A DNA stretch of 64,000 nucleotides. Source: Sphingomonas taxi. Its GTDB lineage: Bacteria > Pseudomonadota > Alphaproteobacteria > Sphingomonadales > Sphingomonadaceae. Positions within the stretch are counted from its first letter, which is position 1, and the number at the start of each line of letters is the position of its first letter. The stretch covers positions 2,599,001 through 2,663,000 of the forward strand of contig NZ_CP009571.1 in assembly GCF_000764535.1 (NCBI RefSeq). The letters run 5' to 3'. The notes beneath the pieces are model-generated. The model did not search any database. It worked only from the letters and a program-made list of their open reading frames with translations, and was not told where the DNA came from. Both the position numbers and the translations under genes were made by a program. Shown here piece by piece: positions 1-64,000 of the stretch.

Positions 1-496
1 CGCCCGGGAATTCGTACGAGCTGAGCAGCTCGCGGATTTCCAGCTCGACCAGCTCGAGGATTTCCTCGTCGTCGACCAGATCGACCTTGTTCATGAACAC
101 GACCATCGCCGGCACGCCGACCTGACGGGCGAGCAGGATGTGCTCGCGGGTCTGCGGCATCGGGCCGTCGGTGGCCGACACGACCAGGATCGCGCCGTCC
201 ATCTGCGCGGCGCCAGTGATCATGTTCTTCACATAGTCGGCGTGGCCCGGGCAATCGACGTGCGCATAGTGGCGGTTCGGCGTCTCATACTCGACGTGCG
301 CGGTCGAGATGGTGATGCCGCGCTCGCGCTCTTCCGGCGCCTTGTCGATGTTCGCGAAGTCGACGGCGGTGCCGCCGGTCGTCTCTGCCAGCACCTTGGT
401 GATCGCGGCGGTCAGCGACGTCTTGCCATGGTCGACGTGGCCGATGGTACCGATGTTGAGATGCGGCTTGTTCCGCTCGAATTTTGCCTTAGCCAT
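1..496 (-). CDS. tuf: Elongation factor Tu, N-terminal part (cut by window edge)
   Basis: EF-Tu is the GTPase that carries aminoacyl-tRNA to the ribosomal A site in the cytoplasm. The first 165 residues are present, out of about 396 in the family. They begin [20 protein letters not shown] and show the P-loop GHVDHGKTS, the switch II motif DCPGHADY and the guanine-specificity motif NKVD. It is the last gene of the minus-strand str operon (rpsL-rpsG-fusA-tuf) and lies 179 nt downstream of fusA. The gene is intact up to the cut. Whether a second tuf copy exists elsewhere cannot be seen here. Confidence 0.98.
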
Positions 497-675
497 TTTC
501 CTACCTTCTGATTCGAATTCGGTGCCGCCGGGGCCACGCGAACGCGGCCCTTTAGCGGTAGATGATTGGTAACGCCAGCCCCTGCCCGCAGCCTAAGTCC
601 GGCGACCGCCGGCATCAGGCGCGGGTGGCAGGCCTTTCGGCATCCCGGGGCCAGGTCACCCTGGCCCCGTGCGCC

Positions 676-2772
<2,097 letters not shown>

Positions 2773-2793
2773 GATCGTGGTTTCCTTAGAGAT

Positions 2794-2824
2794 GTGGGGA
2801 GCGCAGCTTCCGCCGGCTCCCCAC
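2794..2824 (-). promoter_or_regulatory. Intercistronic hairpin between rpsG and fusA
   Basis: Positions 2794-2802 (GTGGGGAGC) and 2816-2824 (GCTCCCCAC) form a perfect 9-bp stem with a 13-nt loop in the rpsG-fusA gap. There is no T-run, so it is not a classical terminator. It may act as a processing or mRNA-stability element. Its function is inferred only. Confidence 0.4.
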
Positions 2825-2856
2825 GATATAGGTTAGAAGGTCGAGGCTTCCAAGCC

Positions 2857-3327
2857 TTACCAGCGGTAGTGGCTGAAGGCGCGGTTGGCTTCGGCCATAC
2901 GGTGCGTGTCTTCGCGCTTCTTCACCGCGTTGCCGCGGTTGTTGGCGGCATCCATCAGCTCGCCCGACAGGCGCGCCGACATGGTGTTCTCGCTGCGCGC
3001 ACGGGCGGCGGCGATCAGCCAGCGGATGGCCAGCGCCTGGGCGCGCTCCGGACGGACCTCGACGGGGACCTGATAGGTCGCACCGCCGACGCGGCGCGAA
3101 CGCACCTCGATGCCCGGCTTGATGTTGTTGAGCGCGTCGTGGAACACGCCGATCGGCTCGCGCTTGGCGCGGCTTTCGACGGTTTCGAGCGCACCGTAGA
3201 CGATCAGTTCCGCGACGGACTTCTTGCCGTCGAGCATGACCGAATTCATGAACTTCGAGAGAACCTCATCCCCGAACTTGGGATCAGGCAGGATGACCCG
3301 CTTTTCGGGACGACGACGACGTGCCAT
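2857..3327 (-). CDS. rpsG: 30S ribosomal protein S7
   Basis: S7 nucleates assembly of the 30S head and contacts tRNA at the E site. The product has 156 residues, the family length, beginning [16 protein letters not shown] with the typical [10 protein letters not shown] and [14 protein letters not shown] stretches and the C-terminal [15 protein letters not shown]. It follows rpsL in the str operon. In E. coli, S7 represses its own operon by binding the rpsL-rpsG gap. A hairpin lies in the same place here, so similar control is possible. Confidence 0.98.
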
Positions 3328-3356
3328 TTCAAAAACCTTTCTAACTTCAGCCTGGT

Positions 3357-3381
3357 GGATGATCCCCCAGAGGGGACATCC
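3357..3381 (-). promoter_or_regulatory. Hairpin in the rpsL-rpsG gap, candidate S7 autoregulatory site
   Basis: Between rpsL and rpsG an inverted repeat pairs GGATG (3357-3361) with CATCC (3377-3381) and, inside it, CCCC with GGGG. In E. coli the corresponding gap is the S7 repressor-binding site. The position matches, but the sequence was not compared with the E. coli site. Confidence 0.35.
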
Positions 3382-3384
3382 GGC

Positions 3385-3756
3385 TTACTTCGGACGCTTG
3401 GCGCCGTACTTGGAGCGGGACTGACGGCGATCCTTGACGCCCTGCGTATCGAGCACGCCGCGCAGGACGTGGTAGCGGACGCCGGGAAGATCGCGCACAC
3501 GGCCGCCGCGGATCAGGACCACCGAGTGCTCCTGAAGGTTGTGGCCTTCGCCCGGAATGTAGCTGATGACTTCGCGGCTGTTGGTCAGGCGGACCTTGGC
3601 CACCTTGCGCAGCGCCGAGTTCGGCTTCTTCGGGGTCGTCGTGTAGACGCGGGTGCAGACGCCGCGCTTCTGCGGGTTCTGCTCCATCGCAGGGACCTTC
3701 GACTTGGCCTTCTGCGGGTCGCGGCCCTTGCGGACCAGCTGGTTGATCGTCGGCAT
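3385..3756 (-). CDS. rpsL: 30S ribosomal protein S12 (natural Arg88)
   Basis: S12 sits in the 30S decoding centre and controls accuracy. The 123 residues start at [15 protein letters not shown], which removes an unsupported 43-residue upstream extension and matches the family length; an AGGTG-like Shine-Dalgarno precedes the ATG. The streptomycin loop [12 protein letters not shown] carries the wild-type Lys43. The second loop reads GGRVRDLPG, so residue 88 is Arg (codon at 3493-3495) where E. coli and most bacteria have Lys. Lys88Arg is a known streptomycin-resistance change. It is the first gene of the str operon. Confidence 0.98.
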
Positions 3757-3975
3757 GAAGCCTTCACCTCGTATGTGGGTTACTTTGCTGGAGCCTTCAC
3801 AGCACTTCGGAATACAAAAAGGGACGGATGGCGGCGCATGCACCACCCCGGCCCCACAACTTTGCATCCAGCAATGTTCAAGCATGTCCGACGGATCGCT
3901 CCGACGGACGGGGCGGGCCTATACGCAGAGTCGCGCCGCGGGTCAACGGGGGCGCCCGTCCCCCGAGCGGGCGGA

Positions 3976-4995
3976 CTAGCGCCGCGCGGCGAGCGTCGCC
4001 AGCAACACCTTTTCGAATCGCGCCGGATCCTCGACCTGCGGGGAATGGCCGAGCCCGTCGAGCGGGACGAGCGTCGCATTGGGCATCTGCGTCACCGCTT
4101 TCTTGGCGACGATCGGGATCGCCTCGAGGAACTGGCGCAGGTTGGGCGGCGTCTGCGCCCGGCCGAAGGCGGTCCGGTCGAGCGTGCCGATGAGCAGCGT
4201 CGTCGGCGGCTTCAGACGGTACAGCTCGTGCGCGACCGGCTGCGTCTTGATCATCTCGCTGGTCTTGGCCTGGGCGAGCGCCACCGCGTCGCGCCCCGCC
4301 CCCTGATACATGCCCGCCAGCATCCACACCCAGCGATCATAGGCCGGCTTCCAGGTGCCGTGATAGTAATTCTGCTGCTGATAGGCCTTGATCGACGCAT
4401 AGCTCGCCTTGCGCTCGCCCGCCCACAGCGTGTCGACGTCGACGTACGGCAGCCCCTCCTCCGACCGGTCCTTGAGGCCGAGCGGATTGACCAGCACCAG
4501 CCGCTCGACCGCCTCCGGATACAGGATGGCGAAGCGCATCGCGAGCATGCCGCCGAAGGAATGACCGACGATCGCCGCACGGCCGATGCCGCGCGCCTCC
4601 ATCAGCCGGCGGGTGAAGGACGCCAGCATCTCGAAACTATATTGGGCGGCGCGCGGCTTGGCCGATTTGCAGAAGCCGATCTGGTCGGGAACGAGGACGC
4701 GATAGCCGGCATTGGCGAGCGCCCGCGCGCTGCTTTCCCACGTCGCGCCGCAGAAGTTCTTGCCGTGCAGCAGCACCACGCTGCGGCCGTTCGGCCGCGC
4801 CGGGGCGATGTCCATGAAGGCCATCGTCGCGGGCTGACCGACGATGTCGAAGGTCATCGTCTGCACCGGCCAGGGATAAGTGAAGCGTTCGAGATTGGGG
4901 CCAAGCTCGGGCACCGCGACCGGATCTGCGGCGATTCCGACCGCAGGCAGACATGCGAGCGCCAGTGCCGCGCCCGTCGCCATGATCTTCGCCAA
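3976..4995 (-). CDS. Exported alpha/beta-hydrolase
   Basis: This is an alpha/beta-hydrolase-fold esterase or lipase-like enzyme of unknown substrate. A hydrophobic signal peptide (about residues 1-23, ending GIAADP) predicts periplasmic or secreted location. The oxyanion segment LLHGKNFCG, nucleophile elbow GHSFGG, acidic residue in GTLDRTAFG and final catalytic His in GLGHSPQ are all visible, so the triad is complete. It is monocistronic on the minus strand, upstream of the str operon and divergent from tRNA-Trp. An internal Met at residue 6 is an alternative start. The family is clear but the reaction is not. Confidence 0.88.
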   Translation of the reverse strand: MAKIMATGAALALACLPAVGIAADPVAVPELGPNLERFTYPWPVQTMTFDIVGQPATMAFMDIAPARPNGRSVVLLHGKNFCGATWESSARALANAGYRVLVPDQIGFCKSAKPRAAQYSFEMLASFTRRLMEARGIGRAAIVGHSFGGMLAMRFAILYPEAVERLVLVNPLGLKDRSEEGLPYVDVDTLWAGERKASYASIKAYQQQNYYHGTWKPAYDRWVWMLAGMYQGAGRDAVALAQAKTSEMIKTQPVAHELYRLKPPTTLLIGTLDRTAFGRAQTPPNLRQFLEAIPIVAKKAVTQMPNATLVPLDGLGHSPQVEDPARFEKVLLATLAARR

Positions 4996-5084
4996 CCGTC
5001 GTCTCCCGTACCAGTTTCGTTACTGCCCCATAATGAGATCGCTACCGGCCGTCACCCGTGCGATGACGATCGCACAGGACCGTC

Positions 5085-5113
5085 TTGCCCTTTTTTTCGC
5101 AAGGCGGTAGAGG
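5085..5113 (+). promoter_or_regulatory. Candidate promoter of tRNA-Trp
   Basis: TTGCCC at 5085-5090 and TAGAGG at 5108-5113 are separated by 17 nt, and the tRNA begins 12 nt further on, good spacing for a short 5' leader. The -10 is weak. The same TTGCC-type -35 recurs before secE. Confidence 0.4.
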
Positions 5114-5125
5114 CCGCGGCGCTGC

Positions 5126-5201
5126 AGGAGTGTAGCTCAGTTGGTAGAGCATCGGTCTCCAAAACCGAGGGCCCACGGTTCGAGTCCGTGCACTCCTGCC
5201 A
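5126..5201 (+). tRNA. trnW: tRNA-Trp (anticodon CCA)
   Basis: This is a 76-nt cloverleaf with an encoded 3' CCA (5199-5201). The acceptor arms AGGAGTG and CACTCCT pair fully. The D-arm contains TAGCTCAGTTGGTAGAGC, the anticodon stem TCGGT/ACCGA encloses the loop CTCCAAA with CCA at 5159-5161, and the T-arm carries GGTTCGAGTCC. It lies just ahead of secE-nusG, a frequent position for tRNA-Trp in Proteobacteria. Confidence 0.98.
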
Positions 5202-5229
5202 GTCCCGCCCGCGACGCGCCGGCCGGACC

Positions 5230-5261
5230 TTGACCGAACGCAATGAATTTTTTGTCATATT
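5230..5261 (+). promoter_or_regulatory. Candidate promoter of the 47-residue membrane protein gene
   Basis: TTGACC (5230-5235) followed by an AT-rich stretch with TGTCAT (5253-5258, spacing 17) is the only promoter-like signal between tRNA-Trp and the small gene at 5300. The exact -10 is uncertain. Confidence 0.3.
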
Positions 5262-5299
5262 GGCGGTGACGCCGACATTCGGCCTGCTATAAAGCGGGC

Positions 5300-5443
5300 A
5301 TGGATGAGGCTACTCGATTTACGCTGGTTTATGCCATTATCGGCGTGTTGCTGCTGATCGGCATACCGACGCTGATCGTATATTTGCGCAAGCGCAAGCG
5401 CGAGAAGCTGCGCCGGCGCGGGATCAAGACCTACGGTCATTGA
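5300..5443 (+). CDS. Small single-pass membrane protein (47 aa)
   Basis: A 47-residue reading frame runs from ATG 5300 to TGA 5441-5443. It begins MDEATRFTLVY, has one membrane segment (about residues 9-28, VYAIIGVLLLIGIPTLIVYL), and ends in a strongly basic cytoplasmic tail with RKRKREK and RRR. Acidic N-terminus and basic C-terminus predict an N-out/C-in topology. It sits between tRNA-Trp and secE-nusG, and its charge-hydrophobic-charge pattern is unlike a chance frame. I do not recognise a family. A link with SecE is suggested only by position. Confidence 0.6.
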   Translation: MDEATRFTLVYAIIGVLLLIGIPTLIVYLRKRKREKLRRRGIKTYGH

Positions 5444-5484
5444 GTTGCGCCGCGGGCGCGCCGGCGCGGCGCCTCCCGGCGGAC

Positions 5485-5513
5485 TTGCCTTTACCGGCCC
5501 GCGCGGCTATCTG
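5485..5513 (+). promoter_or_regulatory. Candidate secE-nusG promoter
   Basis: TTGCCT (5485-5490) and TATCTG (5508-5513) have the ideal 17-nt spacing and lie about 120 nt upstream of the secE start, leaving a long leader. The -35 resembles the one before tRNA-Trp. Confidence 0.4.
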
Positions 5514-5634
5514 CGCAGGCCATCCGAAAGCTGAGGACGGGCCACGCCGGTTCCCCACATGAGGGAAGCGGCAGCGGCCTTATGTCTTCAGCGACACGGA
5601 TTTTCGTGATTCCAGCGGGTTTTGAGAAAAAACA

Positions 5635-5832
5635 GTGGCGAAGACGACCCCCATCGAATTCATCCGTCAGGTGCAGGCCGAGACCAAGAAGGTCGTCTGG
5701 CCGACCCGGCGCGAGACGATCATGACGGGCGTGATGGTGGTCATCATGACCACGATCCTCGCGCTGTTCTTCCTGGGCGTCGACACGTTCTTCAACGCGG
5801 TCGTCCAGGCGCTGCTCAAGCTCGCGAAGTAA
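5635..5832 (+). CDS. secE: Preprotein translocase subunit SecE
   Basis: SecE stabilises SecY in the inner-membrane protein translocation channel. The 65-residue product uses a GTG start at 5635. It has the conserved amphipathic helix QVQAETKKVVWPTRRET (residues 12-28) and one C-terminal membrane helix (VVIMTTILALFFLGVDTFF). This is the short single-helix form typical of most bacteria, unlike the three-helix E. coli protein. nusG follows after 10 nt, the classical secE-nusG pair. Confidence 0.96.
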   Translation: MAKTTPIEFIRQVQAETKKVVWPTRRETIMTGVMVVIMTTILALFFLGVDTFFNAVVQALLKLAK

Positions 5833-5842
5833 GGGTTTTCCA

Positions 5843-6379
5843 ATGGCGCGCTGGTACATCATTCACGCCTATTCGGGCTTCGAGGGCAAGGTCCGCGACG
5901 CGATCATGGCCGAAGCGACGCGGCTCGGCCTCGAGCAGCTCGTCGAGCAGATCGAGGTGCCGACCGAGACGGTGACCGAGGCCCGCCGCGGCAAGAAGAT
6001 CGCGGTCGAGCGCAAGTTCATGCCCGGCTACGTCCTCGCCAAGCTCAACATGAACGACGACGTCTACCACCTCGTCAAGAACACGCCCAAGGTGACCGGC
6101 TTCCTCGGCAGCATGGGCAAGCCGCAGGCGATCAGCGAGGCCGAGGCCGCGCGCATGCTCAACAGCAAGGAAGAGGCCGCCGCGGCGCCGAAGACCAAGG
6201 TCAAGGTCGATTACGAGATCGGCGACGCGGTCAAGGTGCTCGAAGGGCCGTTCGCGAGCTTCAACGGCATCGTCGAGGAACTCGATTTCGACAAGTCGAA
6301 GGTCAAGGTGTCGGTGTCGATCTTCGGTCGCGCCACCCCGGTCGAACTCGACTTCGAACAGGTTGAACGCTCGAAGTAA
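5843..6379 (+). CDS. nusG: Transcription termination/antitermination factor NusG
   Basis: NusG binds RNA polymerase and links it to Rho or to the ribosome. It has 178 residues. The N-terminal NGN domain starts MARWYIIHAYSGFEGKV and contains RKFMPGYVLA. The C-terminal KOW domain (about residues 125-178) contains DAVKVLEGPFASFNG and ends VELDFEQVERSK. The frame is intact. It is followed by a strong hairpin and then a convergent gene, so rplK does not follow directly as it does in many bacteria. Confidence 0.97.
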   Translation: MARWYIIHAYSGFEGKVRDAIMAEATRLGLEQLVEQIEVPTETVTEARRGKKIAVERKFMPGYVLAKLNMNDDVYHLVKNTPKVTGFLGSMGKPQAISEAEAARMLNSKEEAAAAPKTKVKVDYEIGDAVKVLEGPFASFNGIVEELDFDKSKVKVSVSIFGRATPVELDFEQVERSK

Positions 6380-6380
6380 T

Positions 6381-6431
6381 CGCGACCAGTGTCGCGGTAC
6401 GAAGGGCCGGAGCGGCGACGCTCCGGCCCTT
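6381..6431. terminator. Tandem hairpins after nusG, likely bidirectional terminator
   Basis: Two inverted repeats lie between the converging nusG and threonine aldolase genes. CGCGAC/GTCGCG is at 6381-6396. A perfect 13-bp stem, AAGGGCCGGAGCG/CGCTCCGGCCCTT, is at 6402-6431 with a 4-nt loop. The T-tract is short in both directions. Confidence 0.65.
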
Positions 6432-6443
6432 GTCGTATCCGGC

Positions 6444-7511
6444 TCAGGCAGCCGCGCAGGCGAAAGCGTCCGCGCCCGCATCCCCCGCGACGGCGCGCAG
6501 GTCGGCGATCAGGGCGTCGACGCGCGCCGGATCGGCATCCCAGGCGAACATGAACCGCGCGCCGCCGCCGATGAAGGTGTAGAAGCGCCACCCCCGCGCG
6601 CGCAGGCCGTCGAGCACCGTGTCGGGCGCGGTGAGGAAAACGGCATTCGCTTCGACCGGGAACATCAGGTCGACGCCGGGCAAATCGGCAACCGCCGCCG
6701 CGAGCCGGTCGGCGCAGGCGTTGCCGTGTTCGGCGTTGCTCAGCCAGGCGCCGCTTTCCAGCAGGCCGACCCAGGGCGCCGACAGGAAGCGCATCTTCGA
6801 GGCGAGCTGCCCCGCCTGTTTGCAGCGATAGTCGAAATCCTGCGCGAGCGCGGGATCGAAGAACAGCACCGCCTCGCCGACCGCCATGCCGTTCTTGGTG
6901 CCGCCGAAGCACAATACGTCGACGCCGGCGCGCCAGGTGATGTCCGCCGGGCGGCATCCCAAGGTCGCGCAGGCATGCGCGAAGCGGGCGCCGTCCATGT
7001 GCAGCCGCAGGCCGAGTTCGCGGCACACCGCCGACAGCGCCTGCACCTCGGCAACGGTATAGACCTGCCCCGTCTCGGTCGGCTGGGTGATCGTCACAAC
7101 GCGCGGCTTGGGGAAATGGATATCGGCGCGCCCCGTGGCGAGCTTGCGGATCGCCTGCGGATCGAGCTTGCCGCTCTCGGTCGGCGCGACGAGCAGTTTC
7201 GAGCCGTTCGAGAAGAATTCAGGCGCGCCGCATTCGTCGGTTTCGACATGCGCCTGCGCCGAGCAGATCACGCTGTGATAGGATTGGCAGAGCGAGGCGA
7301 GCGCGAGCGAATTGGCGGCGGTGCCGTTGAAGGCGAAGAACACCTCGCATTCGGTCTCGAACAGGTCGCGGAAGGCGTCGGAGGCGCGCTGCGTCCAGTC
7401 GTCGTCGCCGTAGGCGCTGGCCGAGCCGCGATTCGCACGGTCCATCGCCTGCCACGCCTCGGGGCAGATTCCGGCATAATTGTCGCTGGCGAATTGCTGG
7501 GCGTCGGTCAC
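6444..7511 (-). CDS. ltaE: Low-specificity L-threonine aldolase
   Basis: This is a PLP enzyme cleaving L-threonine or allo-threonine to glycine and acetaldehyde, in the fold-type I beta-eliminating lyase family. With the GTG start at 7511 it has 355 residues, the usual length. That start has AAGGA 8 nt upstream and begins TDAQQFASDNYAGI, the normal N-terminus. An upstream ATG would add 32 unmatched residues. The PLP lysine lies in CFGGTKNGMAVGEA, and RLHMDGARFAHA carries the Asp that contacts the PLP ring. The gene stands alone and is preceded by an unusually structured leader. Confidence 0.93.
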   Translation of the reverse strand: MTDAQQFASDNYAGICPEAWQAMDRANRGSASAYGDDDWTQRASDAFRDLFETECEVFFAFNGTAANSLALASLCQSYHSVICSAQAHVETDECGAPEFFSNGSKLLVAPTESGKLDPQAIRKLATGRADIHFPKPRVVTITQPTETGQVYTVAEVQALSAVCRELGLRLHMDGARFAHACATLGCRPADITWRAGVDVLCFGGTKNGMAVGEAVLFFDPALAQDFDYRCKQAGQLASKMRFLSAPWVGLLESGAWLSNAEHGNACADRLAAAVADLPGVDLMFPVEANAVFLTAPDTVLDGLRARGWRFYTFIGGGARFMFAWDADPARVDALIADLRAVAGDAGADAFACAAA

Positions 7512-7556
7512 GTCGCTGTCCTTGTTCCGGTTCGATGCACCAGAGACGAAGCGACG

Positions 7557-7668
7557 TGTGGCGTGATCCCGTTGGTTGCCGGTCCGGCCACATCCCTCCA
7601 TCTGCATGGAGGCACCACCTTGCTCGGGAGCAGGTTGGTGTCGGGCGTCGTCCCGACTCTTGATGCTG
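7557..7668 (-). promoter_or_regulatory. Structured 5' leader of the threonine aldolase gene, possible riboswitch
   Basis: Four stems lie side by side within about 110 nt, ending 45 nt before the GTG start. They are TGTGGC/GCCACA (7557-7592), CTCCAT/ATGGAG (7596-7611), a 13-position arm around GCTC/GAGC with two mismatches (7613-7640), and TCGGG/CCCGA (7641-7656). Read on the minus strand, the piece GCAAGGTGGTGCC followed by TCCATGCAGA resembles the 3' core of SAM-I (S-box) riboswitches as I remember them. The S-box GATGA/CCGGCAACC half is not matched in its normal place. Class unassigned. Confidence 0.35.
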
Positions 7669-7705
7669 CCGCCCCCTTAGCGGCCATGACGTATACGATC
7701 AAGAG
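7657..7705. promoter_or_regulatory. Inverted repeat in the divergent promoter region
   Basis: CTCTTGAT (7657-7664) and ATCAAGAG (7698-7705) are perfect 8-nt arms, with GCCGC/GCGGC nested between them. The element lies between the threonine aldolase and GH84 promoters and could be an operator or part of the leader RNA. Confidence 0.25.
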
Positions 7706-7781
7706 GGTGACGAAGCGTGTCTCGACTGGGCCGGTATGGCGTCCGGCTTGCCGCGGGTGAGACATCTGCCTAAGCCTGCGT

Positions 7782-7798
7782 AATACCAATTGGATACC
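7782..7798. promoter_or_regulatory. CCAATTGG dyad before the GH84 gene
   Basis: The palindrome CCAATTGG (7786-7793) with imperfect flanks AATA/ATAC sits 12 nt before the GH84 start codon, overlapping its leader. Its position suggests a repressor operator; the regulator is unknown. Confidence 0.25.
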
Positions 7799-7809
7799 GG
7801 AGGCACAGG

Positions 7810-9774
7810 ATGACGCGGCGCAAGGGCGGAATCGGCGTATATACGGCAGTGGCGACCACGCTGGCGGGGTTCGCCGCCGCGGCGGGCGCGGCCGAACCGG
7901 CGACGCTGCCGGCGATCTTCCCCGCGCCCGCGTCGACCACGCTCGGCGATGGCGCGGTGACGCTCGGTGATTCGGTGGTGCTGGTGGTCGCACCCGGGAC
8001 GCAGAGCGAGACGGTCGCGCTGGTCCGCGGCATCCTGACTGCCGCCGGGGTGACGACGATCGCCAGCGCGCGCGCGGTGCCGAAGACGCTCGACCGGACC
8101 TATGTCGTGCTCGGCACCGGCGACGCCGGCGTGATCCGCGACGCGCTCGCGCGCAGCGGCACGACGCTCGACGGCCATGCCGAAGGCTATACGATCGCCA
8201 GTCTCGCTCGCGATAAGGGCAGCCTGATCGCGCTCGCCGGCCAGGACGCCGACGGCCTGTTCCACGCCGCCCAGACCTTCCGCCAGCTCGCGCGGCGGCA
8301 GACGCTGCCCGCGCTGGTGATCCGGGATCATCCGGCGATGCCGATCCGCGGCACGATCGAGGGCTTCTACGGCGCGCCGTGGACGATGGCGGACCGCACC
8401 AAGCATCTCGCCTTCCTCGCCAGCGTCAAGGCGAACACCTATGTCTACAGCCCCAAGGACGATCCGTTCGCGCGGGCGCGCTGGCGTGAGCCCTATCCCG
8501 CCGCGACGCTGAACGAGCTCGGTACGCTGGCGGCGACGGCGCGGCACAACCACGTCGATTTCGTCTATGCGATCTCGCCCGGCCCCACCGTCTGCTTCTC
8601 CGATCCCGCCGACGCCAGGGCGCTGGAGCGCAAGTTCGACGCATTGCGTGCGATCGGCATCGACAGTTTTTACGTCGCGCTCGACGACATCGAATATACC
8701 AAGTGGAATTGCGAACGCGACACCGCCGCCTTCGGGCCCTCCGGCGCGCAGGCGGCGGGCGTCGCCCAGTCGCAATTGCTCAACACGGTGCAGAAGGACC
8801 TGACCGCCAAGGACCCCAAGGCGCGGCCGCTGATCATGGTGCCGACCGAATATTACGACGCCAAGGAAACGCCGTACAAGGCGGCGCTGCGCCAGCACCT
8901 CGATCCGCGCATCGTCGTGCAATGGACCGGCACCGACGTGGTGCCGCCCGCGATCTCGATCCCCGACGCCAAGGCGGCGACCAAGGCGTTCGGCCGCAAG
9001 ACGCTGCTGTGGGACAATTATCCGGTCAACGATTACGCCCAGACCACCGGCCGCCTGCTGCTCGCGCCCTATGACCGGCGCGAGGCGGGGCTGTCCGGCG
9101 AGCTGACCGGCATCCTGTCCAACCCGATGAACCAGGAGGCGCCGAGTCGCGTCGCGGTGACCGGCGTCGCCGCCTTTGCGTGGAACGATCGGGACTACGA
9201 CCCGACGCTGACCTGGCATGCCGCGGCGCGTGAACTGGCCGGCGGCGACGCGCAGGCGACCGCCGCGCTGCTGCTGTTCTTCGACACGCAGCATATGGCG
9301 CCGACCTTCGGCAGCCAGCCGTGGCAGCCGCAGGCGCCGCAGCTCAAGGCGCTGCTCGACGACGTGCGCGAGACGCTGGCCGAGGGCGACGCGGCGGCGC
9401 GGCAGGCGGCGATCGCCGAACTCGCGCAGCGCGCCGATGCACTGGCGGGGGCGTCGGACATCATCCGCTCGGGCACGGTCGATCCCGCCTTCGCCGCGCA
9501 GGCGCGGCCGTGGCTCGACGCCTTGCAGCGCTGGGGCCGCGCGTTGCAGCTGACCGCCGCGGGGCTCGATGCGGCGAATCGCGGCAGCGGCGCCGCGATG
9601 CGCTATTTCGCCGATGCCAAGCGGCTGGCGGCCGAGGCGGCAGCGATCCCGTCGATCCCCGGCGCGACCCGGTTCGACGGCCCGATCAAGATTGCCGACG
9701 GCGTGCTCGACCGGTTCGTCGCGGACGCGCCGGCGCTGATCGCGACGCCGTCGCCGAACGCCGCCGCCGACTGA
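7810..9774 (+). CDS. Exported GH84 beta-N-acetylglucosaminidase
   Basis: This is a glycoside hydrolase of family 84 (O-GlcNAcase/hyaluronidase type), which releases N-acetylglucosamine by substrate-assisted catalysis. It has 654 residues. A signal peptide (residues 1-26, ending AAGA-AEP) is followed by a GH20/84-type N-terminal beta domain and the catalytic barrel. GTIEGFYGAPWT and the catalytic pair in VALDDIEY (Asp292-Asp293) are present, followed by WDNYPVND. The C-terminal 200 residues are helical. A GGAGG-like ribosome site precedes the ATG. Likely role: periplasmic or extracellular degradation of amino-sugar polymers or glycoproteins. Confidence 0.9.
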   Translation: MTRRKGGIGVYTAVATTLAGFAAAAGAAEPATLPAIFPAPASTTLGDGAVTLGDSVVLVVAPGTQSETVALVRGILTAAGVTTIASARAVPKTLDRTYVVLGTGDAGVIRDALARSGTTLDGHAEGYTIASLARDKGSLIALAGQDADGLFHAAQTFRQLARRQTLPALVIRDHPAMPIRGTIEGFYGAPWTMADRTKHLAFLASVKANTYVYSPKDDPFARARWREPYPAATLNELGTLAATARHNHVDFVYAISPGPTVCFSDPADARALERKFDALRAIGIDSFYVALDDIEYTKWNCERDTAAFGPSGAQAAGVAQSQLLNTVQKDLTAKDPKARPLIMVPTEYYDAKETPYKAALRQHLDPRIVVQWTGTDVVPPAISIPDAKAATKAFGRKTLLWDNYPVNDYAQTTGRLLLAPYDRREAGLSGELTGILSNPMNQEAPSRVAVTGVAAFAWNDRDYDPTLTWHAAARELAGGDAQATAALLLFFDTQHMAPTFGSQPWQPQAPQLKALLDDVRETLAEGDAAARQAAIAELAQRADALAGASDIIRSGTVDPAFAAQARPWLDALQRWGRALQLTAAGLDAANRGSGAAMRYFADAKRLAAEAAAIPSIPGATRFDGPIKIADGVLDRFVADAPALIATPSPNAAAD

Positions 9775-9834
9775 CCTGTTCGCCGCCCCGGATCGTGCTA
9801 TCGTAACGGTCCGGGAGCGAACATGGAGGCTGAC

Positions 9835-10152
9835 ATGGCTGTGCTATGGTCCCTGTTGCTTGCGGGCTCGGCGATGCCGGCGGTGCCCGCGCGATTCACC
9901 GCATTGCCCGCGGGCGAGCGGTTGCAGCGGCTCGACGATTTCCGCGATTCGCTGCCCGCCGGCGCGCGGCGACGACTCGACCGCGCCTTGCCGCGATCGG
10001 CGGGCGGCGGCATCGCGCGCTGCGACCATATCGACCGCAGTCGCGCGTCCTGCGAATCGGCGGCCTATCTGCCGGCGCTGCGCACGACCGGTCTGCTGCC
10101 GCGCTTCCTGGCGACGCTGCGAAAGCCGGGCGACAGGGCGTCCGGGCGCTAG
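9835..10152 (+). CDS. Small exported protein of unknown function
   Basis: A 105-residue frame begins MAVLWSLLLAGSAMPAVPA, which looks like a signal peptide. An in-frame ATG 12 nt upstream would add MEAD ahead of it. The mature part is Arg-rich with three cysteines. It starts 60 nt after the GH84 gene and may be co-transcribed with it. Its last codons overlap the 3' end of the convergent phosphatase gene by 4 nt. No family recognised; the high GC content means a spurious frame is possible. Confidence 0.45.
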   Translation: MAVLWSLLLAGSAMPAVPARFTALPAGERLQRLDDFRDSLPAGARRRLDRALPRSAGGGIARCDHIDRSRASCESAAYLPALRTTGLLPRFLATLRKPGDRASGR

Positions 10153-11405
10153 CGCAGCAACGCCGCGCGGAACTCAGCGAGCGTGCACAGGCCGGCGACG
10201 CCACGCGCCTTGCAGCCGGGGATCGGCAGCACCGCGACATAGGGCGCCGCAAGCGGTGCGGCGCTGCGGATCTGATCGAGCGTCTGCGATCGGAAGAGTG
10301 CGCGCACGTATCGGTCCCCGGCGACATCGCGCAGCCGTTCGAAGATGATCGCGCCGCCCGGCGACGGATCGTCGGCGGCGAGGCCCGGGACGCGCCAATG
10401 CAGGTCGAGCAGCCCGCCGAGGCTGGCGATATTGGTGTCGTGGCCGGAGATCATCGTCACCGCCGCGGCCCCGTCGTCGCCAAGCGAATCGGCGATCAGC
10501 GGCGCGAGCAGCGCGAGATTGGCCCTGGCGACGTAGCGCGGACGCGCAAGCAGCCGGAATTCTGCGCTGTGCAGCTCGGACAGCCGGCCGATGTCGGCCG
10601 GCGTGGCGCGGCCCCAGCCGACGTCGGTCATGGCTTTGCCGTCGGCATATTCGAGCAGGAGAATTTGGGCCGCGGTCGAGGCGCGATCGAGCGCACCGGT
10701 AAGCTTGGGGCGCTTGCCGGGTCGTGCGGGGGCGAGGCCGGTCGGCGTGGCGGCGATGCCGCACCCGGGCGTGGGCTTGCCGCAGAGGATGACGTCGAGC
10801 CGCGTCAAGAGCGGGGCGAGGCGGCGTTCCTCGGCGGCGATTCCGGCAGGGCCGGCAGGGCCGGCAGGGCCGGCAGGGCCGGCAGGGCCGGCGGGGCCGG
10901 CGGGACCGGCGGCGGCGAGCACCGCGGCCCGCGCCTCCTCCGCATCGAAGGGCACTGTGCCTTCGTCGATCGGTGAGAACAGCGGGTCGGCGACGTCCTG
11001 TGGCTTGTGCTCGGGCGCCGACGGACAACCGGGAGCCAGTTCGGCGGCGTAGGTGCGTGCGGTCTCGATCGTCCGTTGGTCGCTGTCGGCGACGATGCGG
11101 AGGCGCGCGCAGCCACGGCGCGGCAGCAGACCGGCGGCGGTCCAGGTGGTGCGGTCGTAGCGGGCGATTTGGACCAGCGCGGCGCGGCCGTGCGGCGTGA
11201 GATAGCCGGGTGCGACCGGCCATTGCGGCCATGCGTCGCGCGCACTGCGCGCGGGCAGTGGCGGCGACTTGGTCGGCGGGCGGACGCCGTGGCGCATCAG
11301 CAGCACGACGCGGTCGAGCGTAAGGCCCGCCGGAGCGGCAGGCTCGCGTGCCGCGACGGGAGTGGCCATACCGGCGACCAGCGTGGCGATGAGCAGGCGT
11401 TTCAT
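10149..11405 (-). CDS. Histidine acid phosphatase (phytase/glucose-1-phosphatase family) with collagen-like insert
   Basis: This is a branch-2 histidine acid phosphatase that removes phosphate from esters such as phytate or sugar phosphates in the periplasm. The 418-residue protein starts at MKRLLIATLVAGMATPVAA, a clear signal peptide. The catalytic RHGVRPPTK (His39) and the proton-donor motif SGHDTNI are both present. Between the domains, at about residues 167-188, there are seven Gly-Pro-Ala triplets, which are not normal for this family. The gene lies 73 nt downstream of the TonB receptor on the same strand, so a joint phosphate-ester uptake role is inferred. Phytase and glucose-1-phosphatase cannot be told apart here. 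Confidence 0.9.
   Translation of the reverse strand: MKRLLIATLVAGMATPVAAREPAAPAGLTLDRVVLLMRHGVRPPTKSPPLPARSARDAWPQWPVAPGYLTPHGRAALVQIARYDRTTWTAAGLLPRRGCARLRIVADSDQRTIETARTYAAELAPGCPSAPEHKPQDVADPLFSPIDEGTVPFDAEEARAAVLAAAGPAGPAGPAGPAGPAGPAGPAGIAAEERRLAPLLTRLDVILCGKPTPGCGIAATPTGLAPARPGKRPKLTGALDRASTAAQILLLEYADGKAMTDVGWGRATPADIGRLSELHSAEFRLLARPRYVARANLALLAPLIADSLGDDGAAAVTMISGHDTNIASLGGLLDLHWRVPGLAADDPSPGGAIIFERLRDVAGDRYVRALFRSQTLDQIRSAAPLAAPYVAVLPIPGCKARGVAGLCTLAEFRAALLR
10843..10905. repeat. 9-bp tandem repeat encoding (Gly-Pro-Ala)7
   Basis: Seven 9-bp units, five identical (CCGGCAGGG on the plus strand) and two with single changes, lie in frame inside the phosphatase gene. Near-identical codon use points to recent slippage expansion. 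Confidence 0.95.
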
Positions 11406-11478
11406 GTCTTGTCCTCTCCTGAGGCGGCGATCGCCACCCGTCGGGTGCTGCACCTGTCGCAGCACCTTCCCTCGTCGC

Positions 11479-14061
11479 CTAGAAGTGCAGCTGGGCGCCC
11501 CAGCGGAAGCTGTAGCCATAGCGTTCGCGCTCGACCAATTGCGGCTTCGATCCGATATAGCGACGCCACGCCGCATCGGTGAGGTTGAGCGCCTGACCGA
11601 AGAAGGTGAGCTGCGGCGTCACTTCATAGCTGAGGTTGACGTCGAGCTGGCCGTTGCTGTCGGTATATTGGTCGGTCGCCGCACTGGTGCCGATCGTATC
11701 GAGGTAGGGCGAGCGATAGGAGTAAGCGGCGCGAATCGCGACGCCGTATTTCTCGTAGAAGACCTGTGCGGTGCCGACGTCGCGCGACTGGAGGAACAAC
11801 GGCAGGTCGCCGGTGCGCGGCGGCTGGCCGGGAACGGTGCCGCTGCCATGACCGGTGATATGCGCGTAATTGACCGCGAAGCCGAAGCCGTCGAGCGCAC
11901 CCGGCAGGAAGGTGAAGCGGACCTGCGCGTTCGCCTCGATGCCCTGCACCTCGGCCTTGTCGAGATTGAGCGGCTGGACGACGTTGACGCCGGTCAACGC
12001 CTGGCCGGCATAGGTGCCCGACTGGCTGATCCGCGTGCCCGTGTAGATCGGATCGTCGATATGTTTGTAGAAATAGCCGACCGACAGAAGCCCCTGCCCC
12101 GGCAAATAATATTCGACCGCGCCGTCGAGATTGACCGCCTTGTAGGGCTTGAGGTCGGGATTGCCGAGCGTGACCGTCGTCGGCGAGGTGGTCGTGTCGA
12201 CCGCGACATAGGGCGACAGATCGGGGTAGTTCGGGCGGCCGATCGCGGTGGTCGCGGCACCGCGGACGATCAGGCCGTTCGCCACCTCCCATTTGGCGTT
12301 GAGGCCCGGAAAGACGTCGGTGTAGCTCTTGCGGCCGAAGGCGTTGTAATCGGCGTTCAGCGCCGAGGCGGCGGTGATGAGCTTGCCCTTGGTCCGGTCG
12401 CGGGTGTTCTCGACGCGGACGCCGGGCACCAGTGTCAGCGTGCCGAGATGGAGCGTGGCCATCGCATAGCCCGCCGCGATGCTCTCGCGCACGTCATAGT
12501 CGTTGGCGAGACTGTTGGTGCGGCTCGACCCGACGTTGACCGCGATCGTGCCGGGATTGGCGGCGAGGAACGCCTGCGCACGATCGTAGCCGACCCGCAC
12601 CGGAAAGGGATAGGCACCGTCGTAGAAGCTGGTGTCGCCGAGATAGGAGACGTTGGCGAGCGTGAAGCTGCGGCCGGTGGTGAGACCGTAATTGAGCACG
12701 TCGCGCGCATTGGTCTTGTGGCGGTCGAGATATTTCGCACCGATTTTGATGCTGCTGTCGCTGCCGAGGCTCAGCGGCACGGTGAGGTCGGCGCGCCCCT
12801 GCCACAAGGTTTCCACCGCATTGCGCGTCTCGTAATTGACGCTGTTGAAGCCATAGGCGCTCTGGTTGGCGTTGGGCTGCACCGTCGGCGTGAAGACATA
12901 GGGCGTGTCGGACACGTCGTAATTGACGGTCAGCGCGCTGCCGCCGGTCCGGAAATTATATTCGGAACGCAGCGGGTCGCGCTTCTGCGCGCGGGTCCAG
13001 CCGCCGGCGAGATCGAGCGTCGCGTCGCCACCGAACGCGAAGCTGCCGCCGCCCTGCACCGACTTGGTGTTGTCCGTCTCCTGCCGGCGGCGGACGCGGA
13101 CGCTGCCGCGACCGCGGAAGGTGCCGGTGGTCGCGGTCTGATTGGTGAAGGCAGACTGGTTGTCGATGATGAACTGGTCGCGCGTCTCATTGTCGTCGAA
13201 CCGCGACAAGGTGCCGCGCAGGAACAGCTTGACCGCATCGCTCGGCCGCCAGTCGAGATTGAGGACGACGCCCTTGCGGGTGCGGGTCAGATTGTAATCG
13301 CGCAGCCCCTGCTGGTCCGGCAGGCCGGCGACCCATTTGGTCGAGCCCTGAAAGTTCTCCGACTCGATCGGCCGCTTCGAATAATTGACCGAGAGCACCG
13401 CGCCGAACTGGCCGTCCGGGCCGAACAGGCCGCCGACCTGCGCGTCGCCCTCCCACGGATGGCCGCCGTTGAGGTGATAGGCGCCATATTGGATGCGCGC
13501 ATCGGCGAAGAGCGGCTTGTTGCGGTCGAACGCGGTCAGCGTGCGGATGTTGACCTCACCACCGATCGCATTGGCATCCTGGTCCGCAGTCAGCGACTTG
13601 GTGACGACGATCGAGTTGATCAGCGCCGAGGGGATGTCGTCGAGCTTGACCTGACGGCCGTCGGGCTCGGGCGCCGGCAACGTCAGGCCGTTGAGCACGA
13701 CGTTGACGAGATTGGGGTTGATGCCGCGGATGATGACATAGCGGCCCTCGCCCTGATCGTTGGCGACCGACAGTCCGGGCAGGCGGCGCACCGCCTCGGC
13801 GACGTTCTGGTCGGGCAGTTTGCCGACATCGTTGGCGTAGAGCGCTTCGACGAAATTGTCGGCGCGGCGCTTGGTCTCGATCGCCTTCTTCTCGCCCTGC
13901 GCGGTGCCGACGACGAGGATATCGGCATCGGTCTGCACGCCGGCCTGCGCCGCTTCCTGCGCGGTCGCGGTGTCGTGCGCCGCATCGCTGCTCTGCGCCG
14001 CCGCCGGCACCGCGAACAGGCCGAGCGCGGACACGCCCGCCATCAGTGCAACAGTCTTCAT
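11479..14061 (-). CDS. TonB-dependent outer-membrane receptor
   Basis: A gated outer-membrane channel energised by TonB. With the start at 14061 (GGGGGA 8 nt upstream) it has 860 residues. A signal peptide (MKTVALMAGVSALGLFAVPAAAQ split site near residue 24) precedes a plug domain with LPDQNVAEAVRRLPG and RGINPNLVNVVLNG. The long beta-barrel ends in the aromatic C-terminus FRWGAQLHF required for assembly. No CarboxypepD-like N-terminal extension or STN domain is visible. It precedes the acid phosphatase gene by 73 nt. The likely substrate is a phosphorylated compound such as phytate or its products (inference from context). Confidence 0.93.
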   Translation of the reverse strand: MKTVALMAGVSALGLFAVPAAAQSSDAAHDTATAQEAAQAGVQTDADILVVGTAQGEKKAIETKRRADNFVEALYANDVGKLPDQNVAEAVRRLPGLSVANDQGEGRYVIIRGINPNLVNVVLNGLTLPAPEPDGRQVKLDDIPSALINSIVVTKSLTADQDANAIGGEVNIRTLTAFDRNKPLFADARIQYGAYHLNGGHPWEGDAQVGGLFGPDGQFGAVLSVNYSKRPIESENFQGSTKWVAGLPDQQGLRDYNLTRTRKGVVLNLDWRPSDAVKLFLRGTLSRFDDNETRDQFIIDNQSAFTNQTATTGTFRGRGSVRVRRRQETDNTKSVQGGGSFAFGGDATLDLAGGWTRAQKRDPLRSEYNFRTGGSALTVNYDVSDTPYVFTPTVQPNANQSAYGFNSVNYETRNAVETLWQGRADLTVPLSLGSDSSIKIGAKYLDRHKTNARDVLNYGLTTGRSFTLANVSYLGDTSFYDGAYPFPVRVGYDRAQAFLAANPGTIAVNVGSSRTNSLANDYDVRESIAAGYAMATLHLGTLTLVPGVRVENTRDRTKGKLITAASALNADYNAFGRKSYTDVFPGLNAKWEVANGLIVRGAATTAIGRPNYPDLSPYVAVDTTTSPTTVTLGNPDLKPYKAVNLDGAVEYYLPGQGLLSVGYFYKHIDDPIYTGTRISQSGTYAGQALTGVNVVQPLNLDKAEVQGIEANAQVRFTFLPGALDGFGFAVNYAHITGHGSGTVPGQPPRTGDLPLFLQSRDVGTAQVFYEKYGVAIRAAYSYRSPYLDTIGTSAATDQYTDSNGQLDVNLSYEVTPQLTFFGQALNLTDAAWRRYIGSKPQLVERERYGYSFRWGAQLHF

Positions 14062-14228
14062 CACCACATCCCCCACGCGCTCCCGGGGAGCGCCCAAGCG
14101 GGCGGGCTAGGCAGGCCGAATGACAGAATGGCGGCATTTGCATAACCGTTCTGTTACGTTGCCGGTCTGCAACAGCACGTGTCCGAACAACCGCCATCCG
14201 TTTGGAATTCAGACCGGGAACCTTGGAC

Positions 14229-16106
14229 TCATGCCGCGCCATCCGACGTCGCGGCGCGGAGCGTCAGGATGGCGACCGCGCCCATGCCCCGGCCCTCGCT
14301 CTCCAGCCGCAGCGTGCCGCCCATCGCGGTCATCGAATTGGCGCACCAGTGCAGGCCGAGGCCACCGGATTTGTGTTCGCGGGTCGAGAAGCCGCGCTGG
14401 AATACGGTCGCACCGGTGGCGGCATCGAAGCCTTCGCCGTCGTCGCGGATGTGGACGGTCACCACGTCGCCCGATTGGTGGATCGACACGCCGATGCTGC
14501 CGCTGTCGCTGCCGGTGGCGGCGACCGCCTCGGCGGCATTGCCGAGCAGGTTGCCGATCACCTGGCTGAGGATGACGCGATTGGCGCGCACGTAATACGA
14601 CCCGGCGGGAAAGCTGAACGCGATCGAGGCGGCATCGGCATAGCGCGCGATCGCGGCGTTGCGCGCGACGATGTCGCTGAGGTCGCAGCGTTCGAGATGC
14701 GGGCGGTCGTGCGCCTGCTGCTGCTGCTGGCCGATGATCTCAAGCACGTGCGCCATCGCCTCGCGGCCGACGCGCAGCTCGCCGCGCATCGTCTCGCGCC
14801 CGGCGACCTCGGCCGCGAAGGCAGCGGTGACGAAGGTCGCGAGCCGCGCGCGGCGTTCGGGCGGAAGCGCCTCCAGCGCGAGTTCGGCGAGCGCGCGCTC
14901 GACGGTGGCGCGATCGATCGGCGGCGGCTGGGCGATGCCCTGGGTCAGGATGGTGCTGATCGGGGTGAGCGCGTTGCGGACGTTGTGCATCACCGCCACC
15001 GCGCTCTCGCTGCGACCGAGCGCGAAGCTCTGCACCTCGATCTGCTCGCGCAGGTCCTTGAGCTGCGCGAGCATCGCGTTGAGGCTGCGGCCGAGCGAGC
15101 CGAATTCGTCGCGGCGGCGATCGCCCTCGAACAAGGCGATCGATCCGGAGGCGCGGACGCGCTGCATGTGGCGCTCGACGCGCTGCAACGGCGCCAGCAC
15201 CAGCCGGGCGATCACCCGGCGCAGCACGAGAAGCACGATCAGCAGCAGCAAGGTCGAACCGGCGACCGCCAACAGCAGCATGCGCCGGCCGAGCAGGGTC
15301 GCGTCGCGGGTGACGTCGAAGCGCGCGGTGGCGATCGCGCGGCCATCGGGCGCACGGATCGGCACGGCGATCGTCATCCGCCCGCGGGCCGATGCGACAT
15401 GGCCGCTGGCATCCGCGGCGGGACCGATCCGGGCGTCGAGCCGCAACAAATCGGAGAGCTGGCGCGCGGTCAGCACGCGCGCCATCAGCACATAGCCACG
15501 CGGATCGCCGCTGCCGTCGGACCGGCGCACCCGCGCGACGCCGATCGCGGCGATGTCGGGGCCGACGCGCGCGTAGAAATGCGCCGACGCGCCTTTGCCG
15601 AGGATGCGGGCGAGATCCGCATCGGCGGCGACCTGCGCCAACGCCGCCTGCAGCGCGCGGTGCGTCGCCCCCGAGGACGCATCGCGCCAGCGCGCGACGC
15701 GGACGCCGCCGTCAGCCGAGACATAGGCGATGCCCTGCACCCCGAGATCGCGCAGCGCACGTCGCGAGACGCCGTCGCGCTCGAATGCGGCGGCCGCGGG
15801 CGACGCCGGCGGCGGCGTCGCCATATAATCGTAGCCCTGCGTCCAATCGCCATAGTCCCGGACCGCGGTTTCGACCTTGGCGGCATAATCGGCGAGCGCC
15901 GCACGGGTTCGGTCGACGTGCCCCTGTACGGCCTTGGCCTCCAAAGCGTCGAAGCTCGGCGTGATGATCCCGGCGAGCAGCACGGTGATGCCGAGCGCAC
16001 CGATGACGCCGACCAAGGTGAGGATGAGCACCAATTTGGCGCCGAGCGACATCGCCCGCCCCGGTCGCGCGCGCCAGGACCACGCCGCGAGCGCGGGAAG
16101 GCGCAT
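14229..16106 (-). CDS. Sensor histidine kinase with CHASE4-like periplasmic domain
   Basis: A 625-residue membrane sensor kinase. One membrane helix (about residues 24-50) leads into a periplasmic region with ETAVRDYGDWTQGYDYM, typical of CHASE4. A second helix (about 275-295) and a HAMP-like linker follow. The phosphorylated His is in VMHNVRNALTPIST, a divergent H-box rather than HELRTPL. The ATPase has GNLLGNAAEAV, RDDGEGFD and GGLGLHWCAN. Its ATG overlaps the stop of the upstream response-regulator gene by one base (TGATG), so the two are translationally coupled. The signal is unknown. Confidence 0.88.
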   Translation of the reverse strand: MRLPALAAWSWRARPGRAMSLGAKLVLILTLVGVIGALGITVLLAGIITPSFDALEAKAVQGHVDRTRAALADYAAKVETAVRDYGDWTQGYDYMATPPPASPAAAAFERDGVSRRALRDLGVQGIAYVSADGGVRVARWRDASSGATHRALQAALAQVAADADLARILGKGASAHFYARVGPDIAAIGVARVRRSDGSGDPRGYVLMARVLTARQLSDLLRLDARIGPAADASGHVASARGRMTIAVPIRAPDGRAIATARFDVTRDATLLGRRMLLLAVAGSTLLLLIVLLVLRRVIARLVLAPLQRVERHMQRVRASGSIALFEGDRRRDEFGSLGRSLNAMLAQLKDLREQIEVQSFALGRSESAVAVMHNVRNALTPISTILTQGIAQPPPIDRATVERALAELALEALPPERRARLATFVTAAFAAEVAGRETMRGELRVGREAMAHVLEIIGQQQQQAHDRPHLERCDLSDIVARNAAIARYADAASIAFSFPAGSYYVRANRVILSQVIGNLLGNAAEAVAATGSDSGSIGVSIHQSGDVVTVHIRDDGEGFDAATGATVFQRGFSTREHKSGGLGLHWCANSMTAMGGTLRLESEGRGMGAVAILTLRAATSDGAA

Positions 16107-18016
16107 CAGCCGTTGGTTCCGGTATCCGCCCGGTCGCCTGGCGTACCGCCGATCACCCGCCGCTCGGCAAGCGCGATCGCATGGTCGGCGGCGACCGGCG
16201 GCGAGAAGAAGAAGCCCTGCAGGTGGCTGGTGCCGGCGAGACGCAGCGCCTGCACCTGTGCCGGCGTCTCGACGCCCTCGGCGATCACCTCCAGCCCCAG
16301 CGCCCGGCCGAGATGGATGATCGAATGGACGATCGCCGCGCTCTCGCGCTCGCGCCCCATGCCGTCGATGAAGCTGCGATCGATCTTGAGGCTATCGAGC
16401 GCGAATTTGCGGATGTTGTAGAGCGAGGAATAGCCGGTGCCGAAATCGTCGAGCGCGATGCGGAAGCCCATCTGGCGGAGGCGATAGAGCGTCTCGGCGG
16501 CGCGCTCGGCATCGTCGAAGATCGCGGTTTCGGTGATCTCGATCTGGACGCGGCCGGGCAGCACGCCGGCCCGCTGGACGCTCTCCATGACATGGCCGAC
16601 GAAATTGTGGCGGCGGAACTGGCGCGGCGAGAAATTAACCGAGACATATTGGCCGGGGAAGCGCTGCACCGTCTTCAGCGCCTCGTCGAGAATCCAGTCG
16701 CCGAGATCGTGGATGACGTTCGATTCCTCGGCGATCGGGATGAAGATCGCCGGGCTGATCGGCCCATATTCCTCGGTGTTCCAGCGTACCAGCGCCTCGA
16801 AGCCGATCACCTCGAGGTCGCCGCGGCCGACGATCGGCTGATAGACGAGGCTGAGTTCGCCGCGACCGATCGCGGCGGCGAGCCCCTGTTCCACACGGCG
16901 GCGGAACCGGATGCCCTCGTCCATGCTCTCGTCGAACAGGCGGGTGACGCTGCGGCCGGCGCGCTTGGCGTCGTTGAGCGCGAGGTCGGCGCGGCGCAGC
17001 GCGTCGATCGGGTCGCAGCCGCTGCCCTCGACGACGACGACCCCGGCGGAGGCGCCGCTCTGCACCGAATTGCCGAACACCTGATGCGTGCCCGCGCAGG
17101 CGGCGACGATGCGGTCGCACGCCATCACCGCGGCGTCCTCGCCGGCGGCGTCGAACAGCACGCCGAATTCGTCGCCGCCGAGCCGCGCGACGACCGCGCC
17201 TGCGGGCGCATGCGCCTGGAGGATGGCATAGACGTCGCGGATCAGCGCGTCGCCGGCGAGATGGCCGAGCGTATCGTTGACGATCTTGAACCGGTCGAGA
17301 TCGAACATCGCGGTCGCGAACAGGCCGGGGCGGCGGGCGCGATCGCCGAGCGCACGCAGGAAGGCAAGCCGGTTGGGCGCATCGGTGAGCGAATCGTGCG
17401 TCGCCATGTGCAGCGCGCGGCTCTCGTTGGCGGCGAGTTCGGCGGCCTGTTCCTCGAGCTGGACGATCTGCTGCGCGAGCTGCACACGCGCTGCGGCGAG
17501 TTCGCGGTCCACCTCCCAGCGGCGGGCCAGCGCGGTCGCGGTCTGGATGATCTCGGCGACTTCGAAGGGCTTGGCGATGTAGAAGATCTTGTCGACGGGA
17601 CCGGCGACCTTGCTGATCTCGATCGGCGAGAAGTCCGAAAAGCCGGTGACGATGCACAGGTTGATCTCGGGATCGATCGCGCGGATGCGGCGCGCGGTCT
17701 CGCGTCCGTCGATGCCGGGGGGCATGCGGATGTCGATGAAGGCGACGGCATATGGCGTGCCGGCAGCCTGCGCCGCCTCGACCGCGGCGACCGCCTCATG
17801 CCCCTGATGGCAGAGGGTAAGGTCGAACGGCTCGGCTTCGTCGGGATCGTGCGCGGCATCGGCACCGAACAGATCCACCGCCATCACGCCGAGCGCATCC
17901 TCTTCCGCCCCGCGCTGGCGGACGAAGCTGCGGACGTAACTGTCGTGCATCGCCGGCTCGTCGTCGACGACGAGCAGGCGCCGGGGTGACAGGCGTTCGG
18001 GTGCAGCGGCAGTCAT
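16106..18016 (-). CDS. Response regulator with GGDEF and EAL domains (c-di-GMP turnover)
   Basis: A 636-residue cytoplasmic protein. The REC domain contains VVDDEPAM, the phospho-acceptor region AFIDIRMPPG and the Lys in AKPFE. A coiled linker leads to the diguanylate cyclase domain with intact RLGGDEFG, then an EAL phosphodiesterase domain with GFEALVRW, DDFGTGYSS and LKIDRSFID. Both active sites look complete, so it could make and break c-di-GMP depending on phosphorylation. I chose the ATG at 18016; a GTG 6 nt upstream has better spacing to GAGGAGAGGG and is an alternative. It is coupled to the kinase gene downstream. Confidence 0.92.
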   Translation of the reverse strand: MTAAAPERLSPRRLLVVDDEPAMHDSYVRSFVRQRGAEEDALGVMAVDLFGADAAHDPDEAEPFDLTLCHQGHEAVAAVEAAQAAGTPYAVAFIDIRMPPGIDGRETARRIRAIDPEINLCIVTGFSDFSPIEISKVAGPVDKIFYIAKPFEVAEIIQTATALARRWEVDRELAAARVQLAQQIVQLEEQAAELAANESRALHMATHDSLTDAPNRLAFLRALGDRARRPGLFATAMFDLDRFKIVNDTLGHLAGDALIRDVYAILQAHAPAGAVVARLGGDEFGVLFDAAGEDAAVMACDRIVAACAGTHQVFGNSVQSGASAGVVVVEGSGCDPIDALRRADLALNDAKRAGRSVTRLFDESMDEGIRFRRRVEQGLAAAIGRGELSLVYQPIVGRGDLEVIGFEALVRWNTEEYGPISPAIFIPIAEESNVIHDLGDWILDEALKTVQRFPGQYVSVNFSPRQFRRHNFVGHVMESVQRAGVLPGRVQIEITETAIFDDAERAAETLYRLRQMGFRIALDDFGTGYSSLYNIRKFALDSLKIDRSFIDGMGRERESAAIVHSIIHLGRALGLEVIAEGVETPAQVQALRLAGTSHLQGFFFSPPVAADHAIALAERRVIGGTPGDRADTGTNG

Positions 18017-18064
18017 CGACACGAACTTCCCTCTCCTCATTGGCAGAGAGGTAAGCAAATACGG

Positions 18065-18979
18065 TTAAAGGGCCGTGAACGACTTCAATTGCTGTTCGAG
18101 TGCCTGACCGCCGAGCACGATCGCGCCGAGTGGCCCCGCATTGCCGCCGAGCGCCGGCGGGACGACGAACGAAGGCTCGGCGATTTCGGGCAGAGCGATA
18201 TAGCCGGCGAGGCTCTTGACCATCGCGGCGCGGATGCGCGGGAAGAGATGGTCGTTGCCGACCATCACGCCGCCGCCCATGACGATCCGCCGCGGCACGC
18301 CGGTGAGCACCAGCGTATGGCAGAGCTGCGCGAGGACATGGGCGACCGGCTCCCAGACGGGATCGTCGGCGGCGATGTCCTCGCCCTTCTTGCCGGCACG
18401 CGCGCCGATCGCGGGGCCGGCGGCGAGCCCCTCCAGACACCCGCCGTGGAACGGGCAGATGCCGATCCAGTCGTCGCCGGTCAGCCGGTCGGGGCGGATA
18501 TGGCCCAATTCGCTGTGGGTGAGGCCGTCGACCGGCACGCCGCCGGCGATCAGACCGACGCCGATGCCGGTGCCGACCGTCACATAGGCGACATCGCGCA
18601 GCCCTTCGGCGGCGCCCCAGCGCGCCTCGGCCAGCGCGGCGCCGACGACATCGGTATGGAAACCGGTCGGCACCTCGTAGCGCGCGGCGAGCCGCTTGGC
18701 GACGTCGGTGCCTGCCCAATGCGGCTTGGGGGTCGAGGTGACATGGCCGTAATCGGCAGCATGCCGGTCGATCGAGATCGGCCCGAAGCTGGCGATGCCG
18801 AGCGCGTCGAACTTGCCCCAGCCGTCGAGGACATGCTCGATCCCCGCCAGCGTCTCCTCGGGCCGGGTGGTCGGCAATTGGACGCGATCCTCGATCGCAT
18901 CCGGCCCGCGCGCCAGCAGGCAGACGATCTTGGTCCCACCCAATTCGATACCGGCTACCAGAGGGGGGACGCTGACCAC
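18065..18979 (-). CDS. ROK-family sugar kinase, probable fructokinase
   Basis: A cytoplasmic ATP-dependent hexose kinase of the ROK family, 304 residues. The N-terminal phosphate loop GIELGGTKIVC and the second motif TVGTGIGVGLIAGG are present. The zinc-binding region reads GHIRPDRL followed by CPFHGGCLEG, the arrangement seen in Bacillus-type fructokinases rather than the Cys-rich glucokinase form. It is preceded by AGGAG and transcribed alone on the minus strand. Fructose is the best guess for substrate; mannose or glucose is possible. Confidence 0.85.
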   Translation of the reverse strand: MVSVPPLVAGIELGGTKIVCLLARGPDAIEDRVQLPTTRPEETLAGIEHVLDGWGKFDALGIASFGPISIDRHAADYGHVTSTPKPHWAGTDVAKRLAARYEVPTGFHTDVVGAALAEARWGAAEGLRDVAYVTVGTGIGVGLIAGGVPVDGLTHSELGHIRPDRLTGDDWIGICPFHGGCLEGLAAGPAIGARAGKKGEDIAADDPVWEPVAHVLAQLCHTLVLTGVPRRIVMGGGVMVGNDHLFPRIRAAMVKSLAGYIALPEIAEPSFVVPPALGGNAGPLGAIVLGGQALEQQLKSFTAL

Positions 18980-19023
18980 GATCGTTTCTCCTTAGGATGC
19001 GCGCGTTAGCCGAGAACGGCGGG

Positions 19024-20373
19024 TTAGGCGAGAGTCAGCGCAAGCGGCGCAAGGGGCCGTCCGATCAGCCCGCTGACCATCGCCGCCTGAATGCGATCCG
19101 CCGGCCAGCGACCCGATAATGGCCCGACCAGCCGGTCGCGCACGAACGGCAGGATGCGGCTGTCGGACTGGTAGACCGGGGTGAACAGCGCGGTCAGCGA
19201 CTGGTAAAGGCGGACATGGCGCCGACGCATCGCCACCGCCGCCGCCAGTCCCGTGCCGACATCCGCCGTGCGCAGCCCGATGGCAAGTGCATGCGCATCG
19301 AGCAGCGCCATATTGGCGCCCTGACCCAATTGCGGGCTCGCCGAATGCCAGGCGTCGCCGATGTGGATCAACGCCGTTTCCGCCGGCCGCGGGAGGGTGC
19401 GGTGCGCATATCGGGCGAAGGTGAGCTGCGCGGGATCATCGATCTGGTCGAGAAGTGGGGTCGTCGCAGGCCATAATTCCCGCACGCCCTCCTTCCACGC
19501 CTCCAGCCCGGCCGCCCGCCACTCCGCGACCCGGTCGGCGCGGATCGACCAGAAAAATGCGGCTTGCTCCTGCTCGGCACCGGGCGGGCGACCGATCGGC
19601 AGGACGCCCGCCATCGTGCTGGCGCGACGATACCGCTGTTCGAGTGCATCGGGCGCGAACCCCTCGACCCGGCGAAGACTCGCCCAGAGCGCGCCATAAC
19701 GGAGCGCGCGGCCACACGGCGGCGCGAGCGGCGTCCGCGTGCCGAGTGCGTCGACGATCAGGTCGAACCTCTCCGAGCTGCGGCCATCGGCAAAGGTCAG
19801 ACGGCGGCGATCGCCGCTTACGAGTTCGCTGCCGACGATCCTGCGTCCGGTTTCGAGCGGGATGCCGGCCGCGAACACCGCCTCGTGCAGGATAGCGAAC
19901 AGCGTCGCACGATGCACGCCGAAGCCACACAGACCCGGCTGCGCGAGGGTATCATAGCCGACGTCGAGCACGACGCGACCGTTAGCCGTGCCGAACAAGC
20001 GCTCGATCCGTGCACTCCGGGCGATCAGTGCATCGGCAAGTCCGAGGCCGCGCAGGACAGCGAGACCGGTCGGCTGGATCATCAGACCCGATCCGATCGG
20101 CACCGGCGCATTGAAGCGTTCGAACACGGTGACGCGATGGCCATCGCGCGCGAGCAGCAGCGCCGCGGCAAGCCCCGCCGGTCCGCAGCCGGCGACCGCG
20201 ATGTCGCGGGGCGCGGCTATTCCACCGTCACCGATTTGGCGAGGTTGCGCGGCTGGTCGACGTCCGTCCCCTTCGCCACCGCGACGTGATAGGCGAGTAA
20301 CTGCACCGGCACCGCATAGACGAGCGGGGCGATCAGCGGATGCACCTTCGGCATCGTGATGGTCGCGACGCAA
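19024..20373 (-). CDS. FAD-dependent monooxygenase (start unresolved)
   Basis: A flavoprotein hydroxylase of the p-hydroxybenzoate-hydroxylase fold. The homologous part begins at RDIAVAGCGPAGLAAALLLA (dinucleotide-binding GxGxxG) just after the glmS stop. It has the Asp-Gly-type motif FDLIVDALGTRTPL and the ribityl-binding GDAWHSASPQLGQGAN near the C-terminus. No ATG, GTG or TTG lies between TTG 20373, which is inside glmS, and the conserved fold. The true start is therefore either deep in glmS or a rare codon such as the ATA at the glmS stop. Substrate unknown. Confidence 0.75.
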   Translation of the reverse strand: MRRDHHDAEGASADRPARLCGAGAVTRLSRRGGEGDGRRPAAQPRQIGDGGIAAPRDIAVAGCGPAGLAAALLLARDGHRVTVFERFNAPVPIGSGLMIQPTGLAVLRGLGLADALIARSARIERLFGTANGRVVLDVGYDTLAQPGLCGFGVHRATLFAILHEAVFAAGIPLETGRRIVGSELVSGDRRRLTFADGRSSERFDLIVDALGTRTPLAPPCGRALRYGALWASLRRVEGFAPDALEQRYRRASTMAGVLPIGRPPGAEQEQAAFFWSIRADRVAEWRAAGLEAWKEGVRELWPATTPLLDQIDDPAQLTFARYAHRTLPRPAETALIHIGDAWHSASPQLGQGANMALLDAHALAIGLRTADVGTGLAAAVAMRRRHVRLYQSLTALFTPVYQSDSRILPFVRDRLVGPLSGRWPADRIQAAMVSGLIGRPLAPLALTLA

Positions 20374-22040
20374 TTCTCGCCCGCTGCCTGGATACCGTCG
20401 TAGTCGCTGATCAGGACGACCTTGCCGCCGCGCGCCTGCACCTCCTGCATGTTGCTCACCGTCTTGTCGAACAGCGGGCCGGAGGGGGCGATGACGATGA
20501 CGGGGACGTTCTCGTCGATCAGCGCGATCGGGCCGTGCTTCATCTCGCCGGCGGCATAGCCTTCGGCGTGAATGTAGCTGATCTCCTTGAGCTTGAGCGC
20601 CCCCTCCAGCGCCAGCGGATAATCGGTGCCACGGCCGAGATAGAGGACGTCGCGCGCGCCGGCGACGACGCCCGCCATCGCCTGGATCGCCTCGTCATAG
20701 GCGAGCGCGCCGTTGAGCGCGGCCGGCGCCTCTGCGAGATGGCGGACGATGTCGCGCTCCTCGCCGGGCTTGAGCTTGCCCTTGGCGCGGGCAAGATTCG
20801 CAGCGAGCGCGGCGAGCACCGCGAGCTGGCAGGTGAACGCCTTGGTGCTGGCGACGCCGATCTCCGGCCCGGCATGCGTCGGCAGCAGCAGGTCGGCCTC
20901 GCGCGCCATGCTGCTGGTCGGCACGTTGACGACGACCGCGATCGTCTGCGCCTCGGACCGCGCGTGGCGCAGCGCGGCGAGCGTATCGGCGGTCTCGCCC
21001 GACTGGCTGATGAAGAGCGCGAGCCCGCCCGGCTCCATCACCGGCGCGCGGTAGCGGAATTCGGACGCGACATCGAGGTCGACGGGAACGCGGGCGAATT
21101 GCTCGAACCAATATTTGGCGACCATGCCGGCATAGAAACTGGTGCCGCAGGCGACGATGGTGACGCGCTTGATGCTCGACAGGTCGAATTCGGGGATCGG
21201 CAGCGTGACGCGCTCCTCCATCCGCTGGAGGTACGAGCGCAGCGTCTGGGCGACGACGATCGGCTGCTCGTAGATCTCCTTCAGCATATAGTGGCGGTGA
21301 TTGCCCTTGCTGATCAGCTCGCCGGTGACGCCGGAAATGGTGATCGCACGCTCGACCGGATGATTGTCGCGGTCGTAAACCTGTGCGCCGTCCGCGGTGC
21401 AGACGACCCAGTCGCCCTCGTCGAGATAGGCGATGCGCTGGGTCAGCGGCGCGAGCGCGAGCGCGTCGGAGCCGAGATAGGTCTCGCCGTCGCCATGACC
21501 GACGACGAGCGGCGAGCCGAGCCGCGCGCCGATCAGCAATTCGGGATGCTTGCGGAACAGGATGGCGAGCGCGAAGGCGCCGTGCAGGCGCGGCAGCACC
21601 TCGCGCACCGCGCCGACCGGGTCGATTCCCGCCTCGACCTTCTCGCTGATGAGGTGCGCGACGACCTCGGTATCCGTCTCGCTGGTGAAGACGCGGCCGC
21701 GCGCGATCAGTTCGTCGCGGAGCGGCTTGAAGTTTTCGATGATACCGTTGTGGACGACCGCGACCTCCTCGGTCGCATGCGGGTGCGCATTGTTGGTGGT
21801 CGGGCCGCCATGCGTCGCCCAGCGGGTGTGCGCGATGCCGGTGGTGCCGGGCAGCGGATGCGCGGCAAGCTCGCGCGCGAGGTTGACGAGCTTGCCCGAG
21901 GCGCGCCGGCGCTCGATCCCGCCGTCATGATCGGTGGCGATGCCGGCCGAGTCATAGCCGCGATATTCGAGCCGCTTGAGCCCGTCGAGCAGGCGATCCG
22001 CGACGTCTTCCGCGCCGACGATTCCAACAATTCCACACAT
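20217..22040 (-). CDS. glmS: Glutamine-fructose-6-phosphate aminotransferase
   Basis: GlmS makes glucosamine 6-phosphate from fructose 6-phosphate and glutamine, the first step towards UDP-GlcNAc for peptidoglycan and lipopolysaccharide. It has 607 residues, the family length. The catalytic Cys2 is in MCGIVGIVG. The glutaminase domain shows RLEYRGYDSAG and THGGPTTNNAHPH. Two SIS isomerase domains follow with CGTSFYAG and SQSGETADT, and the C-terminus ends DQPRNLAKSVTVE. glmU lies nearby on the same strand, with a toxin-antitoxin pair between them. Confidence 0.97.
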   Translation of the reverse strand: MCGIVGIVGAEDVADRLLDGLKRLEYRGYDSAGIATDHDGGIERRRASGKLVNLARELAAHPLPGTTGIAHTRWATHGGPTTNNAHPHATEEVAVVHNGIIENFKPLRDELIARGRVFTSETDTEVVAHLISEKVEAGIDPVGAVREVLPRLHGAFALAILFRKHPELLIGARLGSPLVVGHGDGETYLGSDALALAPLTQRIAYLDEGDWVVCTADGAQVYDRDNHPVERAITISGVTGELISKGNHRHYMLKEIYEQPIVVAQTLRSYLQRMEERVTLPIPEFDLSSIKRVTIVACGTSFYAGMVAKYWFEQFARVPVDLDVASEFRYRAPVMEPGGLALFISQSGETADTLAALRHARSEAQTIAVVVNVPTSSMAREADLLLPTHAGPEIGVASTKAFTCQLAVLAALAANLARAKGKLKPGEERDIVRHLAEAPAALNGALAYDEAIQAMAGVVAGARDVLYLGRGTDYPLALEGALKLKEISYIHAEGYAAGEMKHGPIALIDENVPVIVIAPSGPLFDKTVSNMQEVQARGGKVVLISDYDGIQAAGENCVATITMPKVHPLIAPLVYAVPVQLLAYHVAVAKGTDVDQPRNLAKSVTVE

Positions 22041-22055
22041 GATCGGGGTCTGCCT

Positions 22056-22433
22056 TCAGAGGAGGTAGGGAACACGGATCCCCGGCATGGTCGCCGGGAA
22101 ATCCTTGATGTTACGGGTGACGAGGATGCGGCCATGCCGCGTCGCGCTCGCCAGGATGATGGCATCGGGCGATTTCAGCCGACGGCGTTCGCGACGCAGC
22201 GCGGCGGCACGCAAGGCGATGTCCGCATCGATCTCGTCCACCTTGAATCCGCCAAGAAACGCCTGCGCGTTTTCCACGTCTCGCGACGCGCCCTTCGACA
22301 AGACCTCGACCCAGACCATCCGGCTCACCCATGCGCCACCTTGATCGAGCGCACGCCGGATCTCGTCGCGCGCCGGACCGAAGCCCGCCAGCGCATCGAT
22401 GACGATGTTCGAATCGAACGCGTGGCTGGTCAT
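22056..22433 (-). CDS. PIN-domain ribonuclease toxin, VapC type
   Basis: A 125-residue PIN-domain protein, the family expected to cleave RNA using a Mg-binding acidic cluster. It has FDSNIVIDAL (first Asp), the Glu in VWVEVLS, KSPDAIILASA and VTRNIKDFP, so the four acidic positions of the active site appear intact. Its start overlaps the stop of the antitoxin gene by 4 nt, the usual toxin-antitoxin arrangement. The stop lies 15 nt before glmS, so the pair could read into glmS. Confidence 0.85.
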   Translation of the reverse strand: MTSHAFDSNIVIDALAGFGPARDEIRRALDQGGAWVSRMVWVEVLSKGASRDVENAQAFLGGFKVDEIDADIALRAAALRRERRRLKSPDAIILASATRHGRILVTRNIKDFPATMPGIRVPYLL

Positions 22434-22807
22434 GCGGGGTCGGGATAGATGGGGTCGGGATATTTGCCGGCCACCATGTCGAGATAGATCTGGCGCTGGC
22501 GGTCGTCTTCCGCGTCGAACAGATCGGGAAACTCGGCTTTGACCTCTTCATAGTCGTCGTCCCACGGACGGGTCCAGCTCGCTCGCTCGCGGCGCTGCCA
22601 TTCGACCGCATCGCCGATATCGGTGCGATCCTTCCACAGGCCGAAGCCCCGATCGAGCCAATCGCGATCGTCCTCCGACTGCGCCTGCGACCGGAACGTG
22701 GCGACGGCCTCGCGCAGCATCGACGCGCGCGACCGGCCGAGCTTCGCCGCACGCTCGTCGAGCCAGCGCAGGTCATCGGGCGGAAGGTCGGCCAGGACTC
22801 GCGTCAT
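22430..22807 (-). CDS. VapB-like antitoxin with ribbon-helix-helix N-terminus and long tail
   Basis: A 125-residue protein partnered with the PIN toxin. The N-terminal 45 residues (VLADLPPDDLRWLDE followed by LGRSRASMLREAV) form a ribbon-helix-helix DNA-binding domain that should autoregulate the operon. The acidic, Trp-rich tail (about residues 50-125, with DRDWLDRGFGLWKD) is longer than in most VapB proteins and probably wraps the toxin. An inverted ATATC-GATAT (about 22816-22833) just upstream could be its operator. Confidence 0.78.
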   Translation of the reverse strand: MTRVLADLPPDDLRWLDERAAKLGRSRASMLREAVATFRSQAQSEDDRDWLDRGFGLWKDRTDIGDAVEWQRRERASWTRPWDDDYEEVKAEFPDLFDAEDDRQRQIYLDMVAGKYPDPIYPDPA

Positions 22808-22832
22808 GGCCGAATGATATCACACGCCGATA

Positions 22833-24185
22833 TCACTGGCCAGCCTTGCGCGCCTTCATCATCTCGCGGAAGCGCGTCGCCCAGCCGGGCTTGGCGACCT
22901 GCGGCGGGCGGACCAGCGCCAGCGCGCCGGCCTCGACGTCCTGCGTCAGCACCGATCCCGCCGCGACGATCGCGCCGTCGCCGACCGACACCGGCGCGAC
23001 CAGCGCCGAGTTGGAGCCGATGAACGCACCCGCGCCGATCTGCGTCCTGTATTTGAAGAAGCCGTCGTAATTGCAGGTGATCGTGCCCGCACCGATGTTC
23101 GCCGCCGCACCGATCTCGGCATCGCCGATATAGGAGAGATGATTGACCTTGGCGCCCTCGCCGAGCACCGCCTTCTTGATCTCGACGAAATTGCCGACCT
23201 TCGATTTGACGCCGAGCGTCGCGCCGGGACGCAGCCGGGCGTACGGCCCCACCTCCGCCTTCGCGCCGATCGTCGCGCCCTCGATATGGCTGAACGCGTG
23301 GATGACGACGCCGTCGGCGACGGTGACGCCGGGGCCGAAGACGACGTTCGGCTCGACCACCACGTCGCGGCCGACGACGGTATCGTGACTGAACCAGACC
23401 GTCTCGGGCGCGATCAGCGTCGCGCCGTCGGCCATCGCCTGCGCGCGCCGCGCCGTCTGCCAGCCCGCCTCGACCGCCGCCAGTTCGCCGCGGCTGTTGA
23501 TGCCGGCGACCTCGTACTCGCCCGTCTCGATACACACCGCGCGGCCGCCGCCGGCGATCGCCAGCGTCACCACGTCGGGAAGGTAATATTCGCCCGCCGC
23601 ATTGTCGTTGCCGACCGATTCGAGCAGCCGCCACAGGTCGCGCGTGCGCACCGCGGTGACGCCCGAATTGCACAATTCGACCGCGCGCTCGGCGGGGCTG
23701 GCGTCCTTATATTCCACCATCTTGCGGATCGTGCCGTCGCTCGCCGCGATGATCCGGCCATAGGCACGCGCATCGGCGGGGCGGAAGCCGAGCACCGCGA
23801 CGGTCGGCGCATCGGGCGCCTCGAGCCGCGCCGCGAGCCGGGCGACGGTGTCGCTGCCGAGCAGCGGCGTGTCGCCGAAACAGACGATCGCGATGCCGTC
23901 GAAACCGGCGAGCGCGGCCTTGGCCTGCAGGGCGGCATGCGCGGTGCCGAGCTGCTCGCGCTGCCACGCGATCTCGACCCCGGTCGCCGCCACCGCCGAT
24001 TCGACCTGCTCGCCCGATGCCCCGACCACGACGACGCGGCGCGTCGCGCCGGCGCGGTTGAGGCTGTCGATCAGGTGGAGCAGCATCGGCCGCCCGGCGA
24101 TGGGATGCAGCACCTTGTGCAGATCGGACTTCATCCGCGTGCCCTTGCCCGCGGCGAGGATGATGACGGCGAGAGATGTGGTCAT
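22833..24185 (-). CDS. glmU: Bifunctional N-acetylglucosamine-1-phosphate uridyltransferase / glucosamine-1-phosphate acetyltransferase
   Basis: GlmU acetylates glucosamine 1-phosphate and then makes UDP-GlcNAc. The start at 24185 gives 450 residues and the standard N-terminus MTTSLAVIILAAGKGTRMKS. The pyrophosphorylase domain contains GDTPLL and EYYLPDV. The left-handed beta-helix domain from about residue 245 has GVVIHAFSHIEGA, VGNFVEIKKA, NIGAGTITCNYDG and KYRTQIGAGAFIGSN. It is divergent from gph, with a 61-nt shared promoter region. Confidence 0.97.
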   Translation of the reverse strand: MTTSLAVIILAAGKGTRMKSDLHKVLHPIAGRPMLLHLIDSLNRAGATRRVVVVGASGEQVESAVAATGVEIAWQREQLGTAHAALQAKAALAGFDGIAIVCFGDTPLLGSDTVARLAARLEAPDAPTVAVLGFRPADARAYGRIIAASDGTIRKMVEYKDASPAERAVELCNSGVTAVRTRDLWRLLESVGNDNAAGEYYLPDVVTLAIAGGGRAVCIETGEYEVAGINSRGELAAVEAGWQTARRAQAMADGATLIAPETVWFSHDTVVGRDVVVEPNVVFGPGVTVADGVVIHAFSHIEGATIGAKAEVGPYARLRPGATLGVKSKVGNFVEIKKAVLGEGAKVNHLSYIGDAEIGAAANIGAGTITCNYDGFFKYRTQIGAGAFIGSNSALVAPVSVGDGAIVAAGSVLTQDVEAGALALVRPPQVAKPGWATRFREMMKARKAGQ

Positions 24186-24246
24186 GCCGTCCGACTGCCA
24201 CGGAAGGCTTGCCAATTCCATACCGACACGCCACCGGCGCACGGAT

Positions 24247-24948
24247 ATGACGTCGAATTCACCGCCCCGCCCGTCGCCCGACGCTCCGTTCGACATCGTC
24301 GGCTTCGACCTCGACGGGACGCTGCTCGACACCAGCGGCGATCTCGCCGCGGCGGTCAACCATGCGCTCGCCTCGGTCGGGCGGGCGCCGCTCGGCGTCG
24401 CGCAGGTAAAGCCGATGATCGGCGGCGGCGCGCGTCGCATGCTGGCGCAGGGGATGGCGGCGACCGGCGGCTGCGACGAGGCGACGCTCGACGTGCTGCA
24501 TCGGCGCCTGCTCGACCATTACGAGGCGCATATCGCCGATCTGACGCAGCCCTATCCCGGGGTGCTCGACGCGCTCGATACGCTCGCCGCGCAGGGCGCA
24601 CGGCTGGCGGTGGTGACCAACAAGCTGGAGGGGCTGGCCCGCAAGCTGCTCGGCGCGCTCGATCTCACCGGCCGCTTCGCGTGCATCATCGGCGGCGACA
24701 CGATGGGACCGGGCAACGCCAAGCCCAGCCCGAAGCCGATCTACGAGATGCTGGCGCGCTGCGGCGGCGGCACAGCGGCGTTCGTCGGCGATTCGATCTT
24801 CGACATCGAGGCGGGCAAGGCGGCGGACCTGCCGACGATCGCCTGTTCGTTCGGCTTCCTGATGCAGCCGGTGGCCGAGCTCGGCGCGGATGCGGTGATC
24901 GATGGCTATGACGAATTGATCCCGACGCTGGAGCGGCTGGCGCGGTAA
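24247..24948 (+). CDS. gph: Phosphoglycolate phosphatase (HAD superfamily)
   Basis: A 233-residue HAD-superfamily hydrolase, probably removing 2-phosphoglycolate formed during DNA repair or oxygenation side reactions. Motif I FDLDGTLLDTSGD carries the nucleophile Asp. Motif II is in VVTNK, motif III is the Lys in NAKPSPKP, and motif IV is GDSIFDIEAG. The start at 24247 was chosen because it begins just before the conserved FDIVGFDLDG and clears glmU, which is divergent. Assignment to gph rather than another HAD phosphatase rests on overall similarity. Confidence 0.85.
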   Translation: MTSNSPPRPSPDAPFDIVGFDLDGTLLDTSGDLAAAVNHALASVGRAPLGVAQVKPMIGGGARRMLAQGMAATGGCDEATLDVLHRRLLDHYEAHIADLTQPYPGVLDALDTLAAQGARLAVVTNKLEGLARKLLGALDLTGRFACIIGGDTMGPGNAKPSPKPIYEMLARCGGGTAAFVGDSIFDIEAGKAADLPTIACSFGFLMQPVAELGADAVIDGYDELIPTLERLAR

Positions 24949-24954
24949 GGCGAT

Positions 24955-25944
24955 TCAGCCCCACCGCCACTTCGCCCAGAGGTGCCGCGCCAGCATCGCC
25001 GGCGGCATGCGCAGCCAGTGCGAGCGGACGTAGAAGGCGAGCCGCGTCGCCGGGCGGATCGGCCGCCCCCAATCGTCGCGCGCCAGCAGCCGGCGCAGGT
25101 AGAGCGCATCGCCCCGCGCGAGCGTGCGATAGGCCGGGTCGACCGGCGTCGCGAACAACCGGTGCGTCAGCCGCAGCGCTCTCGCCACCTCGCGCGACAG
25201 GCCGTGCTCCGCCGCCCGCACGCGTGCGCCCTCGCTGCCGTGATCGTCGATCAGGCAGTGGATGTCCCACAGGTTGCGCAGCCCCCCCGCGAGGTCGCCG
25301 TCGGCGAACAGATGCGCGGCGGCATGGACCAGCATGTCGTCGGGCGACAGCACGGCAAGGCCGGTGCCGAGCGGCTGCGCCTGGGCCAGCAGCGCCGCCG
25401 CATCGGGCGTGATCCGCGCGGTGAGCGGCAGGATGGTATGATGCACGTCGATCATCCGGTCGCGGTCGCGATGGATCAGCGGCGGCAGCTCGTGCATCCA
25501 GCGGCGATAATAAGCGTCGTCATAGGGATCGGGCTTGACCCATTCCCACCCCGCCGCGAGCAGCGCCGCCTCGACCGCGTCGAGCGACCCGCGCGGCACG
25601 AGGATGTCGAGGTCGCCGATCGAGCGGCCGCGCCCGGCGAGCAACCCGGCGGCGACGAACGCCGTCCCCTTGAGCAGCACCACCGCACAGCCCAGCGGCG
25701 CGAGCGCGCGCCGCGCCATCTCCGCCTCCCACAAGGCGGCGCGGCGGCCATTCTCGGCGGCGGCGCGCGCATCGGCGAGCAGCAGCGCGACATCCTCGGG
25801 CAGCGGCAGGCCATCGAGCCGATAGGCGAGCGTGCCGAGCAATTGCTCCGCGCGCGCCGTCGTGACGAGGCCGATCCAGTCGGTGTCGAGCGCCAGCGAC
25901 TGCGGGTCGGCGAGCGCGCGCGCGAGGATCAGAGCGTCCGCCAC
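24955..25944 (-). CDS. Nucleotidyltransferase-family protein of the HprK/PqqD-like cassette
   Basis: A 329-residue protein related to the NTP_transf_5 nucleotidyltransferase family. The core GRGRSIGDLDILVPRGS supplies the paired acidic metal ligands, followed by a helical C-terminal domain with HRDRDRMIDVHHTI and MLVHAAAHLFADGDL. The GTG start at 25944 overlaps the end of the kinase gene by 16 nt. Proteins of this type accompany HPr-kinase-like enzymes in some lasso-peptide clusters such as paeninodin. The substrate here is unknown; it may modify the same target as the kinase. Confidence 0.78.
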   Translation of the reverse strand: MADALILARALADPQSLALDTDWIGLVTTARAEQLLGTLAYRLDGLPLPEDVALLLADARAAAENGRRAALWEAEMARRALAPLGCAVVLLKGTAFVAAGLLAGRGRSIGDLDILVPRGSLDAVEAALLAAGWEWVKPDPYDDAYYRRWMHELPPLIHRDRDRMIDVHHTILPLTARITPDAAALLAQAQPLGTGLAVLSPDDMLVHAAAHLFADGDLAGGLRNLWDIHCLIDDHGSEGARVRAAEHGLSREVARALRLTHRLFATPVDPAYRTLARGDALYLRRLLARDDWGRPIRPATRLAFYVRSHWLRMPPAMLARHLWAKWRWG

Positions 25945-26783
25945 ACCGCCTCCACCTGCGCGATCGCCGCGGCGCCGTCGGGATAGTCGATCGCATGCGC
26001 CGGCGTCGTGCGCACCAATCGGGTCAATGCATCGAATCCCGCCTGGCCGAGCGCGACGTAATTGGTCGACGCCTGAGTCAGCCGGACGAAGGATTCGGAC
26101 GGCAGCACGCCGCGCGTCTCCGCCGCGAAGCCGTGCCGCGGGTAGAGCAGCATCGCGGGCGCGGCGGGCTCGTCCATCGCACCGACCGCGAGCGCGTCGG
26201 GCACCATATGGCGGATGTCGCCCTTGGGCGTGCCGGTGAGCAGGGGGCCGAGCTTGGCGTCGGGCCGCGCGGCGATGGCGGCGGCGATCGCCGCATTCTT
26301 GAGGCTGATGAGGCGGGGAAACGGGTGGACGAGCCCGGTCTCGGGATCGATCAGCGCGAATTCGTCGCTCATGAACCGCCAGCCGCGCGCCGCCAGCAGC
26401 GTCGCCAGCGTCGACTTGCCCGCCCCCGATTCGCCGGTGAGCAGCAGCGCCTGACCGTCGCGCTCGACGCAGGCGGCATGAAGCAGCAGATAGCGGCGCC
26501 CGCCCAGCGCCAGTTGCAGGTTCATCGCCATTTCGGCGGCGAGCAACCCCTGCGCGAGCGGCAGCGGTGCCGCCTCGGGCAGCATATAGTCGCCGGCGAT
26601 GCGGATCGACGGCCGCAGCCAGCGCCGCCACCAATGCGTCGCCTCCAGCCGCACGGTGAAATCAGGCAAATTGGGCGAGGGATAATAACGGTAGAGCTCG
26701 CGCAACGCATCGATGGGCGCGCGCCAGTCGCTGCCGACGCGAAAGCCGATCGGCCCGATCCGCACGGTGAAGACGTGCCTCAT
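25929..26783 (-). CDS. HprK-related kinase A
   Basis: A 284-residue kinase related to the C-terminal half of HPr kinase/phosphorylase. The Walker A loop TGESGAGKSTLA follows the conserved LHAACVERDG, and the acidic pair in FMSDEFALID should bind Mg. It lacks the N-terminal HprK domain, and there is no ptsH gene nearby, so HPr is unlikely to be the substrate. Homologues tailor lasso peptides by phosphorylating a C-terminal serine. The start overlaps the PqqD-like gene by 4 nt and the end overlaps the nucleotidyltransferase gene, so all are one operon. Confidence 0.85.
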   Translation of the reverse strand: MRHVFTVRIGPIGFRVGSDWRAPIDALRELYRYYPSPNLPDFTVRLEATHWWRRWLRPSIRIAGDYMLPEAAPLPLAQGLLAAEMAMNLQLALGGRRYLLLHAACVERDGQALLLTGESGAGKSTLATLLAARGWRFMSDEFALIDPETGLVHPFPRLISLKNAAIAAAIAARPDAKLGPLLTGTPKGDIRHMVPDALAVGAMDEPAAPAMLLYPRHGFAAETRGVLPSESFVRLTQASTNYVALGQAGFDALTRLVRTTPAHAIDYPDGAAAIAQVEAVWRTL

Positions 26784-27046
26784 AGCGCCTCGACCAGCCC
26801 CGCCGCGACCAGTTCGTCGAGCCGGGCCGCGAGCGCGTCGCGGCTGGCGTCGCCGAGGTCGTAGCGCTCGCCGAGGCGGACCAGCAGCGTCTCGAGGTCG
26901 AGCGTCGTGTCGGCGAGCAGCGCGAGGATCTCGGGCGCGGGGCTGACCAGCAGATGGGTGATCCCGGACGGGCGATGGAAGACGGCGGTGAAGGCGTCGA
27001 GTTCGGCGGTCAGCAGCGCCGCGTCGGCCGGGGCGCGATAGCGCAA
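26780..27046 (-). CDS. PqqD-family peptide chaperone of the HprK-related system
   Basis: An 88-residue protein with the PqqD/RRE fold, which in known systems binds the leader of a precursor peptide and presents it to modifying enzymes. Visible features are the beta segment AVFHRPSGITHLLVSPAPEILALL and the helical end RDALAARLDELVAAGLVEAL. It has the size of a stand-alone RRE. It lies 4 nt after the Tat-signal protein gene and overlaps the kinase gene by 4 nt. I recall families named for this cassette (HPr-rel-A system), but could not search. Confidence 0.82.
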   Translation of the reverse strand: MRYRAPADAALLTAELDAFTAVFHRPSGITHLLVSPAPEILALLADTTLDLETLLVRLGERYDLGDASRDALAARLDELVAAGLVEAL

Positions 27047-27050
27047 GGCG

Positions 27051-27488
27051 TCAGCCGCGCGGCATCTGCAACGAGGCGAAGCAGGTGAAGCCTCCCTGCC
27101 CGCGCTGCAGCCTGCGGATATAGCTCACATAGGCGCGGTTGCTCTCGTAGGTCGTGCCGGGCAGTTGCGCGCCGGCGAGCGCGCGCTTGACCTCTTCGCC
27201 CTTGAACGGGCGCGAGGCGGGGGGAAACGCGCCCTTGGTACCGGGGGCGACGACGTTGCCGGCCGGATCGATGAAGCGGCCCGCCCGCCCCAGATCGGGC
27301 ACCGGGATCTCGCAGGTCATCACCGAACCCGCGGTCTGCGCGAGCGCCGGCCGGATCGACATCACGGCGCCGGCGGTCACCGCGCCGAGCATCAGCACGC
27401 GGCGCCGGCTGGCGACGGCGGCATCGTCCGGCTCCGCCGGTCCCGCCTGCGCTGGATTGTAGCCGTCGACCGGCGTCTCGTCACTCAT
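27051..27488 (-). CDS. Tat-signal protein of unknown function heading the kinase cassette
   Basis: A 145-residue protein starting at ATG 27488, with AGGGG upstream; a longer GTG start is less likely. Residues 1-28 are an acidic, Pro-rich leader. ASRRRVLMLGAVTAGAVM then ALAQ is a twin-arginine signal, so the mature 95 residues would be exported folded. These contain two cysteines (MTCEIPVP and GGFTCFASLQ) and many small and basic residues. No enzyme motif is visible. As first gene of a tight operon with RRE, kinase and nucleotidyltransferase genes, it is a candidate substrate, but this is inference. Confidence 0.7.
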   Translation of the reverse strand: MSDETPVDGYNPAQAGPAEPDDAAVASRRRVLMLGAVTAGAVMSIRPALAQTAGSVMTCEIPVPDLGRAGRFIDPAGNVVAPGTKGAFPPASRPFKGEEVKRALAGAQLPGTTYESNRAYVSYIRRLQRGQGGFTCFASLQMPRG

Positions 27489-27995
27489 GGCACCCCTGCT
27501 ACCGCCACTGCCTTTCACATTCGCTAACCACTGGCAAGCGCAGGAAATGTGCGGTGGTGGGACGGAGGGGAAATTCCGGTGTGAAGCTCGGGGTCGATGA
27601 AGTCGCCGGGCTCCCGTCCATCACGGTTTCGCCGCGCCACCTCCCCTTGGTGGGGGCTATGGCAGACGGGCGCAAATCTGGTTCCTTCGTGTTCCCAACC
27701 CACCCCGTCACCCCGGACGTGTTCCGGGGTCCACTCTGCGGCGGGGAGTAAGGCTTGAGCCTTCCTGCCGTTCCCTCGCGGCCCGGTGGACCCCGGAACA
27801 CGTCCGGGGTGACGGAGCTGATGAGGAAACCGATCGATCCTCATGAATCGCAGCCATATGCGATTGCCCTGCCTGGCGGGGACCGCTCCGCGTCAACCGA
27901 GTAGTGGAGGGGGCGGGAGCCCGGCCGCTCGATCGCGAGGCTCGGAAGCGACATCCCCCCTCCCCGCCGCGGCCAAGCTCGGCTAGCCACGCGTC
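27489..27995. other. Non-coding gap with repeats, upstream of phoR
   Basis: About 500 nt without a convincing gene. It holds a partial copy of the CCTCCCC-type repeat (around 27636-27660) and a full GTCACCCCGGAC palindrome (27705-27815). The rest is GC-rich DNA leading to phoR, in which I see no clear promoter or Pho box. Confidence 0.7.
27705..27815. repeat. Dispersed palindrome family A, copy 1
   Basis: Perfect 30-nt inverted arms at 27705-27734 and 27786-27815 (CCGTCACCCCGGACGTGTTC at the start of the left arm) flank a 51-nt middle. Three further copies occur in this window. Confidence 0.95.
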
Positions 27996-29222
27996 ATGGC
28001 TTCCCGATTCGTCCACCGGCTCAGCGGCGCGCTGGGAATCGCCTTCGGCACCGGCGCGGGCGTGTTCCTCGTCGACGGGCGGCCGGACGGCGCCGCGATC
28101 GCCTTCGTCGGCGCGGTGGCGGCATCGCTGGCAGCGATGGGCCGCGGCGACCAGGGTATCGCCGCGGCGCGCCATGCCGGGCCGGACGCCAACGTGCTGC
28201 TCGGCGAGGTGCTCGACGTCATCGCCGAGCCGGTGCTGCTGGTCCGCGGCGGCGTCGTCACCTGTGCCAACACCACCGCGCGCGCGTTGCTCGGCCGCCA
28301 TATCGTCGGCGAGGACGTGCGCGTCGCGATCCGCCACCCCGCCGCCGCCGACCGGCTGAGTTCCAGCGCGCCGCTGCCCGGCCGCCCGGTCGAGCTGGTC
28401 GGCCTCGGCAGCCCCGACCAGCGCTGGGAGATGCGCACCGGCGAAACCGCCGACGGCGCGCGCATCGTCCATCTGATCGATCAATCGGGCAATTATGCCG
28501 CCGAGAAGATGCGCGTCGACTTCGTCGCCAACGCCAGCCACGAATTGCGCACGCCGCTCGCCTCGATCCTCGGCTTCATCGAGACGCTCAACGAGGAGGC
28601 GGGCGAGGACCCGGGGTTGCGACGCCGCTTCCTCGACGTGATGTTCGCCGAGGCTCGGCGGATGCAGCGGCTGGTCGAGGATCTCATCTCGCTCTCCCGG
28701 ATCGAGGCGGAGAAATACCGGCTGCCCGGCGAGCGACTGTCGCTGAGCGAATTGCTCGAGGACGTCGCCGCCGAGATCGCCGCCGCGCACAGTCCGCGCG
28801 CGCAGGACGTCGCCGTGACCATCGACCCGGATCTGCCCGAGGTGGTCGGCGACGAGGCGCAATTGTCGCAACTGCTGCACAATCTGATCGGCAATGCGAT
28901 GAAATACGGCCGGGCGGGCACGCCGGTGACGGTGGCGCTGGGGCTCGACCCGTCGAACCTGCTGCGCTTCACCGTCACCGACGAGGGCGAGGGCATCGCG
29001 CCGCAGCATATCCCGCGGCTGACCGAGCGTTTCTATCGCGTCGACCCCGGCCGCAGCCGCAGCGTCGGCGGCACCGGGCTGGGCCTCGCGATCGTCAAGC
29101 ATATCGTCGAGCGGCATCGTGGCCGGCTCGACATCGTCAGCCGGGTCGGCGTCGGCACCAGCGTCACCGTCGCCTTGCCGCCGGCGGATGCACTGGCCGA
29201 AGCCGGTGTCATCAAAGGGTAA
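27996..29222 (+). CDS. phoR: Phosphate-regulon sensor histidine kinase
   Basis: PhoR senses phosphate status through the Pst/PhoU complex and phosphorylates PhoB. The 408-residue protein has a short hydrophobic N-terminal region (about residues 10-45), a PAS-like domain (about 65-150) and a kinase core. Its H-box is VANASHELRTPLASIL; the ATPase has LIGNAMKYG, TDEGEGIAP and GGTGLGLAIVKH. This is the PhoR type with no large periplasmic domain. It opens the module phoR-pstSCAB-phoU-phoB, so kinase and regulator genes lie at opposite ends. Confidence 0.93.
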   Translation: MASRFVHRLSGALGIAFGTGAGVFLVDGRPDGAAIAFVGAVAASLAAMGRGDQGIAAARHAGPDANVLLGEVLDVIAEPVLLVRGGVVTCANTTARALLGRHIVGEDVRVAIRHPAAADRLSSSAPLPGRPVELVGLGSPDQRWEMRTGETADGARIVHLIDQSGNYAAEKMRVDFVANASHELRTPLASILGFIETLNEEAGEDPGLRRRFLDVMFAEARRMQRLVEDLISLSRIEAEKYRLPGERLSLSELLEDVAAEIAAAHSPRAQDVAVTIDPDLPEVVGDEAQLSQLLHNLIGNAMKYGRAGTPVTVALGLDPSNLLRFTVTDEGEGIAPQHIPRLTERFYRVDPGRSRSVGGTGLGLAIVKHIVERHRGRLDIVSRVGVGTSVTVALPPADALAEAGVIKG

Positions 29223-29273
29223 CGTAACCGTCACACAGGCGGGGCGTGGCGGCGTCGAGTCGCTCGCGGGGAC

Positions 29274-30344
29274 ATGATGCGCGTTCGAACTCCTGGCCTG
29301 CTGCTGACGTGGGCGCTCTGCCTCGCCGGCTGCCAGGATCAGGCGAACGGCGGCGGCGGCGGTGCGCGCGATCAGATCACCGCGGTGGGATCGTCGACCG
29401 TCTATCCCTTCACGACGCTCGTCGCCGAGACCTTCGTCGCCAACCAGCCCGACGCCAAGGCGCCGGTGATCGAATCGACCGGCACCGGCGCGGGGATGCG
29501 GCTGTTCTGCGCCGGGCTCGGCGCGGCGCATCCCGACATCGAAGATGCCTCGCGGCGGATGAAGCGCAGCGAATATGCCGGCTGTCAGGCGAACGGCGTC
29601 GGGCCGATCATGGAGGTGCAGATCGGCATCGATGGCATCGCCTTCGCCGAGGCGCGCCGACCCGCGGGGAACGGGCCGGGCATGAGGCTGACCCCCGCCG
29701 ATCTCTATCGTGCGCTCGCCGCGACGCCGGGCGGCGTGCGCAACGCCGCGCGGCTGTGGCGCGACGTCAATCCGGCGCTGCCGGCGACGCCGATCCAGGT
29801 CTATGGCCCGCCCGCGACCAGCGGCACCCGCGACGCGCTCGCCGAGCTGATCCTGACCCGCGGCTGCGAGGCGATCGATCCGCGCGCCCGCACGCTCGCC
29901 CGCACCGATCCGGAGGCGCACAAGATGCTGTGCACGCGGGTGCGCGAGGATGGGGTCTATGTCGATGCCGGCGAGAACGACAATCTGATCGTCCAGAAAC
30001 TGTCGGCCAATCCCGACGCGATCGGCGTGTTCGGCTACAGCTATCTCGAGCAGAATGCCGGCACGGTGGACGGCGTCGCGATCGACGGGGTCACGCCGAG
30101 CTATGCGACGATCGCGGCCGGCGCCTATCCGGGATCGCGGCCCTTGTACCTCTACGTCAAGATCGCGCATCTCAAGGCGATCCCGGGGCTCAAGGCGTTC
30201 CTGCAAAGCTATACCCGCGCCTGGGGACCGGAGGGGCCGCTCGTCCGCCGCGGCCTGATCGCCGCGCCCCCGGCGGTGCGCGCGCGGGCGGCGGCGGTCG
30301 TCGCGCACGAGACGCCACTCGATCCCGCGGATCTGCCGTCGTGA
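29274..30344 (+). CDS. pstS: Phosphate-binding lipoprotein of the Pst transporter
   Basis: PstS binds inorganic phosphate in the periplasm and hands it to PstCA. The 356-residue protein has a lipoprotein signal with lipobox LCLAGC (Cys at about residue 20), so it is membrane-anchored. The phosphate-binding segment ITAVGSSTVYPF and the downstream ATSGTRDAL (phosphate loop) are typical. The start could be either of two adjacent ATGs (29274 or 29277), preceded by GGGGA. The weak CCGTCAC at 29228-29234 is not a convincing Pho box. Confidence 0.93.
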   Translation: MMRVRTPGLLLTWALCLAGCQDQANGGGGGARDQITAVGSSTVYPFTTLVAETFVANQPDAKAPVIESTGTGAGMRLFCAGLGAAHPDIEDASRRMKRSEYAGCQANGVGPIMEVQIGIDGIAFAEARRPAGNGPGMRLTPADLYRALAATPGGVRNAARLWRDVNPALPATPIQVYGPPATSGTRDALAELILTRGCEAIDPRARTLARTDPEAHKMLCTRVREDGVYVDAGENDNLIVQKLSANPDAIGVFGYSYLEQNAGTVDGVAIDGVTPSYATIAAGAYPGSRPLYLYVKIAHLKAIPGLKAFLQSYTRAWGPEGPLVRRGLIAAPPAVRARAAAVVAHETPLDPADLPS

Positions 30345-30370
30345 TGCCGGTCACGCTTTTCCCACCGATG

Positions 30371-30558
30371 CCGTCACCCCGGACCCGTTCCGTTGTCCAC
30401 GCCGCAGCAAGGAACGCCGTGCAAGCGCAGTGCTCCTGCGAAAGCAGGAGCCCAGGGCCAAGCAAACCAACGCCTGACGCCTGGAACCCCTGGGCTCCTG
30501 CTTTCGCAGGAGCACTGGGGGAGTTTTGCAAGTTCCGCGATCACGTCCGGGGTGACGG
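30371..30558. repeat. Dispersed palindrome family A, copy 2, interrupted by element B
   Basis: Outer ends CCGTCACCCCGGAC (30371) and GTCCGGGGTGACGG (to 30558) belong to family A. The inner half-arms are degenerate and the centre is occupied by a different palindrome (30430-30515). It separates pstS from pstC. Confidence 0.85.
30430..30515. repeat. Palindromic element B nested in a family A copy
   Basis: Perfect 27-nt arms (30430-30456 and 30489-30515) begin GTGCTCCTGCGAAAGCAGGA, and each arm itself contains a smaller hairpin (TCCTGC/GCAGGA). Only one copy is seen in this window. Confidence 0.93.
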
Positions 30559-30582
30559 GATGAATATGGCGGGGTTCGCGGC

Positions 30583-31959
30583 ATGAGCGCGCTTGCCGTC
30601 GCCATCGTCGTGTTCGGGCTCGCGCTGATCGGCTGGCTTGCCGCGCGGATGCGCGCGGCGACGTTCCGCACACCGGGACGCGCGCGCTTCACCGCTTTGC
30701 CCGTCCATTACGGCTATTTCGTCGGCATCTGCGCGCTGGTGCCGCCGCTCGTCTTCCTCGCGACGTGGAGCCTGACCGCACCCGCGCTGGTCACCGACGC
30801 GGTGCTCGCCACCCCCGCCGCCGCGGCGCTGCCGCCGCCCGGCTTCGAGCGCGCATCGATCCTGTCGGAAGCGCGCGAGCTCGGCGCCGGGCGCAGCTAC
30901 GGCGCCTTCCACGACCTGTCGGCGAAGCTCGCCCCCGCCTATGCCGCCGCGCAGCATCGCTACGACTGGATCGCCACCGCGATCGCGCTGCTGCTCGCCT
31001 TCGCCGGCGGCGGCCTCGCCTTCACGCGGGTGCGTCCCGATTTCGCCGCGCGCACGCAGGTCGAGCGCGTCGTCATGCTGCTGCTGCTCGCCGCGTCGCT
31101 GATCGCGATCCTCACCACGATCGGCATCGTCGCGTCGTTGCTCTACGAATCGGCGCGCTTCTTCCGCATCGTGCCGATCGGCGAGTTCCTGTTCGGCACG
31201 CACTGGAGCCCGCAGGTGATCGACGCGCGCGATCCCGGCGCCAGTCTCGGCGCGGTGCCGCTGTTCTGGGGCACCTTCTTCATCGGTGCGGTGATCGCGA
31301 TGGCGGTCGCCATCCCGTTCGGGCTGATGAGCGCGATCTACCTCACCCAATATGCGCACGCCCGCACGCGCGCCTGGCTGAAGCCGGTGCTCGAGATGCT
31401 CGCCGGCGTGCCGACCGTCGTCTACGGCTATTTCGCCGCGCTCACCGTCGCGCCGGCGGTGCGCGAACTGGGCGTCGCGCTCGGCGTCGCCAACGCCTCG
31501 TCGGAAAGCGCGCTGGCGGCGGGCGCGGTGATGGGGATCATGATCATCCCCTTCGTCTCGTCGATGGCGGACGATTCGATCGCCGCCGTCCCCGCGTCGA
31601 TGCGCGACGGCAGCCTCGCGATGGGCGCGACCCAGTCCGAGACGATCCGCCGCGTGATCCTGCCCGCCGCGCTGCCCGGCGTCGTCGGCGGCATCCTGCT
31701 CGCGGTCTCCCGCGCGATCGGCGAGACGATGATCGTCGTCATGGCGGCGAGCGGCGTCGCGACGCTCACCGCCAATCCCTTCGCCAGCACGACGACCGTC
31801 ACCAAGCAGATCGTCGACCTGCTCACCGGCGAGGCGGAGTTCGACAGCGCCAAGACGCTTGCCGCCTTCGCGCTCGGCCTCACCCTGTTCGTCATCACGC
31901 TGGCGCTCAACATCGTCGCGCTGACCGTCGTCAAACGCTATCGGGAAGCCTATGAGTAA
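30583..31959 (+). CDS. pstC: Phosphate ABC transporter permease PstC
   Basis: An inner-membrane permease pairing with PstA. At 458 residues it is longer than the roughly 320-residue E. coli protein. The extra N-terminal part has a helix near residues 1-20, one near 45-65, and a soluble segment with an alanine/proline-rich stretch. The permease core starts around residue 200, with the EAA-type loop GSLAMGATQSETIRRVILPA contacting PstB. Its stop overlaps pstA by 8 nt. The separation from pstS by a 238-nt repeat region may lower its expression relative to pstS. Confidence 0.92.
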   Translation: MSALAVAIVVFGLALIGWLAARMRAATFRTPGRARFTALPVHYGYFVGICALVPPLVFLATWSLTAPALVTDAVLATPAAAALPPPGFERASILSEARELGAGRSYGAFHDLSAKLAPAYAAAQHRYDWIATAIALLLAFAGGGLAFTRVRPDFAARTQVERVVMLLLLAASLIAILTTIGIVASLLYESARFFRIVPIGEFLFGTHWSPQVIDARDPGASLGAVPLFWGTFFIGAVIAMAVAIPFGLMSAIYLTQYAHARTRAWLKPVLEMLAGVPTVVYGYFAALTVAPAVRELGVALGVANASSESALAAGAVMGIMIIPFVSSMADDSIAAVPASMRDGSLAMGATQSETIRRVILPAALPGVVGGILLAVSRAIGETMIVVMAASGVATLTANPFASTTTVTKQIVDLLTGEAEFDSAKTLAAFALGLTLFVITLALNIVALTVVKRYREAYE

Positions 31960-33208
31960 GTCGCGCCTGCCCACCGACTGGAAGGCGGCGTCGGTGCAGC
32001 GGCGCACGCGGCGGCGCTATGCCGCCGAGCGGCGCTTCCGGCTGATGGGGCTCGCCGCCGTGTGGCTGTCGGCGGGGTTCCTTGCCTTCCTGCTCGTCAG
32101 CATGGTGTCGGAGGGGCTGAGCGGCTTCCGCCAGGCGCGCGTCACGTTGCCGATCGATCTCGCCGCGGCGAAACTGGCGGTGACGCCGCAGCAGGTGCGC
32201 GGCCGCGGCGCCGATCTCGCGCTCGCCGGCGCCGGGCTGGAGGGCGCGGTCGACCGCGCCGCGACGCAGGCGTTCGGACCGGGCGGCGCCGATCTGATCT
32301 CCGACGGCGCCTGGCTGGTGGTGCGCGACGCGATCGAGGCCGATCCGGCGCTGCTGCGCCGCCGCACCACGATCGCGGTGCCGGTGGCGAGCGCGATCGA
32401 CGTCGCCGCCAAGCACGACGGCACCCCCGCCGCCGAGGCGATCGTGACGCGGCTCAAGGCGCGCGGGGTCCTGACGATGGGCTGGAGCGCCGGCTTCCTC
32501 ACCGCCGCCGATGCGACCGACCCGACCCGCGTCGGCATCTGGGGCGCGCTCAAGGGCTCGCTGCTGACGATGGCGGTGACGATCGCGCTCGCCTTCCCGA
32601 TCGGCGTGCTCGCCGCGCTGTATCTCGAGGAATATGCGCCGCGGAACCGCTGGACCGACCTGATCGAGGTGTCGATCAACAATCTCGCCGCGGTGCCGTC
32701 GATCATCTTCGGCCTGCTCGGCCTCGCGGTGTTCCTCGGCACCTTCCACCTGCCGCGCTCGGCGCCGCTGGTCGGCGGACTGACGCTCGCGCTGATGACG
32801 ATGCCGGTGATCGTCATCACCGGCCGCAACGCGATCAAGGCGGTGCCGCCGTCGATCCGCGACGCCGCGCTCGCGGTCGGCGCCTCGCCGGTACAGGTGG
32901 TGTTCGACCATGTCCTCCCCCTCGCGCTGCCCGGCATCCTCACCGGCACGATCATCGGCATGGCGCGCGCGCTCGGCGAGACCGCGCCGCTGCTGATGAT
33001 CGGCATGCGCGCGTTTATCGCCGCGCCGCCGTCGCGGCTTACCGATCCCGCCACCGTGCTGCCGGTGCAGATCTTCCTGTGGTCCGACGATATCGACCGC
33101 GGCTTCGTCGAGAAGACCTCGGCGGCGATCATCGTGCTGCTCGTCGTGCTGCTCGCGATGAACGGGCTCGCCATCTACCTCCGCAACCGATTCGAGACCC
33201 GCTGGTGA
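31952..33208 (+). CDS. pstA: Phosphate ABC transporter permease PstA
   Basis: The second permease of the Pst system. It has 418 residues, again with an N-terminal extension: a basic start, one membrane helix (about residues 33-55) and a soluble periplasmic region of about 130 residues. The conserved core follows, with [20 protein letters not shown] and the EAA loop [20 protein letters not shown]. The start overlaps pstC by 8 nt and the stop overlaps the pstB GTG by 4 nt, so the three are translationally coupled. Confidence 0.93.
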
Positions 33209-33963
33209 CCCCGAAGATTTCCGCCCGTGACGTCAGCGTCTTCTATGGCGCCAAACAGGCGATCGACCATGTCTCGATCGACGTCGACCAGGACAATGTC
33301 CTCGCCTTCATCGGTCCCTCGGGCTGCGGCAAGTCGACCTTCCTGCGCACGCTCAACCGGATGAACGACACCGTCGCCGCGGCGCGGGTCAGCGGCGAGA
33401 TCCTGCTTGACGGCGAGGACATCTACGCCAGCGGCATGGACGTCGTGCAGTTGCGCGCACGCGTCGGCATGGTGTTCCAGAAGCCCAACCCCTTCCCCAA
33501 GTCGATCTACGAGAATGTCGCCTACGGGCCGCGCATCCACGGCCTCGCCACCGCGCGCGCCGATCTCGACGCGTTGGTCGAGCAGTCGCTGCGCCGCGCC
33601 GGCCTGTGGGACGAGGTCAAGGATCGCCTGTCGGACAGCGGCACCGCGCTGTCGGGTGGCCAGCAGCAGCGCCTGTGCATCGCGCGCGCGATCGCGGTCG
33701 ATCCCGAAGTGATCCTGATGGACGAACCGTGCAGCGCGCTCGACCCGATCGCCACCGCCAAGATCGAGGAGCTGATCCACGAGCTGAAGGGCCGCTATGC
33801 GATCGTGATCGTCACGCACAACATGCAGCAGGCGGCGCGCGTCTCGCAGCAGACCGCCTTCTTCCACCTCGGCCAGCTCGTCGAGTTCGGCGCGACCAGC
33901 GACATCTTCACCAACCCGCGGGAAGAGCGCACCCGCGATTACATCACCGGCCGCTACGGCTGA
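33205..33963 (+). CDS. pstB: Phosphate ABC transporter ATP-binding protein PstB
   Basis: The ATPase that drives PstSCA. A GTG start at 33205 (overlapping the pstA stop) gives 252 residues, the family length. An upstream in-frame extension inside pstA is spurious. Walker A is [11 protein letters not shown], then the Q-loop in [17 protein letters not shown], signature [13 protein letters not shown], Walker [14 protein letters not shown] and the His switch IVTHNMQQA. The PNPFP segment is diagnostic of PstB. Confidence 0.96.
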
Positions 33964-33973
33964 GGGGACGGAC

Positions 33974-34683
33974 ATGCCATTGGACCATACCGTCAAGGCG
34001 TTCGACGCCGATATCGGCCAGCTGCGGGGGATGATCTCGCAGATGGGCGGCCTCGCCGAGGATGCGATCGCGCAAGCGATGCAGGCGCTCGCCCGCCCCG
34101 ACCCCGCGCTCGCCGCGCGGGTGCGCGCCGACGACAAGGCGATCGACGCGATCGAGGCGGAGGTCGAACGGCTCGCGGTGCGGATCATCGCGCTGCGCGC
34201 GCCGATGGCGGTCGACCTGCGCGAGGTCGTCGCCGCGCTCAAGATCGCCGCGGTGGTCGAGCGGATCGGCGATTATGCCAAGAACATCGCCAAGCGCGTG
34301 CCGATGATCGCCAATGCCAATGACGGCAGCGATCACCGTATCGAACCGATCTCGCTGCTGCCGTCGATGGCGCGGATGGCGAGCGACATGGTGCGCCAGG
34401 CGCTCGACGCCTTCGCCGCGCGCGACCCCGAGGCGGCGCGGCGCGTCGTCGAGAGCGATGCCGCGCTCGACGATTTCTACGACAGCATTTTCCGCACCCT
34501 CGTCACCTACATGGTCGAGAATCCGCGCACGATCAGCCAGGTCGCGCACCTGCTGTTCGTCGCCAAGAACCTGGAGAGGATCGGCGACCACGCGACCAAC
34601 GTCGCCGAAATGGTCTATTTCGCCGCAACCGGCACCCAGATGGCCGACCGCGACCGCGGCGGCCCGGACAAGGACATACGCTG

Positions 34684-34684
<1 letters not shown>
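33974..34684 (+). CDS. phoU: Phosphate signalling protein PhoU
   Basis: PhoU links the Pst transporter to PhoR and represses the Pho regulon when phosphate is plentiful. It has 236 residues arranged as two three-helix repeats, each with the metal-binding E/DxxxD pattern (VVERIGDYAKNIAK in the first and NLERIGDHATNVAEMV in the second). It starts 10 nt after pstB, and its TGA overlaps the phoB ATG by one base. Confidence 0.95.
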
Positions 34685-35376
<692 letters not shown>

Positions 35377-35723
35377 GGCGGCGGGAGCGGCGTCGGGACG
35401 TAAGGACTTATGCCGTAGCGGTCGGTTAGGCTCGATCGGCTTCCTCACCGATACGTCACCCCGGACTCGTTCCGGGGTCCACTCTGCGGCGAGGAGGTCG
35501 GCTGGGATGGGAGCGCGCGCCCGCGGCGCGGTGGACCCCGGAACAAGTCCGGGGTGACGAAGCACGCCGGGAAAGTGACTCGCCTGCGCGAGCGATCTTC
35601 TCCTCCATAGCCCGCGTTGCCCGAAATAGAATCGCACGCGAAACGATGGAGAAAAGTCCGCATTGGGACGTTGGGCGCAGGCGTTGACGAAATGACGCAT
35701 GAGATTCGATAGGAGATCCCGCG
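35377..35723. other. Gap after phoB, holding a family A palindrome
   Basis: About 350 nt with no supported gene. The middle is a family A palindrome (35454-35559). The last 100 nt should hold the promoter of the Pro/Ala-rich protein gene; I see no clear -35/-10 pair. Confidence 0.6.
35454..35559. repeat. Dispersed palindrome family A, copy 3
   Basis: Arms of 29 nt start CGTCACCCCGGACTCGTTCC and end GAACAAGTCCGGGGTGACG. They differ from perfect complementarity at one position. Confidence 0.93.
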
Positions 35724-36152
35724 ATGAAGCTCATTCTGCTGGCCGCCACGGCCCTGATTGCTGCCCCCGTCCTGGCGCAGACCACCCCGGCGCCGACCGA
35801 CGCCCAGACGACCACGCCGGCTGATCCCGCCGCCGCCCCGGCCGATCCGGCCGCGGCCCCCGCCGACCCTGCAGCCGCGCCGGCGCCCGCCGATCCCGCT
35901 GCTGCGCCCGTGCCCACCCCGCAGGCGAGCACGCCCGCGCCGGCTTCGACCGGCGGCGCGACCCCGGCCGGCGGCTATGCCCCGAGCGGCTCGGCGATCA
36001 GCGGCGGTACGCCCGGTGCCAGCCTGCCGCCGGTGTTCCGCCCCGCGCCGAGCCCCGATCAGGCTTTCCCGGCACCCGCGCCGCTGGCCAAATATCCGGT
36101 CTGCAAGAAGGGCCAGTACGATCAGTGCATCCAGCGCGGCGGCAAGAAGTAA
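35724..36152 (+). CDS. Secreted Pro/Ala-rich protein
   Basis: A 142-residue exported protein. The signal peptide MKLILLAATALIAAPVLAQ is followed by a low-complexity stretch with several PADPAAA repeats (about residues 33-62), then a Gly/Ser/Pro-rich region. The conserved-looking C-terminus PLAKYPVCKKGQYDQCIQRG has two cysteines. AGGAG precedes the ATG. Such proteins are common in sphingomonads but I cannot assign a function. The repeat probably acts as a flexible spacer in the periplasm. Confidence 0.72.
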   Translation: MKLILLAATALIAAPVLAQTTPAPTDAQTTTPADPAAAPADPAAAPADPAAAPAPADPAAAPVPTPQASTPAPASTGGATPAGGYAPSGSAISGGTPGASLPPVFRPAPSPDQAFPAPAPLAKYPVCKKGQYDQCIQRGGKK

Positions 36153-36205
36153 GCCGGTGCCGCAGCCGGGATGACCGGTTGCCAGATGCCACTTAACGTT
36201 TAGGG

Positions 36206-36240
36206 AAAGGCGCTCCATCATTGCGAGGAGCGCCTTTTTC
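36206..36240 (+). terminator. Intrinsic terminator touching the SDR start codon
   Basis: A perfect 11-bp stem AAAGGCGCTCC (36206-36216) / GGAGCGCCTTT (36227-36237) is followed by TTC and then the SDR ATG. It should end transcription of the Pro/Ala-rich gene, but its 3' arm also contains the only Shine-Dalgarno-like GAGGAG of the SDR gene. Confidence 0.75.
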
Positions 36241-37143
36241 ATGTCCCCCATCCGCTTCGACGGCCGCGTGGCCATCGTCACCGGCGCCGGCGGCGGCCTC
36301 GGTCGTCATTATGCGCTCGAACTCGCCCGGCGCGGCGCGCGCGTGGTGGTCAACGACCTCGGCGGGGCGCGGGACGGCACCGGTCATAGCGACGCCGCGC
36401 TCGCGGTGGTGGACGAGATCCGCGCCGCCGGCGGCGAGGCGATGTCCAACGGCGGCAACGTCGCCGAATACGAACAGATGGCCGATATGGTAGCACAGGC
36501 GAAGGCCGCCTGGGGCGGCGTCCATATCCTCATCAACAACGCCGGCGTGCTGCGCGACAAGACCTTCGCCAAGATGGACCCGGCGGATTTCGAGTTCGTC
36601 GTCCGCGTCCATCTGCTCGGCTCCGCCTTCGCCACGAAGGCCTGCTGGGAGACGTTCCGCGAGCAGACCTACGGCCGCGTGCTGATGACCTCGTCGTCGA
36701 GCGGCCTGTTCGGCAATTTCGGCCAGGCGAATTACGGCGCGGCGAAGCTCGGCCTCGCCGGCCTGACCAGGACGCTGGCGATCGAGGGCGCGAAGCACGA
36801 CATCCGCGTCAACACGCTCGCGCCCACCGCCGGCACGCGGATGACCGAAGACCTGTTCCCCGCCGCCGCCTTCCACGCCTTCGCCCCCGAAAAGGTCGCG
36901 CCGGGCGCGCTCTACCTGGTCAGCGAGGATGCGCCGACCAACGTCATCCTCGGCGCCGGCGCGGGCGCGTTCCAGGCCTCGTACGTGACGCTGACCCGCG
37001 GCGCGCTGCTCACCGGCGACGATCTGTCCCCTGAAGGCGTCGCCGCGCATTGGGCGGCGATCACCGACCGCACTGGCGAGACCGTACCCAAGACCGGTGC
37101 CGAACAGGCGATGACGATCGGCGCCCTGCTGCAGGGCGGATGA
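36241..37143 (+). CDS. SDR-family dehydrogenase, possible (3R)-hydroxyacyl-CoA dehydrogenase type
   Basis: A 300-residue short-chain dehydrogenase/reductase. The Rossmann motif VTGAGGGLGRHYALELARRG begins near residue 13, NNAG at about 100, and the active site combines the Ser of MTSSSSGLFG with YGAAKLG (Tyr-x-x-x-Lys). Its strand-and-insert pattern VVNDLGGARDGTG resembles the dehydrogenase domain of peroxisomal multifunctional enzyme 2, hence the suggested substrate. A terminator hairpin directly abuts the ATG, so its translation signal is unusual. Confidence 0.85.
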   Translation: MSPIRFDGRVAIVTGAGGGLGRHYALELARRGARVVVNDLGGARDGTGHSDAALAVVDEIRAAGGEAMSNGGNVAEYEQMADMVAQAKAAWGGVHILINNAGVLRDKTFAKMDPADFEFVVRVHLLGSAFATKACWETFREQTYGRVLMTSSSSGLFGNFGQANYGAAKLGLAGLTRTLAIEGAKHDIRVNTLAPTAGTRMTEDLFPAAAFHAFAPEKVAPGALYLVSEDAPTNVILGAGAGAFQASYVTLTRGALLTGDDLSPEGVAAHWAAITDRTGETVPKTGAEQAMTIGALLQGG

Positions 37144-37233
37144 GGGCTAGGCGGGACCGACATCCAGCGTCTTGGAGAAATAGGACCGGATGTCAGCTCG
37201 CCCTGACCGCCTGACGCGGCAGGACGCCGGGCG

Positions 37234-37572
37234 TCATTCCACCAGCTTCATCAGCCGGCGCTCGACGGGCGCCAGCACCGGCCCCAGTTCGTGGCCGCGC
37301 TTGAGCACCACGCCCTGTTCGCCGATCAGCGCCCACATGCCCTGCTTGCCGCGCAGGGCCGGGCGTTTCTCGATGCGGAACTCGGGGCGCTCGGCGGCCC
37401 GGCGGAAGGCGGCGAAGACCGCGGCGTCCTTGCCGAGCTCCAGCGCATAATCCTTCCAATGGCCCGCCGCGACCATCCGGCCGTAGAGATCGAGGATGCG
37501 GTTGAGTTCGAGGCGTTCGAAGCCGACTTGCGACGGCTTGCCGGCGTGCGGAAACGGCGTGACGATACCCAT
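37234..37572 (-). CDS. DUF2794-family protein
   Basis: A 112-residue cytoplasmic protein of the alphaproteobacterial DUF2794 family, function unknown. It begins MGIVTPFPHAGKPSQVGFER and has the conserved ELNRILDLYGRMVAAGHWKDYAL and FRIEKRPALRGKQG. Its ATG overlaps the cysE stop by one base, so it is translated with cysE. No catalytic motif is visible. Confidence 0.82.
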   Translation of the reverse strand: MGIVTPFPHAGKPSQVGFERLELNRILDLYGRMVAAGHWKDYALELGKDAAVFAAFRRAAERPEFRIEKRPALRGKQGMWALIGEQGVVLKRGHELGPVLAPVERRLMKLVE

Positions 37573-38264
37573 CAGGCGCGATCACGCTCCGCTTCGGGCA
37601 TTTGTTCCCCCAGCAGCGCATCGAGCCGCTTGCGCATCGATTCCAGCTCGCAGCGCATGATCTCCATTTTCTGCGTCGCCGGATCGAACATCTCGCTGCA
37701 CGGTGTGCCATAAGGGACGAACCGCGCCGGCGTCGCCGCCGCGCCGCCCTCGACCATCGTCGCGCGCGCGGGAATGCCGACCATCACCGCGCCTTCGGGC
37801 ACGTCGCGCGTCACCACCGCATTGGCGCCGACGCGCGCGCGCGGGCCGACGAGGATCGGGCCGAGCACCTGCGCCCCCGACCCGATGATCACGCCATCGG
37901 CCAGGGTCGGGTGGCGCTTGCCGGCGACGCCGTTGTCGGGACTGGTGCCGCCCAGCGTCACGCATTGGTAGATGGTGACGTCGTCGCCGATCTCCGCGGT
38001 CTCGCCGATCACGACGAAACCGTGATCGATGAAGAAGTTGCGGCCGATGCTCGCACCCGGATGGATATCGATCGCGGTCCAGGCGCGGGAGATGTGGTTG
38101 ACCAGCCGGGCGAGGAAGAACAGCCGCCGCCGGTACAAGGCGTGCGCGATGCGATGCAGCCCGACCGCCCAGACGCCGGGATAGAGAAGGATCTCGGCGC
38201 GCGAATGCGGAGCCGGATCGCGCGCCTTGATCGAATCCAGATAGGCGGCCAAGCGTCCGAACAT
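37572..38264 (-). CDS. cysE: Serine O-acetyltransferase
   Basis: Acetylates L-serine with acetyl-CoA to O-acetylserine, the precursor of cysteine. The start at 38264 (GGGAGA upstream) gives 230 residues. Left-handed beta-helix hexapeptides include DIHPGASIGRNFFIDHGFVV, with the catalytic His in IDHGFVVIGETAEIGD and the family signature YQCVTLGGT. A C-terminal extension (about residues 180-230) holds a Met/Glu-rich coiled segment, more like the shorter EpsC-type enzymes. It is divergent from a TSUP transporter likely to carry sulfur anions. Confidence 0.92.
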   Translation of the reverse strand: MFGRLAAYLDSIKARDPAPHSRAEILLYPGVWAVGLHRIAHALYRRRLFFLARLVNHISRAWTAIDIHPGASIGRNFFIDHGFVVIGETAEIGDDVTIYQCVTLGGTSPDNGVAGKRHPTLADGVIIGSGAQVLGPILVGPRARVGANAVVTRDVPEGAVMVGIPARATMVEGGAAATPARFVPYGTPCSEMFDPATQKMEIMRCELESMRKRLDALLGEQMPEAERDRA

Positions 38265-38447
38265 GCGCCAACGTCTCCCGAGCAGATACGCGAATGTAGC
38301 CACTCGCCGGGCAAATTGCCATGGCCGGCCCGCGCCGCTTGGGTGCGACAAAGCCCAGCTTTGTTGTAGGATTTGACGCGGCCGTGCACGATGAGGGCGA
38401 TAGCGGGTAATCTCGAACCCGACATTCTGCCGGAGAGACGATTGCCG

Positions 38448-39221
38448 ATGCCCGACTTCCTCCTCGCCATCGACTGGACCCAGGTGCTGCCGTTCGTCGC
38501 GATCGGCTTCGCCGCCCAGGTGGTCGACGGCGCGCTCGGCATGGCATTCGGCGTGATCAACTCGACGCTGCTGGTGACGGTGATGGGCGTGCCGCCCGCG
38601 GTCGCCTCCGCCAGCGTCCATGCGGTCGAGACCTTCACCACCGCCGCCTCCGGGATCAGCCACATCGCGCATCGCAACGTCGACTGGAAGCTGTTCCGCC
38701 GGCTGGTCATCCCCGGCGTGATCGGCGCGGCGCTCGGCGCGACCCTGCTCAGCAACGTCGATGCCTCGGTCGCCAAGCCGTTCGTGATGGCCTATCTCGC
38801 CTGCATCGGCCTCTATCTGCTGTTCCGCGCGGTGAAGGGCCGGATCGAGCCGCGCACGCCCAAGGTGATCGCGCCGCTCGGCCTCGTCGGCGGCTTCCTC
38901 GATGCGGCGGGCGGCGGCGGCTGGGGGCCGGTCGTCACCTCCAACCTGCTGATCCAGGGCGCGACCCCGCGCCATACGATCGGCACGGTCAACACCGCCG
39001 AATTCTTCCTGACCGCGACCGCCTCGATCACCTTCTTCATCGCGCTCGGCTGGTCGGCGTTCACGCTGCACACGCTCGGCATCCTGATCGGCGGCCTCGT
39101 CGCCGCGCCGCTCGGCGGCATCCTCGCCAAGCGCGTGCCGACTCGCGGGCTGATGGCGATGGTCGGCGTGCTGCTGACGCTGACCAGCGCCTGGTCGATC
39201 TACGCCGCACTCGCGAAATAA
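38448..39221 (+). CDS. TSUP (TauE/SafE) family transporter
   Basis: An inner-membrane transporter of the sulfite-exporter TauE/SafE family, 257 residues with about eight membrane segments. The start at 38448 follows GGAGAG by 10 nt, and removes an unsupported 25-residue extension. The two internal repeats are marked by GFAAQVVDGALGMAFGVINS and GFLDAAGGGGWGPVV, typical of the family. It is divergent from cysE, so export or uptake of sulfite, sulfate or thiosulfate is a reasonable inference, but the substrate is not shown. Confidence 0.87.
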   Translation: MPDFLLAIDWTQVLPFVAIGFAAQVVDGALGMAFGVINSTLLVTVMGVPPAVASASVHAVETFTTAASGISHIAHRNVDWKLFRRLVIPGVIGAALGATLLSNVDASVAKPFVMAYLACIGLYLLFRAVKGRIEPRTPKVIAPLGLVGGFLDAAGGGGWGPVVTSNLLIQGATPRHTIGTVNTAEFFLTATASITFFIALGWSAFTLHTLGILIGGLVAAPLGGILAKRVPTRGLMAMVGVLLTLTSAWSIYAALAK

Positions 39222-39272
39222 ATCTGCCGCAGGCGCAGCACGGCTAAATCCGCACAAACGCGCGGCTTTCGT

Positions 39273-39299
39273 CCTGTGATCGCCCCATTCGATCACAGG
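39273..39299. promoter_or_regulatory. LysR-type (possible OxyR) operator before ahpC
   Basis: CCTGTGATCG (39273-39282) and CGATCACAGG (39290-39299) are perfect 10-nt arms with a 7-nt spacer. The centre gives ATCG-N7-CGAT and the LysR-type T-N11-A, the same geometry as OxyR half-sites. It lies 17 nt upstream of a plausible -35, and oxyR is two genes downstream. Confidence 0.5.
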
Positions 39300-39316
39300 G
39301 TGCGAACAGATTGATT

Positions 39317-39343
39317 TTGCACTGCGGCATGAGCACCTATATC
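39317..39343 (+). promoter_or_regulatory. Candidate ahpC promoter
   Basis: TTGCAC (39317-39322) and TATATC (39338-39343) with a 15-nt spacer. The short spacing would suit an activator-dependent promoter next to the palindrome at 39273-39299. Confidence 0.4.
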
Positions 39344-39373
39344 CGGTCCACGTCATTCAACCGGAGACCCGAC

Positions 39374-39937
39374 ATGGCCCTCATCGGCAGCAAACTGAAG
39401 CCGTTCACCACCCAGGCCTATAAGGAAGGCAAGTTCGTCAGCGTCAGCGACAGCGACGTGCTCGGCAAGTGGGCGGTCTTCTTCTTCTACCCGGCCGATT
39501 TCACCTTCGTCTGCCCGACCGAGCTGGAGGACCTCGCCGACGTCTATCCGACGCTGCAGAAGATGGGCGTCGAGGTGTACAGCGTGTCGACCGATACGCA
39601 CTTCAGCCACAAGGCGTGGCACGACAGCTCGCCGGCGATCGGCAAGATCAACTATTTCATGCTGGGCGACCAGAACCACAGCATCAGCACCAATTTCGAG
39701 ATCCTGCGCGAAGGCCAGGGCCTCGCCGATCGCGGCACCTTCGTGGTCGATCCCGAGGGCGTCATTCAGCTGATCGAAGTGACCTCGGAAGGCGTCGGCC
39801 GCAACGCCGCCGAACTGCTGCGCAAGATCAAGGCCGCGCAGTATATCGCTGCGCACCCGGGCGAAGTCTGCCCGGCGAAGTGGGAAGAGGGTGAGGAAAC
39901 GCTCGCCCCCAGCCTCGACCTCGTCGGCAAGATCTAA
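39374..39937 (+). CDS. ahpC: Alkyl hydroperoxide reductase subunit C (peroxiredoxin)
   Basis: A typical 2-Cys peroxiredoxin that reduces H2O2 and organic peroxides in the cytoplasm. The ATG at 39374 follows GGAGA and gives 187 residues, the family length. The peroxidatic Cys47 is in [13 protein letters not shown], and the resolving Cys is in [10 protein letters not shown] near residue 166. Its partner ahpF follows after a terminator, and oxyR comes next, so peroxide induction is expected. Confidence 0.97.
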
Positions 39938-39970
39938 GCGAATCCCTGCCTCTCCCCGTGGCAGGTGATC

Positions 39971-40012
39971 GCGGCCCGGGGTGGTTCCCTCCGCCCCGGG
40001 CCGCTTGTTTTT
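39971..40012 (+). terminator. Intrinsic terminator between ahpC and ahpF
   Basis: An 11-bp perfect stem GCGGCCCGGGG (39971-39981) / CCCCGGGCCGC (39994-40004) with a 12-nt loop is followed by TTGTTTTTG. It should stop most ahpC transcripts, leaving a minority to read into ahpF. Confidence 0.85.
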
Positions 40013-40042
40013 GAAGACGCCAATTTTTTTCGGAGTGCCCCC

Positions 40043-41629
40043 ATGCTCGACGCCAATCTGACGCAGCAGCTGAAGGCCTATCTGGTCAACATCCGCGAGC
40101 CCATCGAACTGGTCGCCAGCCTGGGCGACGACGCCAAGTCGCAGCAGATGCGCGAGCTGATCGACGAGATCGCCGCACTGTCCGACAAGATCACCACCGC
40201 GACCGGCGACGATGCGCGCCGCCCCAGCTTCATGATCCGCCGCACCGGCACCGATATCGGCGTGCGCTTCGCCGGCCTGCCGATGGGGCATGAATTCACC
40301 TCGCTGGTGCTGGCGCTGCTCCAGGTCGGCGGTCATCCGTCGAAGGCGGCGCAGGACCTGCTCGACCAAGTCCGCGGCCTCGACGGCGACTATCGGTTCG
40401 AGACCTATTTCTCGCTGTCCTGCGCCAATTGCCCCGACGTGGTGCAGGCGCTCAACCTGATGGCGGTCCTTAATCCGCGCGTGACGCACACCGCGATCGA
40501 CGGCGCGCTGTTCCAGGACGAGGTCGCCAGCCGCAAGGTGATGGCGGTGCCGACGGTCTTCCTCAACGGCGAGGTGTTCGGCCAGGGCCGGATGGAGCTG
40601 GAGCAGATCGTCGCCAAGCTCGACACCGGCGCCTCGGCGCGGGCCGCGGCGTCGATCGCCGCCAAGGATGCGTTCGACGTGCTCGTCGTCGGCGGCGGCC
40701 CCGCCGGTGCCGCGGCGGCGATCTACACCGCGCGCAAGGGCATCCGCACCGGCATCCTCGCCGAGCGGTTCGGCGGTCAGGTCGCCGACACGATGGCGAT
40801 CGAGAATCTCGTCTCGGTGCCGCATACCGAGGGGCCGAAGCTGGTCGCCGATCTCGAACGCCACGTCCGCGAATATGACGTCGACATCATGAACCTCCAG
40901 CGCGCCGAAAAGCTGATCCCGGCGCCCGAGGGCGGCCTGCACGAACTGGTGCTGGAAAATGGCGCATCGCTCAAGGCGCGCACCGTCATCCTGTCGACCG
41001 GCGCGCGCTGGCGGCAGATGAACGTGCCGGGCGAGGACGCCTATAAGAACAAGGGTGTCGCTTATTGCCCGCATTGCGACGGCCCGCTGTTCAAGGGCAA
41101 GCGCGTCGCGGTGATCGGCGGCGGCAACTCGGGCGTCGAGGCGGCGATCGACCTCGCCGGGCTGGTCGCGCACGTCACGCTGATCGAATATGACACCGAC
41201 CTGCGCGCCGATGCCGTGCTCCAGCGCAAGCTCGCCAGCCTGACCAACGTCACGATCATCACCTCGGCGCTGACCACCGAAGTGCATGGCGACGGCGACA
41301 AGGTAACCGCGCTCTCCTATCGCGATCGCACCCACGGCACGATGCACCGCGTCGAGCTGGAGGGGATCTTCGTGCAGATCGGACTGGTGCCGAACACCGA
41401 GTGGCTGGCGGGATCGATCGCCCTGTCTCCGCGTGGCGAGATCGAGGTCGACGACCGCGGCCACACGTCGCAGCCGGGCATCTTCGCCGCGGGCGATGCG
41501 ACCACCGTGCCGTTCAAGCAGATCGTGATCGCGATGGGTGCCGGCTCCACCGCCGCGCTGGCGGCGTTCGACCACCTCATCCGCCTCCCCGCGGAAGAAA
41601 CGCACGACTGGGAAGAAGCGGCGGAATAA
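40043..41629 (+). CDS. ahpF: Alkyl hydroperoxide reductase subunit F
   Basis: The NAD(P)H-dependent flavoprotein disulfide reductase that regenerates AhpC. The ATG at 40043 gives 528 residues. The N-terminal thioredoxin-fold pair carries the CxxC in [11 protein letters not shown]. The thioredoxin-reductase-like part has the FAD loop [19 protein letters not shown], the redox motif YCPHCDGP and the NAD loop [33 protein letters not shown] is near the end. All redox cysteines are present. It is separated from ahpC by a terminator and from oxyR by repeat C1. Confidence 0.97.
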
Positions 41630-41638
41630 GTCGCCAAA

Positions 41639-41769
41639 TTCCTCCCCGGAACGGGGAGGTGGCACGGCGCAGCCGTGACGGAGGGGGGCTTCCACACGCG
41701 TCACGGTCGCGGAAGCCCCCCTCCACCATTCGCTTCGCGAACGGTCCCCCTCCCCGTGCCGGGGAGGAC
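41639..41769. repeat. CCTCCCC-type intergenic repeat (family C), copy 1
   Basis: A compound palindrome starting TTCCTCCCCGG and ending CCGGGGAGGA, with inner pairs GGGGGGCTTCC/GGAAGCCCCCC and TTCGC/GCGAA. It fills the ahpF-oxyR gap. Confidence 0.88.
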
Positions 41770-41814
41770 TTAGGGGGTAGCGCCTCCCGCCCTGCCCCCC
41801 TATCTGCCGACCCC

Positions 41815-42717
41815 ATGGCAGCGACCTACCTCCCGACGCTGAAGCAGCTGCAATATCTCGTTGCGCTGAAGGACGCGGGCCATTTCGGCCGTGCCGCCGA
41901 CGCCTGTTTCGTCACCCAGTCCACCCTCTCCGCCGGCCTGCGCGAGCTCGAGACGCTGATCGGCGTGACGCTGGTCGAGCGCACCCGCCGCGTCGTCCGC
42001 TTCACGCCTTTGGGCGACCGGATCGCCGACAAGGCGCGGCGCGTGCTGCGCGAGGCGGAGGAATTGGGCGATATCGCCCGCGCCGCCGGCCGGCCGCTGT
42101 CGGGCGAGATGCGGATGAGCGTCATCCCGACGATCGCGCCGTTCATGCTGCCGCACATCCTGCCGCGGCTGCGCCGCGACTATCCCGATCTCAAGCTGTT
42201 CCTGCGCGAGGAGCCCTCGGGCGCCGCCTGCGAGGGACTGCACAACGGCCGCACCGATTGCGTGCTGCTCGCTTTGCCCTTCGCCTGCGGCGACGTCGCC
42301 TCGCATCCGCTGTTCGACGACCGCCTGTTCGTCGCCTATCAGCCGCAGGACATGCCGAGCGATCCGCCGACGATCCCGGCGTCGCTGATCGACGAGACGC
42401 GGCTGCTCCTCCTCGAGGACGGTCATTGCCTCAAGGATCATGCGCTGTCGGCGTGCAACCGCCCGGAATTGCGCGCCGAGGCGACGATGCTTGGCACCTC
42501 GCTGCATACGATCGTGCAGATGGTCGACAACGGCCTCGGCATGACGATGCTGCCCGAGATGGCGCTGAAGGCCGGCATCCTCGACCATACCGATATCGTC
42601 GCGCGGCCGCTCGACGCCGACAATGCGGTGCGGCGGATCGCGCTGGTCTGGCGCCGCGCCTCGCCACGCGAAAAGGACTTCCAGTTGCTCGCCGAGGCGC
42701 TCGCCGAAGCGCGGTAA
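41815..42717 (+). CDS. oxyR: Hydrogen peroxide-sensing LysR regulator OxyR
   Basis: A LysR-type activator that senses peroxide by forming an intramolecular disulfide. The ATG at 41815 gives 300 residues. The N-terminal winged helix (LKQLQYLVALKDAGHFGRAA, then TQSTLSAGLRELE) is standard. The redox pair is Cys205 and Cys214 in EDGHCLKDHALSAC, with the same 9-residue spacing as Cys199/Cys208 of E. coli OxyR, which makes the assignment firm. It is downstream of ahpCF and is followed after 15 nt by a fasciclin lipoprotein gene. Confidence 0.95.
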   Translation: MAATYLPTLKQLQYLVALKDAGHFGRAADACFVTQSTLSAGLRELETLIGVTLVERTRRVVRFTPLGDRIADKARRVLREAEELGDIARAAGRPLSGEMRMSVIPTIAPFMLPHILPRLRRDYPDLKLFLREEPSGAACEGLHNGRTDCVLLALPFACGDVASHPLFDDRLFVAYQPQDMPSDPPTIPASLIDETRLLLLEDGHCLKDHALSACNRPELRAEATMLGTSLHTIVQMVDNGLGMTMLPEMALKAGILDHTDIVARPLDADNAVRRIALVWRRASPREKDFQLLAEALAEAR

Positions 42718-42732
42718 TCCACAGGAGCCGAT

Positions 42733-43347
42733 GTGATCCGATCCCAGACCCACGCGCGGCGTATCGCCGCGCTGCTTCTCGCCGCCGGCCTCGCCGGTTG
42801 CGTGCCGCCCGCGGCCGCGCCGGTCAGCGCGCCGCCGCCGCCGCCGGCCGCCGCCGCACCGGTGGCGGTCGACCCGTCGCACATCGAGTCCGACGCGATG
42901 ATCGCCACCTCGATCGCGGCGACGCCGGGGCTGAACACGCTGGCGGCGGAGCTTCGCACCGCCGAACTCGACGCGTTGCTCGCCGGCAACGGCCCCTATA
43001 CCCTGTTCGCGCCCACCGACACGGCGTTCACCCGGCTCGCGCCGGGGATCGCCGGCGATCTGCTCGCCCCCGAGAACCGCGCGGCGCTGGTCGCGTTGCT
43101 GCGCTATCATATCGTGCCGGGGACGATGACCACCGAACAGCTCACCCAGCGCATCCGGGCGGGCGGCGGCCGCACGGTGCTGACGACGCTCGGCGGCCAG
43201 CCGATCACCGCGACGCTGACCGGCGACGTCATCACGCTGACCAGCGTGACCGGGAACCGCAGCTACGTGGAGGCGGCCGACGTCGCGCAGGCGAACGGCG
43301 TGATCCACGTGGTCAACGGCGTGCTGGTACCGAATTTGCCGCAATAA
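42733..43347 (+). CDS. Fasciclin-domain lipoprotein
   Basis: A 204-residue exported lipoprotein. The GTG start at 42733 follows AGGAG. The lipobox LAGC (Cys about residue 23) is followed by a Pro/Ala-rich linker. One FAS1 (fasciclin) domain runs from about residue 65 to the end, with the H1 motif YTLFAPTDTAFTRL and the H2-like LRYHIVPGTMTTEQL. FAS1 domains mediate adhesion at the cell surface. It is probably co-transcribed with oxyR; the functional link is unclear. Confidence 0.88.
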   Translation: MIRSQTHARRIAALLLAAGLAGCVPPAAAPVSAPPPPPAAAAPVAVDPSHIESDAMIATSIAATPGLNTLAAELRTAELDALLAGNGPYTLFAPTDTAFTRLAPGIAGDLLAPENRAALVALLRYHIVPGTMTTEQLTQRIRAGGGRTVLTTLGGQPITATLTGDVITLTSVTGNRSYVEAADVAQANGVIHVVNGVLVPNLPQ

Positions 43348-43373
43348 GGGACCAGCGCCCCTACTAACTCCGT

Positions 43374-43430
43374 TCGTGCTGAGCTTGTCGAAGCACCTTG
43401 AGACTCACTGCCCTTCGACAGGCTCAGGGC
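43374..43430. repeat. Intergenic palindrome family D
   Basis: CTGAGCTTGTCGAAG (43379-43393) pairs with CTTCGACAGGCTCAG (43413-43427) at 14 of 15 positions. It lies between the convergent fasciclin and moaE genes and may serve as a terminator. Confidence 0.8.
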
Positions 43431-43467
43431 AAACGGCAAAGATGGGACGTGAGCAAGTCGGATCGAC

Positions 43468-43923
43468 CTACCCCTCCCACCGCTTCGCCGCCTCCGCATC
43501 CGTCTCGCGCGCCTCGACCCAGCGCGATTCCCCCCCACGCGTCTCGCGCTTCCAGAACGGCGCATCGGTCTTGAGCCGGTCGATCAGATAGGCGCACGCC
43601 TCCAGCGCCGCGGCGCGATGCGCGGACGAGGCCGCGACGAAGACGATCCGCGTCCCCGGCGTCATCGGCCCGACGCGGTGGACGATCGTCGCCCCGCCCA
43701 GCGCCCAGCGCTCCACCGCCCCGGCGGCGACCCGGAACAGCGCCGCCTCGGTGGCGCCGGGATAATGTTCCAGCTCCAGCGTTCCCACGCCCCCCGCTTC
43801 GTCCGCGTCGGCGCGGACCAGCCCGGTGAAGGTCGCGACCGCGCCGGTCCCGGCCGCCGCCTCGGCGAGCGCCATCTCCGCGGCGATATCGATCGCCTCG
43901 GGCGTGACGACGATGCGGATCAT
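43468..43923 (-). CDS. moaE: Molybdopterin synthase catalytic subunit
   Basis: The large subunit of MPT synthase, which adds two sulfurs to cyclic pyranopterin monophosphate. The ATG at 43923 gives 151 residues. Family features are AVATFTGLVRADADE, LELEHYPGATEA, the active-site region IVHRVGPMTPG and DAPFWKRE with the conserved Lys. Its start overlaps the moaD stop by 4 nt, so the subunits are co-translated. Confidence 0.94.
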   Translation of the reverse strand: MIRIVVTPEAIDIAAEMALAEAAAGTGAVATFTGLVRADADEAGGVGTLELEHYPGATEAALFRVAAGAVERWALGGATIVHRVGPMTPGTRIVFVAASSAHRAAALEACAYLIDRLKTDAPFWKRETRGGESRWVEARETDAEAAKRWEG

Positions 43924-44177
43924 CCGCCCGTCACCGGCGGGAACAGCGCCACCTCGCGCGCGCCGAGGATCGTCGCGTCCATCGTCACGAACGCCTGATC
44001 CACCGCCGCACGCAGCCGCCCGCGATCGGCCAGCGCCTCGGCGCTGACCTCGTCGCGCGCCGCCAGCCAGTCGACCAGCGCCGCCACCGTCGTCACCGCG
44101 GCGGGCGCCTCGACCATTTCCTGCGACCGGCCCATGCGCTCGCGCACCCAGGCGAAATAGAGCATCTCGAGTCGCAT
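43920..44177 (-). CDS. moaD: Molybdopterin synthase sulfur-carrier subunit
   Basis: The small ubiquitin-like subunit that carries sulfur as a C-terminal thiocarboxylate. It has 85 residues, starts MRLEMLYFAWVRERMG and ends VALFPPVTGG; the terminal Gly-Gly needed for adenylation is intact. It overlaps moaE by 4 nt and starts 3 nt after pgsA. Confidence 0.93.
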   Translation of the reverse strand: MRLEMLYFAWVRERMGRSQEMVEAPAAVTTVAALVDWLAARDEVSAEALADRGRLRAAVDQAFVTMDATILGAREVALFPPVTGG

Positions 44178-44180
44178 CGT

Positions 44181-44747
44181 TCAGTCCATATGCTTCAGGC
44201 CGACGCGCAGATAATCCCAGCCCGTCACCAGCGTCAGCGCCGCCGCCGCCCACAGGCAGCCGAGCCCGGTCACCTTGATCCACGCCTGCGCCGGCAGCGC
44301 CCCGGCGAGGATCAGCGCGCCGAACGCGACGAGCTGCAGCGTCGTCTTCCACTTGGCGAGCTTCGACACCGGCAGCGACACCTGCAGGCCGGCGAGGAAT
44401 TCGCGCAGCCCCGACACCGCGATCTCGCGCAGCAGGATGATCAGCGCGGCGATCAGGTGGACGCCGGTGATGAGCGCGCTGTCGTCGTGCCGCGTGCCGA
44501 CGAGCATCAGGATCACCGCGGCGACCATGATCTTGTCGGCGATCGGATCGAGGAACACGCCGAGCTTCGACACCGCCCCCTGCGCGCGGGCGAGATAGCC
44601 GTCGAAATAATCGGTGATCCCCATCAGGCAGTAGAGCGCGAAGGCGATCCCGAACCCCGCCTCCCACCGCGGCCACCACAGGAAGGCGACGAGCAACGGC
44701 ACCGCGACGATCCGCGACAGCGTCAGGAGGTTGGGCAAGGTCAGCAT
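44181..44747 (-). CDS. pgsA: CDP-diacylglycerol-glycerol-3-phosphate 3-phosphatidyltransferase
   Basis: An inner-membrane enzyme forming phosphatidylglycerol phosphate, the committed step to phosphatidylglycerol and cardiolipin. The ATG at 44747 gives 188 residues; a far-upstream start would add about 150 unrelated residues. It begins MLTLPNLLTLSRI and has the CDP-alcohol phosphotransferase motif DGYLARAQGAVSKLGVFLDP and IADK, with all conserved Asp and Gly positions. Four to five membrane helices are visible. It leads the pgsA-moaD-moaE operon. Confidence 0.95.
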   Translation of the reverse strand: MLTLPNLLTLSRIVAVPLLVAFLWWPRWEAGFGIAFALYCLMGITDYFDGYLARAQGAVSKLGVFLDPIADKIMVAAVILMLVGTRHDDSALITGVHLIAALIILLREIAVSGLREFLAGLQVSLPVSKLAKWKTTLQLVAFGALILAGALPAQAWIKVTGLGCLWAAAALTLVTGWDYLRVGLKHMD

Positions 44748-45099
44748 CGCCGTCTTCCTACTCCGCCGGGGGAGCGGGCGGAACCCCAAGCTTCCTCTCC
44801 CTGCAAGCGAGGCGAGGCTATCGCATTGGCGCGTCGGTGTGCCCCGGTCGTGTCCCACCCCCACGCCGTCACCCCGGCCCTGCGCCGGGGTCCCGCTTCT
44901 TGGACGGCGCGGAAAAGCGGGATGCCGGATCGAGTCCGGCATGACGGAAGATACTGGTGCCGCTGCAACACCCCGACCGGTCATATGCAGCGGCGCCGGC
45001 GAGGGAGGGGCGATGCCGCCCGCACCTTCCCCGTTGGCGCGCCCTGCGCAAACGGCTATGCCCGTCACAATACCGCCACGATCAAAGGCCGTTACTCGC
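44748..45099. other. Divergent gap between pgsA and the MFS gene
   Basis: About 350 nt, with no gene I can support. It contains a mixed palindrome at 44866-44947. The remaining parts should hold two divergent promoters. An in-frame ATG at 45058 could start the MFS protein earlier. Confidence 0.6.
44866..44947. repeat. Mixed palindrome related to family A
   Basis: Outer ends CCGTCA and TGACGG with CCGG cores, and an inner CCCGCTT/AAGCGGG pair. It resembles family A at the left end only. Confidence 0.7.
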
Positions 45100-46389
45100 A
45101 TGCTGAATGCCATGGGGTTGCTGAAGCAGCGCCGCTTCCTGCCCCTCTTCACCACCCAGTTCCTCGGCGCCTTCAACGACAATCTGTTCAAGACGTCGAT
45201 GGTGCTGTTCGCGACCTATGCGATCTTCAACGATCCGCACATGGAGACGAACTTCAACGCGCTGGCGACGGGTATCGCGATCCTGCCCTTCTTCCTGTTC
45301 TCGGCGCTCGCCGGACAATTGGCGGACAGCCACGACAAGGCGCGGATCATCCGCATCGTCAAGACCGCCGAGATCGGCATTATGCTGCTCGGCGCCGCCG
45401 GGCTGATGGTCGCGCGCGCCGGCCTGCCGACGCTCGGCGTTGCGCTGATGCTCGGCGCGGTGTTGTTCCTCGGCGTCCATTCGACCTTCTTCGGGCCGAT
45501 CAAATACGCGATCCTGCCGCAGCATCTCAAAGCGCAGGACGTGCTCGGCGGCACCGGGCTGGTCGAGGCGGGGACCTATCTCGCGATCCTGCTCGGCACG
45601 ATCGTCGCCGGCTACGTCCCGATCGAGGGCGCGGCGATCCTCGTCCTCGTCGTTGCGGCGATCGGCTGGTTCGCCGCGCGCCAGATTCCGCCGGCGCCGC
45701 GCGAGGGACCGCGACTCAAGCTCAACTACAATCCGTTCACCGCCTCGTGGCGGCTGATCCGCACGACAATGCACATCCCGCGGCTGTTCCTCGCGATCTG
45801 CGCGATCAGCTTCTTCTGGACGATCGGTGCGGTGCTCATCATCATCTTCCCGCCGCTGGTGAAGAACGTGCTCACCGCCGACAAGATGGTGGCGAGCGGC
45901 GCGATCGCGGTCTTCTCGGTCGGCGTCGCGATCGGTTCGGTGGTCATCAATACGATGCTGAAGGGGCGGATCAGCGCGCGCTACTCGCCGCTGTCGGTGA
46001 TCGCGATGGGCGGCTTCGTCGTCGTCTTCTCGGTCCTGTGCCGCACCTGGATCCCGGCGGCGCCGGGCCAATATTACGACTGGACGCAATTCGTCGCCCA
46101 GCCGCGCGCCATCCCGATCATGCTGAGCCTGCTGGCGATCGCCACCACCGGCGGCATGTTCGTCGTGCCGCTCTACGCCTTCCTCACCACCACGGTGGAG
46201 AAGGACCAGACCGCGCGCACCGTCGCGGCGAACAACGTCGTCAATTCGGGCGCGATGACCTTGGGGTCGATCGCAGCGATCGGCATCAACATCGCCGGCG
46301 TCCAGCCGGTCGACATGCTGTTCCTCGTCGCCGCGATGTGCCTGATCTCGGCCTGGATCGCGCAGCGGCTGCATCGCGCCTGCGACTGA
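45100..46389 (+). CDS. MFS transporter, LplT-like
   Basis: A 429-residue inner-membrane protein of the major facilitator superfamily with about 12 helices. The N-terminus FTTQFLGAFNDNLFKTSMVL and the loop GPIKYAILPQHL are hallmarks of LplT, the lysophospholipid flippase, and its fused relatives. No acyltransferase or acyl-ACP synthetase domain is attached. AAAGG 10 nt upstream supports the start at 45100. It is divergent from pgsA, which fits a phospholipid theme, but the substrate is inferred. Confidence 0.87.
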   Translation: MLNAMGLLKQRRFLPLFTTQFLGAFNDNLFKTSMVLFATYAIFNDPHMETNFNALATGIAILPFFLFSALAGQLADSHDKARIIRIVKTAEIGIMLLGAAGLMVARAGLPTLGVALMLGAVLFLGVHSTFFGPIKYAILPQHLKAQDVLGGTGLVEAGTYLAILLGTIVAGYVPIEGAAILVLVVAAIGWFAARQIPPAPREGPRLKLNYNPFTASWRLIRTTMHIPRLFLAICAISFFWTIGAVLIIIFPPLVKNVLTADKMVASGAIAVFSVGVAIGSVVINTMLKGRISARYSPLSVIAMGGFVVVFSVLCRTWIPAAPGQYYDWTQFVAQPRAIPIMLSLLAIATTGGMFVVPLYAFLTTTVEKDQTARTVAANNVVNSGAMTLGSIAAIGINIAGVQPVDMLFLVAAMCLISAWIAQRLHRACD

Positions 46390-46396
46390 GTCGGCG

Positions 46397-46564
46397 CTAA
46401 AACAGGAACGTATAGAAGCAGGTGAAGAAGGCGGCGAAGCTGAGCAGGAACAGCTTCCAGTCCGCGTCGTCGCTTTTCCTCACGTCGGGCAGCACCGGCG
46501 GCGGCAGCGTCCGCCGGAACGGGTGACGGGCCGATTCATTGGTGAGGACGAGGCGTCTGGTCAT
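46397..46564 (-). CDS. Small C-terminally anchored membrane protein (55 aa)
   Basis: A 55-residue frame beginning MTRRLVLTNESARHPFRRTL and ending in one membrane segment (WKLFLLSFAAFFTCFYTFLF, residues 36-55). The basic, Pro-containing soluble part would face the cytoplasm. The stop lies 7 nt from the convergent MFS stop. Its start faces the GreA-like gene across 99 nt that contain a CtrA-like site. The sharply defined tail-anchor makes it likely real; the function is unknown. Confidence 0.6.
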   Translation of the reverse strand: MTRRLVLTNESARHPFRRTLPPPVLPDVRKSDDADWKLFLLSFAAFFTCFYTFLF

Positions 46565-46574
46565 GATGAGGATG

Positions 46575-46589
46575 TTAACGCCTCGTTTA
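46575..46589. promoter_or_regulatory. CtrA-like box in a divergent promoter region
   Basis: TTAA-N7-TTTA at 46575-46589 matches the alphaproteobacterial CtrA consensus TTAA-N7-TTAA at 7 of 8 positions. Further TTAA and GTTAAC words lie nearby. It sits between the small membrane protein and the GreA-family gene. Confidence 0.3.
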
Positions 46590-46663
46590 CGATATCGACC
46601 AGCGCGAAAGGTGGTTAAACCTGACCTGTCCACGGATGGGACGTTAACGATGAGGACCGCGTC

Positions 46664-47137
46664 ATGAGTGTCGCCTTCCGCCGCGAGAGCGACGAGGAGC
46701 ATCTGGAGCCCAAGTTCGAGCTGCCCATCCCGAGTGCACCCAATCTCGTCACCGCCGCGGGCAAGCGGCTGATCGAGGAGCGGATCGCCACGCTGGAGGC
46801 GGCGATCGCCGCCGCCGATGCGCCGGCGGTCGACGCGCTGCGCCGGGATCTGCGCTATTGGCAGACGCGCCGCACCACCGCGGTGCCCACCGCCGCGCCG
46901 GCGGACGGCAGCGCCGGCTTCGGCACGCGGGTGACGATCCGCCTCGCGGGCAAGACCCGGACGATCGCGATCGTCGGCGACGACGAGGCCGACCCGCCTG
47001 CCGACCGGCTCGCCTATGGCGCCCCGCTGGCGCATGCGCTGATCGGCGCCGAGCCCGACGACGTGCTCGCCTTCAATGGTCGCGACGCGGCGATCGAGGT
47101 GCTCGCGGTCGAAGCGATCGATCCGCGGGAGGACTAG
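46664..47137 (+). CDS. GreA/GreB-family protein
   Basis: A 157-residue protein with the FKBP-like C-terminal domain of Gre factors (about residues 82-157), including FGTRVTIRLAGKTRTI and YGAPLAHALIGAEPDDV. The N-terminal helical part (KRLIEERIATLEAAI) is shorter than the GreA coiled coil, and I do not see its acidic tip clearly. It might bind the RNA polymerase secondary channel without strong transcript cleavage, as Rnk does. It is monocistronic, with a hairpin following. Confidence 0.75.
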   Translation: MSVAFRRESDEEHLEPKFELPIPSAPNLVTAAGKRLIEERIATLEAAIAAADAPAVDALRRDLRYWQTRRTTAVPTAAPADGSAGFGTRVTIRLAGKTRTIAIVGDDEADPPADRLAYGAPLAHALIGAEPDDVLAFNGRDAAIEVLAVEAIDPRED

Positions 47138-47141
47138 CCGG

Positions 47142-47168
47142 GCTACGGGACCGGGGGGATCCCGTAGC
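47142..47168 (+). terminator. Hairpin after the GreA-family gene
   Basis: A perfect 9-bp stem GCTACGGGA (47142-47150) / TCCCGTAGC (47160-47168) lies 5 nt after the stop codon. There is no T-run, so any termination would be weak or Rho-assisted. Confidence 0.45.
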
Positions 47169-47345
47169 GCGACCGTCGGGCACCGGGGAGCGCCCGGACG
47201 TCGATGGGTCGAGTGTGGGAGAGAACGCCACCGACGCGCGCATCGCTAGCCACGCCATATTGCCGCGATATTTCCGCTTTGGACCGGTCGAGACATCCGC
47301 AGGCAATGCGCCGGCATGATGACACCCGGCGAAGGAGCCCAGCCC

Positions 47346-47513
47346 ATGCCGGCATCGCCGATGATCGCCACCTGCCTTGCGACCCGCCACCGGCCCGGCC
47401 GCAAACAGAGCGAAATCGGCGGCGTCCGTCGCGCGCGCTGCGTCTGCTGCGGCATGCAGTTGATGCGCACCGCGATCAGCCGCCGCTGGATCATTGCCGA
47501 CCAACTGGGCTGA
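47346..47513 (+). CDS. Small Cys-containing protein (55 aa)
   Basis: A 55-residue frame with AAGGAG 8 nt before the ATG at 47346. It starts MPASPMIATCLATRHRPGRK and contains ARCVCCGMQLM, a compact CxCC group that might bind zinc together with the earlier Cys or His, and ends ISRRWIIADQLG. It lies between the GreA-like gene and a convergent sensor kinase. The ribosome site and basic-Cys composition support it, but I cannot name a family. Confidence 0.5.
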   Translation: MPASPMIATCLATRHRPGRKQSEIGGVRRARCVCCGMQLMRTAISRRWIIADQLG

Positions 47514-47538
47514 CGGCGCGGGCGGCAGAGACCTGCCC

Positions 47539-48885
47539 CTACACCGGCAACGTCACCCGCGCGATCGCGCCGCCGTCGGGATGGTTGGCGATCGTCGCAT
47601 CGCCGCCGTGCGCGCGCGCGACGCCGCGCACGCTGCTCAGCCCCAGCCCGATCCCGCCGGTATCGCGGTTGCGCGACCGCTCGCCGCGGAAGAAGGGCTC
47701 GAACAGGCGATGCAGATCCTCGGGCGCGATGCCGGGACCATGGTCGCGCACCTCGATCAGCGCATGGCCGTCGATCCGGCTCAGCATCACCTCGGCATCG
47801 CCGCCATATTTGAGCGCATTGCCGACGAGGTTGGCGATCAGCGACTTCAGCCCCGCCGCATCGCCCTCGATCACCAGCGGCTCGCCGTCGTGGAGCGTCA
47901 CCGGCTCGCCGCGATCCTCCAGTTCGTCGGTGACGCTCTCGACCAGCGAGCGCAGGTCGAGCCGGCGCCGCTCGCCGATCTGGTTGCCGTCGCGGAAGAA
48001 GCCGAGCGCCGCCTGGATCATCGCCTGCATGTCGCGGATGTCCGCCTCGCTGGCGCTGCGCAGCGGCTCGGGCGCGCGCTCCAGCCGCAGGCCCAGCCGC
48101 ATCAGCGGCGTGCGCAGGTCGTGCGCGATCGCCGCGATCATCATCGTGCGATCCTCGACATAGCGATTGAGCCGCGCCTGCATGCGGTTGAACGCCGCCG
48201 CCGCGTCGGCGATCTCCGCCGGCCCGCCGAGCGGCAACGGTGCCGCGCGCGGATCGCGGCCGAGCCGCTCCGCCGCCGCGCCGAAGGCGGCGATCGGCTT
48301 GGTCAGCCGCCGCGCCAGCAGCCAGGCGAAGGGCGCGATCGCGACCAGCGCCGCCAGCAGCCACAGGAACGCCCGCCACCGCCAGCTTTCGAAGCCGGTG
48401 CGCGCCGCCCGCGCGATCCGCCAGCTGCCGTCGGGCTGATGCACCGAGACGGTGAAGCGCCCGAACAGGATCTGATTGCGCGCATCGGGCGAGCGCGCCC
48501 GTTCGGGATAGCCCTCGCGTCGCGGCATCGGCCCGAAGACGATCGGCGGCGGCCCGCCGAAATGGACGTGGACGAGGTCGAGCGGCAGTTCGAGCTGTGC
48601 CGCCATCAGCCGCCGGATCCGCGCACCGCGCGCATCGTAAGGCGCGGGGTTGCTCGCCTCGCGCGTCACCAGCACCTCGCCGGTCGCGTCGCGGCCGGTG
48701 CGCAGCGCGGTGGCGACCTGCGGCACCGAGAAGATGCGCGGCGTCGGCGGGGTGATGAACACGACCAGCGCGACGTTGAGCGCCTGCACCGTCGCGACGC
48801 TCAGCAGCATCACGAGGAAGACGCGCCAGAACAGCGACTTGGCGACCCAGCCGATCCCCAGTCGGGACGCCGGCCGCCAGCTCAT
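47539..48885 (-). CDS. Sensor histidine kinase, EnvZ-like
   Basis: A 448-residue membrane kinase with two helices (about residues 19-43 and 165-188) around a periplasmic domain of about 120 residues. A HAMP linker leads to the H-box AAIAHDLRTPLMRLGLRL. The ATPase domain has NLVGNALKYGG, RDHGPGIAPED and GGIGLGLSSVRG. Its start overlaps the stop of the regulator gene by 4 nt, forming a standard two-component operon. Signal unknown; membership of the EnvZ/OmpR class is from architecture. Confidence 0.9.
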   Translation of the reverse strand: MSWRPASRLGIGWVAKSLFWRVFLVMLLSVATVQALNVALVVFITPPTPRIFSVPQVATALRTGRDATGEVLVTREASNPAPYDARGARIRRLMAAQLELPLDLVHVHFGGPPPIVFGPMPRREGYPERARSPDARNQILFGRFTVSVHQPDGSWRIARAARTGFESWRWRAFLWLLAALVAIAPFAWLLARRLTKPIAAFGAAAERLGRDPRAAPLPLGGPAEIADAAAAFNRMQARLNRYVEDRTMMIAAIAHDLRTPLMRLGLRLERAPEPLRSASEADIRDMQAMIQAALGFFRDGNQIGERRRLDLRSLVESVTDELEDRGEPVTLHDGEPLVIEGDAAGLKSLIANLVGNALKYGGDAEVMLSRIDGHALIEVRDHGPGIAPEDLHRLFEPFFRGERSRNRDTGGIGLGLSSVRGVARAHGGDATIANHPDGGAIARVTLPV

Positions 48886-49616
48886 GTCCGCGCCACCGCC
48901 GGCACGAACAGATAGCCTTCGTTGCGGATGGTACGGATGATGTCGTCGCCGCCGCTGCGCAGCTTGCGCCGCAGCCGGCTGATCTGCACGTCGATCGCGC
49001 GATCGAACGCCTCGCTGTTGGGACCGCGCGCCGCCTCGAGCAGCAACTCGCGCGACAGCACCCGCCGCGGCCGCTCGGCGAAGACGCGCAGCAGCGCGAA
49101 CTCACCATCGGTCAGCCCGACCAGCACGCCCTGCGTGTCGAACAATTCATGCGCCATCAGGTCCATCGTCCAGCCGTCGAAGCTCAGCCGCGACCGGTCG
49201 GCGGGCTCGGCCTGCTGCCGGCTGCGCAGCGCGGCGCGAACGGTGGCGATCACCTCGCGCGCGCTGCACGGCTTGGTCAGGTAATGGCTCGCACCGATCT
49301 CCAGCCCGACGATGCGGTCGCGTTCCTCGCCCAAGGCGCTCAGCATGATGACCGCCGGGCCCCCGTCGCGGGTGATGCGGCGGCAGGCGGAGATGCCGTC
49401 CTCGCCCGGCATCATCACGTCGAGCAGCACCGCGTCGATCCGGTCGCGCTCCAGCACCGCGTCCATCTCGCGGGTGTTGGCGGCGGCCTGCACGCGATAG
49501 CCGCGCGCGCCGAGGCTCTGGGTCAGCAGGGTACGGATCTCGCGATCGTCGTCGACCACCAGGATCGCCGCCGGTTCGTCCCCCGATGCCCCTGCATTGT
49601 GCTGTTGGCTCATCAT
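48882..49616 (-). CDS. OmpR-family response regulator
   Basis: A 244-residue DNA-binding regulator. The receiver domain has VVDDDREIR, phospho-acceptor Asp in AVLLDVMMPGEDG and LTKPCSAREV (Lys, with a Cys replacing the usual Phe). The winged helix shows LTDGEFALLRVFAERPRRVLS and FDRAIDVQISRLRRKL. The start at 49616 (AGAGAGGG upstream) was chosen over a longer frame; ATG 49613 is equally possible. It is divergent from the EF-hand protein gene across 122 nt, a likely target region. Confidence 0.92.
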   Translation of the reverse strand: MMSQQHNAGASGDEPAAILVVDDDREIRTLLTQSLGARGYRVQAAANTREMDAVLERDRIDAVLLDVMMPGEDGISACRRITRDGGPAVIMLSALGEERDRIVGLEIGASHYLTKPCSAREVIATVRAALRSRQQAEPADRSRLSFDGWTMDLMAHELFDTQGVLVGLTDGEFALLRVFAERPRRVLSRELLLEAARGPNSEAFDRAIDVQISRLRRKLRSGGDDIIRTIRNEGYLFVPAVART

Positions 49617-49738
49617 CGCCCTCTCTTGGCGCCGAATTGTTTCCGCCGGATAACCGCATGATATCGGGTTGCGCCGGTCGTGGACATCCAACTGCAACAT
49701 TGGGCTGGTTCACAGTGTCGTTCACCCGGGGAACCGCC

Positions 49739-50479
49739 ATGAATCGCACCATTGTCATCGCCCTGCTCGCCTGCACCGCCGTGCCGGTCGCCGCCCAACA
49801 GCCGCCCGCCCACGGCAACCGCCGCACCTTCATCAGTCCGATGGGCCAGCCGTTCCACGGCGACGATGCCGCGCCCGATCCCGAACGCGCCTGGTTCGAC
49901 GCGGCCGACGCCAACAAGGACGGCGCGATCACCCGCGCCGAGTTCCAGGCCGACGCCAGTCGCTTCTTCGCGACGCTCGACCGCAAGCACGACGGCGAGA
50001 TCGATCCCGACGACATCGATTATTACGAAAGCACGATCGCGCCGGAGGTCCGCTCGGGCAGCGGCGGGTCGGGGGTGATCGCGAGCAGTTCCGATTCGGA
50101 CGGCGGCGGCAAGGCGCCTGCCTATGACGCCGGCAAGCTCGGCGCGGCGCGCTTCAGCTATTTCCAGCTCCCCGAGCCGGTCACTGCGGCGGACCGCAAC
50201 TTCAACCGCGGCGTCGACGCGCGCGAATTCGCCGACGCCGCCGACAAGCGCTTCGCCTCGCTCGACAAGAACCACGACGGCAAATTGAGCTGGGACGAAC
50301 TGCCCCACGTCACCGGCCGCGCCGCGGCGATGAGTCGCGGCGGCGGGCGTGGCGGCGGTGGTGGCGGCCATCACGGCGGCGGCGGCCGCCGCGGTGGCGG
50401 CATGGGCGGCGCGGGTGGTGGCTTCGGCGGCGCAGGCACCGGCCCCGGCGGCGACATGACCGGCCTCGGCCGGGACTAA
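49739..50479 (+). CDS. Exported EF-hand calcium-binding protein with Gly-rich tail
   Basis: A 246-residue exported protein. The signal peptide MNRTIVIALLACTAVPVAAQ is followed by four EF-hand-like loops: DANKDGAITRAEF, DRKHDGEIDPDD, DRNFNRGVDAREF and DKNHDGKLSWDEL. The first, second and fourth have good Ca ligands; the third is degenerate. The last 45 residues are Gly-rich with His pairs (GGGHHGGGG), a possible metal-binding or flexible tail. It faces the OmpR-type regulator gene, so control by that system is plausible. Confidence 0.88.
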   Translation: MNRTIVIALLACTAVPVAAQQPPAHGNRRTFISPMGQPFHGDDAAPDPERAWFDAADANKDGAITRAEFQADASRFFATLDRKHDGEIDPDDIDYYESTIAPEVRSGSGGSGVIASSSDSDGGGKAPAYDAGKLGAARFSYFQLPEPVTAADRNFNRGVDAREFADAADKRFASLDKNHDGKLSWDELPHVTGRAAAMSRGGGRGGGGGGHHGGGGRRGGGMGGAGGGFGGAGTGPGGDMTGLGRD

Positions 50480-50480
50480 T

Positions 50481-50620
50481 TCCTCCCTCGCTTTAGCTGG
50501 GGAGGGGGACCGCCCGGCATAGCCGGGTGGTGGAGGGGGCGTCTCCACATACGGCAAGCCCACCGTATCCTCCCCCTCCGTCAGGCCTTCGGCCTGCCAC
50601 CTCCCCCTGGCGGGGGAGGA
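50481..50620. repeat. CCTCCCC-type intergenic repeat (family C), copy 2
   Basis: Starts TCCTCCCTCGC, ends GGCGGGGGAGGA, with inner pairs ACCGCCCGGC/GCCGGGTGG and AGGCC/GGCCT. It lies between the EF-hand gene and the convergent MHS transporter gene. Confidence 0.85.
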
Positions 50621-50685
50621 GTTTGGACGGCGTTGCTTCCTCGCAAAACAGGAGGACAGCGCTGGAGGTCACCCCCGCCGCCGGA

Positions 50686-52014
50686 TCAATCCAGCCGCCG
50701 CGCCAGCTCCTTGTTGAGCCCCAGCGCCACCAGCGTCGCGAACGCGCCCGACAGCAGGTACCCGCCCGCCGCCAGCAGCCCGAACTGGCTCGCCAGCACC
50801 AGCGCGGCGAGCGGCGCGAAGCCCGCGCCGAACAGCCACGCGAGGTCCGACGTCAGCGCCGCACCGGTATAGCGCGCCCGCTTGGGGAAATTGTTGGTCA
50901 CCGCGCCCGACGACTGGCCGAACGACAGGCCGAGCAGCACGAAGCCGCCGATCATGAACGCCAGCTCGCCCGCATCGCCCCCGGCGAGCAGCTGCGGCGC
51001 GAAGCCGCTGAACACCGCGATCGCCGCCGCGGTATAGCCGAGCACCGAACGCCGCCCGATCCGGTCGGCGAGCAGGCCCGAAATCACCACCGCGCCGAGC
51101 CCGAAGAAGGCGCCGATGATCTCGATCCCCAGGAAGCGCGCGATATCCTCGTTGGTGTAGAGCGCGATCCACGACAGCGGGAACACCGTCACCATATGGA
51201 ACAGCGCGAAGCTGGCGAGCGGCGCGAACGCGCCGATGACGATGTTGCGCCACTGCGCCTTGACCGTCGCGGTGACGCGCGAGGGGGTAAGCTCGCGCGT
51301 CTCGAACAGCCGGCTGTATTCCGGCGTCACGACGATGCGCAGCCGCGCGAACAGCGCCACCACGTTGAGCGCGAAGGCGACGAAGAACGGATAGCGCCAG
51401 CCCCACGACAGGAAGTCGATGCCCTCCATGTTGGCGAGCAGGAAGGCGAACAAGGCGCTCGCCACGATCAGCCCGAGCGGCGCACCGAGCTGCGGCACCA
51501 TCGCATACCAGCCACGCTTCTCCGGCGGCGCGTTGAGCGCGAGCAGCGAGGCGAGACCGTCCCAGGCACCACCGAGCGCGAGGCCCTGGCCGATGCGAAA
51601 GGCGGCGAGCAGGATCGCCGACCACACGCCGACCTCGGCATAGCCGGGCAGGAAGGCGAGCGACACGGTCGAGGTGCCGAGCAGGAACAGCGCGATCGTC
51701 AGCTTGGTGCCGCGGCCGTGTTCGCGATCGACCCACATGAAGATCTGCGTGCCGATCGGGCGGGCGATGAACGCCAGCGGGAACAGCGCGAACGAATAGA
51801 GCGTGCCGGTCAGCCGGTCGACGTACGGGAAGACCAGCGCCGGAAAGACGATGACCGAGGCGATCGCATAGCAGAAGAAGTCGAAGAATTCCGACGTGCG
51901 CCCGATGATGACGCCGATCGCGATCTCACCCGGGTGGACCTCATGGTCCCCCTGCGTGTTGACGGCACGTGCATCGCGTTCGAGCGATCCGGAATGGGCG
52001 GAAGCCACTGACAT
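50686..52014 (-). CDS. MFS transporter of the metabolite:H+ symporter (MHS) family
   Basis: A 442-residue, 12-helix inner-membrane carrier. The N-terminal GVIIGRTSEFFDFFCYAIAS and the loop FIARPIGTQIFMWVDREHGR followed by KLTIALFLLGTST are typical of the MHS branch (citrate, shikimate, alpha-ketoglutarate and proline/betaine symporters). It is divergent from cyoA with about 170 nt between starts. Substrate not predictable; a carboxylate is the usual guess. Confidence 0.87.
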   Translation of the reverse strand: MSVASAHSGSLERDARAVNTQGDHEVHPGEIAIGVIIGRTSEFFDFFCYAIASVIVFPALVFPYVDRLTGTLYSFALFPLAFIARPIGTQIFMWVDREHGRGTKLTIALFLLGTSTVSLAFLPGYAEVGVWSAILLAAFRIGQGLALGGAWDGLASLLALNAPPEKRGWYAMVPQLGAPLGLIVASALFAFLLANMEGIDFLSWGWRYPFFVAFALNVVALFARLRIVVTPEYSRLFETRELTPSRVTATVKAQWRNIVIGAFAPLASFALFHMVTVFPLSWIALYTNEDIARFLGIEIIGAFFGLGAVVISGLLADRIGRRSVLGYTAAAIAVFSGFAPQLLAGGDAGELAFMIGGFVLLGLSFGQSSGAVTNNFPKRARYTGAALTSDLAWLFGAGFAPLAALVLASQFGLLAAGGYLLSGAFATLVALGLNKELARRLD

Positions 52015-52182
52015 GTATCGCAGTCCTGTCGTCTCGCAGCCCGAGGGCCGTCAGTCATCAACGCGCCGCACCCGGTTTCGGACGCAGCGCCAACATGACC
52101 CCTTACCGCAGCCGGCGGCGCACGGGGATAGGACAAAATGTCCTATTTTGCGGTGCAGCACACAGGCGTACCGGACCTGACG

Positions 52183-53364
52183 ATGCGAACCTTCCCGTTC
52201 TCCCCCCTCCCGCCCCGTCGTGCACGCGCCATGCGCACTGCCGTCGCACTCCTTGCGCCTGCCCTGCTGGGCGGGTGCGACTGGGTGGTGATGAACCCGT
52301 CCGGCGACGTCGCGCGCCAGCAGGCCAATCTGATCCTGTGGTCGACCGGCCTGATGCTGCTGATCATCGTCCCGGTGATCGCGCTGACCATCCTGTTCGC
52401 GTGGAAATACCGCCACACGAACGAAGAGGCGGATTACGAGCCGCATTGGGACCATTCGACCGGGCTGGAGCTGATCATCTGGTCGGCGCCGCTGATGATC
52501 GTCATCGCGCTCGGCGCGCTGACCTGGATCAGCACCCATGCGCTCGACCCCTATCGCCCGCTGGCACGGCTGGAGCCGGGCAAGGTGCTGGCCAAGACCG
52601 ACAAGCCGCTGGAGATCCAGGTGGTGTCGCTCGACTGGAAGTGGCTGTTCATCTACCCCGAACAGGGCGTGGCGACGGTCAACGAGCTGGTCCTGCCGAT
52701 GAACCGCCAGGTCCGCTTCCGCATCACCTCGTCGTCGGTGATGAACACCTTCTACGTCCCCGCGATGGCCGGCATGATCTATTCGATGCCGGGCATGGAG
52801 ACGCGGCTGCACGCCGTGCTCAACAAGCCGGGCCGGTTCGAGGGCCTGTCCGCCAACTATAGCGGCGCCGGCTTCTCCGACATGCACTTCACCGTCGACA
52901 GCGTCGACGACGCCGGCTTTGCCAAATGGGCCTCGGAGGCGCGCAGCGCGCCGGCGAAGCTCGACATGGCGACCTATATCCAGCTCGAAAAGCCGAGCGA
53001 GAAGGTGCCGGCGATCCGCTACGCCGCGTTCCAGCCGCAATTGTTCGACCGCATCCTCGGCATGTGCACCAAGCCGGGCGAGACCTGCATGCAGGCGACG
53101 ATGATGAAGGACGGCGCCAGGGACCCGCATCGCGACAGCGGACACGGCGACCCGGTCAACGACAGCGGCCATATGCGTGGCAGCGAATCGAAGGGCGCCT
53201 TGCAGAAGGAGCCCGAGGAGAAGGGCAGCAGCCCGCACCGTAACGCCCCCCGTCCCGCCCCGCCCGGCAGCAACAAACCCGGCAACGAAGACAATCGCTC
53301 GATGACCTCCGCCGCCCCGCTGCCCGCCATGCTGACCGGCCTCACCGCCGCCGCCCGTTCGTAG
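52183..53364 (+). CDS. cyoA: Cytochrome bo3 ubiquinol oxidase subunit II, with long C-terminal tail
   Basis: Subunit II of the bo3 quinol oxidase in the inner membrane. The lipobox LLGGC predicts a lipoprotein; two membrane helices and a cupredoxin domain with [18 protein letters not shown] follow. CuA ligands are absent, as expected for a quinol oxidase. The 393 residues exceed the 315 of E. coli because of an extra charged, Gly/His/Pro-rich tail of about 85 residues after [15 protein letters not shown]. The start at 52183 could instead be 52231 ([16 protein letters not shown]). First gene of cyoABCD. Confidence 0.94.
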
Positions 53365-53374
53365 GACCGACCTG

Positions 53375-55387
53375 ATGTCCGATGCTTTGCTCAAGACGAT
53401 TTTCGGGCGCCTGACGCTCGAGAGTTTCCCGATCCACGAACCGATCCTGATCGGCACCTTCGCGGTCGTCGCGATGGGTGGCGCCGCGCTGATCGCCGCA
53501 CTGACCTATTTCAAGGTCTGGGGCTATCTGTGGAAGGAATGGTTCACCTCGGTCGACCACAAGAAGATCGGGATCATGTACATGATCCTCGGTATCGTCA
53601 TGCTGCTGCGTGGCTTCTCCGACGCGATCATGATGCGCGCGCAGCAGGCGATGGCGTTCGGCCCCAACGAGGGCTTCCTGCCCGCGCACCATTACGACCA
53701 GGTGTTCACCGCGCACGGCGTCATCATGATCTTCTTCGTGGCGATGCCTTTCGTCACCGGGTTGATGAACTATGTCGTCCCGCTCCAGATTGGCGCGCGT
53801 GACGTCTCCTTCCCGTTCCTCAACAATTTCAGCTTCTGGATGACCGCCGCGGGTGCCGCGATCGTCATGGCCAGCCTGTTCGTCGGCGAGTTCGCCCGCA
53901 CCGGCTGGCTGGCGATGGCGCCGCTGTCGGGGCTCGATTACTCGCCCGATGTCGGCGTCGACTATTACATCTGGTCGCTGCAGATCGCCGGCGTCGGAAC
54001 CTTGCTGTCGGGCGTCAACCTGCTCGCGACGATCGTCAAGATGCGTGCGCCGGGCATGAGCCTGATGAAGATGCCGATCTTCACCTGGTCGGCGCTCGCC
54101 ACCAACGTGCTGATCGTCGCCGCTTTCCCGGTGCTGACCGCGGTGCTCGCGATGCTCAGCCTCGACCGCTACGTCGGCACGCACTTCTTCACCAACACCA
54201 TGGGCGGCAACCCCATGATGTACGTCAACATGATCTGGATCTGGGGCCACCCGGAGGTCTACATCCTGATCCTGCCGGCGTTCGGCGTGTTCAGCGAGGT
54301 CACCTCGACCTTCTGCGGCAAGCGCCTCTTCGGCTATACGTCGATGGTCTACGCGCTGCTGGTCATCACCATCCTCGCCTATCTCGTCTGGCTGCACCAC
54401 TTCTTCACCATGGGGTCGGGCGCGAGCGTCAATTCGTTCTTCGGCATCACCACGATGATCATCTCGATCCCGACCGGGGCCAAGATCTTCAACTGGCTGT
54501 TCACGATGTACAAGGGCCGGATCCGCTTCGAACTGCCGATGATGTGGACGATCGCGTTCATGATCACCTTCGTCATCGGCGGCATGACCGGCGTATTGCT
54601 CGCCGTACCGCCCGCCGATTTCGTGCTGCACAACTCGCTGTTCCTGATCGCGCACTTCCACAACGTGATCATCGGCGGCGTGCTGTTCGGTATGTTCGCC
54701 GGGATCAACTATTGGTTCCCGAAGGCGTTCGGCTTCAAGCTCGACAAGAAGTGGGGCACGATCAGCTTCTGGTTCTGGGTCATCGGCTTCTATGTCGCGT
54801 TCATGCCGCTCTACGTACTCGGCCTGATGGGCGTGACGCGTCGCCTGCGCCACTTCGAGGACCCGTCGCTGCAGATCTGGTTCATCATCGCCGCGATCGG
54901 CGCCGCGATGATCGCGGTCGGCATCGCCGCCTTCCTGATCCAGTTCTACGTCAGCTTCCGCAACCGCGAGGCGCTGCGCGACTTCACCGGTGATCCGTGG
55001 AATGGCCGCAGCCTCGAATGGGCAACCTCGTCGCCGCCGCCGGCGTACAATTTCGCCTTCACGCCCGTCGTCCGCGATCTCGACGCCTGGTACGACATGA
55101 AGTCGAACGGCGCCGAACGGCCGATCACCGGCTTCCGCGACATCCACATGCCGCGCAACACCGGCGCCGGCATCATCCTGGCCGGCCTGTCGATGGTCGT
55201 CGGCCTGGCGATGATCTGGTACATCTGGTGGCTCGCCGCGCTGGCGTTCGTCGGATTGCTGGCGGTCGCGATCGGCCACACCTTCAACTATGACCGCGAT
55301 TTCTACATCACCGCTGCCGAAGTCACCGCCGCCGAGGACGATCATACCCGGCAGCTGACCACGCACGCAGCGGTCGCGGGGGCCTGA
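53375..55387 (+). CDS. cyoB: Cytochrome bo3 ubiquinol oxidase subunit I
   Basis: The catalytic heme-copper subunit that reduces O2 to water and pumps protons. It has 670 residues and about 15 helices. The CuB and crosslinked Tyr motif [16 protein letters not shown], the His pair in [11 protein letters not shown] and the heme ligands in [12 protein letters not shown] are all present, as is the first heme ligand region [11 protein letters not shown]. It starts 10 nt after cyoA. All proton-channel and metal-site motifs I can check are intact. Confidence 0.97.
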
Positions 55388-55392
55388 GGACC

Positions 55393-56022
55393 ATGAGCGA
55401 AGCAACCATTCCCCCGGGCACACAGGCCCCGGTCTTCTACGAGACCGACGAACATCATCACGACGCCGGCGGCAGCACGATGCTGGGCTTCTGGCTGTAC
55501 CTGATGAGCGACTGCCTGATCTTCGCCATGCTGTTCGCGGCCTATGGCGTCTACGGCGGCAGCTATGCCGGCGGCCCGCAGCCGCACGAGATCTTCGAGC
55601 TGCCACTGGTGGCGCTCAACACCTCGATGCTGCTGCTGTCGTCGATCACCTACGGCTTCGCCATGCTGGCGATGAACGACGGCAAGGTCCGCGCCGTGCA
55701 GGGCTGGCTGGCGATCACCGGCCTGTTCGGCCTCGCCTTCCTCTGCATCGAGCTCTACGAATTCTCGACGCTGATCCACGAAGGCGCCGGGCCGCAGCGC
55801 AGCGCCTTCCTGTCGTCCTTCTTCACCCTCGTCGGCACGCACGGGCTGCACGTCACCTTCGGCATCATCTGGCTGGTGACGCTGATGGTGCAGGTCGGCC
55901 GCAAGGGCCTGATCGCCGCCAACCAGCGTCGTCTGCAATGCCTGTCGCTGTTCTGGCACTTCCTCGACGTGATCTGGATCGGCGTCTTCACCTTCGTCTA
56001 TTTGCTGGGAGTGCTGCGATGA
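55393..56022 (+). CDS. cyoC: Cytochrome bo3 ubiquinol oxidase subunit III
   Basis: The five-helix subunit III of bo3 oxidase, 209 residues. The segments LGFWLYLMSDCLIFAMLFAAY and GTHGLHVTFGIIWL, and the C-terminal WHFLDVIWIGVFTFVYLLGV, are characteristic. It begins 5 nt after cyoB, and its stop overlaps the cyoD start by 4 nt. Confidence 0.96.
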   Translation: MSEATIPPGTQAPVFYETDEHHHDAGGSTMLGFWLYLMSDCLIFAMLFAAYGVYGGSYAGGPQPHEIFELPLVALNTSMLLLSSITYGFAMLAMNDGKVRAVQGWLAITGLFGLAFLCIELYEFSTLIHEGAGPQRSAFLSSFFTLVGTHGLHVTFGIIWLVTLMVQVGRKGLIAANQRRLQCLSLFWHFLDVIWIGVFTFVYLLGVLR

Positions 56023-56411
56023 GCGCGGACACGCATCACGGTCACGACGCGCACGATAACGCGCACGGCCACGGTCATTCGTCCGAAGGCGCGCACGGCA
56101 GCCGCAAGGATTATCTGATCGGCTTCATCCTGTCGGTGATCCTCACCGCCATTCCGTTCGGGCTGGTGATGAGCGGCGTCATCGCCGACGCGCGGATCAC
56201 CGCGGGTATCGTCATGGTGTTCGCGCTGGTGCAGATCGTCGTCCACATGATCTATTTCCTGCACATGAACTCCAAGTCGGAGAATGGCTGGACGTTGATG
56301 GCGCTGATCTTCACGATCATCGTCCTGACGATCTGTCTCGCCGGCTCGCTCTGGGTCATGTATCATATGAACACGAACATGATGCCCAGCATGGACGCGG
56401 GCGCGATGTGA
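56019..56411 (+). CDS. cyoD: Cytochrome bo3 ubiquinol oxidase subunit IV
   Basis: The small three-helix subunit IV, 130 residues, starting at ATG 56019. A His-rich N-terminus (HGHDAHDNAHGHGH) precedes GSRKDYLIGFILSVILTAIP and the typical QIVVHMIYFLHMN. The His-rich head is longer than in E. coli and might bind metal. It overlaps both cyoC and the SURF1 gene by 4 nt. Confidence 0.95.
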   Translation: MSADTHHGHDAHDNAHGHGHSSEGAHGSRKDYLIGFILSVILTAIPFGLVMSGVIADARITAGIVMVFALVQIVVHMIYFLHMNSKSENGWTLMALIFTIIVLTICLAGSLWVMYHMNTNMMPSMDAGAM

Positions 56412-57094
56412 GCACCACCGCGTCCCGCCGGAGATGGGCGACCGGCGTCATGCTGGTCGTCATCGCGCTGCTGATCGGCCTCGGCATCTGGCAGCTCGAA
56501 CGGCGGACGTGGAAGCTCGCGCTGATCGCGCATACCGAGCGCCAGCTCGCCAGCCCGCCGGTTCCGGCGCCGGGGCCGGCGGACTGGCCCGTCCTCGGCA
56601 CCGGCGACGCCTATCGACCGGTCGTCGCGACCGGTCACTACCGGACCGGCGCCGACACCTATGTGCAGGCCGTGACCGAACTCGGCGGCGGCTTCTGGGT
56701 ACTCACCCCTTTCGACACCGACCGCGGTTTCGCGCTGCTGATCAACCGCGGTTTCGTCCCCGGCGAGCAGCGCAGCCGCGTCGCCCCCTCCCCCGCGCCG
56801 CAGACGGTGCGCGGCCTGCTCCGCCTCACCGAGCCGGGCGGCGGCTTCCTCCGCAGCAACGACCCCGCCGCCGACCGCTGGTATTCGCGCGACGTCGCCG
56901 GAATCGCCGCGGCCAAGCACCTCGGCCGGGTGGCCCCCTATTTCATCGATGCCAGTGAACCGAAGAGCGGCTGGCCGCGTGGCGGCCTTACCGTCGTCCG
57001 CTTCCACAACAGTCATCTGGTCTATGCGCTGACCTGGTTCGGGCTGGCGGCACTGGTCGCGCTGATGGCGTGGCGGGTCCGCCGCCCGCGCTGA
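56408..57094 (+). CDS. SURF1-family oxidase assembly protein
   Basis: A 228-residue membrane protein that helps insert heme into terminal oxidases. Two membrane helices lie at the ends (about residues 10-27 and 200-220). The conserved LGIWQLERRTWKLALI, the periplasmic GFWVLTPFDTDRGFALLINRG and the closing NSHLVYALTWFGLA are standard. The GTG start overlaps the cyoD stop. No cyoE (heme O synthase) follows, so heme O must be made by a gene elsewhere. Confidence 0.92.
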   Translation: MSTTASRRRWATGVMLVVIALLIGLGIWQLERRTWKLALIAHTERQLASPPVPAPGPADWPVLGTGDAYRPVVATGHYRTGADTYVQAVTELGGGFWVLTPFDTDRGFALLINRGFVPGEQRSRVAPSPAPQTVRGLLRLTEPGGGFLRSNDPAADRWYSRDVAGIAAAKHLGRVAPYFIDASEPKSGWPRGGLTVVRFHNSHLVYALTWFGLAALVALMAWRVRRPR

Positions 57095-57100
57095 CCCGCG

Positions 57101-57277
57101 TCAGTCGTCCAGCTTCGCGCCGTCGACGATCCGCTCCGCGCGTTCGCGCTCGGCTACGTCGGCGGCACGCTCGGCTTTCGTGCGGCCGAATTTGGCGCGA
57201 TTGGCTTCGGCGGTCCGCGTCGCGGCAGCACGATCGCGCGCCTTGCGCGCCAGACGCAGGTTGATGATCTCGGCCAT
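57101..57277 (-). CDS. DUF4169-family small protein
   Basis: A 58-residue, highly charged protein starting MAEIINLRLARKARDRAAA, which matches the alphaproteobacterial DUF4169 family. It is predicted to be mostly one helix with many Arg, Lys and Glu residues. The start at 57277 follows GAGG. It converges with the SURF1 gene (6 nt apart). Function unknown; nucleic-acid or ribosome association would fit the charge but is a guess. Confidence 0.8.
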   Translation of the reverse strand: MAEIINLRLARKARDRAAATRTAEANRAKFGRTKAERAADVAERERAERIVDGAKLDD

Positions 57278-57294
57278 GGGGAGCCTCATATCAG

Positions 57295-57442
57295 TCCTCC
57301 CCCGCCAGGGGGAGGTGGCACGGCGAAGCCGGGACGTAGGGGGAGGTAAGGGTGGGAGCTTTGTAATGAAGCTCCCTCCCTTACCTGCCCCTCCACCATT
57401 CGACTGACGCCGAACGGTCCCCCTCCCCCTTGCGGGGGAGGA
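57295..57442. repeat. CCTCCCC-type intergenic repeat (family C), copy 3
   Basis: Starts TCCTCCCCCGCCAGGGGGAG, ends CCCTTGCGGGGGAGGA, with an inner GGGAGCTTTGTAATGAAGCTCCC hairpin split around 57354-57378. It separates the DUF4169 and exonuclease genes. Confidence 0.88.
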
Positions 57443-57443
57443 C

Positions 57444-57989
57444 TTACTCGGCCGCCCGCGCTTCCGCCGCGCGCTTCACCACGCACCAGTGCTTCCATTC
57501 GTCGCGCGCATCCGCCAGCGCGCGATGCGCCGGCACGTCGCGGTCGCGCACCTCGGCGAGCGTCACCACCTCCGCCACCGCACGCCCGAGCAGCTCCGCC
57601 GGCACGACGTCGCGCAGGATCGCCGTCGCCGTATCGCGCTGCGCGTCCTCGGTATCGCGCAACCGCAGCGCGTGGCGCGGCAGCTTCGCCGCACGCAGCA
57701 GCGCGCTCAGCCATTTGCCGTCCCACGACGGCGCGCTCGCGAACAGGTCGTGCCCGGTCAGCGTCTCGATCATCCGCCGCGCGACGACGTCGTGCGGAGT
57801 CCCCTCTGCCTCCAGCCGCGCGCGCGGGATGTGGTGGATCGCCTCGGCCGCCGCGTCCCAGTCGGTCCATTGCGCCGCCGGCCGGATCAGATGGCTTTCC
57901 TCGCGCCCGTCCTCGAACACCCAGGCGACCTCGATCGGATAGCTCAGCTTGGCGAGCGACGAGGCTTCGAAATCGAGGAATACGAGCAT
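57444..57989 (-). CDS. DEDDh-type 3'-5' exonuclease
   Basis: A 181-residue nuclease of the DnaQ-like DEDDh superfamily. ExoI motif LVFLDFEASS (Asp and Glu), a middle Asp-containing segment SWDGKWL, and ExoIII motif HRALADARDEWKHW (His and Asp) are visible, so the four acidic metal ligands and the general-base His appear present. It is a stand-alone domain without polymerase parts. It might trim RNA or DNA; the substrate cannot be set from sequence. Confidence 0.82.
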   Translation of the reverse strand: MLVFLDFEASSLAKLSYPIEVAWVFEDGREESHLIRPAAQWTDWDAAAEAIHHIPRARLEAEGTPHDVVARRMIETLTGHDLFASAPSWDGKWLSALLRAAKLPRHALRLRDTEDAQRDTATAILRDVVPAELLGRAVAEVVTLAEVRDRDVPAHRALADARDEWKHWCVVKRAAEARAAE

Positions 57990-58025
57990 GATCCGCCAAC
58001 GCCTAAGCAGGCCGAAGGGGTGCGT

Positions 58026-59114
58026 CTAGCCGCCCTGCCCCGATCGCCGCCAAGCGCCGCGCGCCAATCGCCCGACCAGCGCCGGCAGTCTGGGCCGCAG
58101 CAGCAACCAGTCGCGGATCGCCGGCCCCTTGTCGGCGCCGATCACCTGTTTGTAGCCGCTGTCGCCCGCACCCCAATCGACGCGGGTGACGCCCCGCCCC
58201 AGCGCCTCGACGAGATTGCGGTAATAGAGCAACTTGCCCGGCGAATGTTTCGCGTAAGCGGGGTCGTAGCTGTTCGCGATCGCATATTTGAGGTCGCCCG
58301 CATCGATGTCGAACGAGAAAGCTGCGGGCGTGCCGTCGATCGTCAGCAACGCCGCGCGCAACATGCCGGCGATCACCGGATCCGCCGAGGCCGCACGCCA
58401 GAAGGCACCGTGGCCGGTGGTGGTGAACTTCGCGTCGGAGCCATCGGTGCGCGCCGCGATCCAGCTTACCGCCTCGATCTGCGCGAGTGCGTCGAACGCC
58501 GCCGGCCAGTCCGCGCCGCTGACGAAGCGCCAGTCCGTCACGCCGTGGCTGGCGAGATGCTTCTCATGGAAGCGGTTCTTGCGCAGCGTCGAGCCGCGCG
58601 GCCATCCCTCCGTCTGCAACGCCGCCATGTCGAGCAGCCAGCTGTCGGCGACGAACCGGTCGAGCACCGCCCAGCCGCTCGCCCGCGCCGCCGCGATCAG
58701 CGGTGCCGCCGCCGCATCGCCGTCATAGACCGGGCCGATCCGCAAGCCGTTGACCGCGCCCGCCAGCGTCGCCAGCGCCGCGCGCAGCGTCGCCTCGCTT
58801 GCCCCGGCGGCGAGCGGAAAGCTGCGGAACGGCCAATAGCTGCCCGGCACCGCCGCCAATCTTGCCCAGCCCGGCCCGACACCGACGAACGGCAGCGCGC
58901 AGGTCGGCACGCCGTCCTCCTCGACCAGCAACGTCCGCGCCCGCCCGCCATAAGCGGCCAGCGCCGCGGCGAACCAGCCGTAGCGCAGGAAGCCGTGGCT
59001 CGCCGCGGCGCGCGCGGCGACGTCGTCGAGTGCCGCGGACAGCCCATCGCCGATCGTGGCGCGCGCCACCGGCGGCAGCCGCTGGAATTCGGCAAGGAGC
59101 ATCGCTTCGGTCAC
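58026..59114 (-). CDS. GNAT-fold acetyltransferase (BioF2-like / CelD-type)
   Basis: A 362-residue protein with the GNAT_acetyltransf_6 (BioF2-like) architecture found in sphingomonad and other proteins linked to polysaccharide or cellulose biosynthesis. Visible features are GLRIGPVYDGD, the basic RGSTLRKNRFHEK, ALLTIDGTPAAFSFDID, and AKHSPGKLLYYRNLVEAL near the acyl-CoA site, then DWGAGDSGYKQVIGA. A GTG at 59114 was taken as start; GTG 59135 and ATG 59102 are alternatives. No polysaccharide cluster is next to it, so the target is unknown. Confidence 0.75.
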   Translation of the reverse strand: MTEAMLLAEFQRLPPVARATIGDGLSAALDDVAARAAASHGFLRYGWFAAALAAYGGRARTLLVEEDGVPTCALPFVGVGPGWARLAAVPGSYWPFRSFPLAAGASEATLRAALATLAGAVNGLRIGPVYDGDAAAAPLIAAARASGWAVLDRFVADSWLLDMAALQTEGWPRGSTLRKNRFHEKHLASHGVTDWRFVSGADWPAAFDALAQIEAVSWIAARTDGSDAKFTTTGHGAFWRAASADPVIAGMLRAALLTIDGTPAAFSFDIDAGDLKYAIANSYDPAYAKHSPGKLLYYRNLVEALGRGVTRVDWGAGDSGYKQVIGADKGPAIRDWLLLRPRLPALVGRLARGAWRRSGQGG

Positions 59115-59209
59115 CCCGGCGCATCTAACCGCCACGCCTTACCAATCGGTGCAGATTGCGGCGAGCCGTGCACCCTTTCGCCTCGCGCGGCGCGCCCTAT
59201 GATGGGGCC

Positions 59210-59662
59210 ATGCCAGTGTTCTTCCAGGTTTCGACGATCGCGCAGACGATCCAGCTGTCGCTCGCGCCGGTGTTCATGCTGGCGGCGATCGGCCAGATCC
59301 TCAACGTCCTCGCCGGGCGGCTCGCCCGCGTCATCGACCGCGCCCGTATCCTCGAAGAGCGCGTGCTCGGTCTGGAAACCGGCGCCGATCGTGTCCGCGA
59401 CATCTGGGAATTGAAGCTGCTCGACGAGCGCATGTCGATCATCAACGCCGCGCTGTTCCTCGCGGTGTCGAGCGCGGTGATGGCCTGCGTCGTCATCGCG
59501 CTGCTGTTCATCGCCAATATCGCCAAATTCCACATCGGCACGTGGATCGCGCTCGCCTTCATCGTCGCGGTGGCGCTGCTGATCTGCTGCCTCACCGCCT
59601 TCATGTGGGAGGTGCGCGTGTCGCTGCGCGCGATCCACGTCCGCAAGGAGATCCTGTCGTGA
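59210..59662 (+). CDS. DUF2721-family membrane protein
   Basis: A 150-residue inner-membrane protein with three helices (about residues 15-35, 78-103 and 108-132). It begins MPVFFQVSTIAQTIQLSLAP and has the conserved cytoplasmic stretch VLAGRLARVIDRARILEER of DUF2721. Function unknown. Its stop overlaps the next gene by 4 nt, so the two are one operon. Confidence 0.85.
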   Translation: MPVFFQVSTIAQTIQLSLAPVFMLAAIGQILNVLAGRLARVIDRARILEERVLGLETGADRVRDIWELKLLDERMSIINAALFLAVSSAVMACVVIALLFIANIAKFHIGTWIALAFIVAVALLICCLTAFMWEVRVSLRAIHVRKEILS

Positions 59663-60066
59663 GCCTCGCCGCCGAACGGCGTCTGTTGCAGGCGGTGGTG
59701 GCGCTCGCCTGCCTCGTGCCGCTGTCGGTCGGCGGGCAGAGCGTGCTGCACGGTCCCGGCTTCCTCGGCCATCCGCCGGTGATCCCGACCGACCTCGACA
59801 GCCATTTCCGCTATATCTCGGGCATCTTCCTCGGCGTCGGCATCGCCTTCGCCAGCTGCGTGCCGCGGATCGAGGCGACCGGGCCGCGTTTCCGCCTGCT
59901 CGGCGCGCTCGTCGTCGCGGGCGGCCTGTCGCGCGTCGTGTCGCTGGTCGCGGTCGGCGCGCCGTCGCCGGGCCATCTGTTCGGCTTCGCGATGGAATTG
60001 GGTGCGGTGCCGCTGCTGATGCTCTGGCAGGCGGCGTTCGCGCACCGCTGGCGGGCGGCGCACTGA
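59659..60066 (+). CDS. DUF4345-like membrane protein
   Basis: A 135-residue membrane protein with a GTG start overlapping the DUF2721 stop. Four helices are predicted, and LDSHFRYISGIFLGVGIAF with the final ELGAVPLLMLWQ matches the DUF4345 pattern. Function unknown. It converges with argB. Confidence 0.75.
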   Translation: MSLAAERRLLQAVVALACLVPLSVGGQSVLHGPGFLGHPPVIPTDLDSHFRYISGIFLGVGIAFASCVPRIEATGPRFRLLGALVVAGGLSRVVSLVAVGAPSPGHLFGFAMELGAVPLLMLWQAAFAHRWRAAH

Positions 60067-60085
60067 GCCGCCCGGTCGGGCTCAG
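60063..60085. terminator. Short palindrome shared by two converging stop codons
   Basis: CTGAGCC (60063-60069) and GGCTCAG (60079-60085) form a 7-bp stem containing the stop codons of both DUF4345 and argB. It may be a weak bidirectional terminator. Confidence 0.35.
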
Positions 60086-60981
60086 GCGTGGACGAGCGTC
60101 CCCGCGCCTTCCGACGTGAATATCTCGAGCAGCATCGCATGCGGCACGCGGCCGTCGAGGATCACCGCGGCATCCACCCCCGCTTCGACCGCGGCGACGC
60201 AGGTCTCGACCTTGGGGATCATCCCGCCCGAGATCGTGCCGTCCGCCTTGAGCGCCGCGATCCGCGCCGGATCGAGATCGGTCAGCAGCGTCTTCTGCTT
60301 GTCGAGCACCCCCGCGACGTCGGTAAGCAGGAAGAAGCGCGCCGCGCCGAGCGCCCCGGCGATCGCCCCCGCCATCGTATCGGCGTTGATATTGTAGGTC
60401 TGGCCATCGGCGCCCATCGCGATCGGCGCGATCACCGGGATGATGCCGCTCGCCGACAGCGTATCGATGATCGTCCGGTCGACCGCCACCGGCTCGCCGA
60501 CGAAGCCGAGGTCGACGTGACGCTCGATCCCCTGCAACGTGTCCGGCGTCTCGCGCCCGACCTTCTGCGCGGTGACGAGATTGGCGTCCTTGCCCGAAAT
60601 GCCGACCGCGCGGCCGCCGGCCTGGCCGATCCAGGCGACGATTTCCTTGTTGATCGACCCGGCGAGCACCATCTCCGCGATCCGCGCCGTCTCGGCATCG
60701 GTGACGCGCAGCCCGTCGACGAAGCGCGATTCGACACCGAGCCGCTTGAGCATCGCGCCGATCTGCGGCCCGCCGCCATGGACGACGACCGGGTTGATGC
60801 CGACCGCCTTGAGCAGCACGACATCCTCGGCAAAGTCCCGCGCCAGTTCGGGATCACCCATCGCATGGCCGCCGTATTTGACCACGAAGGTCTTGCCCGC
60901 ATAGCGCTGCAGATAGGGCAGCGCGTCGGTCAGCGTCTCGGCCTTGGCGAGCAGCGCGGCGGTGGCGATGGAGTCGGTCAT
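60082..60981 (-). CDS. argB: Acetylglutamate kinase
   Basis: Phosphorylates N-acetyl-L-glutamate, the second step of arginine biosynthesis. It has 299 residues. [17 protein letters not shown] starts the kinase fold, [17 protein letters not shown] binds acetylglutamate, and [13 protein letters not shown] and [18 protein letters not shown] close the active site. The N-terminal helix of about 25 residues is typical of arginine-inhibitable hexameric enzymes. It stands alone, not in an arg cluster. Confidence 0.96.
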
Positions 60982-61101
60982 GCGCGCGCCTTTAGCCGCG
61001 GATCGCCCGGCTTCAAAGCCTCTGTGGCAAGTGCTTCGATGCGGGGGATATTGAGCAGGCCAATGATGGATCGTGCAAGCCTCGCCCTCTCCACACCCAC
61101 T

Positions 61102-61210
61102 CCGTCACCCCGGACTTGTTCCGGGGTCCACCGGGCCGCAAGCGCGCGCTCAAGCCTCAAGCCCGTCTCCTCGCCGCAAAGTGGACCCCGGAACAAGTCC
61201 GGGGTGACGG
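61102..61210. repeat. Dispersed palindrome family A, copy 4
   Basis: Perfect 30-nt arms at 61102-61131 and 61181-61210 (left arm starts CCGTCACCCCGGACTTGTTC). It lies between argB and the amidase gene. Confidence 0.95.
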
Positions 61211-61240
61211 GTGATGGAACCCCACGAACCGTCGTCGCCC

Positions 61241-62812
61241 CTACCGCCGCCCGTCCAGCCCCTCGCCGACGTCCGCCTGCGGCACATAAAGCGGCGCCAC
61301 CCGCGCCTTGGCCCGCTGTTCATAGGCATAGCCCGCGCCGAGCACCGTCGCCTCGCCGCCCTTGGTGGCGATAAACGACAGTCCGACCGGCAACCCCTTG
61401 GCGAGCCCCATCGGCACGGTGAGGTTGGGATAACCCGCGATCGCCGGCAGTTCCGACGACGACGGCCCGCCATATTGATCGCCGTACACCGGATCGCTCA
61501 GCCACGCCTGCGCATAAGTCGGCTCGACCAGCAATGTCGCGCCCGCGCGGCGCAGCATGCCGTCGATCGCCTCGCTCGCCAGCCTGAGCGATTTCGCCCG
61601 CGCCGCCTTGTACGCCGGATCGCCCAGCCCCTTGGTCTGCGCCGCCGCCTCGAACGTCTCCTGCTGGAAGAAGGGCATCTCCTCGGCGGCATGCGCGCGG
61701 TTGAACGCGATGAGCTGGTCGAGCGTGCGCGCCGTCACCGCCGGCGGGGTGGTCGCCAGATAGGCGTCGAGATCGGCCTTCAGCTCGGTCTTGAGCACGG
61801 TGAATTCGGCGTCGCCGACGCCATCGAGCTTGGGCGGATCGACCGGCACCAGCACCGCGCCCGCCGCCTTGAGCACCGCGAGCGCGGCATCGAATGTCGC
61901 CGTCACCTCGACCGACAGTCCCTCCGGCCGCACCACGGCGACGCGCACCCCCGACAGCGCGCTCACCGACAGGCCGGCGGCATAATCGCGCGTCACCGCG
62001 CCGGCGGTCGCCGGATCGGCGGGATCGGCCGCGACCATCGCCGAGAACAGGATTGCCGCGTCCCGCACGCTGCGCGCCATCGGCCCCGGCGTATCCTGCG
62101 AATGGCTGATCGGCACGACATGCGTGCGGCTAACCAGCCCGATCGACGGCTTCAGCCCGACCAGCCCGTTGATCGACGACGGACAGACCACCGACCCGTC
62201 GGTCTCCGTCCCCACCGCCGCCGCGGCGAAGCTCGCCGCCACCGCCGCGCCCGATCCCGACGACGAGCCGCACGCGGTCCGGTCGAGCGCATAGGGGTTG
62301 CGCACCAGCCCGCCGGCCGCGCTCCACCCGCTCATCGCATGGCTGGAGCGGATATTGGCCCATTCGCTCAGGTTCGTCTTGCCGAGGATCACCGCGCCCG
62401 CCGCGCGCAGCGCCGCTACCACCGGCGCGTCGCGGCGCGTGACATTGTCCCTGAGCGCGAGGCTGCCCGCGGTCGTCGCCATCGGGTCGGCGGTCTCGAT
62501 ATTGTCCTTGATGAGCACCGGCATGCCGTGCAGCGGGCCACGGACGCGCCCCGCTTTGCGCTCGGCGTCGAGCGCCTTCGCCTGCGCCAGCGCGTCCGGG
62601 TTGACCGCGATCACGCTGCGCAGCGTCGGCCCCTTGCGATCCATCGCCGCGATCCGGTCGAGATAGGCGCGCGTCACCTCGACGCTCGATGCCTTGCCCG
62701 CGGTCATCAGCGCCTGCACCTGTTCGAGCGACACCTCTTCGACCCGCGGCGTTTTCGCCATCGCGGTCGAGGCCGACGCGGCGAGCAGAACGGCAAGAAA
62801 CATCCGACGCAT
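61241..62812 (-). CDS. Exported amidase (amidase-signature family)
   Basis: A 523-residue hydrolase of the amidase-signature family with a Sec signal peptide (MRRMFLAVLLAASASTAMA), so it acts in the periplasm or outside. The Ser-Ser-Lys triad is complete: Lys in GMPVLIKDNIETAD, the bridging Ser in TACGSSSGSGAAVAA and the nucleophile in TETDGSVVCPSS. An amide, a peptide-amide or an acylated amine could be the substrate; periplasmic members often act on peptide amides. It is a single gene with no pathway context. Confidence 0.9.
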   Translation of the reverse strand: MRRMFLAVLLAASASTAMAKTPRVEEVSLEQVQALMTAGKASSVEVTRAYLDRIAAMDRKGPTLRSVIAVNPDALAQAKALDAERKAGRVRGPLHGMPVLIKDNIETADPMATTAGSLALRDNVTRRDAPVVAALRAAGAVILGKTNLSEWANIRSSHAMSGWSAAGGLVRNPYALDRTACGSSSGSGAAVAASFAAAAVGTETDGSVVCPSSINGLVGLKPSIGLVSRTHVVPISHSQDTPGPMARSVRDAAILFSAMVAADPADPATAGAVTRDYAAGLSVSALSGVRVAVVRPEGLSVEVTATFDAALAVLKAAGAVLVPVDPPKLDGVGDAEFTVLKTELKADLDAYLATTPPAVTARTLDQLIAFNRAHAAEEMPFFQQETFEAAAQTKGLGDPAYKAARAKSLRLASEAIDGMLRRAGATLLVEPTYAQAWLSDPVYGDQYGGPSSSELPAIAGYPNLTVPMGLAKGLPVGLSFIATKGGEATVLGAGYAYEQRAKARVAPLYVPQADVGEGLDGRR

Positions 62813-62932
62813 GGAACCCCCTGTGCTTTTCGAGCGATGCTAGGGCCGTAGCGGCGACGCGCAAGCGTTCCGCCGTACGGATATCCGCCGTTCCACCTCC
62901 ACCCCTCCGCCATCTTGATCGGGATCAGGACG

Positions 62933-64000
62933 ATGACAGCGCGCATAACGAGAATTGCCGCCGCGATCCTGGTGCTGCTGATCGTCGTCACCGGCCTCGC
63001 GGTGACGATCGTGCCGCGCTTCCTCGATCGGCTCTATTACGAAGGCCCGGCAACCGATCACTACGACGGCGCGCGCTTCTTCAATCCCGACAACGATCGC
63101 GACACGCAGGGCCTGCCCGGCGGCGGCAGCCGCGGCGGCTTTCTGTGGCGCCAGCTCACCGGCCGCGATGGCCGCCCGGTCTGGCCGGCGGGGGTCCCGG
63201 TGGCGCCATCGAAGCCCGCCGCGCGCGTCGACGGCGAGCGGATGGTGGTGACGTGGATCGGCCACGCCACCGTGCTGATCCAGACGCAGGGCCTCAATAT
63301 CCTCACCGACCCGGTCTATGCCGAGCGCGCCGGCCCGCTCGGCTTCGGCCCCGCGCGCGTCGCCGCACCCGGCGTGCGGTTCGGGGATTTGCCGAAGATC
63401 GACCTCGTCCTGCTCAGCCACAATCACTACGACCATCTCGACAAGGCGACGCTGCAACGGCTGTGGCGACGCGACACGCCGGCGATAATCACCAGCCTCG
63501 GCAACGACAGCGTCGTCGGCCAGACCGGCGCGAAGGCGCTCGGGCTCGACTGGGGCGGTAGCGCGACGCTGACCGCCGCCGGGCTGAAGGACACCAGCCG
63601 CGACATCCGCTGCGATCCCGACAGCTGGTGTCCCGGCGATCGCGCGCAGGTGTTCGTGACGCGCAACCATCATTGGGGCAGCCGCTGGTTCACCGACCGC
63701 AACCGCGCGCTCTGGTCGAGCTTCGTCGTCCGCCTGCCGAGCGGCGGCAATCTGTTCTTCGCGGGCGACACCGGCTTCGGCGACGGTTTGTGGCCAGCCG
63801 AGGCGGCGGCCTATGGCCCGATCCGCTTCGCGATGATCCCGATCGGCGCCTTCCGCTTCCAGCCGGGGCAGATGTCCTCGGGCAGCCATGTCGGCCCCGC
63901 GGAGGCGGCGCTGATCCACCAGCGGCTCGGCGCGGCGCGGTCGCTGGCGATCCACTGGGGGACGTTCCGCCTGTCCTACGAAGGCTATGACACGCCGCCG
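62933..64000 (+). CDS. Metallo-beta-lactamase-fold hydrolase, NAPE-PLD-like (cut by window edge)
   Basis: The frame runs from ATG 62933 (AGGA 3 nt upstream) through the window end, 356 codons so far. A membrane helix (about residues 7-30) is followed by a metallo-beta-lactamase fold. WIGHATVLIQTQGLNILTDP, the zinc motif LLSHNHYDHLDK, RNHHWGSR, FFAGDTGFGDG and AIHWGTFRLS resemble UlaG/NAPE-PLD-type phosphodiesterases and the RomA family. A membrane-anchored periplasmic phospholipid-directed enzyme is possible. The C-terminus is missing, so length cannot be checked. Confidence 0.88.
   Translation, partial: MTARITRIAAAILVLLIVVTGLAVTIVPRFLDRLYYEGPATDHYDGARFFNPDNDRDTQGLPGGGSRGGFLWRQLTGRDGRPVWPAGVPVAPSKPAARVDGERMVVTWIGHATVLIQTQGLNILTDPVYAERAGPLGFGPARVAAPGVRFGDLPKIDLVLLSHNHYDHLDKATLQRLWRRDTPAIITSLGNDSVVGQTGAKALGLDWGGSATLTAAGLKDTSRDIRCDPDSWCPGDRAQVFVTRNHHWGSRWFTDRNRALWSSFVVRLPSGGNLFFAGDTGFGDGLWPAEAAAYGPIRFAMIPIGAFRFQPGQMSSGSHVGPAEAALIHQRLGAARSLAIHWGTFRLSYEGYDTPP

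Follow-up and report, generated by a model that had tools for sequence, protein, structure and literature searches.

We find that a compact operon in Sphingomonas taxi, in which a small protein with a twin-arginine (Tat) signal precedes a PqqD-type protein, an HprK-related kinase and a nucleotidyltransferase, is a genuine functional unit, and that, on genomic evidence, the Tat protein is very likely the partner of the kinase module. The reading that we favour, and consider somewhat better than an even bet, is that of a cassette dedicated to the modification and export of a single small protein, a Gram-negative counterpart of the linear polyphosphorylated peptide (LPP) systems in which the signal would double as the leader. 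HprK-type kinases, PqqD-type proteins and NTP_transf_5 proteins are tailoring parts of peptide natural products in those portions of the published work that we considered. If our reading is correct, several groups of Proteobacteria apply the same chemistry to exported proteins that are folded, and their export signal serves as the modification leader as well. The cassette offers TIGR04352 and TIGR04353, two curated families that have no assigned function, and the 'uncharacterised' PF14907 a specific candidate for a Gram-negative substrate, so that their roles can be tested directly.

Gene order and enzymes of the operon

The window, a stretch of 64,000 nucleotides from the S. taxi genome (NZ_CP009571.1, positions 2,599,001 to 2,663,000), carries this near-gapless four-gene operon on the minus strand at 24955-27488, in the order Tat protein, PqqD-type protein, kinase and nucleotidyltransferase. 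The coordinates agree with the tight spacing described in the initial annotation: a 4-nt gap separates the Tat and PqqD genes, and the PqqD and kinase genes overlap by 4 nt and the kinase and nucleotidyltransferase genes by 16 nt. With the start codons of the four genes read by eye from the sequence, the features are as follows.

27051..27488, minus strand: small preprotein with a twin-arginine signal, the proposed substrate (ORF, ATG at 27488, 145 aa)
27408..27488, minus strand: acidic n-region, residues 1-27 of the Tat protein, with charge kept and sequence not
27339..27407, minus strand: twin-arginine signal core, residues 28-50, ending in AxA and including the [TS][LIVMA]x[SPR] segment; proposed leader or recognition element
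27324..27326, minus strand: Ser55, leading candidate phosphorylation site, four residues ahead of the first mature Cys (Cys59)
27072..27083, minus strand: C-terminal motif Cys136-F-A-Ser139, with Ser139 the second candidate site
26780..27046, minus strand: PqqD_rel_X, PqqD-type (RRE-type) putative peptide-binding protein (TTG start, 88 aa; TIGR04353)
25929..26783, minus strand: HprK-related kinase A (ATG start, 284 aa; H102, Walker A, D140-E141; TIGR04352)
24955..25944, minus strand: NTP_transf_5 nucleotidyltransferase (GTG start, 329 aa; K92-G93, D111xD113, D166; PF14907)

The PqqD-type protein scores 54.2 bits against TIGR04353 (cut-off 35) and the kinase 231.3 bits against TIGR04352 (cut-off 200) in NCBIfam, and the last protein reaches 169.2 bits against PF14907 in Pfam (cut-off 31.2). 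These matches confirm that the 88-residue protein is of the PqqD type and that the operon closes with a nucleotidyltransferase, its DxD motif intact, both of which had been proposed from the sequence alone. They also bear out the suggestion that 'HPr-rel-A' model names may apply, as the kinase and the PqqD-type protein pass the curated cut-offs of the NCBIfam 'HPr-rel-A system' models. Whereas those models name only the kinase and PqqD parts, the exported partner is matched by no model. Searching the solved structures with phmmer gave no chain of a PqqD or RRE protein.

The kinase shares its P-loop core, its His/Lys/acid pair and its fold with HPr kinase/phosphorylase and PEP carboxykinase, but lies far under the cut-off of the HprK model TIGR00679 (24.8 versus 240 bits), and a separate HprK-like gene is present elsewhere in the same genome. 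Its structure model (pLDDT 95.1) adopts the HprK/PEPCK fold and aligns to PEPCK across nearly the full length, and the protein carries the P-loop/His/acid catalytic set of the HprK/PEPCK kinases. The Walker A loop (GESGAGKS) and the acidic pair are intact, as noted at the outset, with H102, G120, G122, K123, T125 and D140-E141 invariant in 27/27 aligned kinases. In the nucleotidyltransferase, K92, G93, D111 and D113 are kept in 74/74 sequences and D166 in 73/74. Some loci carry gene fusions, of PqqD with kinase (L224) and of kinase with nucleotidyltransferase (L119 and L179).

A histidine-kinase gene, called phoR-like because pst-like genes lie next to it, is transcribed away from the operon, and a HAD-family gene is transcribed towards it. 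By Pfam, six genes near it are of the PIN, RHH, HAD, GlmU-like, histidine kinase and PBP-like types. The list of ORFs shows no protease gene and no transporter gene in the operon; an archaeal signal peptidase of the SpI type and an MsbA-like transporter are likewise absent from it and from the six typed neighbours. Across the whole genome, no protein matches PF13471, the protease family of lasso pathways, at E <= 0.001, and the Asn-synthase family PF00733, that of the macrolactam cyclases, has four matches, all of them outside the window. The cyclase and the protease are thus missing, as had been stated, and on these grounds we rejected the cassette as a lasso pathway.

Co-inheritance of the Tat protein and the kinase

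Among 149 Sphingomonadaceae genomes, the window's own genome counted, the kinase is found above its cut-off in 45, and a profile of the Tat protein matches 46, including every one of the 45. The profile has no match in 103 of the 104 kinase-negative genomes; we rejected its sole match there (G017, E 5.6e-4) as a homologue, the protein being exported but unrelated. Fisher's test on 45/45 versus 1/104 gives p 1.5e-37, with shared ancestry left uncorrected. Presence varies inside genera: three pairs of genomes (G021/G107, G035/G118 and G050/G127) each consist of one member with both genes and one with neither, and as gph directly adjoins phoR in G107, the cassette is cleanly missing there at the site where others carry it.

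We then consider 50 sphingomonad loci, comprising the 45 of the family sample and 5 from further genomes of the window's genus. The Tat gene stands in front of PqqD at the kinase locus in 47 of them, and all three unlinked genomes retain it: two have it beside the phoR-like gene with the other three genes elsewhere (G042 and G122), and the third has Tat and PqqD together beside phoR, with kinase and nucleotidyltransferase elsewhere (G040). The initial annotation had made its substrate proposal depend on conservation of the Tat gene with the other three; all 45 kinase genomes carry it, and 47/50 loci have it linked, so that the proposal withstood this test.

The arrangement extends beyond the family. 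TIGR04352 is above cut-off in 61 of the 398 genomes of a phylum sample, none of the 61 being from another order of the same class. A Tat-signal protein lies near the kinase in 25/27 loci outside Sphingomonadaceae, 15 found by profile (the weakest in L129, E 7e-3) and 10 by eye, and class III partners (defined below) are present in L107, L109 and L110. L118 and L124 have no Tat-signal protein near the kinase, and PqqD is also undetected there; by profile, PqqD goes undetected in 9/77 loci and the nucleotidyltransferase in 3/77.

A scan of named genomes with ten outside-family kinases as queries confirmed at least 585 relatives, of which the best 80 were kept; this set overlaps with the phylum sample in at least 5 loci (L154, L165, L167, L179 and L222). 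The best 80 of at least 585 come from Magnetococcales, Chromatiaceae, Methylococcaceae, Accumulibacter, Massilia, Rubrivivax and others. Within them, PqqD is present in 79/80, the nucleotidyltransferase in 73/80 and a Tat-signal protein in 76, which lies upstream on the kinase strand in 71 and not so in L153, L204, L206, L220 and L224. The cassette had been called an 'orphan', a description that no longer fits: further genera, families and classes have the same arrangement, and the grouping of the operon is therefore not due to chance.

The exported partners and their candidate phosphorylation sites

Searched up to an E of 1, the Tat protein of the window matches no family in NCBIfam or Pfam; its relatives number 1466 at E <= 0.001 among 7991 scored candidates. 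Ten sampled partners gave no Pfam match and a single weak NCBIfam match, far under its cut-off, bringing the partners tested against Pfam to 11, with 0 matches. Literature searches found no description of such a partner family or cassette, in line with the earlier remark that the function of the cassette is undescribed.

We compared five sets of partners: 47 sphingomonad proteins, a set of 15, 51 named proteins outside class III, 25 named class III proteins and 7 gammaproteobacterial class III proteins, with both named sets (51 + 25) drawn from the best 80 of at least 585 loci. In most loci examined beyond Sphingomonadaceae, the slot is filled by Tat-signal partners whose mature parts are of at least three kinds, behind a common signal front and with a Ser next to the first mature Cys. 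By eye we distinguish class I, whose partners close with C-[WYFL]-x-S or a near variant of it, class II, with a comparable C-terminal stretch that lacks the Cys, and class III, with a motif like SPG[YF]WKN.

The five sets show twin Arg together with an uncharged h-region in 45/47, 15/15, 51/51, 25/25 and 6/7 proteins, for a total of 142/145 partners by this pattern, with L048 and L065, which have no signal in the frame read, scored as misses. The window protein has no match to TIGR01409, the NCBIfam Tat signal model; by the pattern, the operon opens with a protein of the putative twin-arginine-signal type, as first described. Near the end of the signal, a segment [TS][LIVMA]x[SPR] occurs in 43/47, 12/15, 48/51, 24/25 and 2/7 of the sets, as against 3/14 ordinary Tat signals of the same genome. 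These 14 controls comprise 11 of the 13 proteins over the TIGR01409 cut-off, L247 and L248 being left out, and 3 of the 10 under it. The form TL[RQ]SG is seen in 26/51 named partners outside class III and in 0/47 sphingomonads.

Ahead of the twin Arg, the n-region of the window protein has 27 residues, six acidic and none basic. Its net charge is -7 to -2 in 36/36 aligned relatives (alignment A1, from which 11 of the 47 sphingomonad locus proteins were dropped as near copies or for unclear starts), over lengths of 12-36 and with no conserved sequence. The proposal that this acidic N-terminus serves as a leader finds little support, since the negative charge alone is kept throughout and both sequence and length vary. 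Since the acidic region varies and the signal core is kept across different mature proteins, the core is the better recognition candidate. Beyond the signal, conserved residues are spread along the mature part, and residues 61-145 are modelled with a block pLDDT of 71-95, as for a folded protein.

Two conserved serines, Ser55 and Ser139, compete as the phosphorylation site, and either may be kept for folding. With the signal cleavage site read by eye between ALA and Q, Ser55 lies five residues beyond it. S55 and C59 are kept in 47/47 sphingomonad locus proteins and C136 and S139 in 46/47, the exception being L075, which has broken frames in a genome that is 86% complete (G007). All four residues are present in 156/156 rows of a wider alignment, which joins the 36 of A1 to the 120 best-scoring of the 1466 database relatives and leans to close relatives. 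Leaving out L048, L065 and L126, as also for the [YW]xxP count below, the first mature Cys is preceded at 1-5 residues by a Ser in 45/45, 13/15 and 48/51 partners outside class III (106/111) and followed at 1-4 residues by one in 24/25 named class III partners. Shuffling would place a Ser on either side of the Cys in 22.8, 8.8, 29.8 and, for class III, 18.7 proteins, so that the class III contrast, with 24 observed versus 18.7 of 25, is weak alone.

As with lasso peptides of the paeninodin type, the phosphate could instead go to Ser139 in the C-terminal motif, and Ser55 would then have a structural role only. Besides the near-complete conservation of Ser139 in sphingomonads, this alternative can account for the motif [ACG]xxS[LIFMV], which is found in the last 45 residues of 41/51 named partners outside class III versus 9.9 when shuffled, for class II, which retains the Ser there without the Cys, and for the precedent of PadeK, which targets a C-terminal Ser in the part of the published account considered (PMC9266682). 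It does not extend to class III, where no such motif was seen by eye, whereas a Ser stands beside the first mature Cys in all classes and the LPP Ser, in the portions considered of its report, lies just after the leader (PMC13381572). We therefore judge the Ser139 alternative doubtful, though worth serious attention, and place Ser55 first.

Related systems and a proposed mechanism

The closest characterised system to the cassette is LPP, reported in 2026 from lpp clusters of Bacillota. The portions of that report considered here (PMC13381572) describe a discrete RRE, an HprK-like kinase and an uncharacterised NTP transferase; precursors of 35-200 aa with a conserved N-terminus and a variable C-terminus; phosphorylation by LppK of Ser3, just past the leader/cleavage site; a deletion of lppN without visible effect in the LPP host; and the system's own archaeal-type SpI peptidase, MsbA-like transporter and YxxP leader motif. 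Its authors hold LPPs to be restricted to Bacillota, and the terms Pseudomonadota, Proteobacteria and Tat are absent from the main text. The cassette resembles LPP in having a discrete putative RRE, an HprK-like kinase and an NTP transferase in one cluster, in its partners with a constant N-terminal region and a variable C-terminus, and in a conserved Ser just after the signal, where LPP has its phosphorylated Ser just after the leader. In contrast, neither the peptidase nor the transporter gene of LPP is in the cassette operon, where the leader would be the twin-arginine signal, and the RRE-binding motif [YW]xxP of lasso and LPP systems is found in only 3/142 partner proteins. For these reasons the cassette is not an LPP member, and its leader recognition must differ from that of lasso peptides and LPP. 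It looks rather like an LPP counterpart, with the general signal peptidase and Tat in place of a dedicated peptidase and transporter.

The initial annotation had likened the cassette to lasso-peptide tailoring, an analogy that is right in kind, with LPP as the closer relative in the published work considered. Tailoring of paeninodin and pseudomycoidin (PadeK, PsmK, PsmN and B1) uses the same kinds of kinase, nucleotidyltransferase and PqqD-like protein, and has the same His-Lys-acid-acid set and a conserved substrate Ser; according to the portions considered of PMC9266682, PadeK and PsmK phosphorylate the C-terminal Ser of the lasso precursor and PsmN puts hexoses on it. Whereas the lasso pathway has a cyclase and a B2 protease, the cassette has neither, and its partner is an exported protein of ~95 mature residues.

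We propose the following chemical steps, their order and the leader role of the signal. The PqqD-type protein would bind the cytoplasmic preprotein through its signal-peptide region, with the signal acting both in export and as a leader. The HprK-related kinase would move a phosphate onto an invariant Ser, with Ser55 as the first candidate and Ser139 as the second, and phosphorylation of the Tat protein is likely. The nucleotidyltransferase would then extend the phosphoserine with a nucleotidyl or a phospho-sugar group; its action on that phosphate is plausible, and this is the weakest step because deletion of lppN was without effect in the published LPP host. The finished folded protein would exit by the twin-arginine route, with the general signal peptidase cutting the signal. 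More tentatively, and with confidence well below that in the cassette itself, we suggest a widespread and hitherto undescribed class of exported proteins in Proteobacteria whose Tat signal would also be a RiPP-type leader. A kinase guided by the RRE and a nucleotidyltransferase would equip the preprotein, still in the cytoplasm, with a phospho-nucleotide or phospho-sugar, and Tat would export the finished protein, possibly to be joined to surface polysaccharide.

Other roles for the set are less probable. The kinase and the nucleotidyltransferase could make or modify a small molecule or a lipid-linked sugar, with the Tat protein an exported enzyme or carrier that uses it and not their substrate. 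This is unlikely given that the set includes a PqqD-type putative peptide binder, which in L224 is fused to the kinase, and that the partners are small and diverse, with 0/11 of those tested matching Pfam. A cassette that yields a RiPP-like natural product, with the Tat protein as a precursor whose mature part is trimmed to a bioactive peptide, would fit the RRE, kinase and nucleotidyltransferase as RiPP tailoring parts, as well as the resemblance of these proteins to LPP precursors in size range and in their constant N- and variable C-termini (PMC13381572, portions considered). It is nevertheless improbable: the operon has neither a protease nor a transporter gene, the genome has no PF13471 match, and the mature part, in its spread of conserved residues and its modelled block, looks like a folded protein. 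That the Tat protein and the kinase module are functionally unrelated and co-inherited by position is very hard to credit: the site is indeed stable, since in 43/50 sphingomonad loci the Tat gene adjoins a phoR-like gene of the other strand, but the Tat gene is kept in the three unlinked genomes, no kinase-negative genome among the 149 has a true homologue and the same position is again taken by Tat-signal partners in other classes.

As a minor observation, a few cassette loci seem to lie near polysaccharide genes; in the portions considered of their report, LPP clusters are placed near capsule loci (PMC13381572).

Genomic site of the cassette

The site that the cassette occupies in sphingomonads is stable. 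Across 50 sphingomonad loci (L033-L076, L132-L136), a phoR-like gene adjoins the gene of the Tat-signal protein on the opposite strand in 43, and glmU and gph are found at the site in 40 and 34, respectively. Two further features were recorded in the window, the second of which is a VapBC-like pair that adjoins glmS.

Further features of the window
about 27700-27820: REP-type inverted repeat, read by eye, within the long gap that separates the phoR-like gene from the Tat gene
22056-22807 (-): overlapping genes for a PIN-domain protein (PF01850) and a ribbon-helix-helix protein (PF01402), from Pfam

Relation to the housekeeping HprK

The kinase of the cassette is unlikely to be the housekeeping HprK, as the genome of the window encodes a separate HprK-like protein (locus L002), flanked by a sensor kinase on one side and a RapZ-like gene on the other (gene names assigned by eye).

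Cassettes with other partners

In Massilia and others, the kinase cassette is coupled to an undescribed family of Tat-signal proteins of roughly 200 residues that carry a motif like SPG[YF]WKN, with examples in the following loci and in further ones.

Examples of the SPG[YF]WKN Tat-signal family
L178: 7102-7710
L212: 7030-7662
L107: 8488-9210

A second kind of cassette was observed in three loci of relatives (L266, L267 and L269), where a protein of roughly 360-400 residues, which looks like a PqqD-kinase fusion, precedes a PF14907 nucleotidyltransferase. The kinase of these cassettes scores 47-69 bits, below the cut-off (200 bits) of TIGR04352, the HprK-related kinase A model, and in L267 a Gly/Pro-rich open frame adjoins the cassette.
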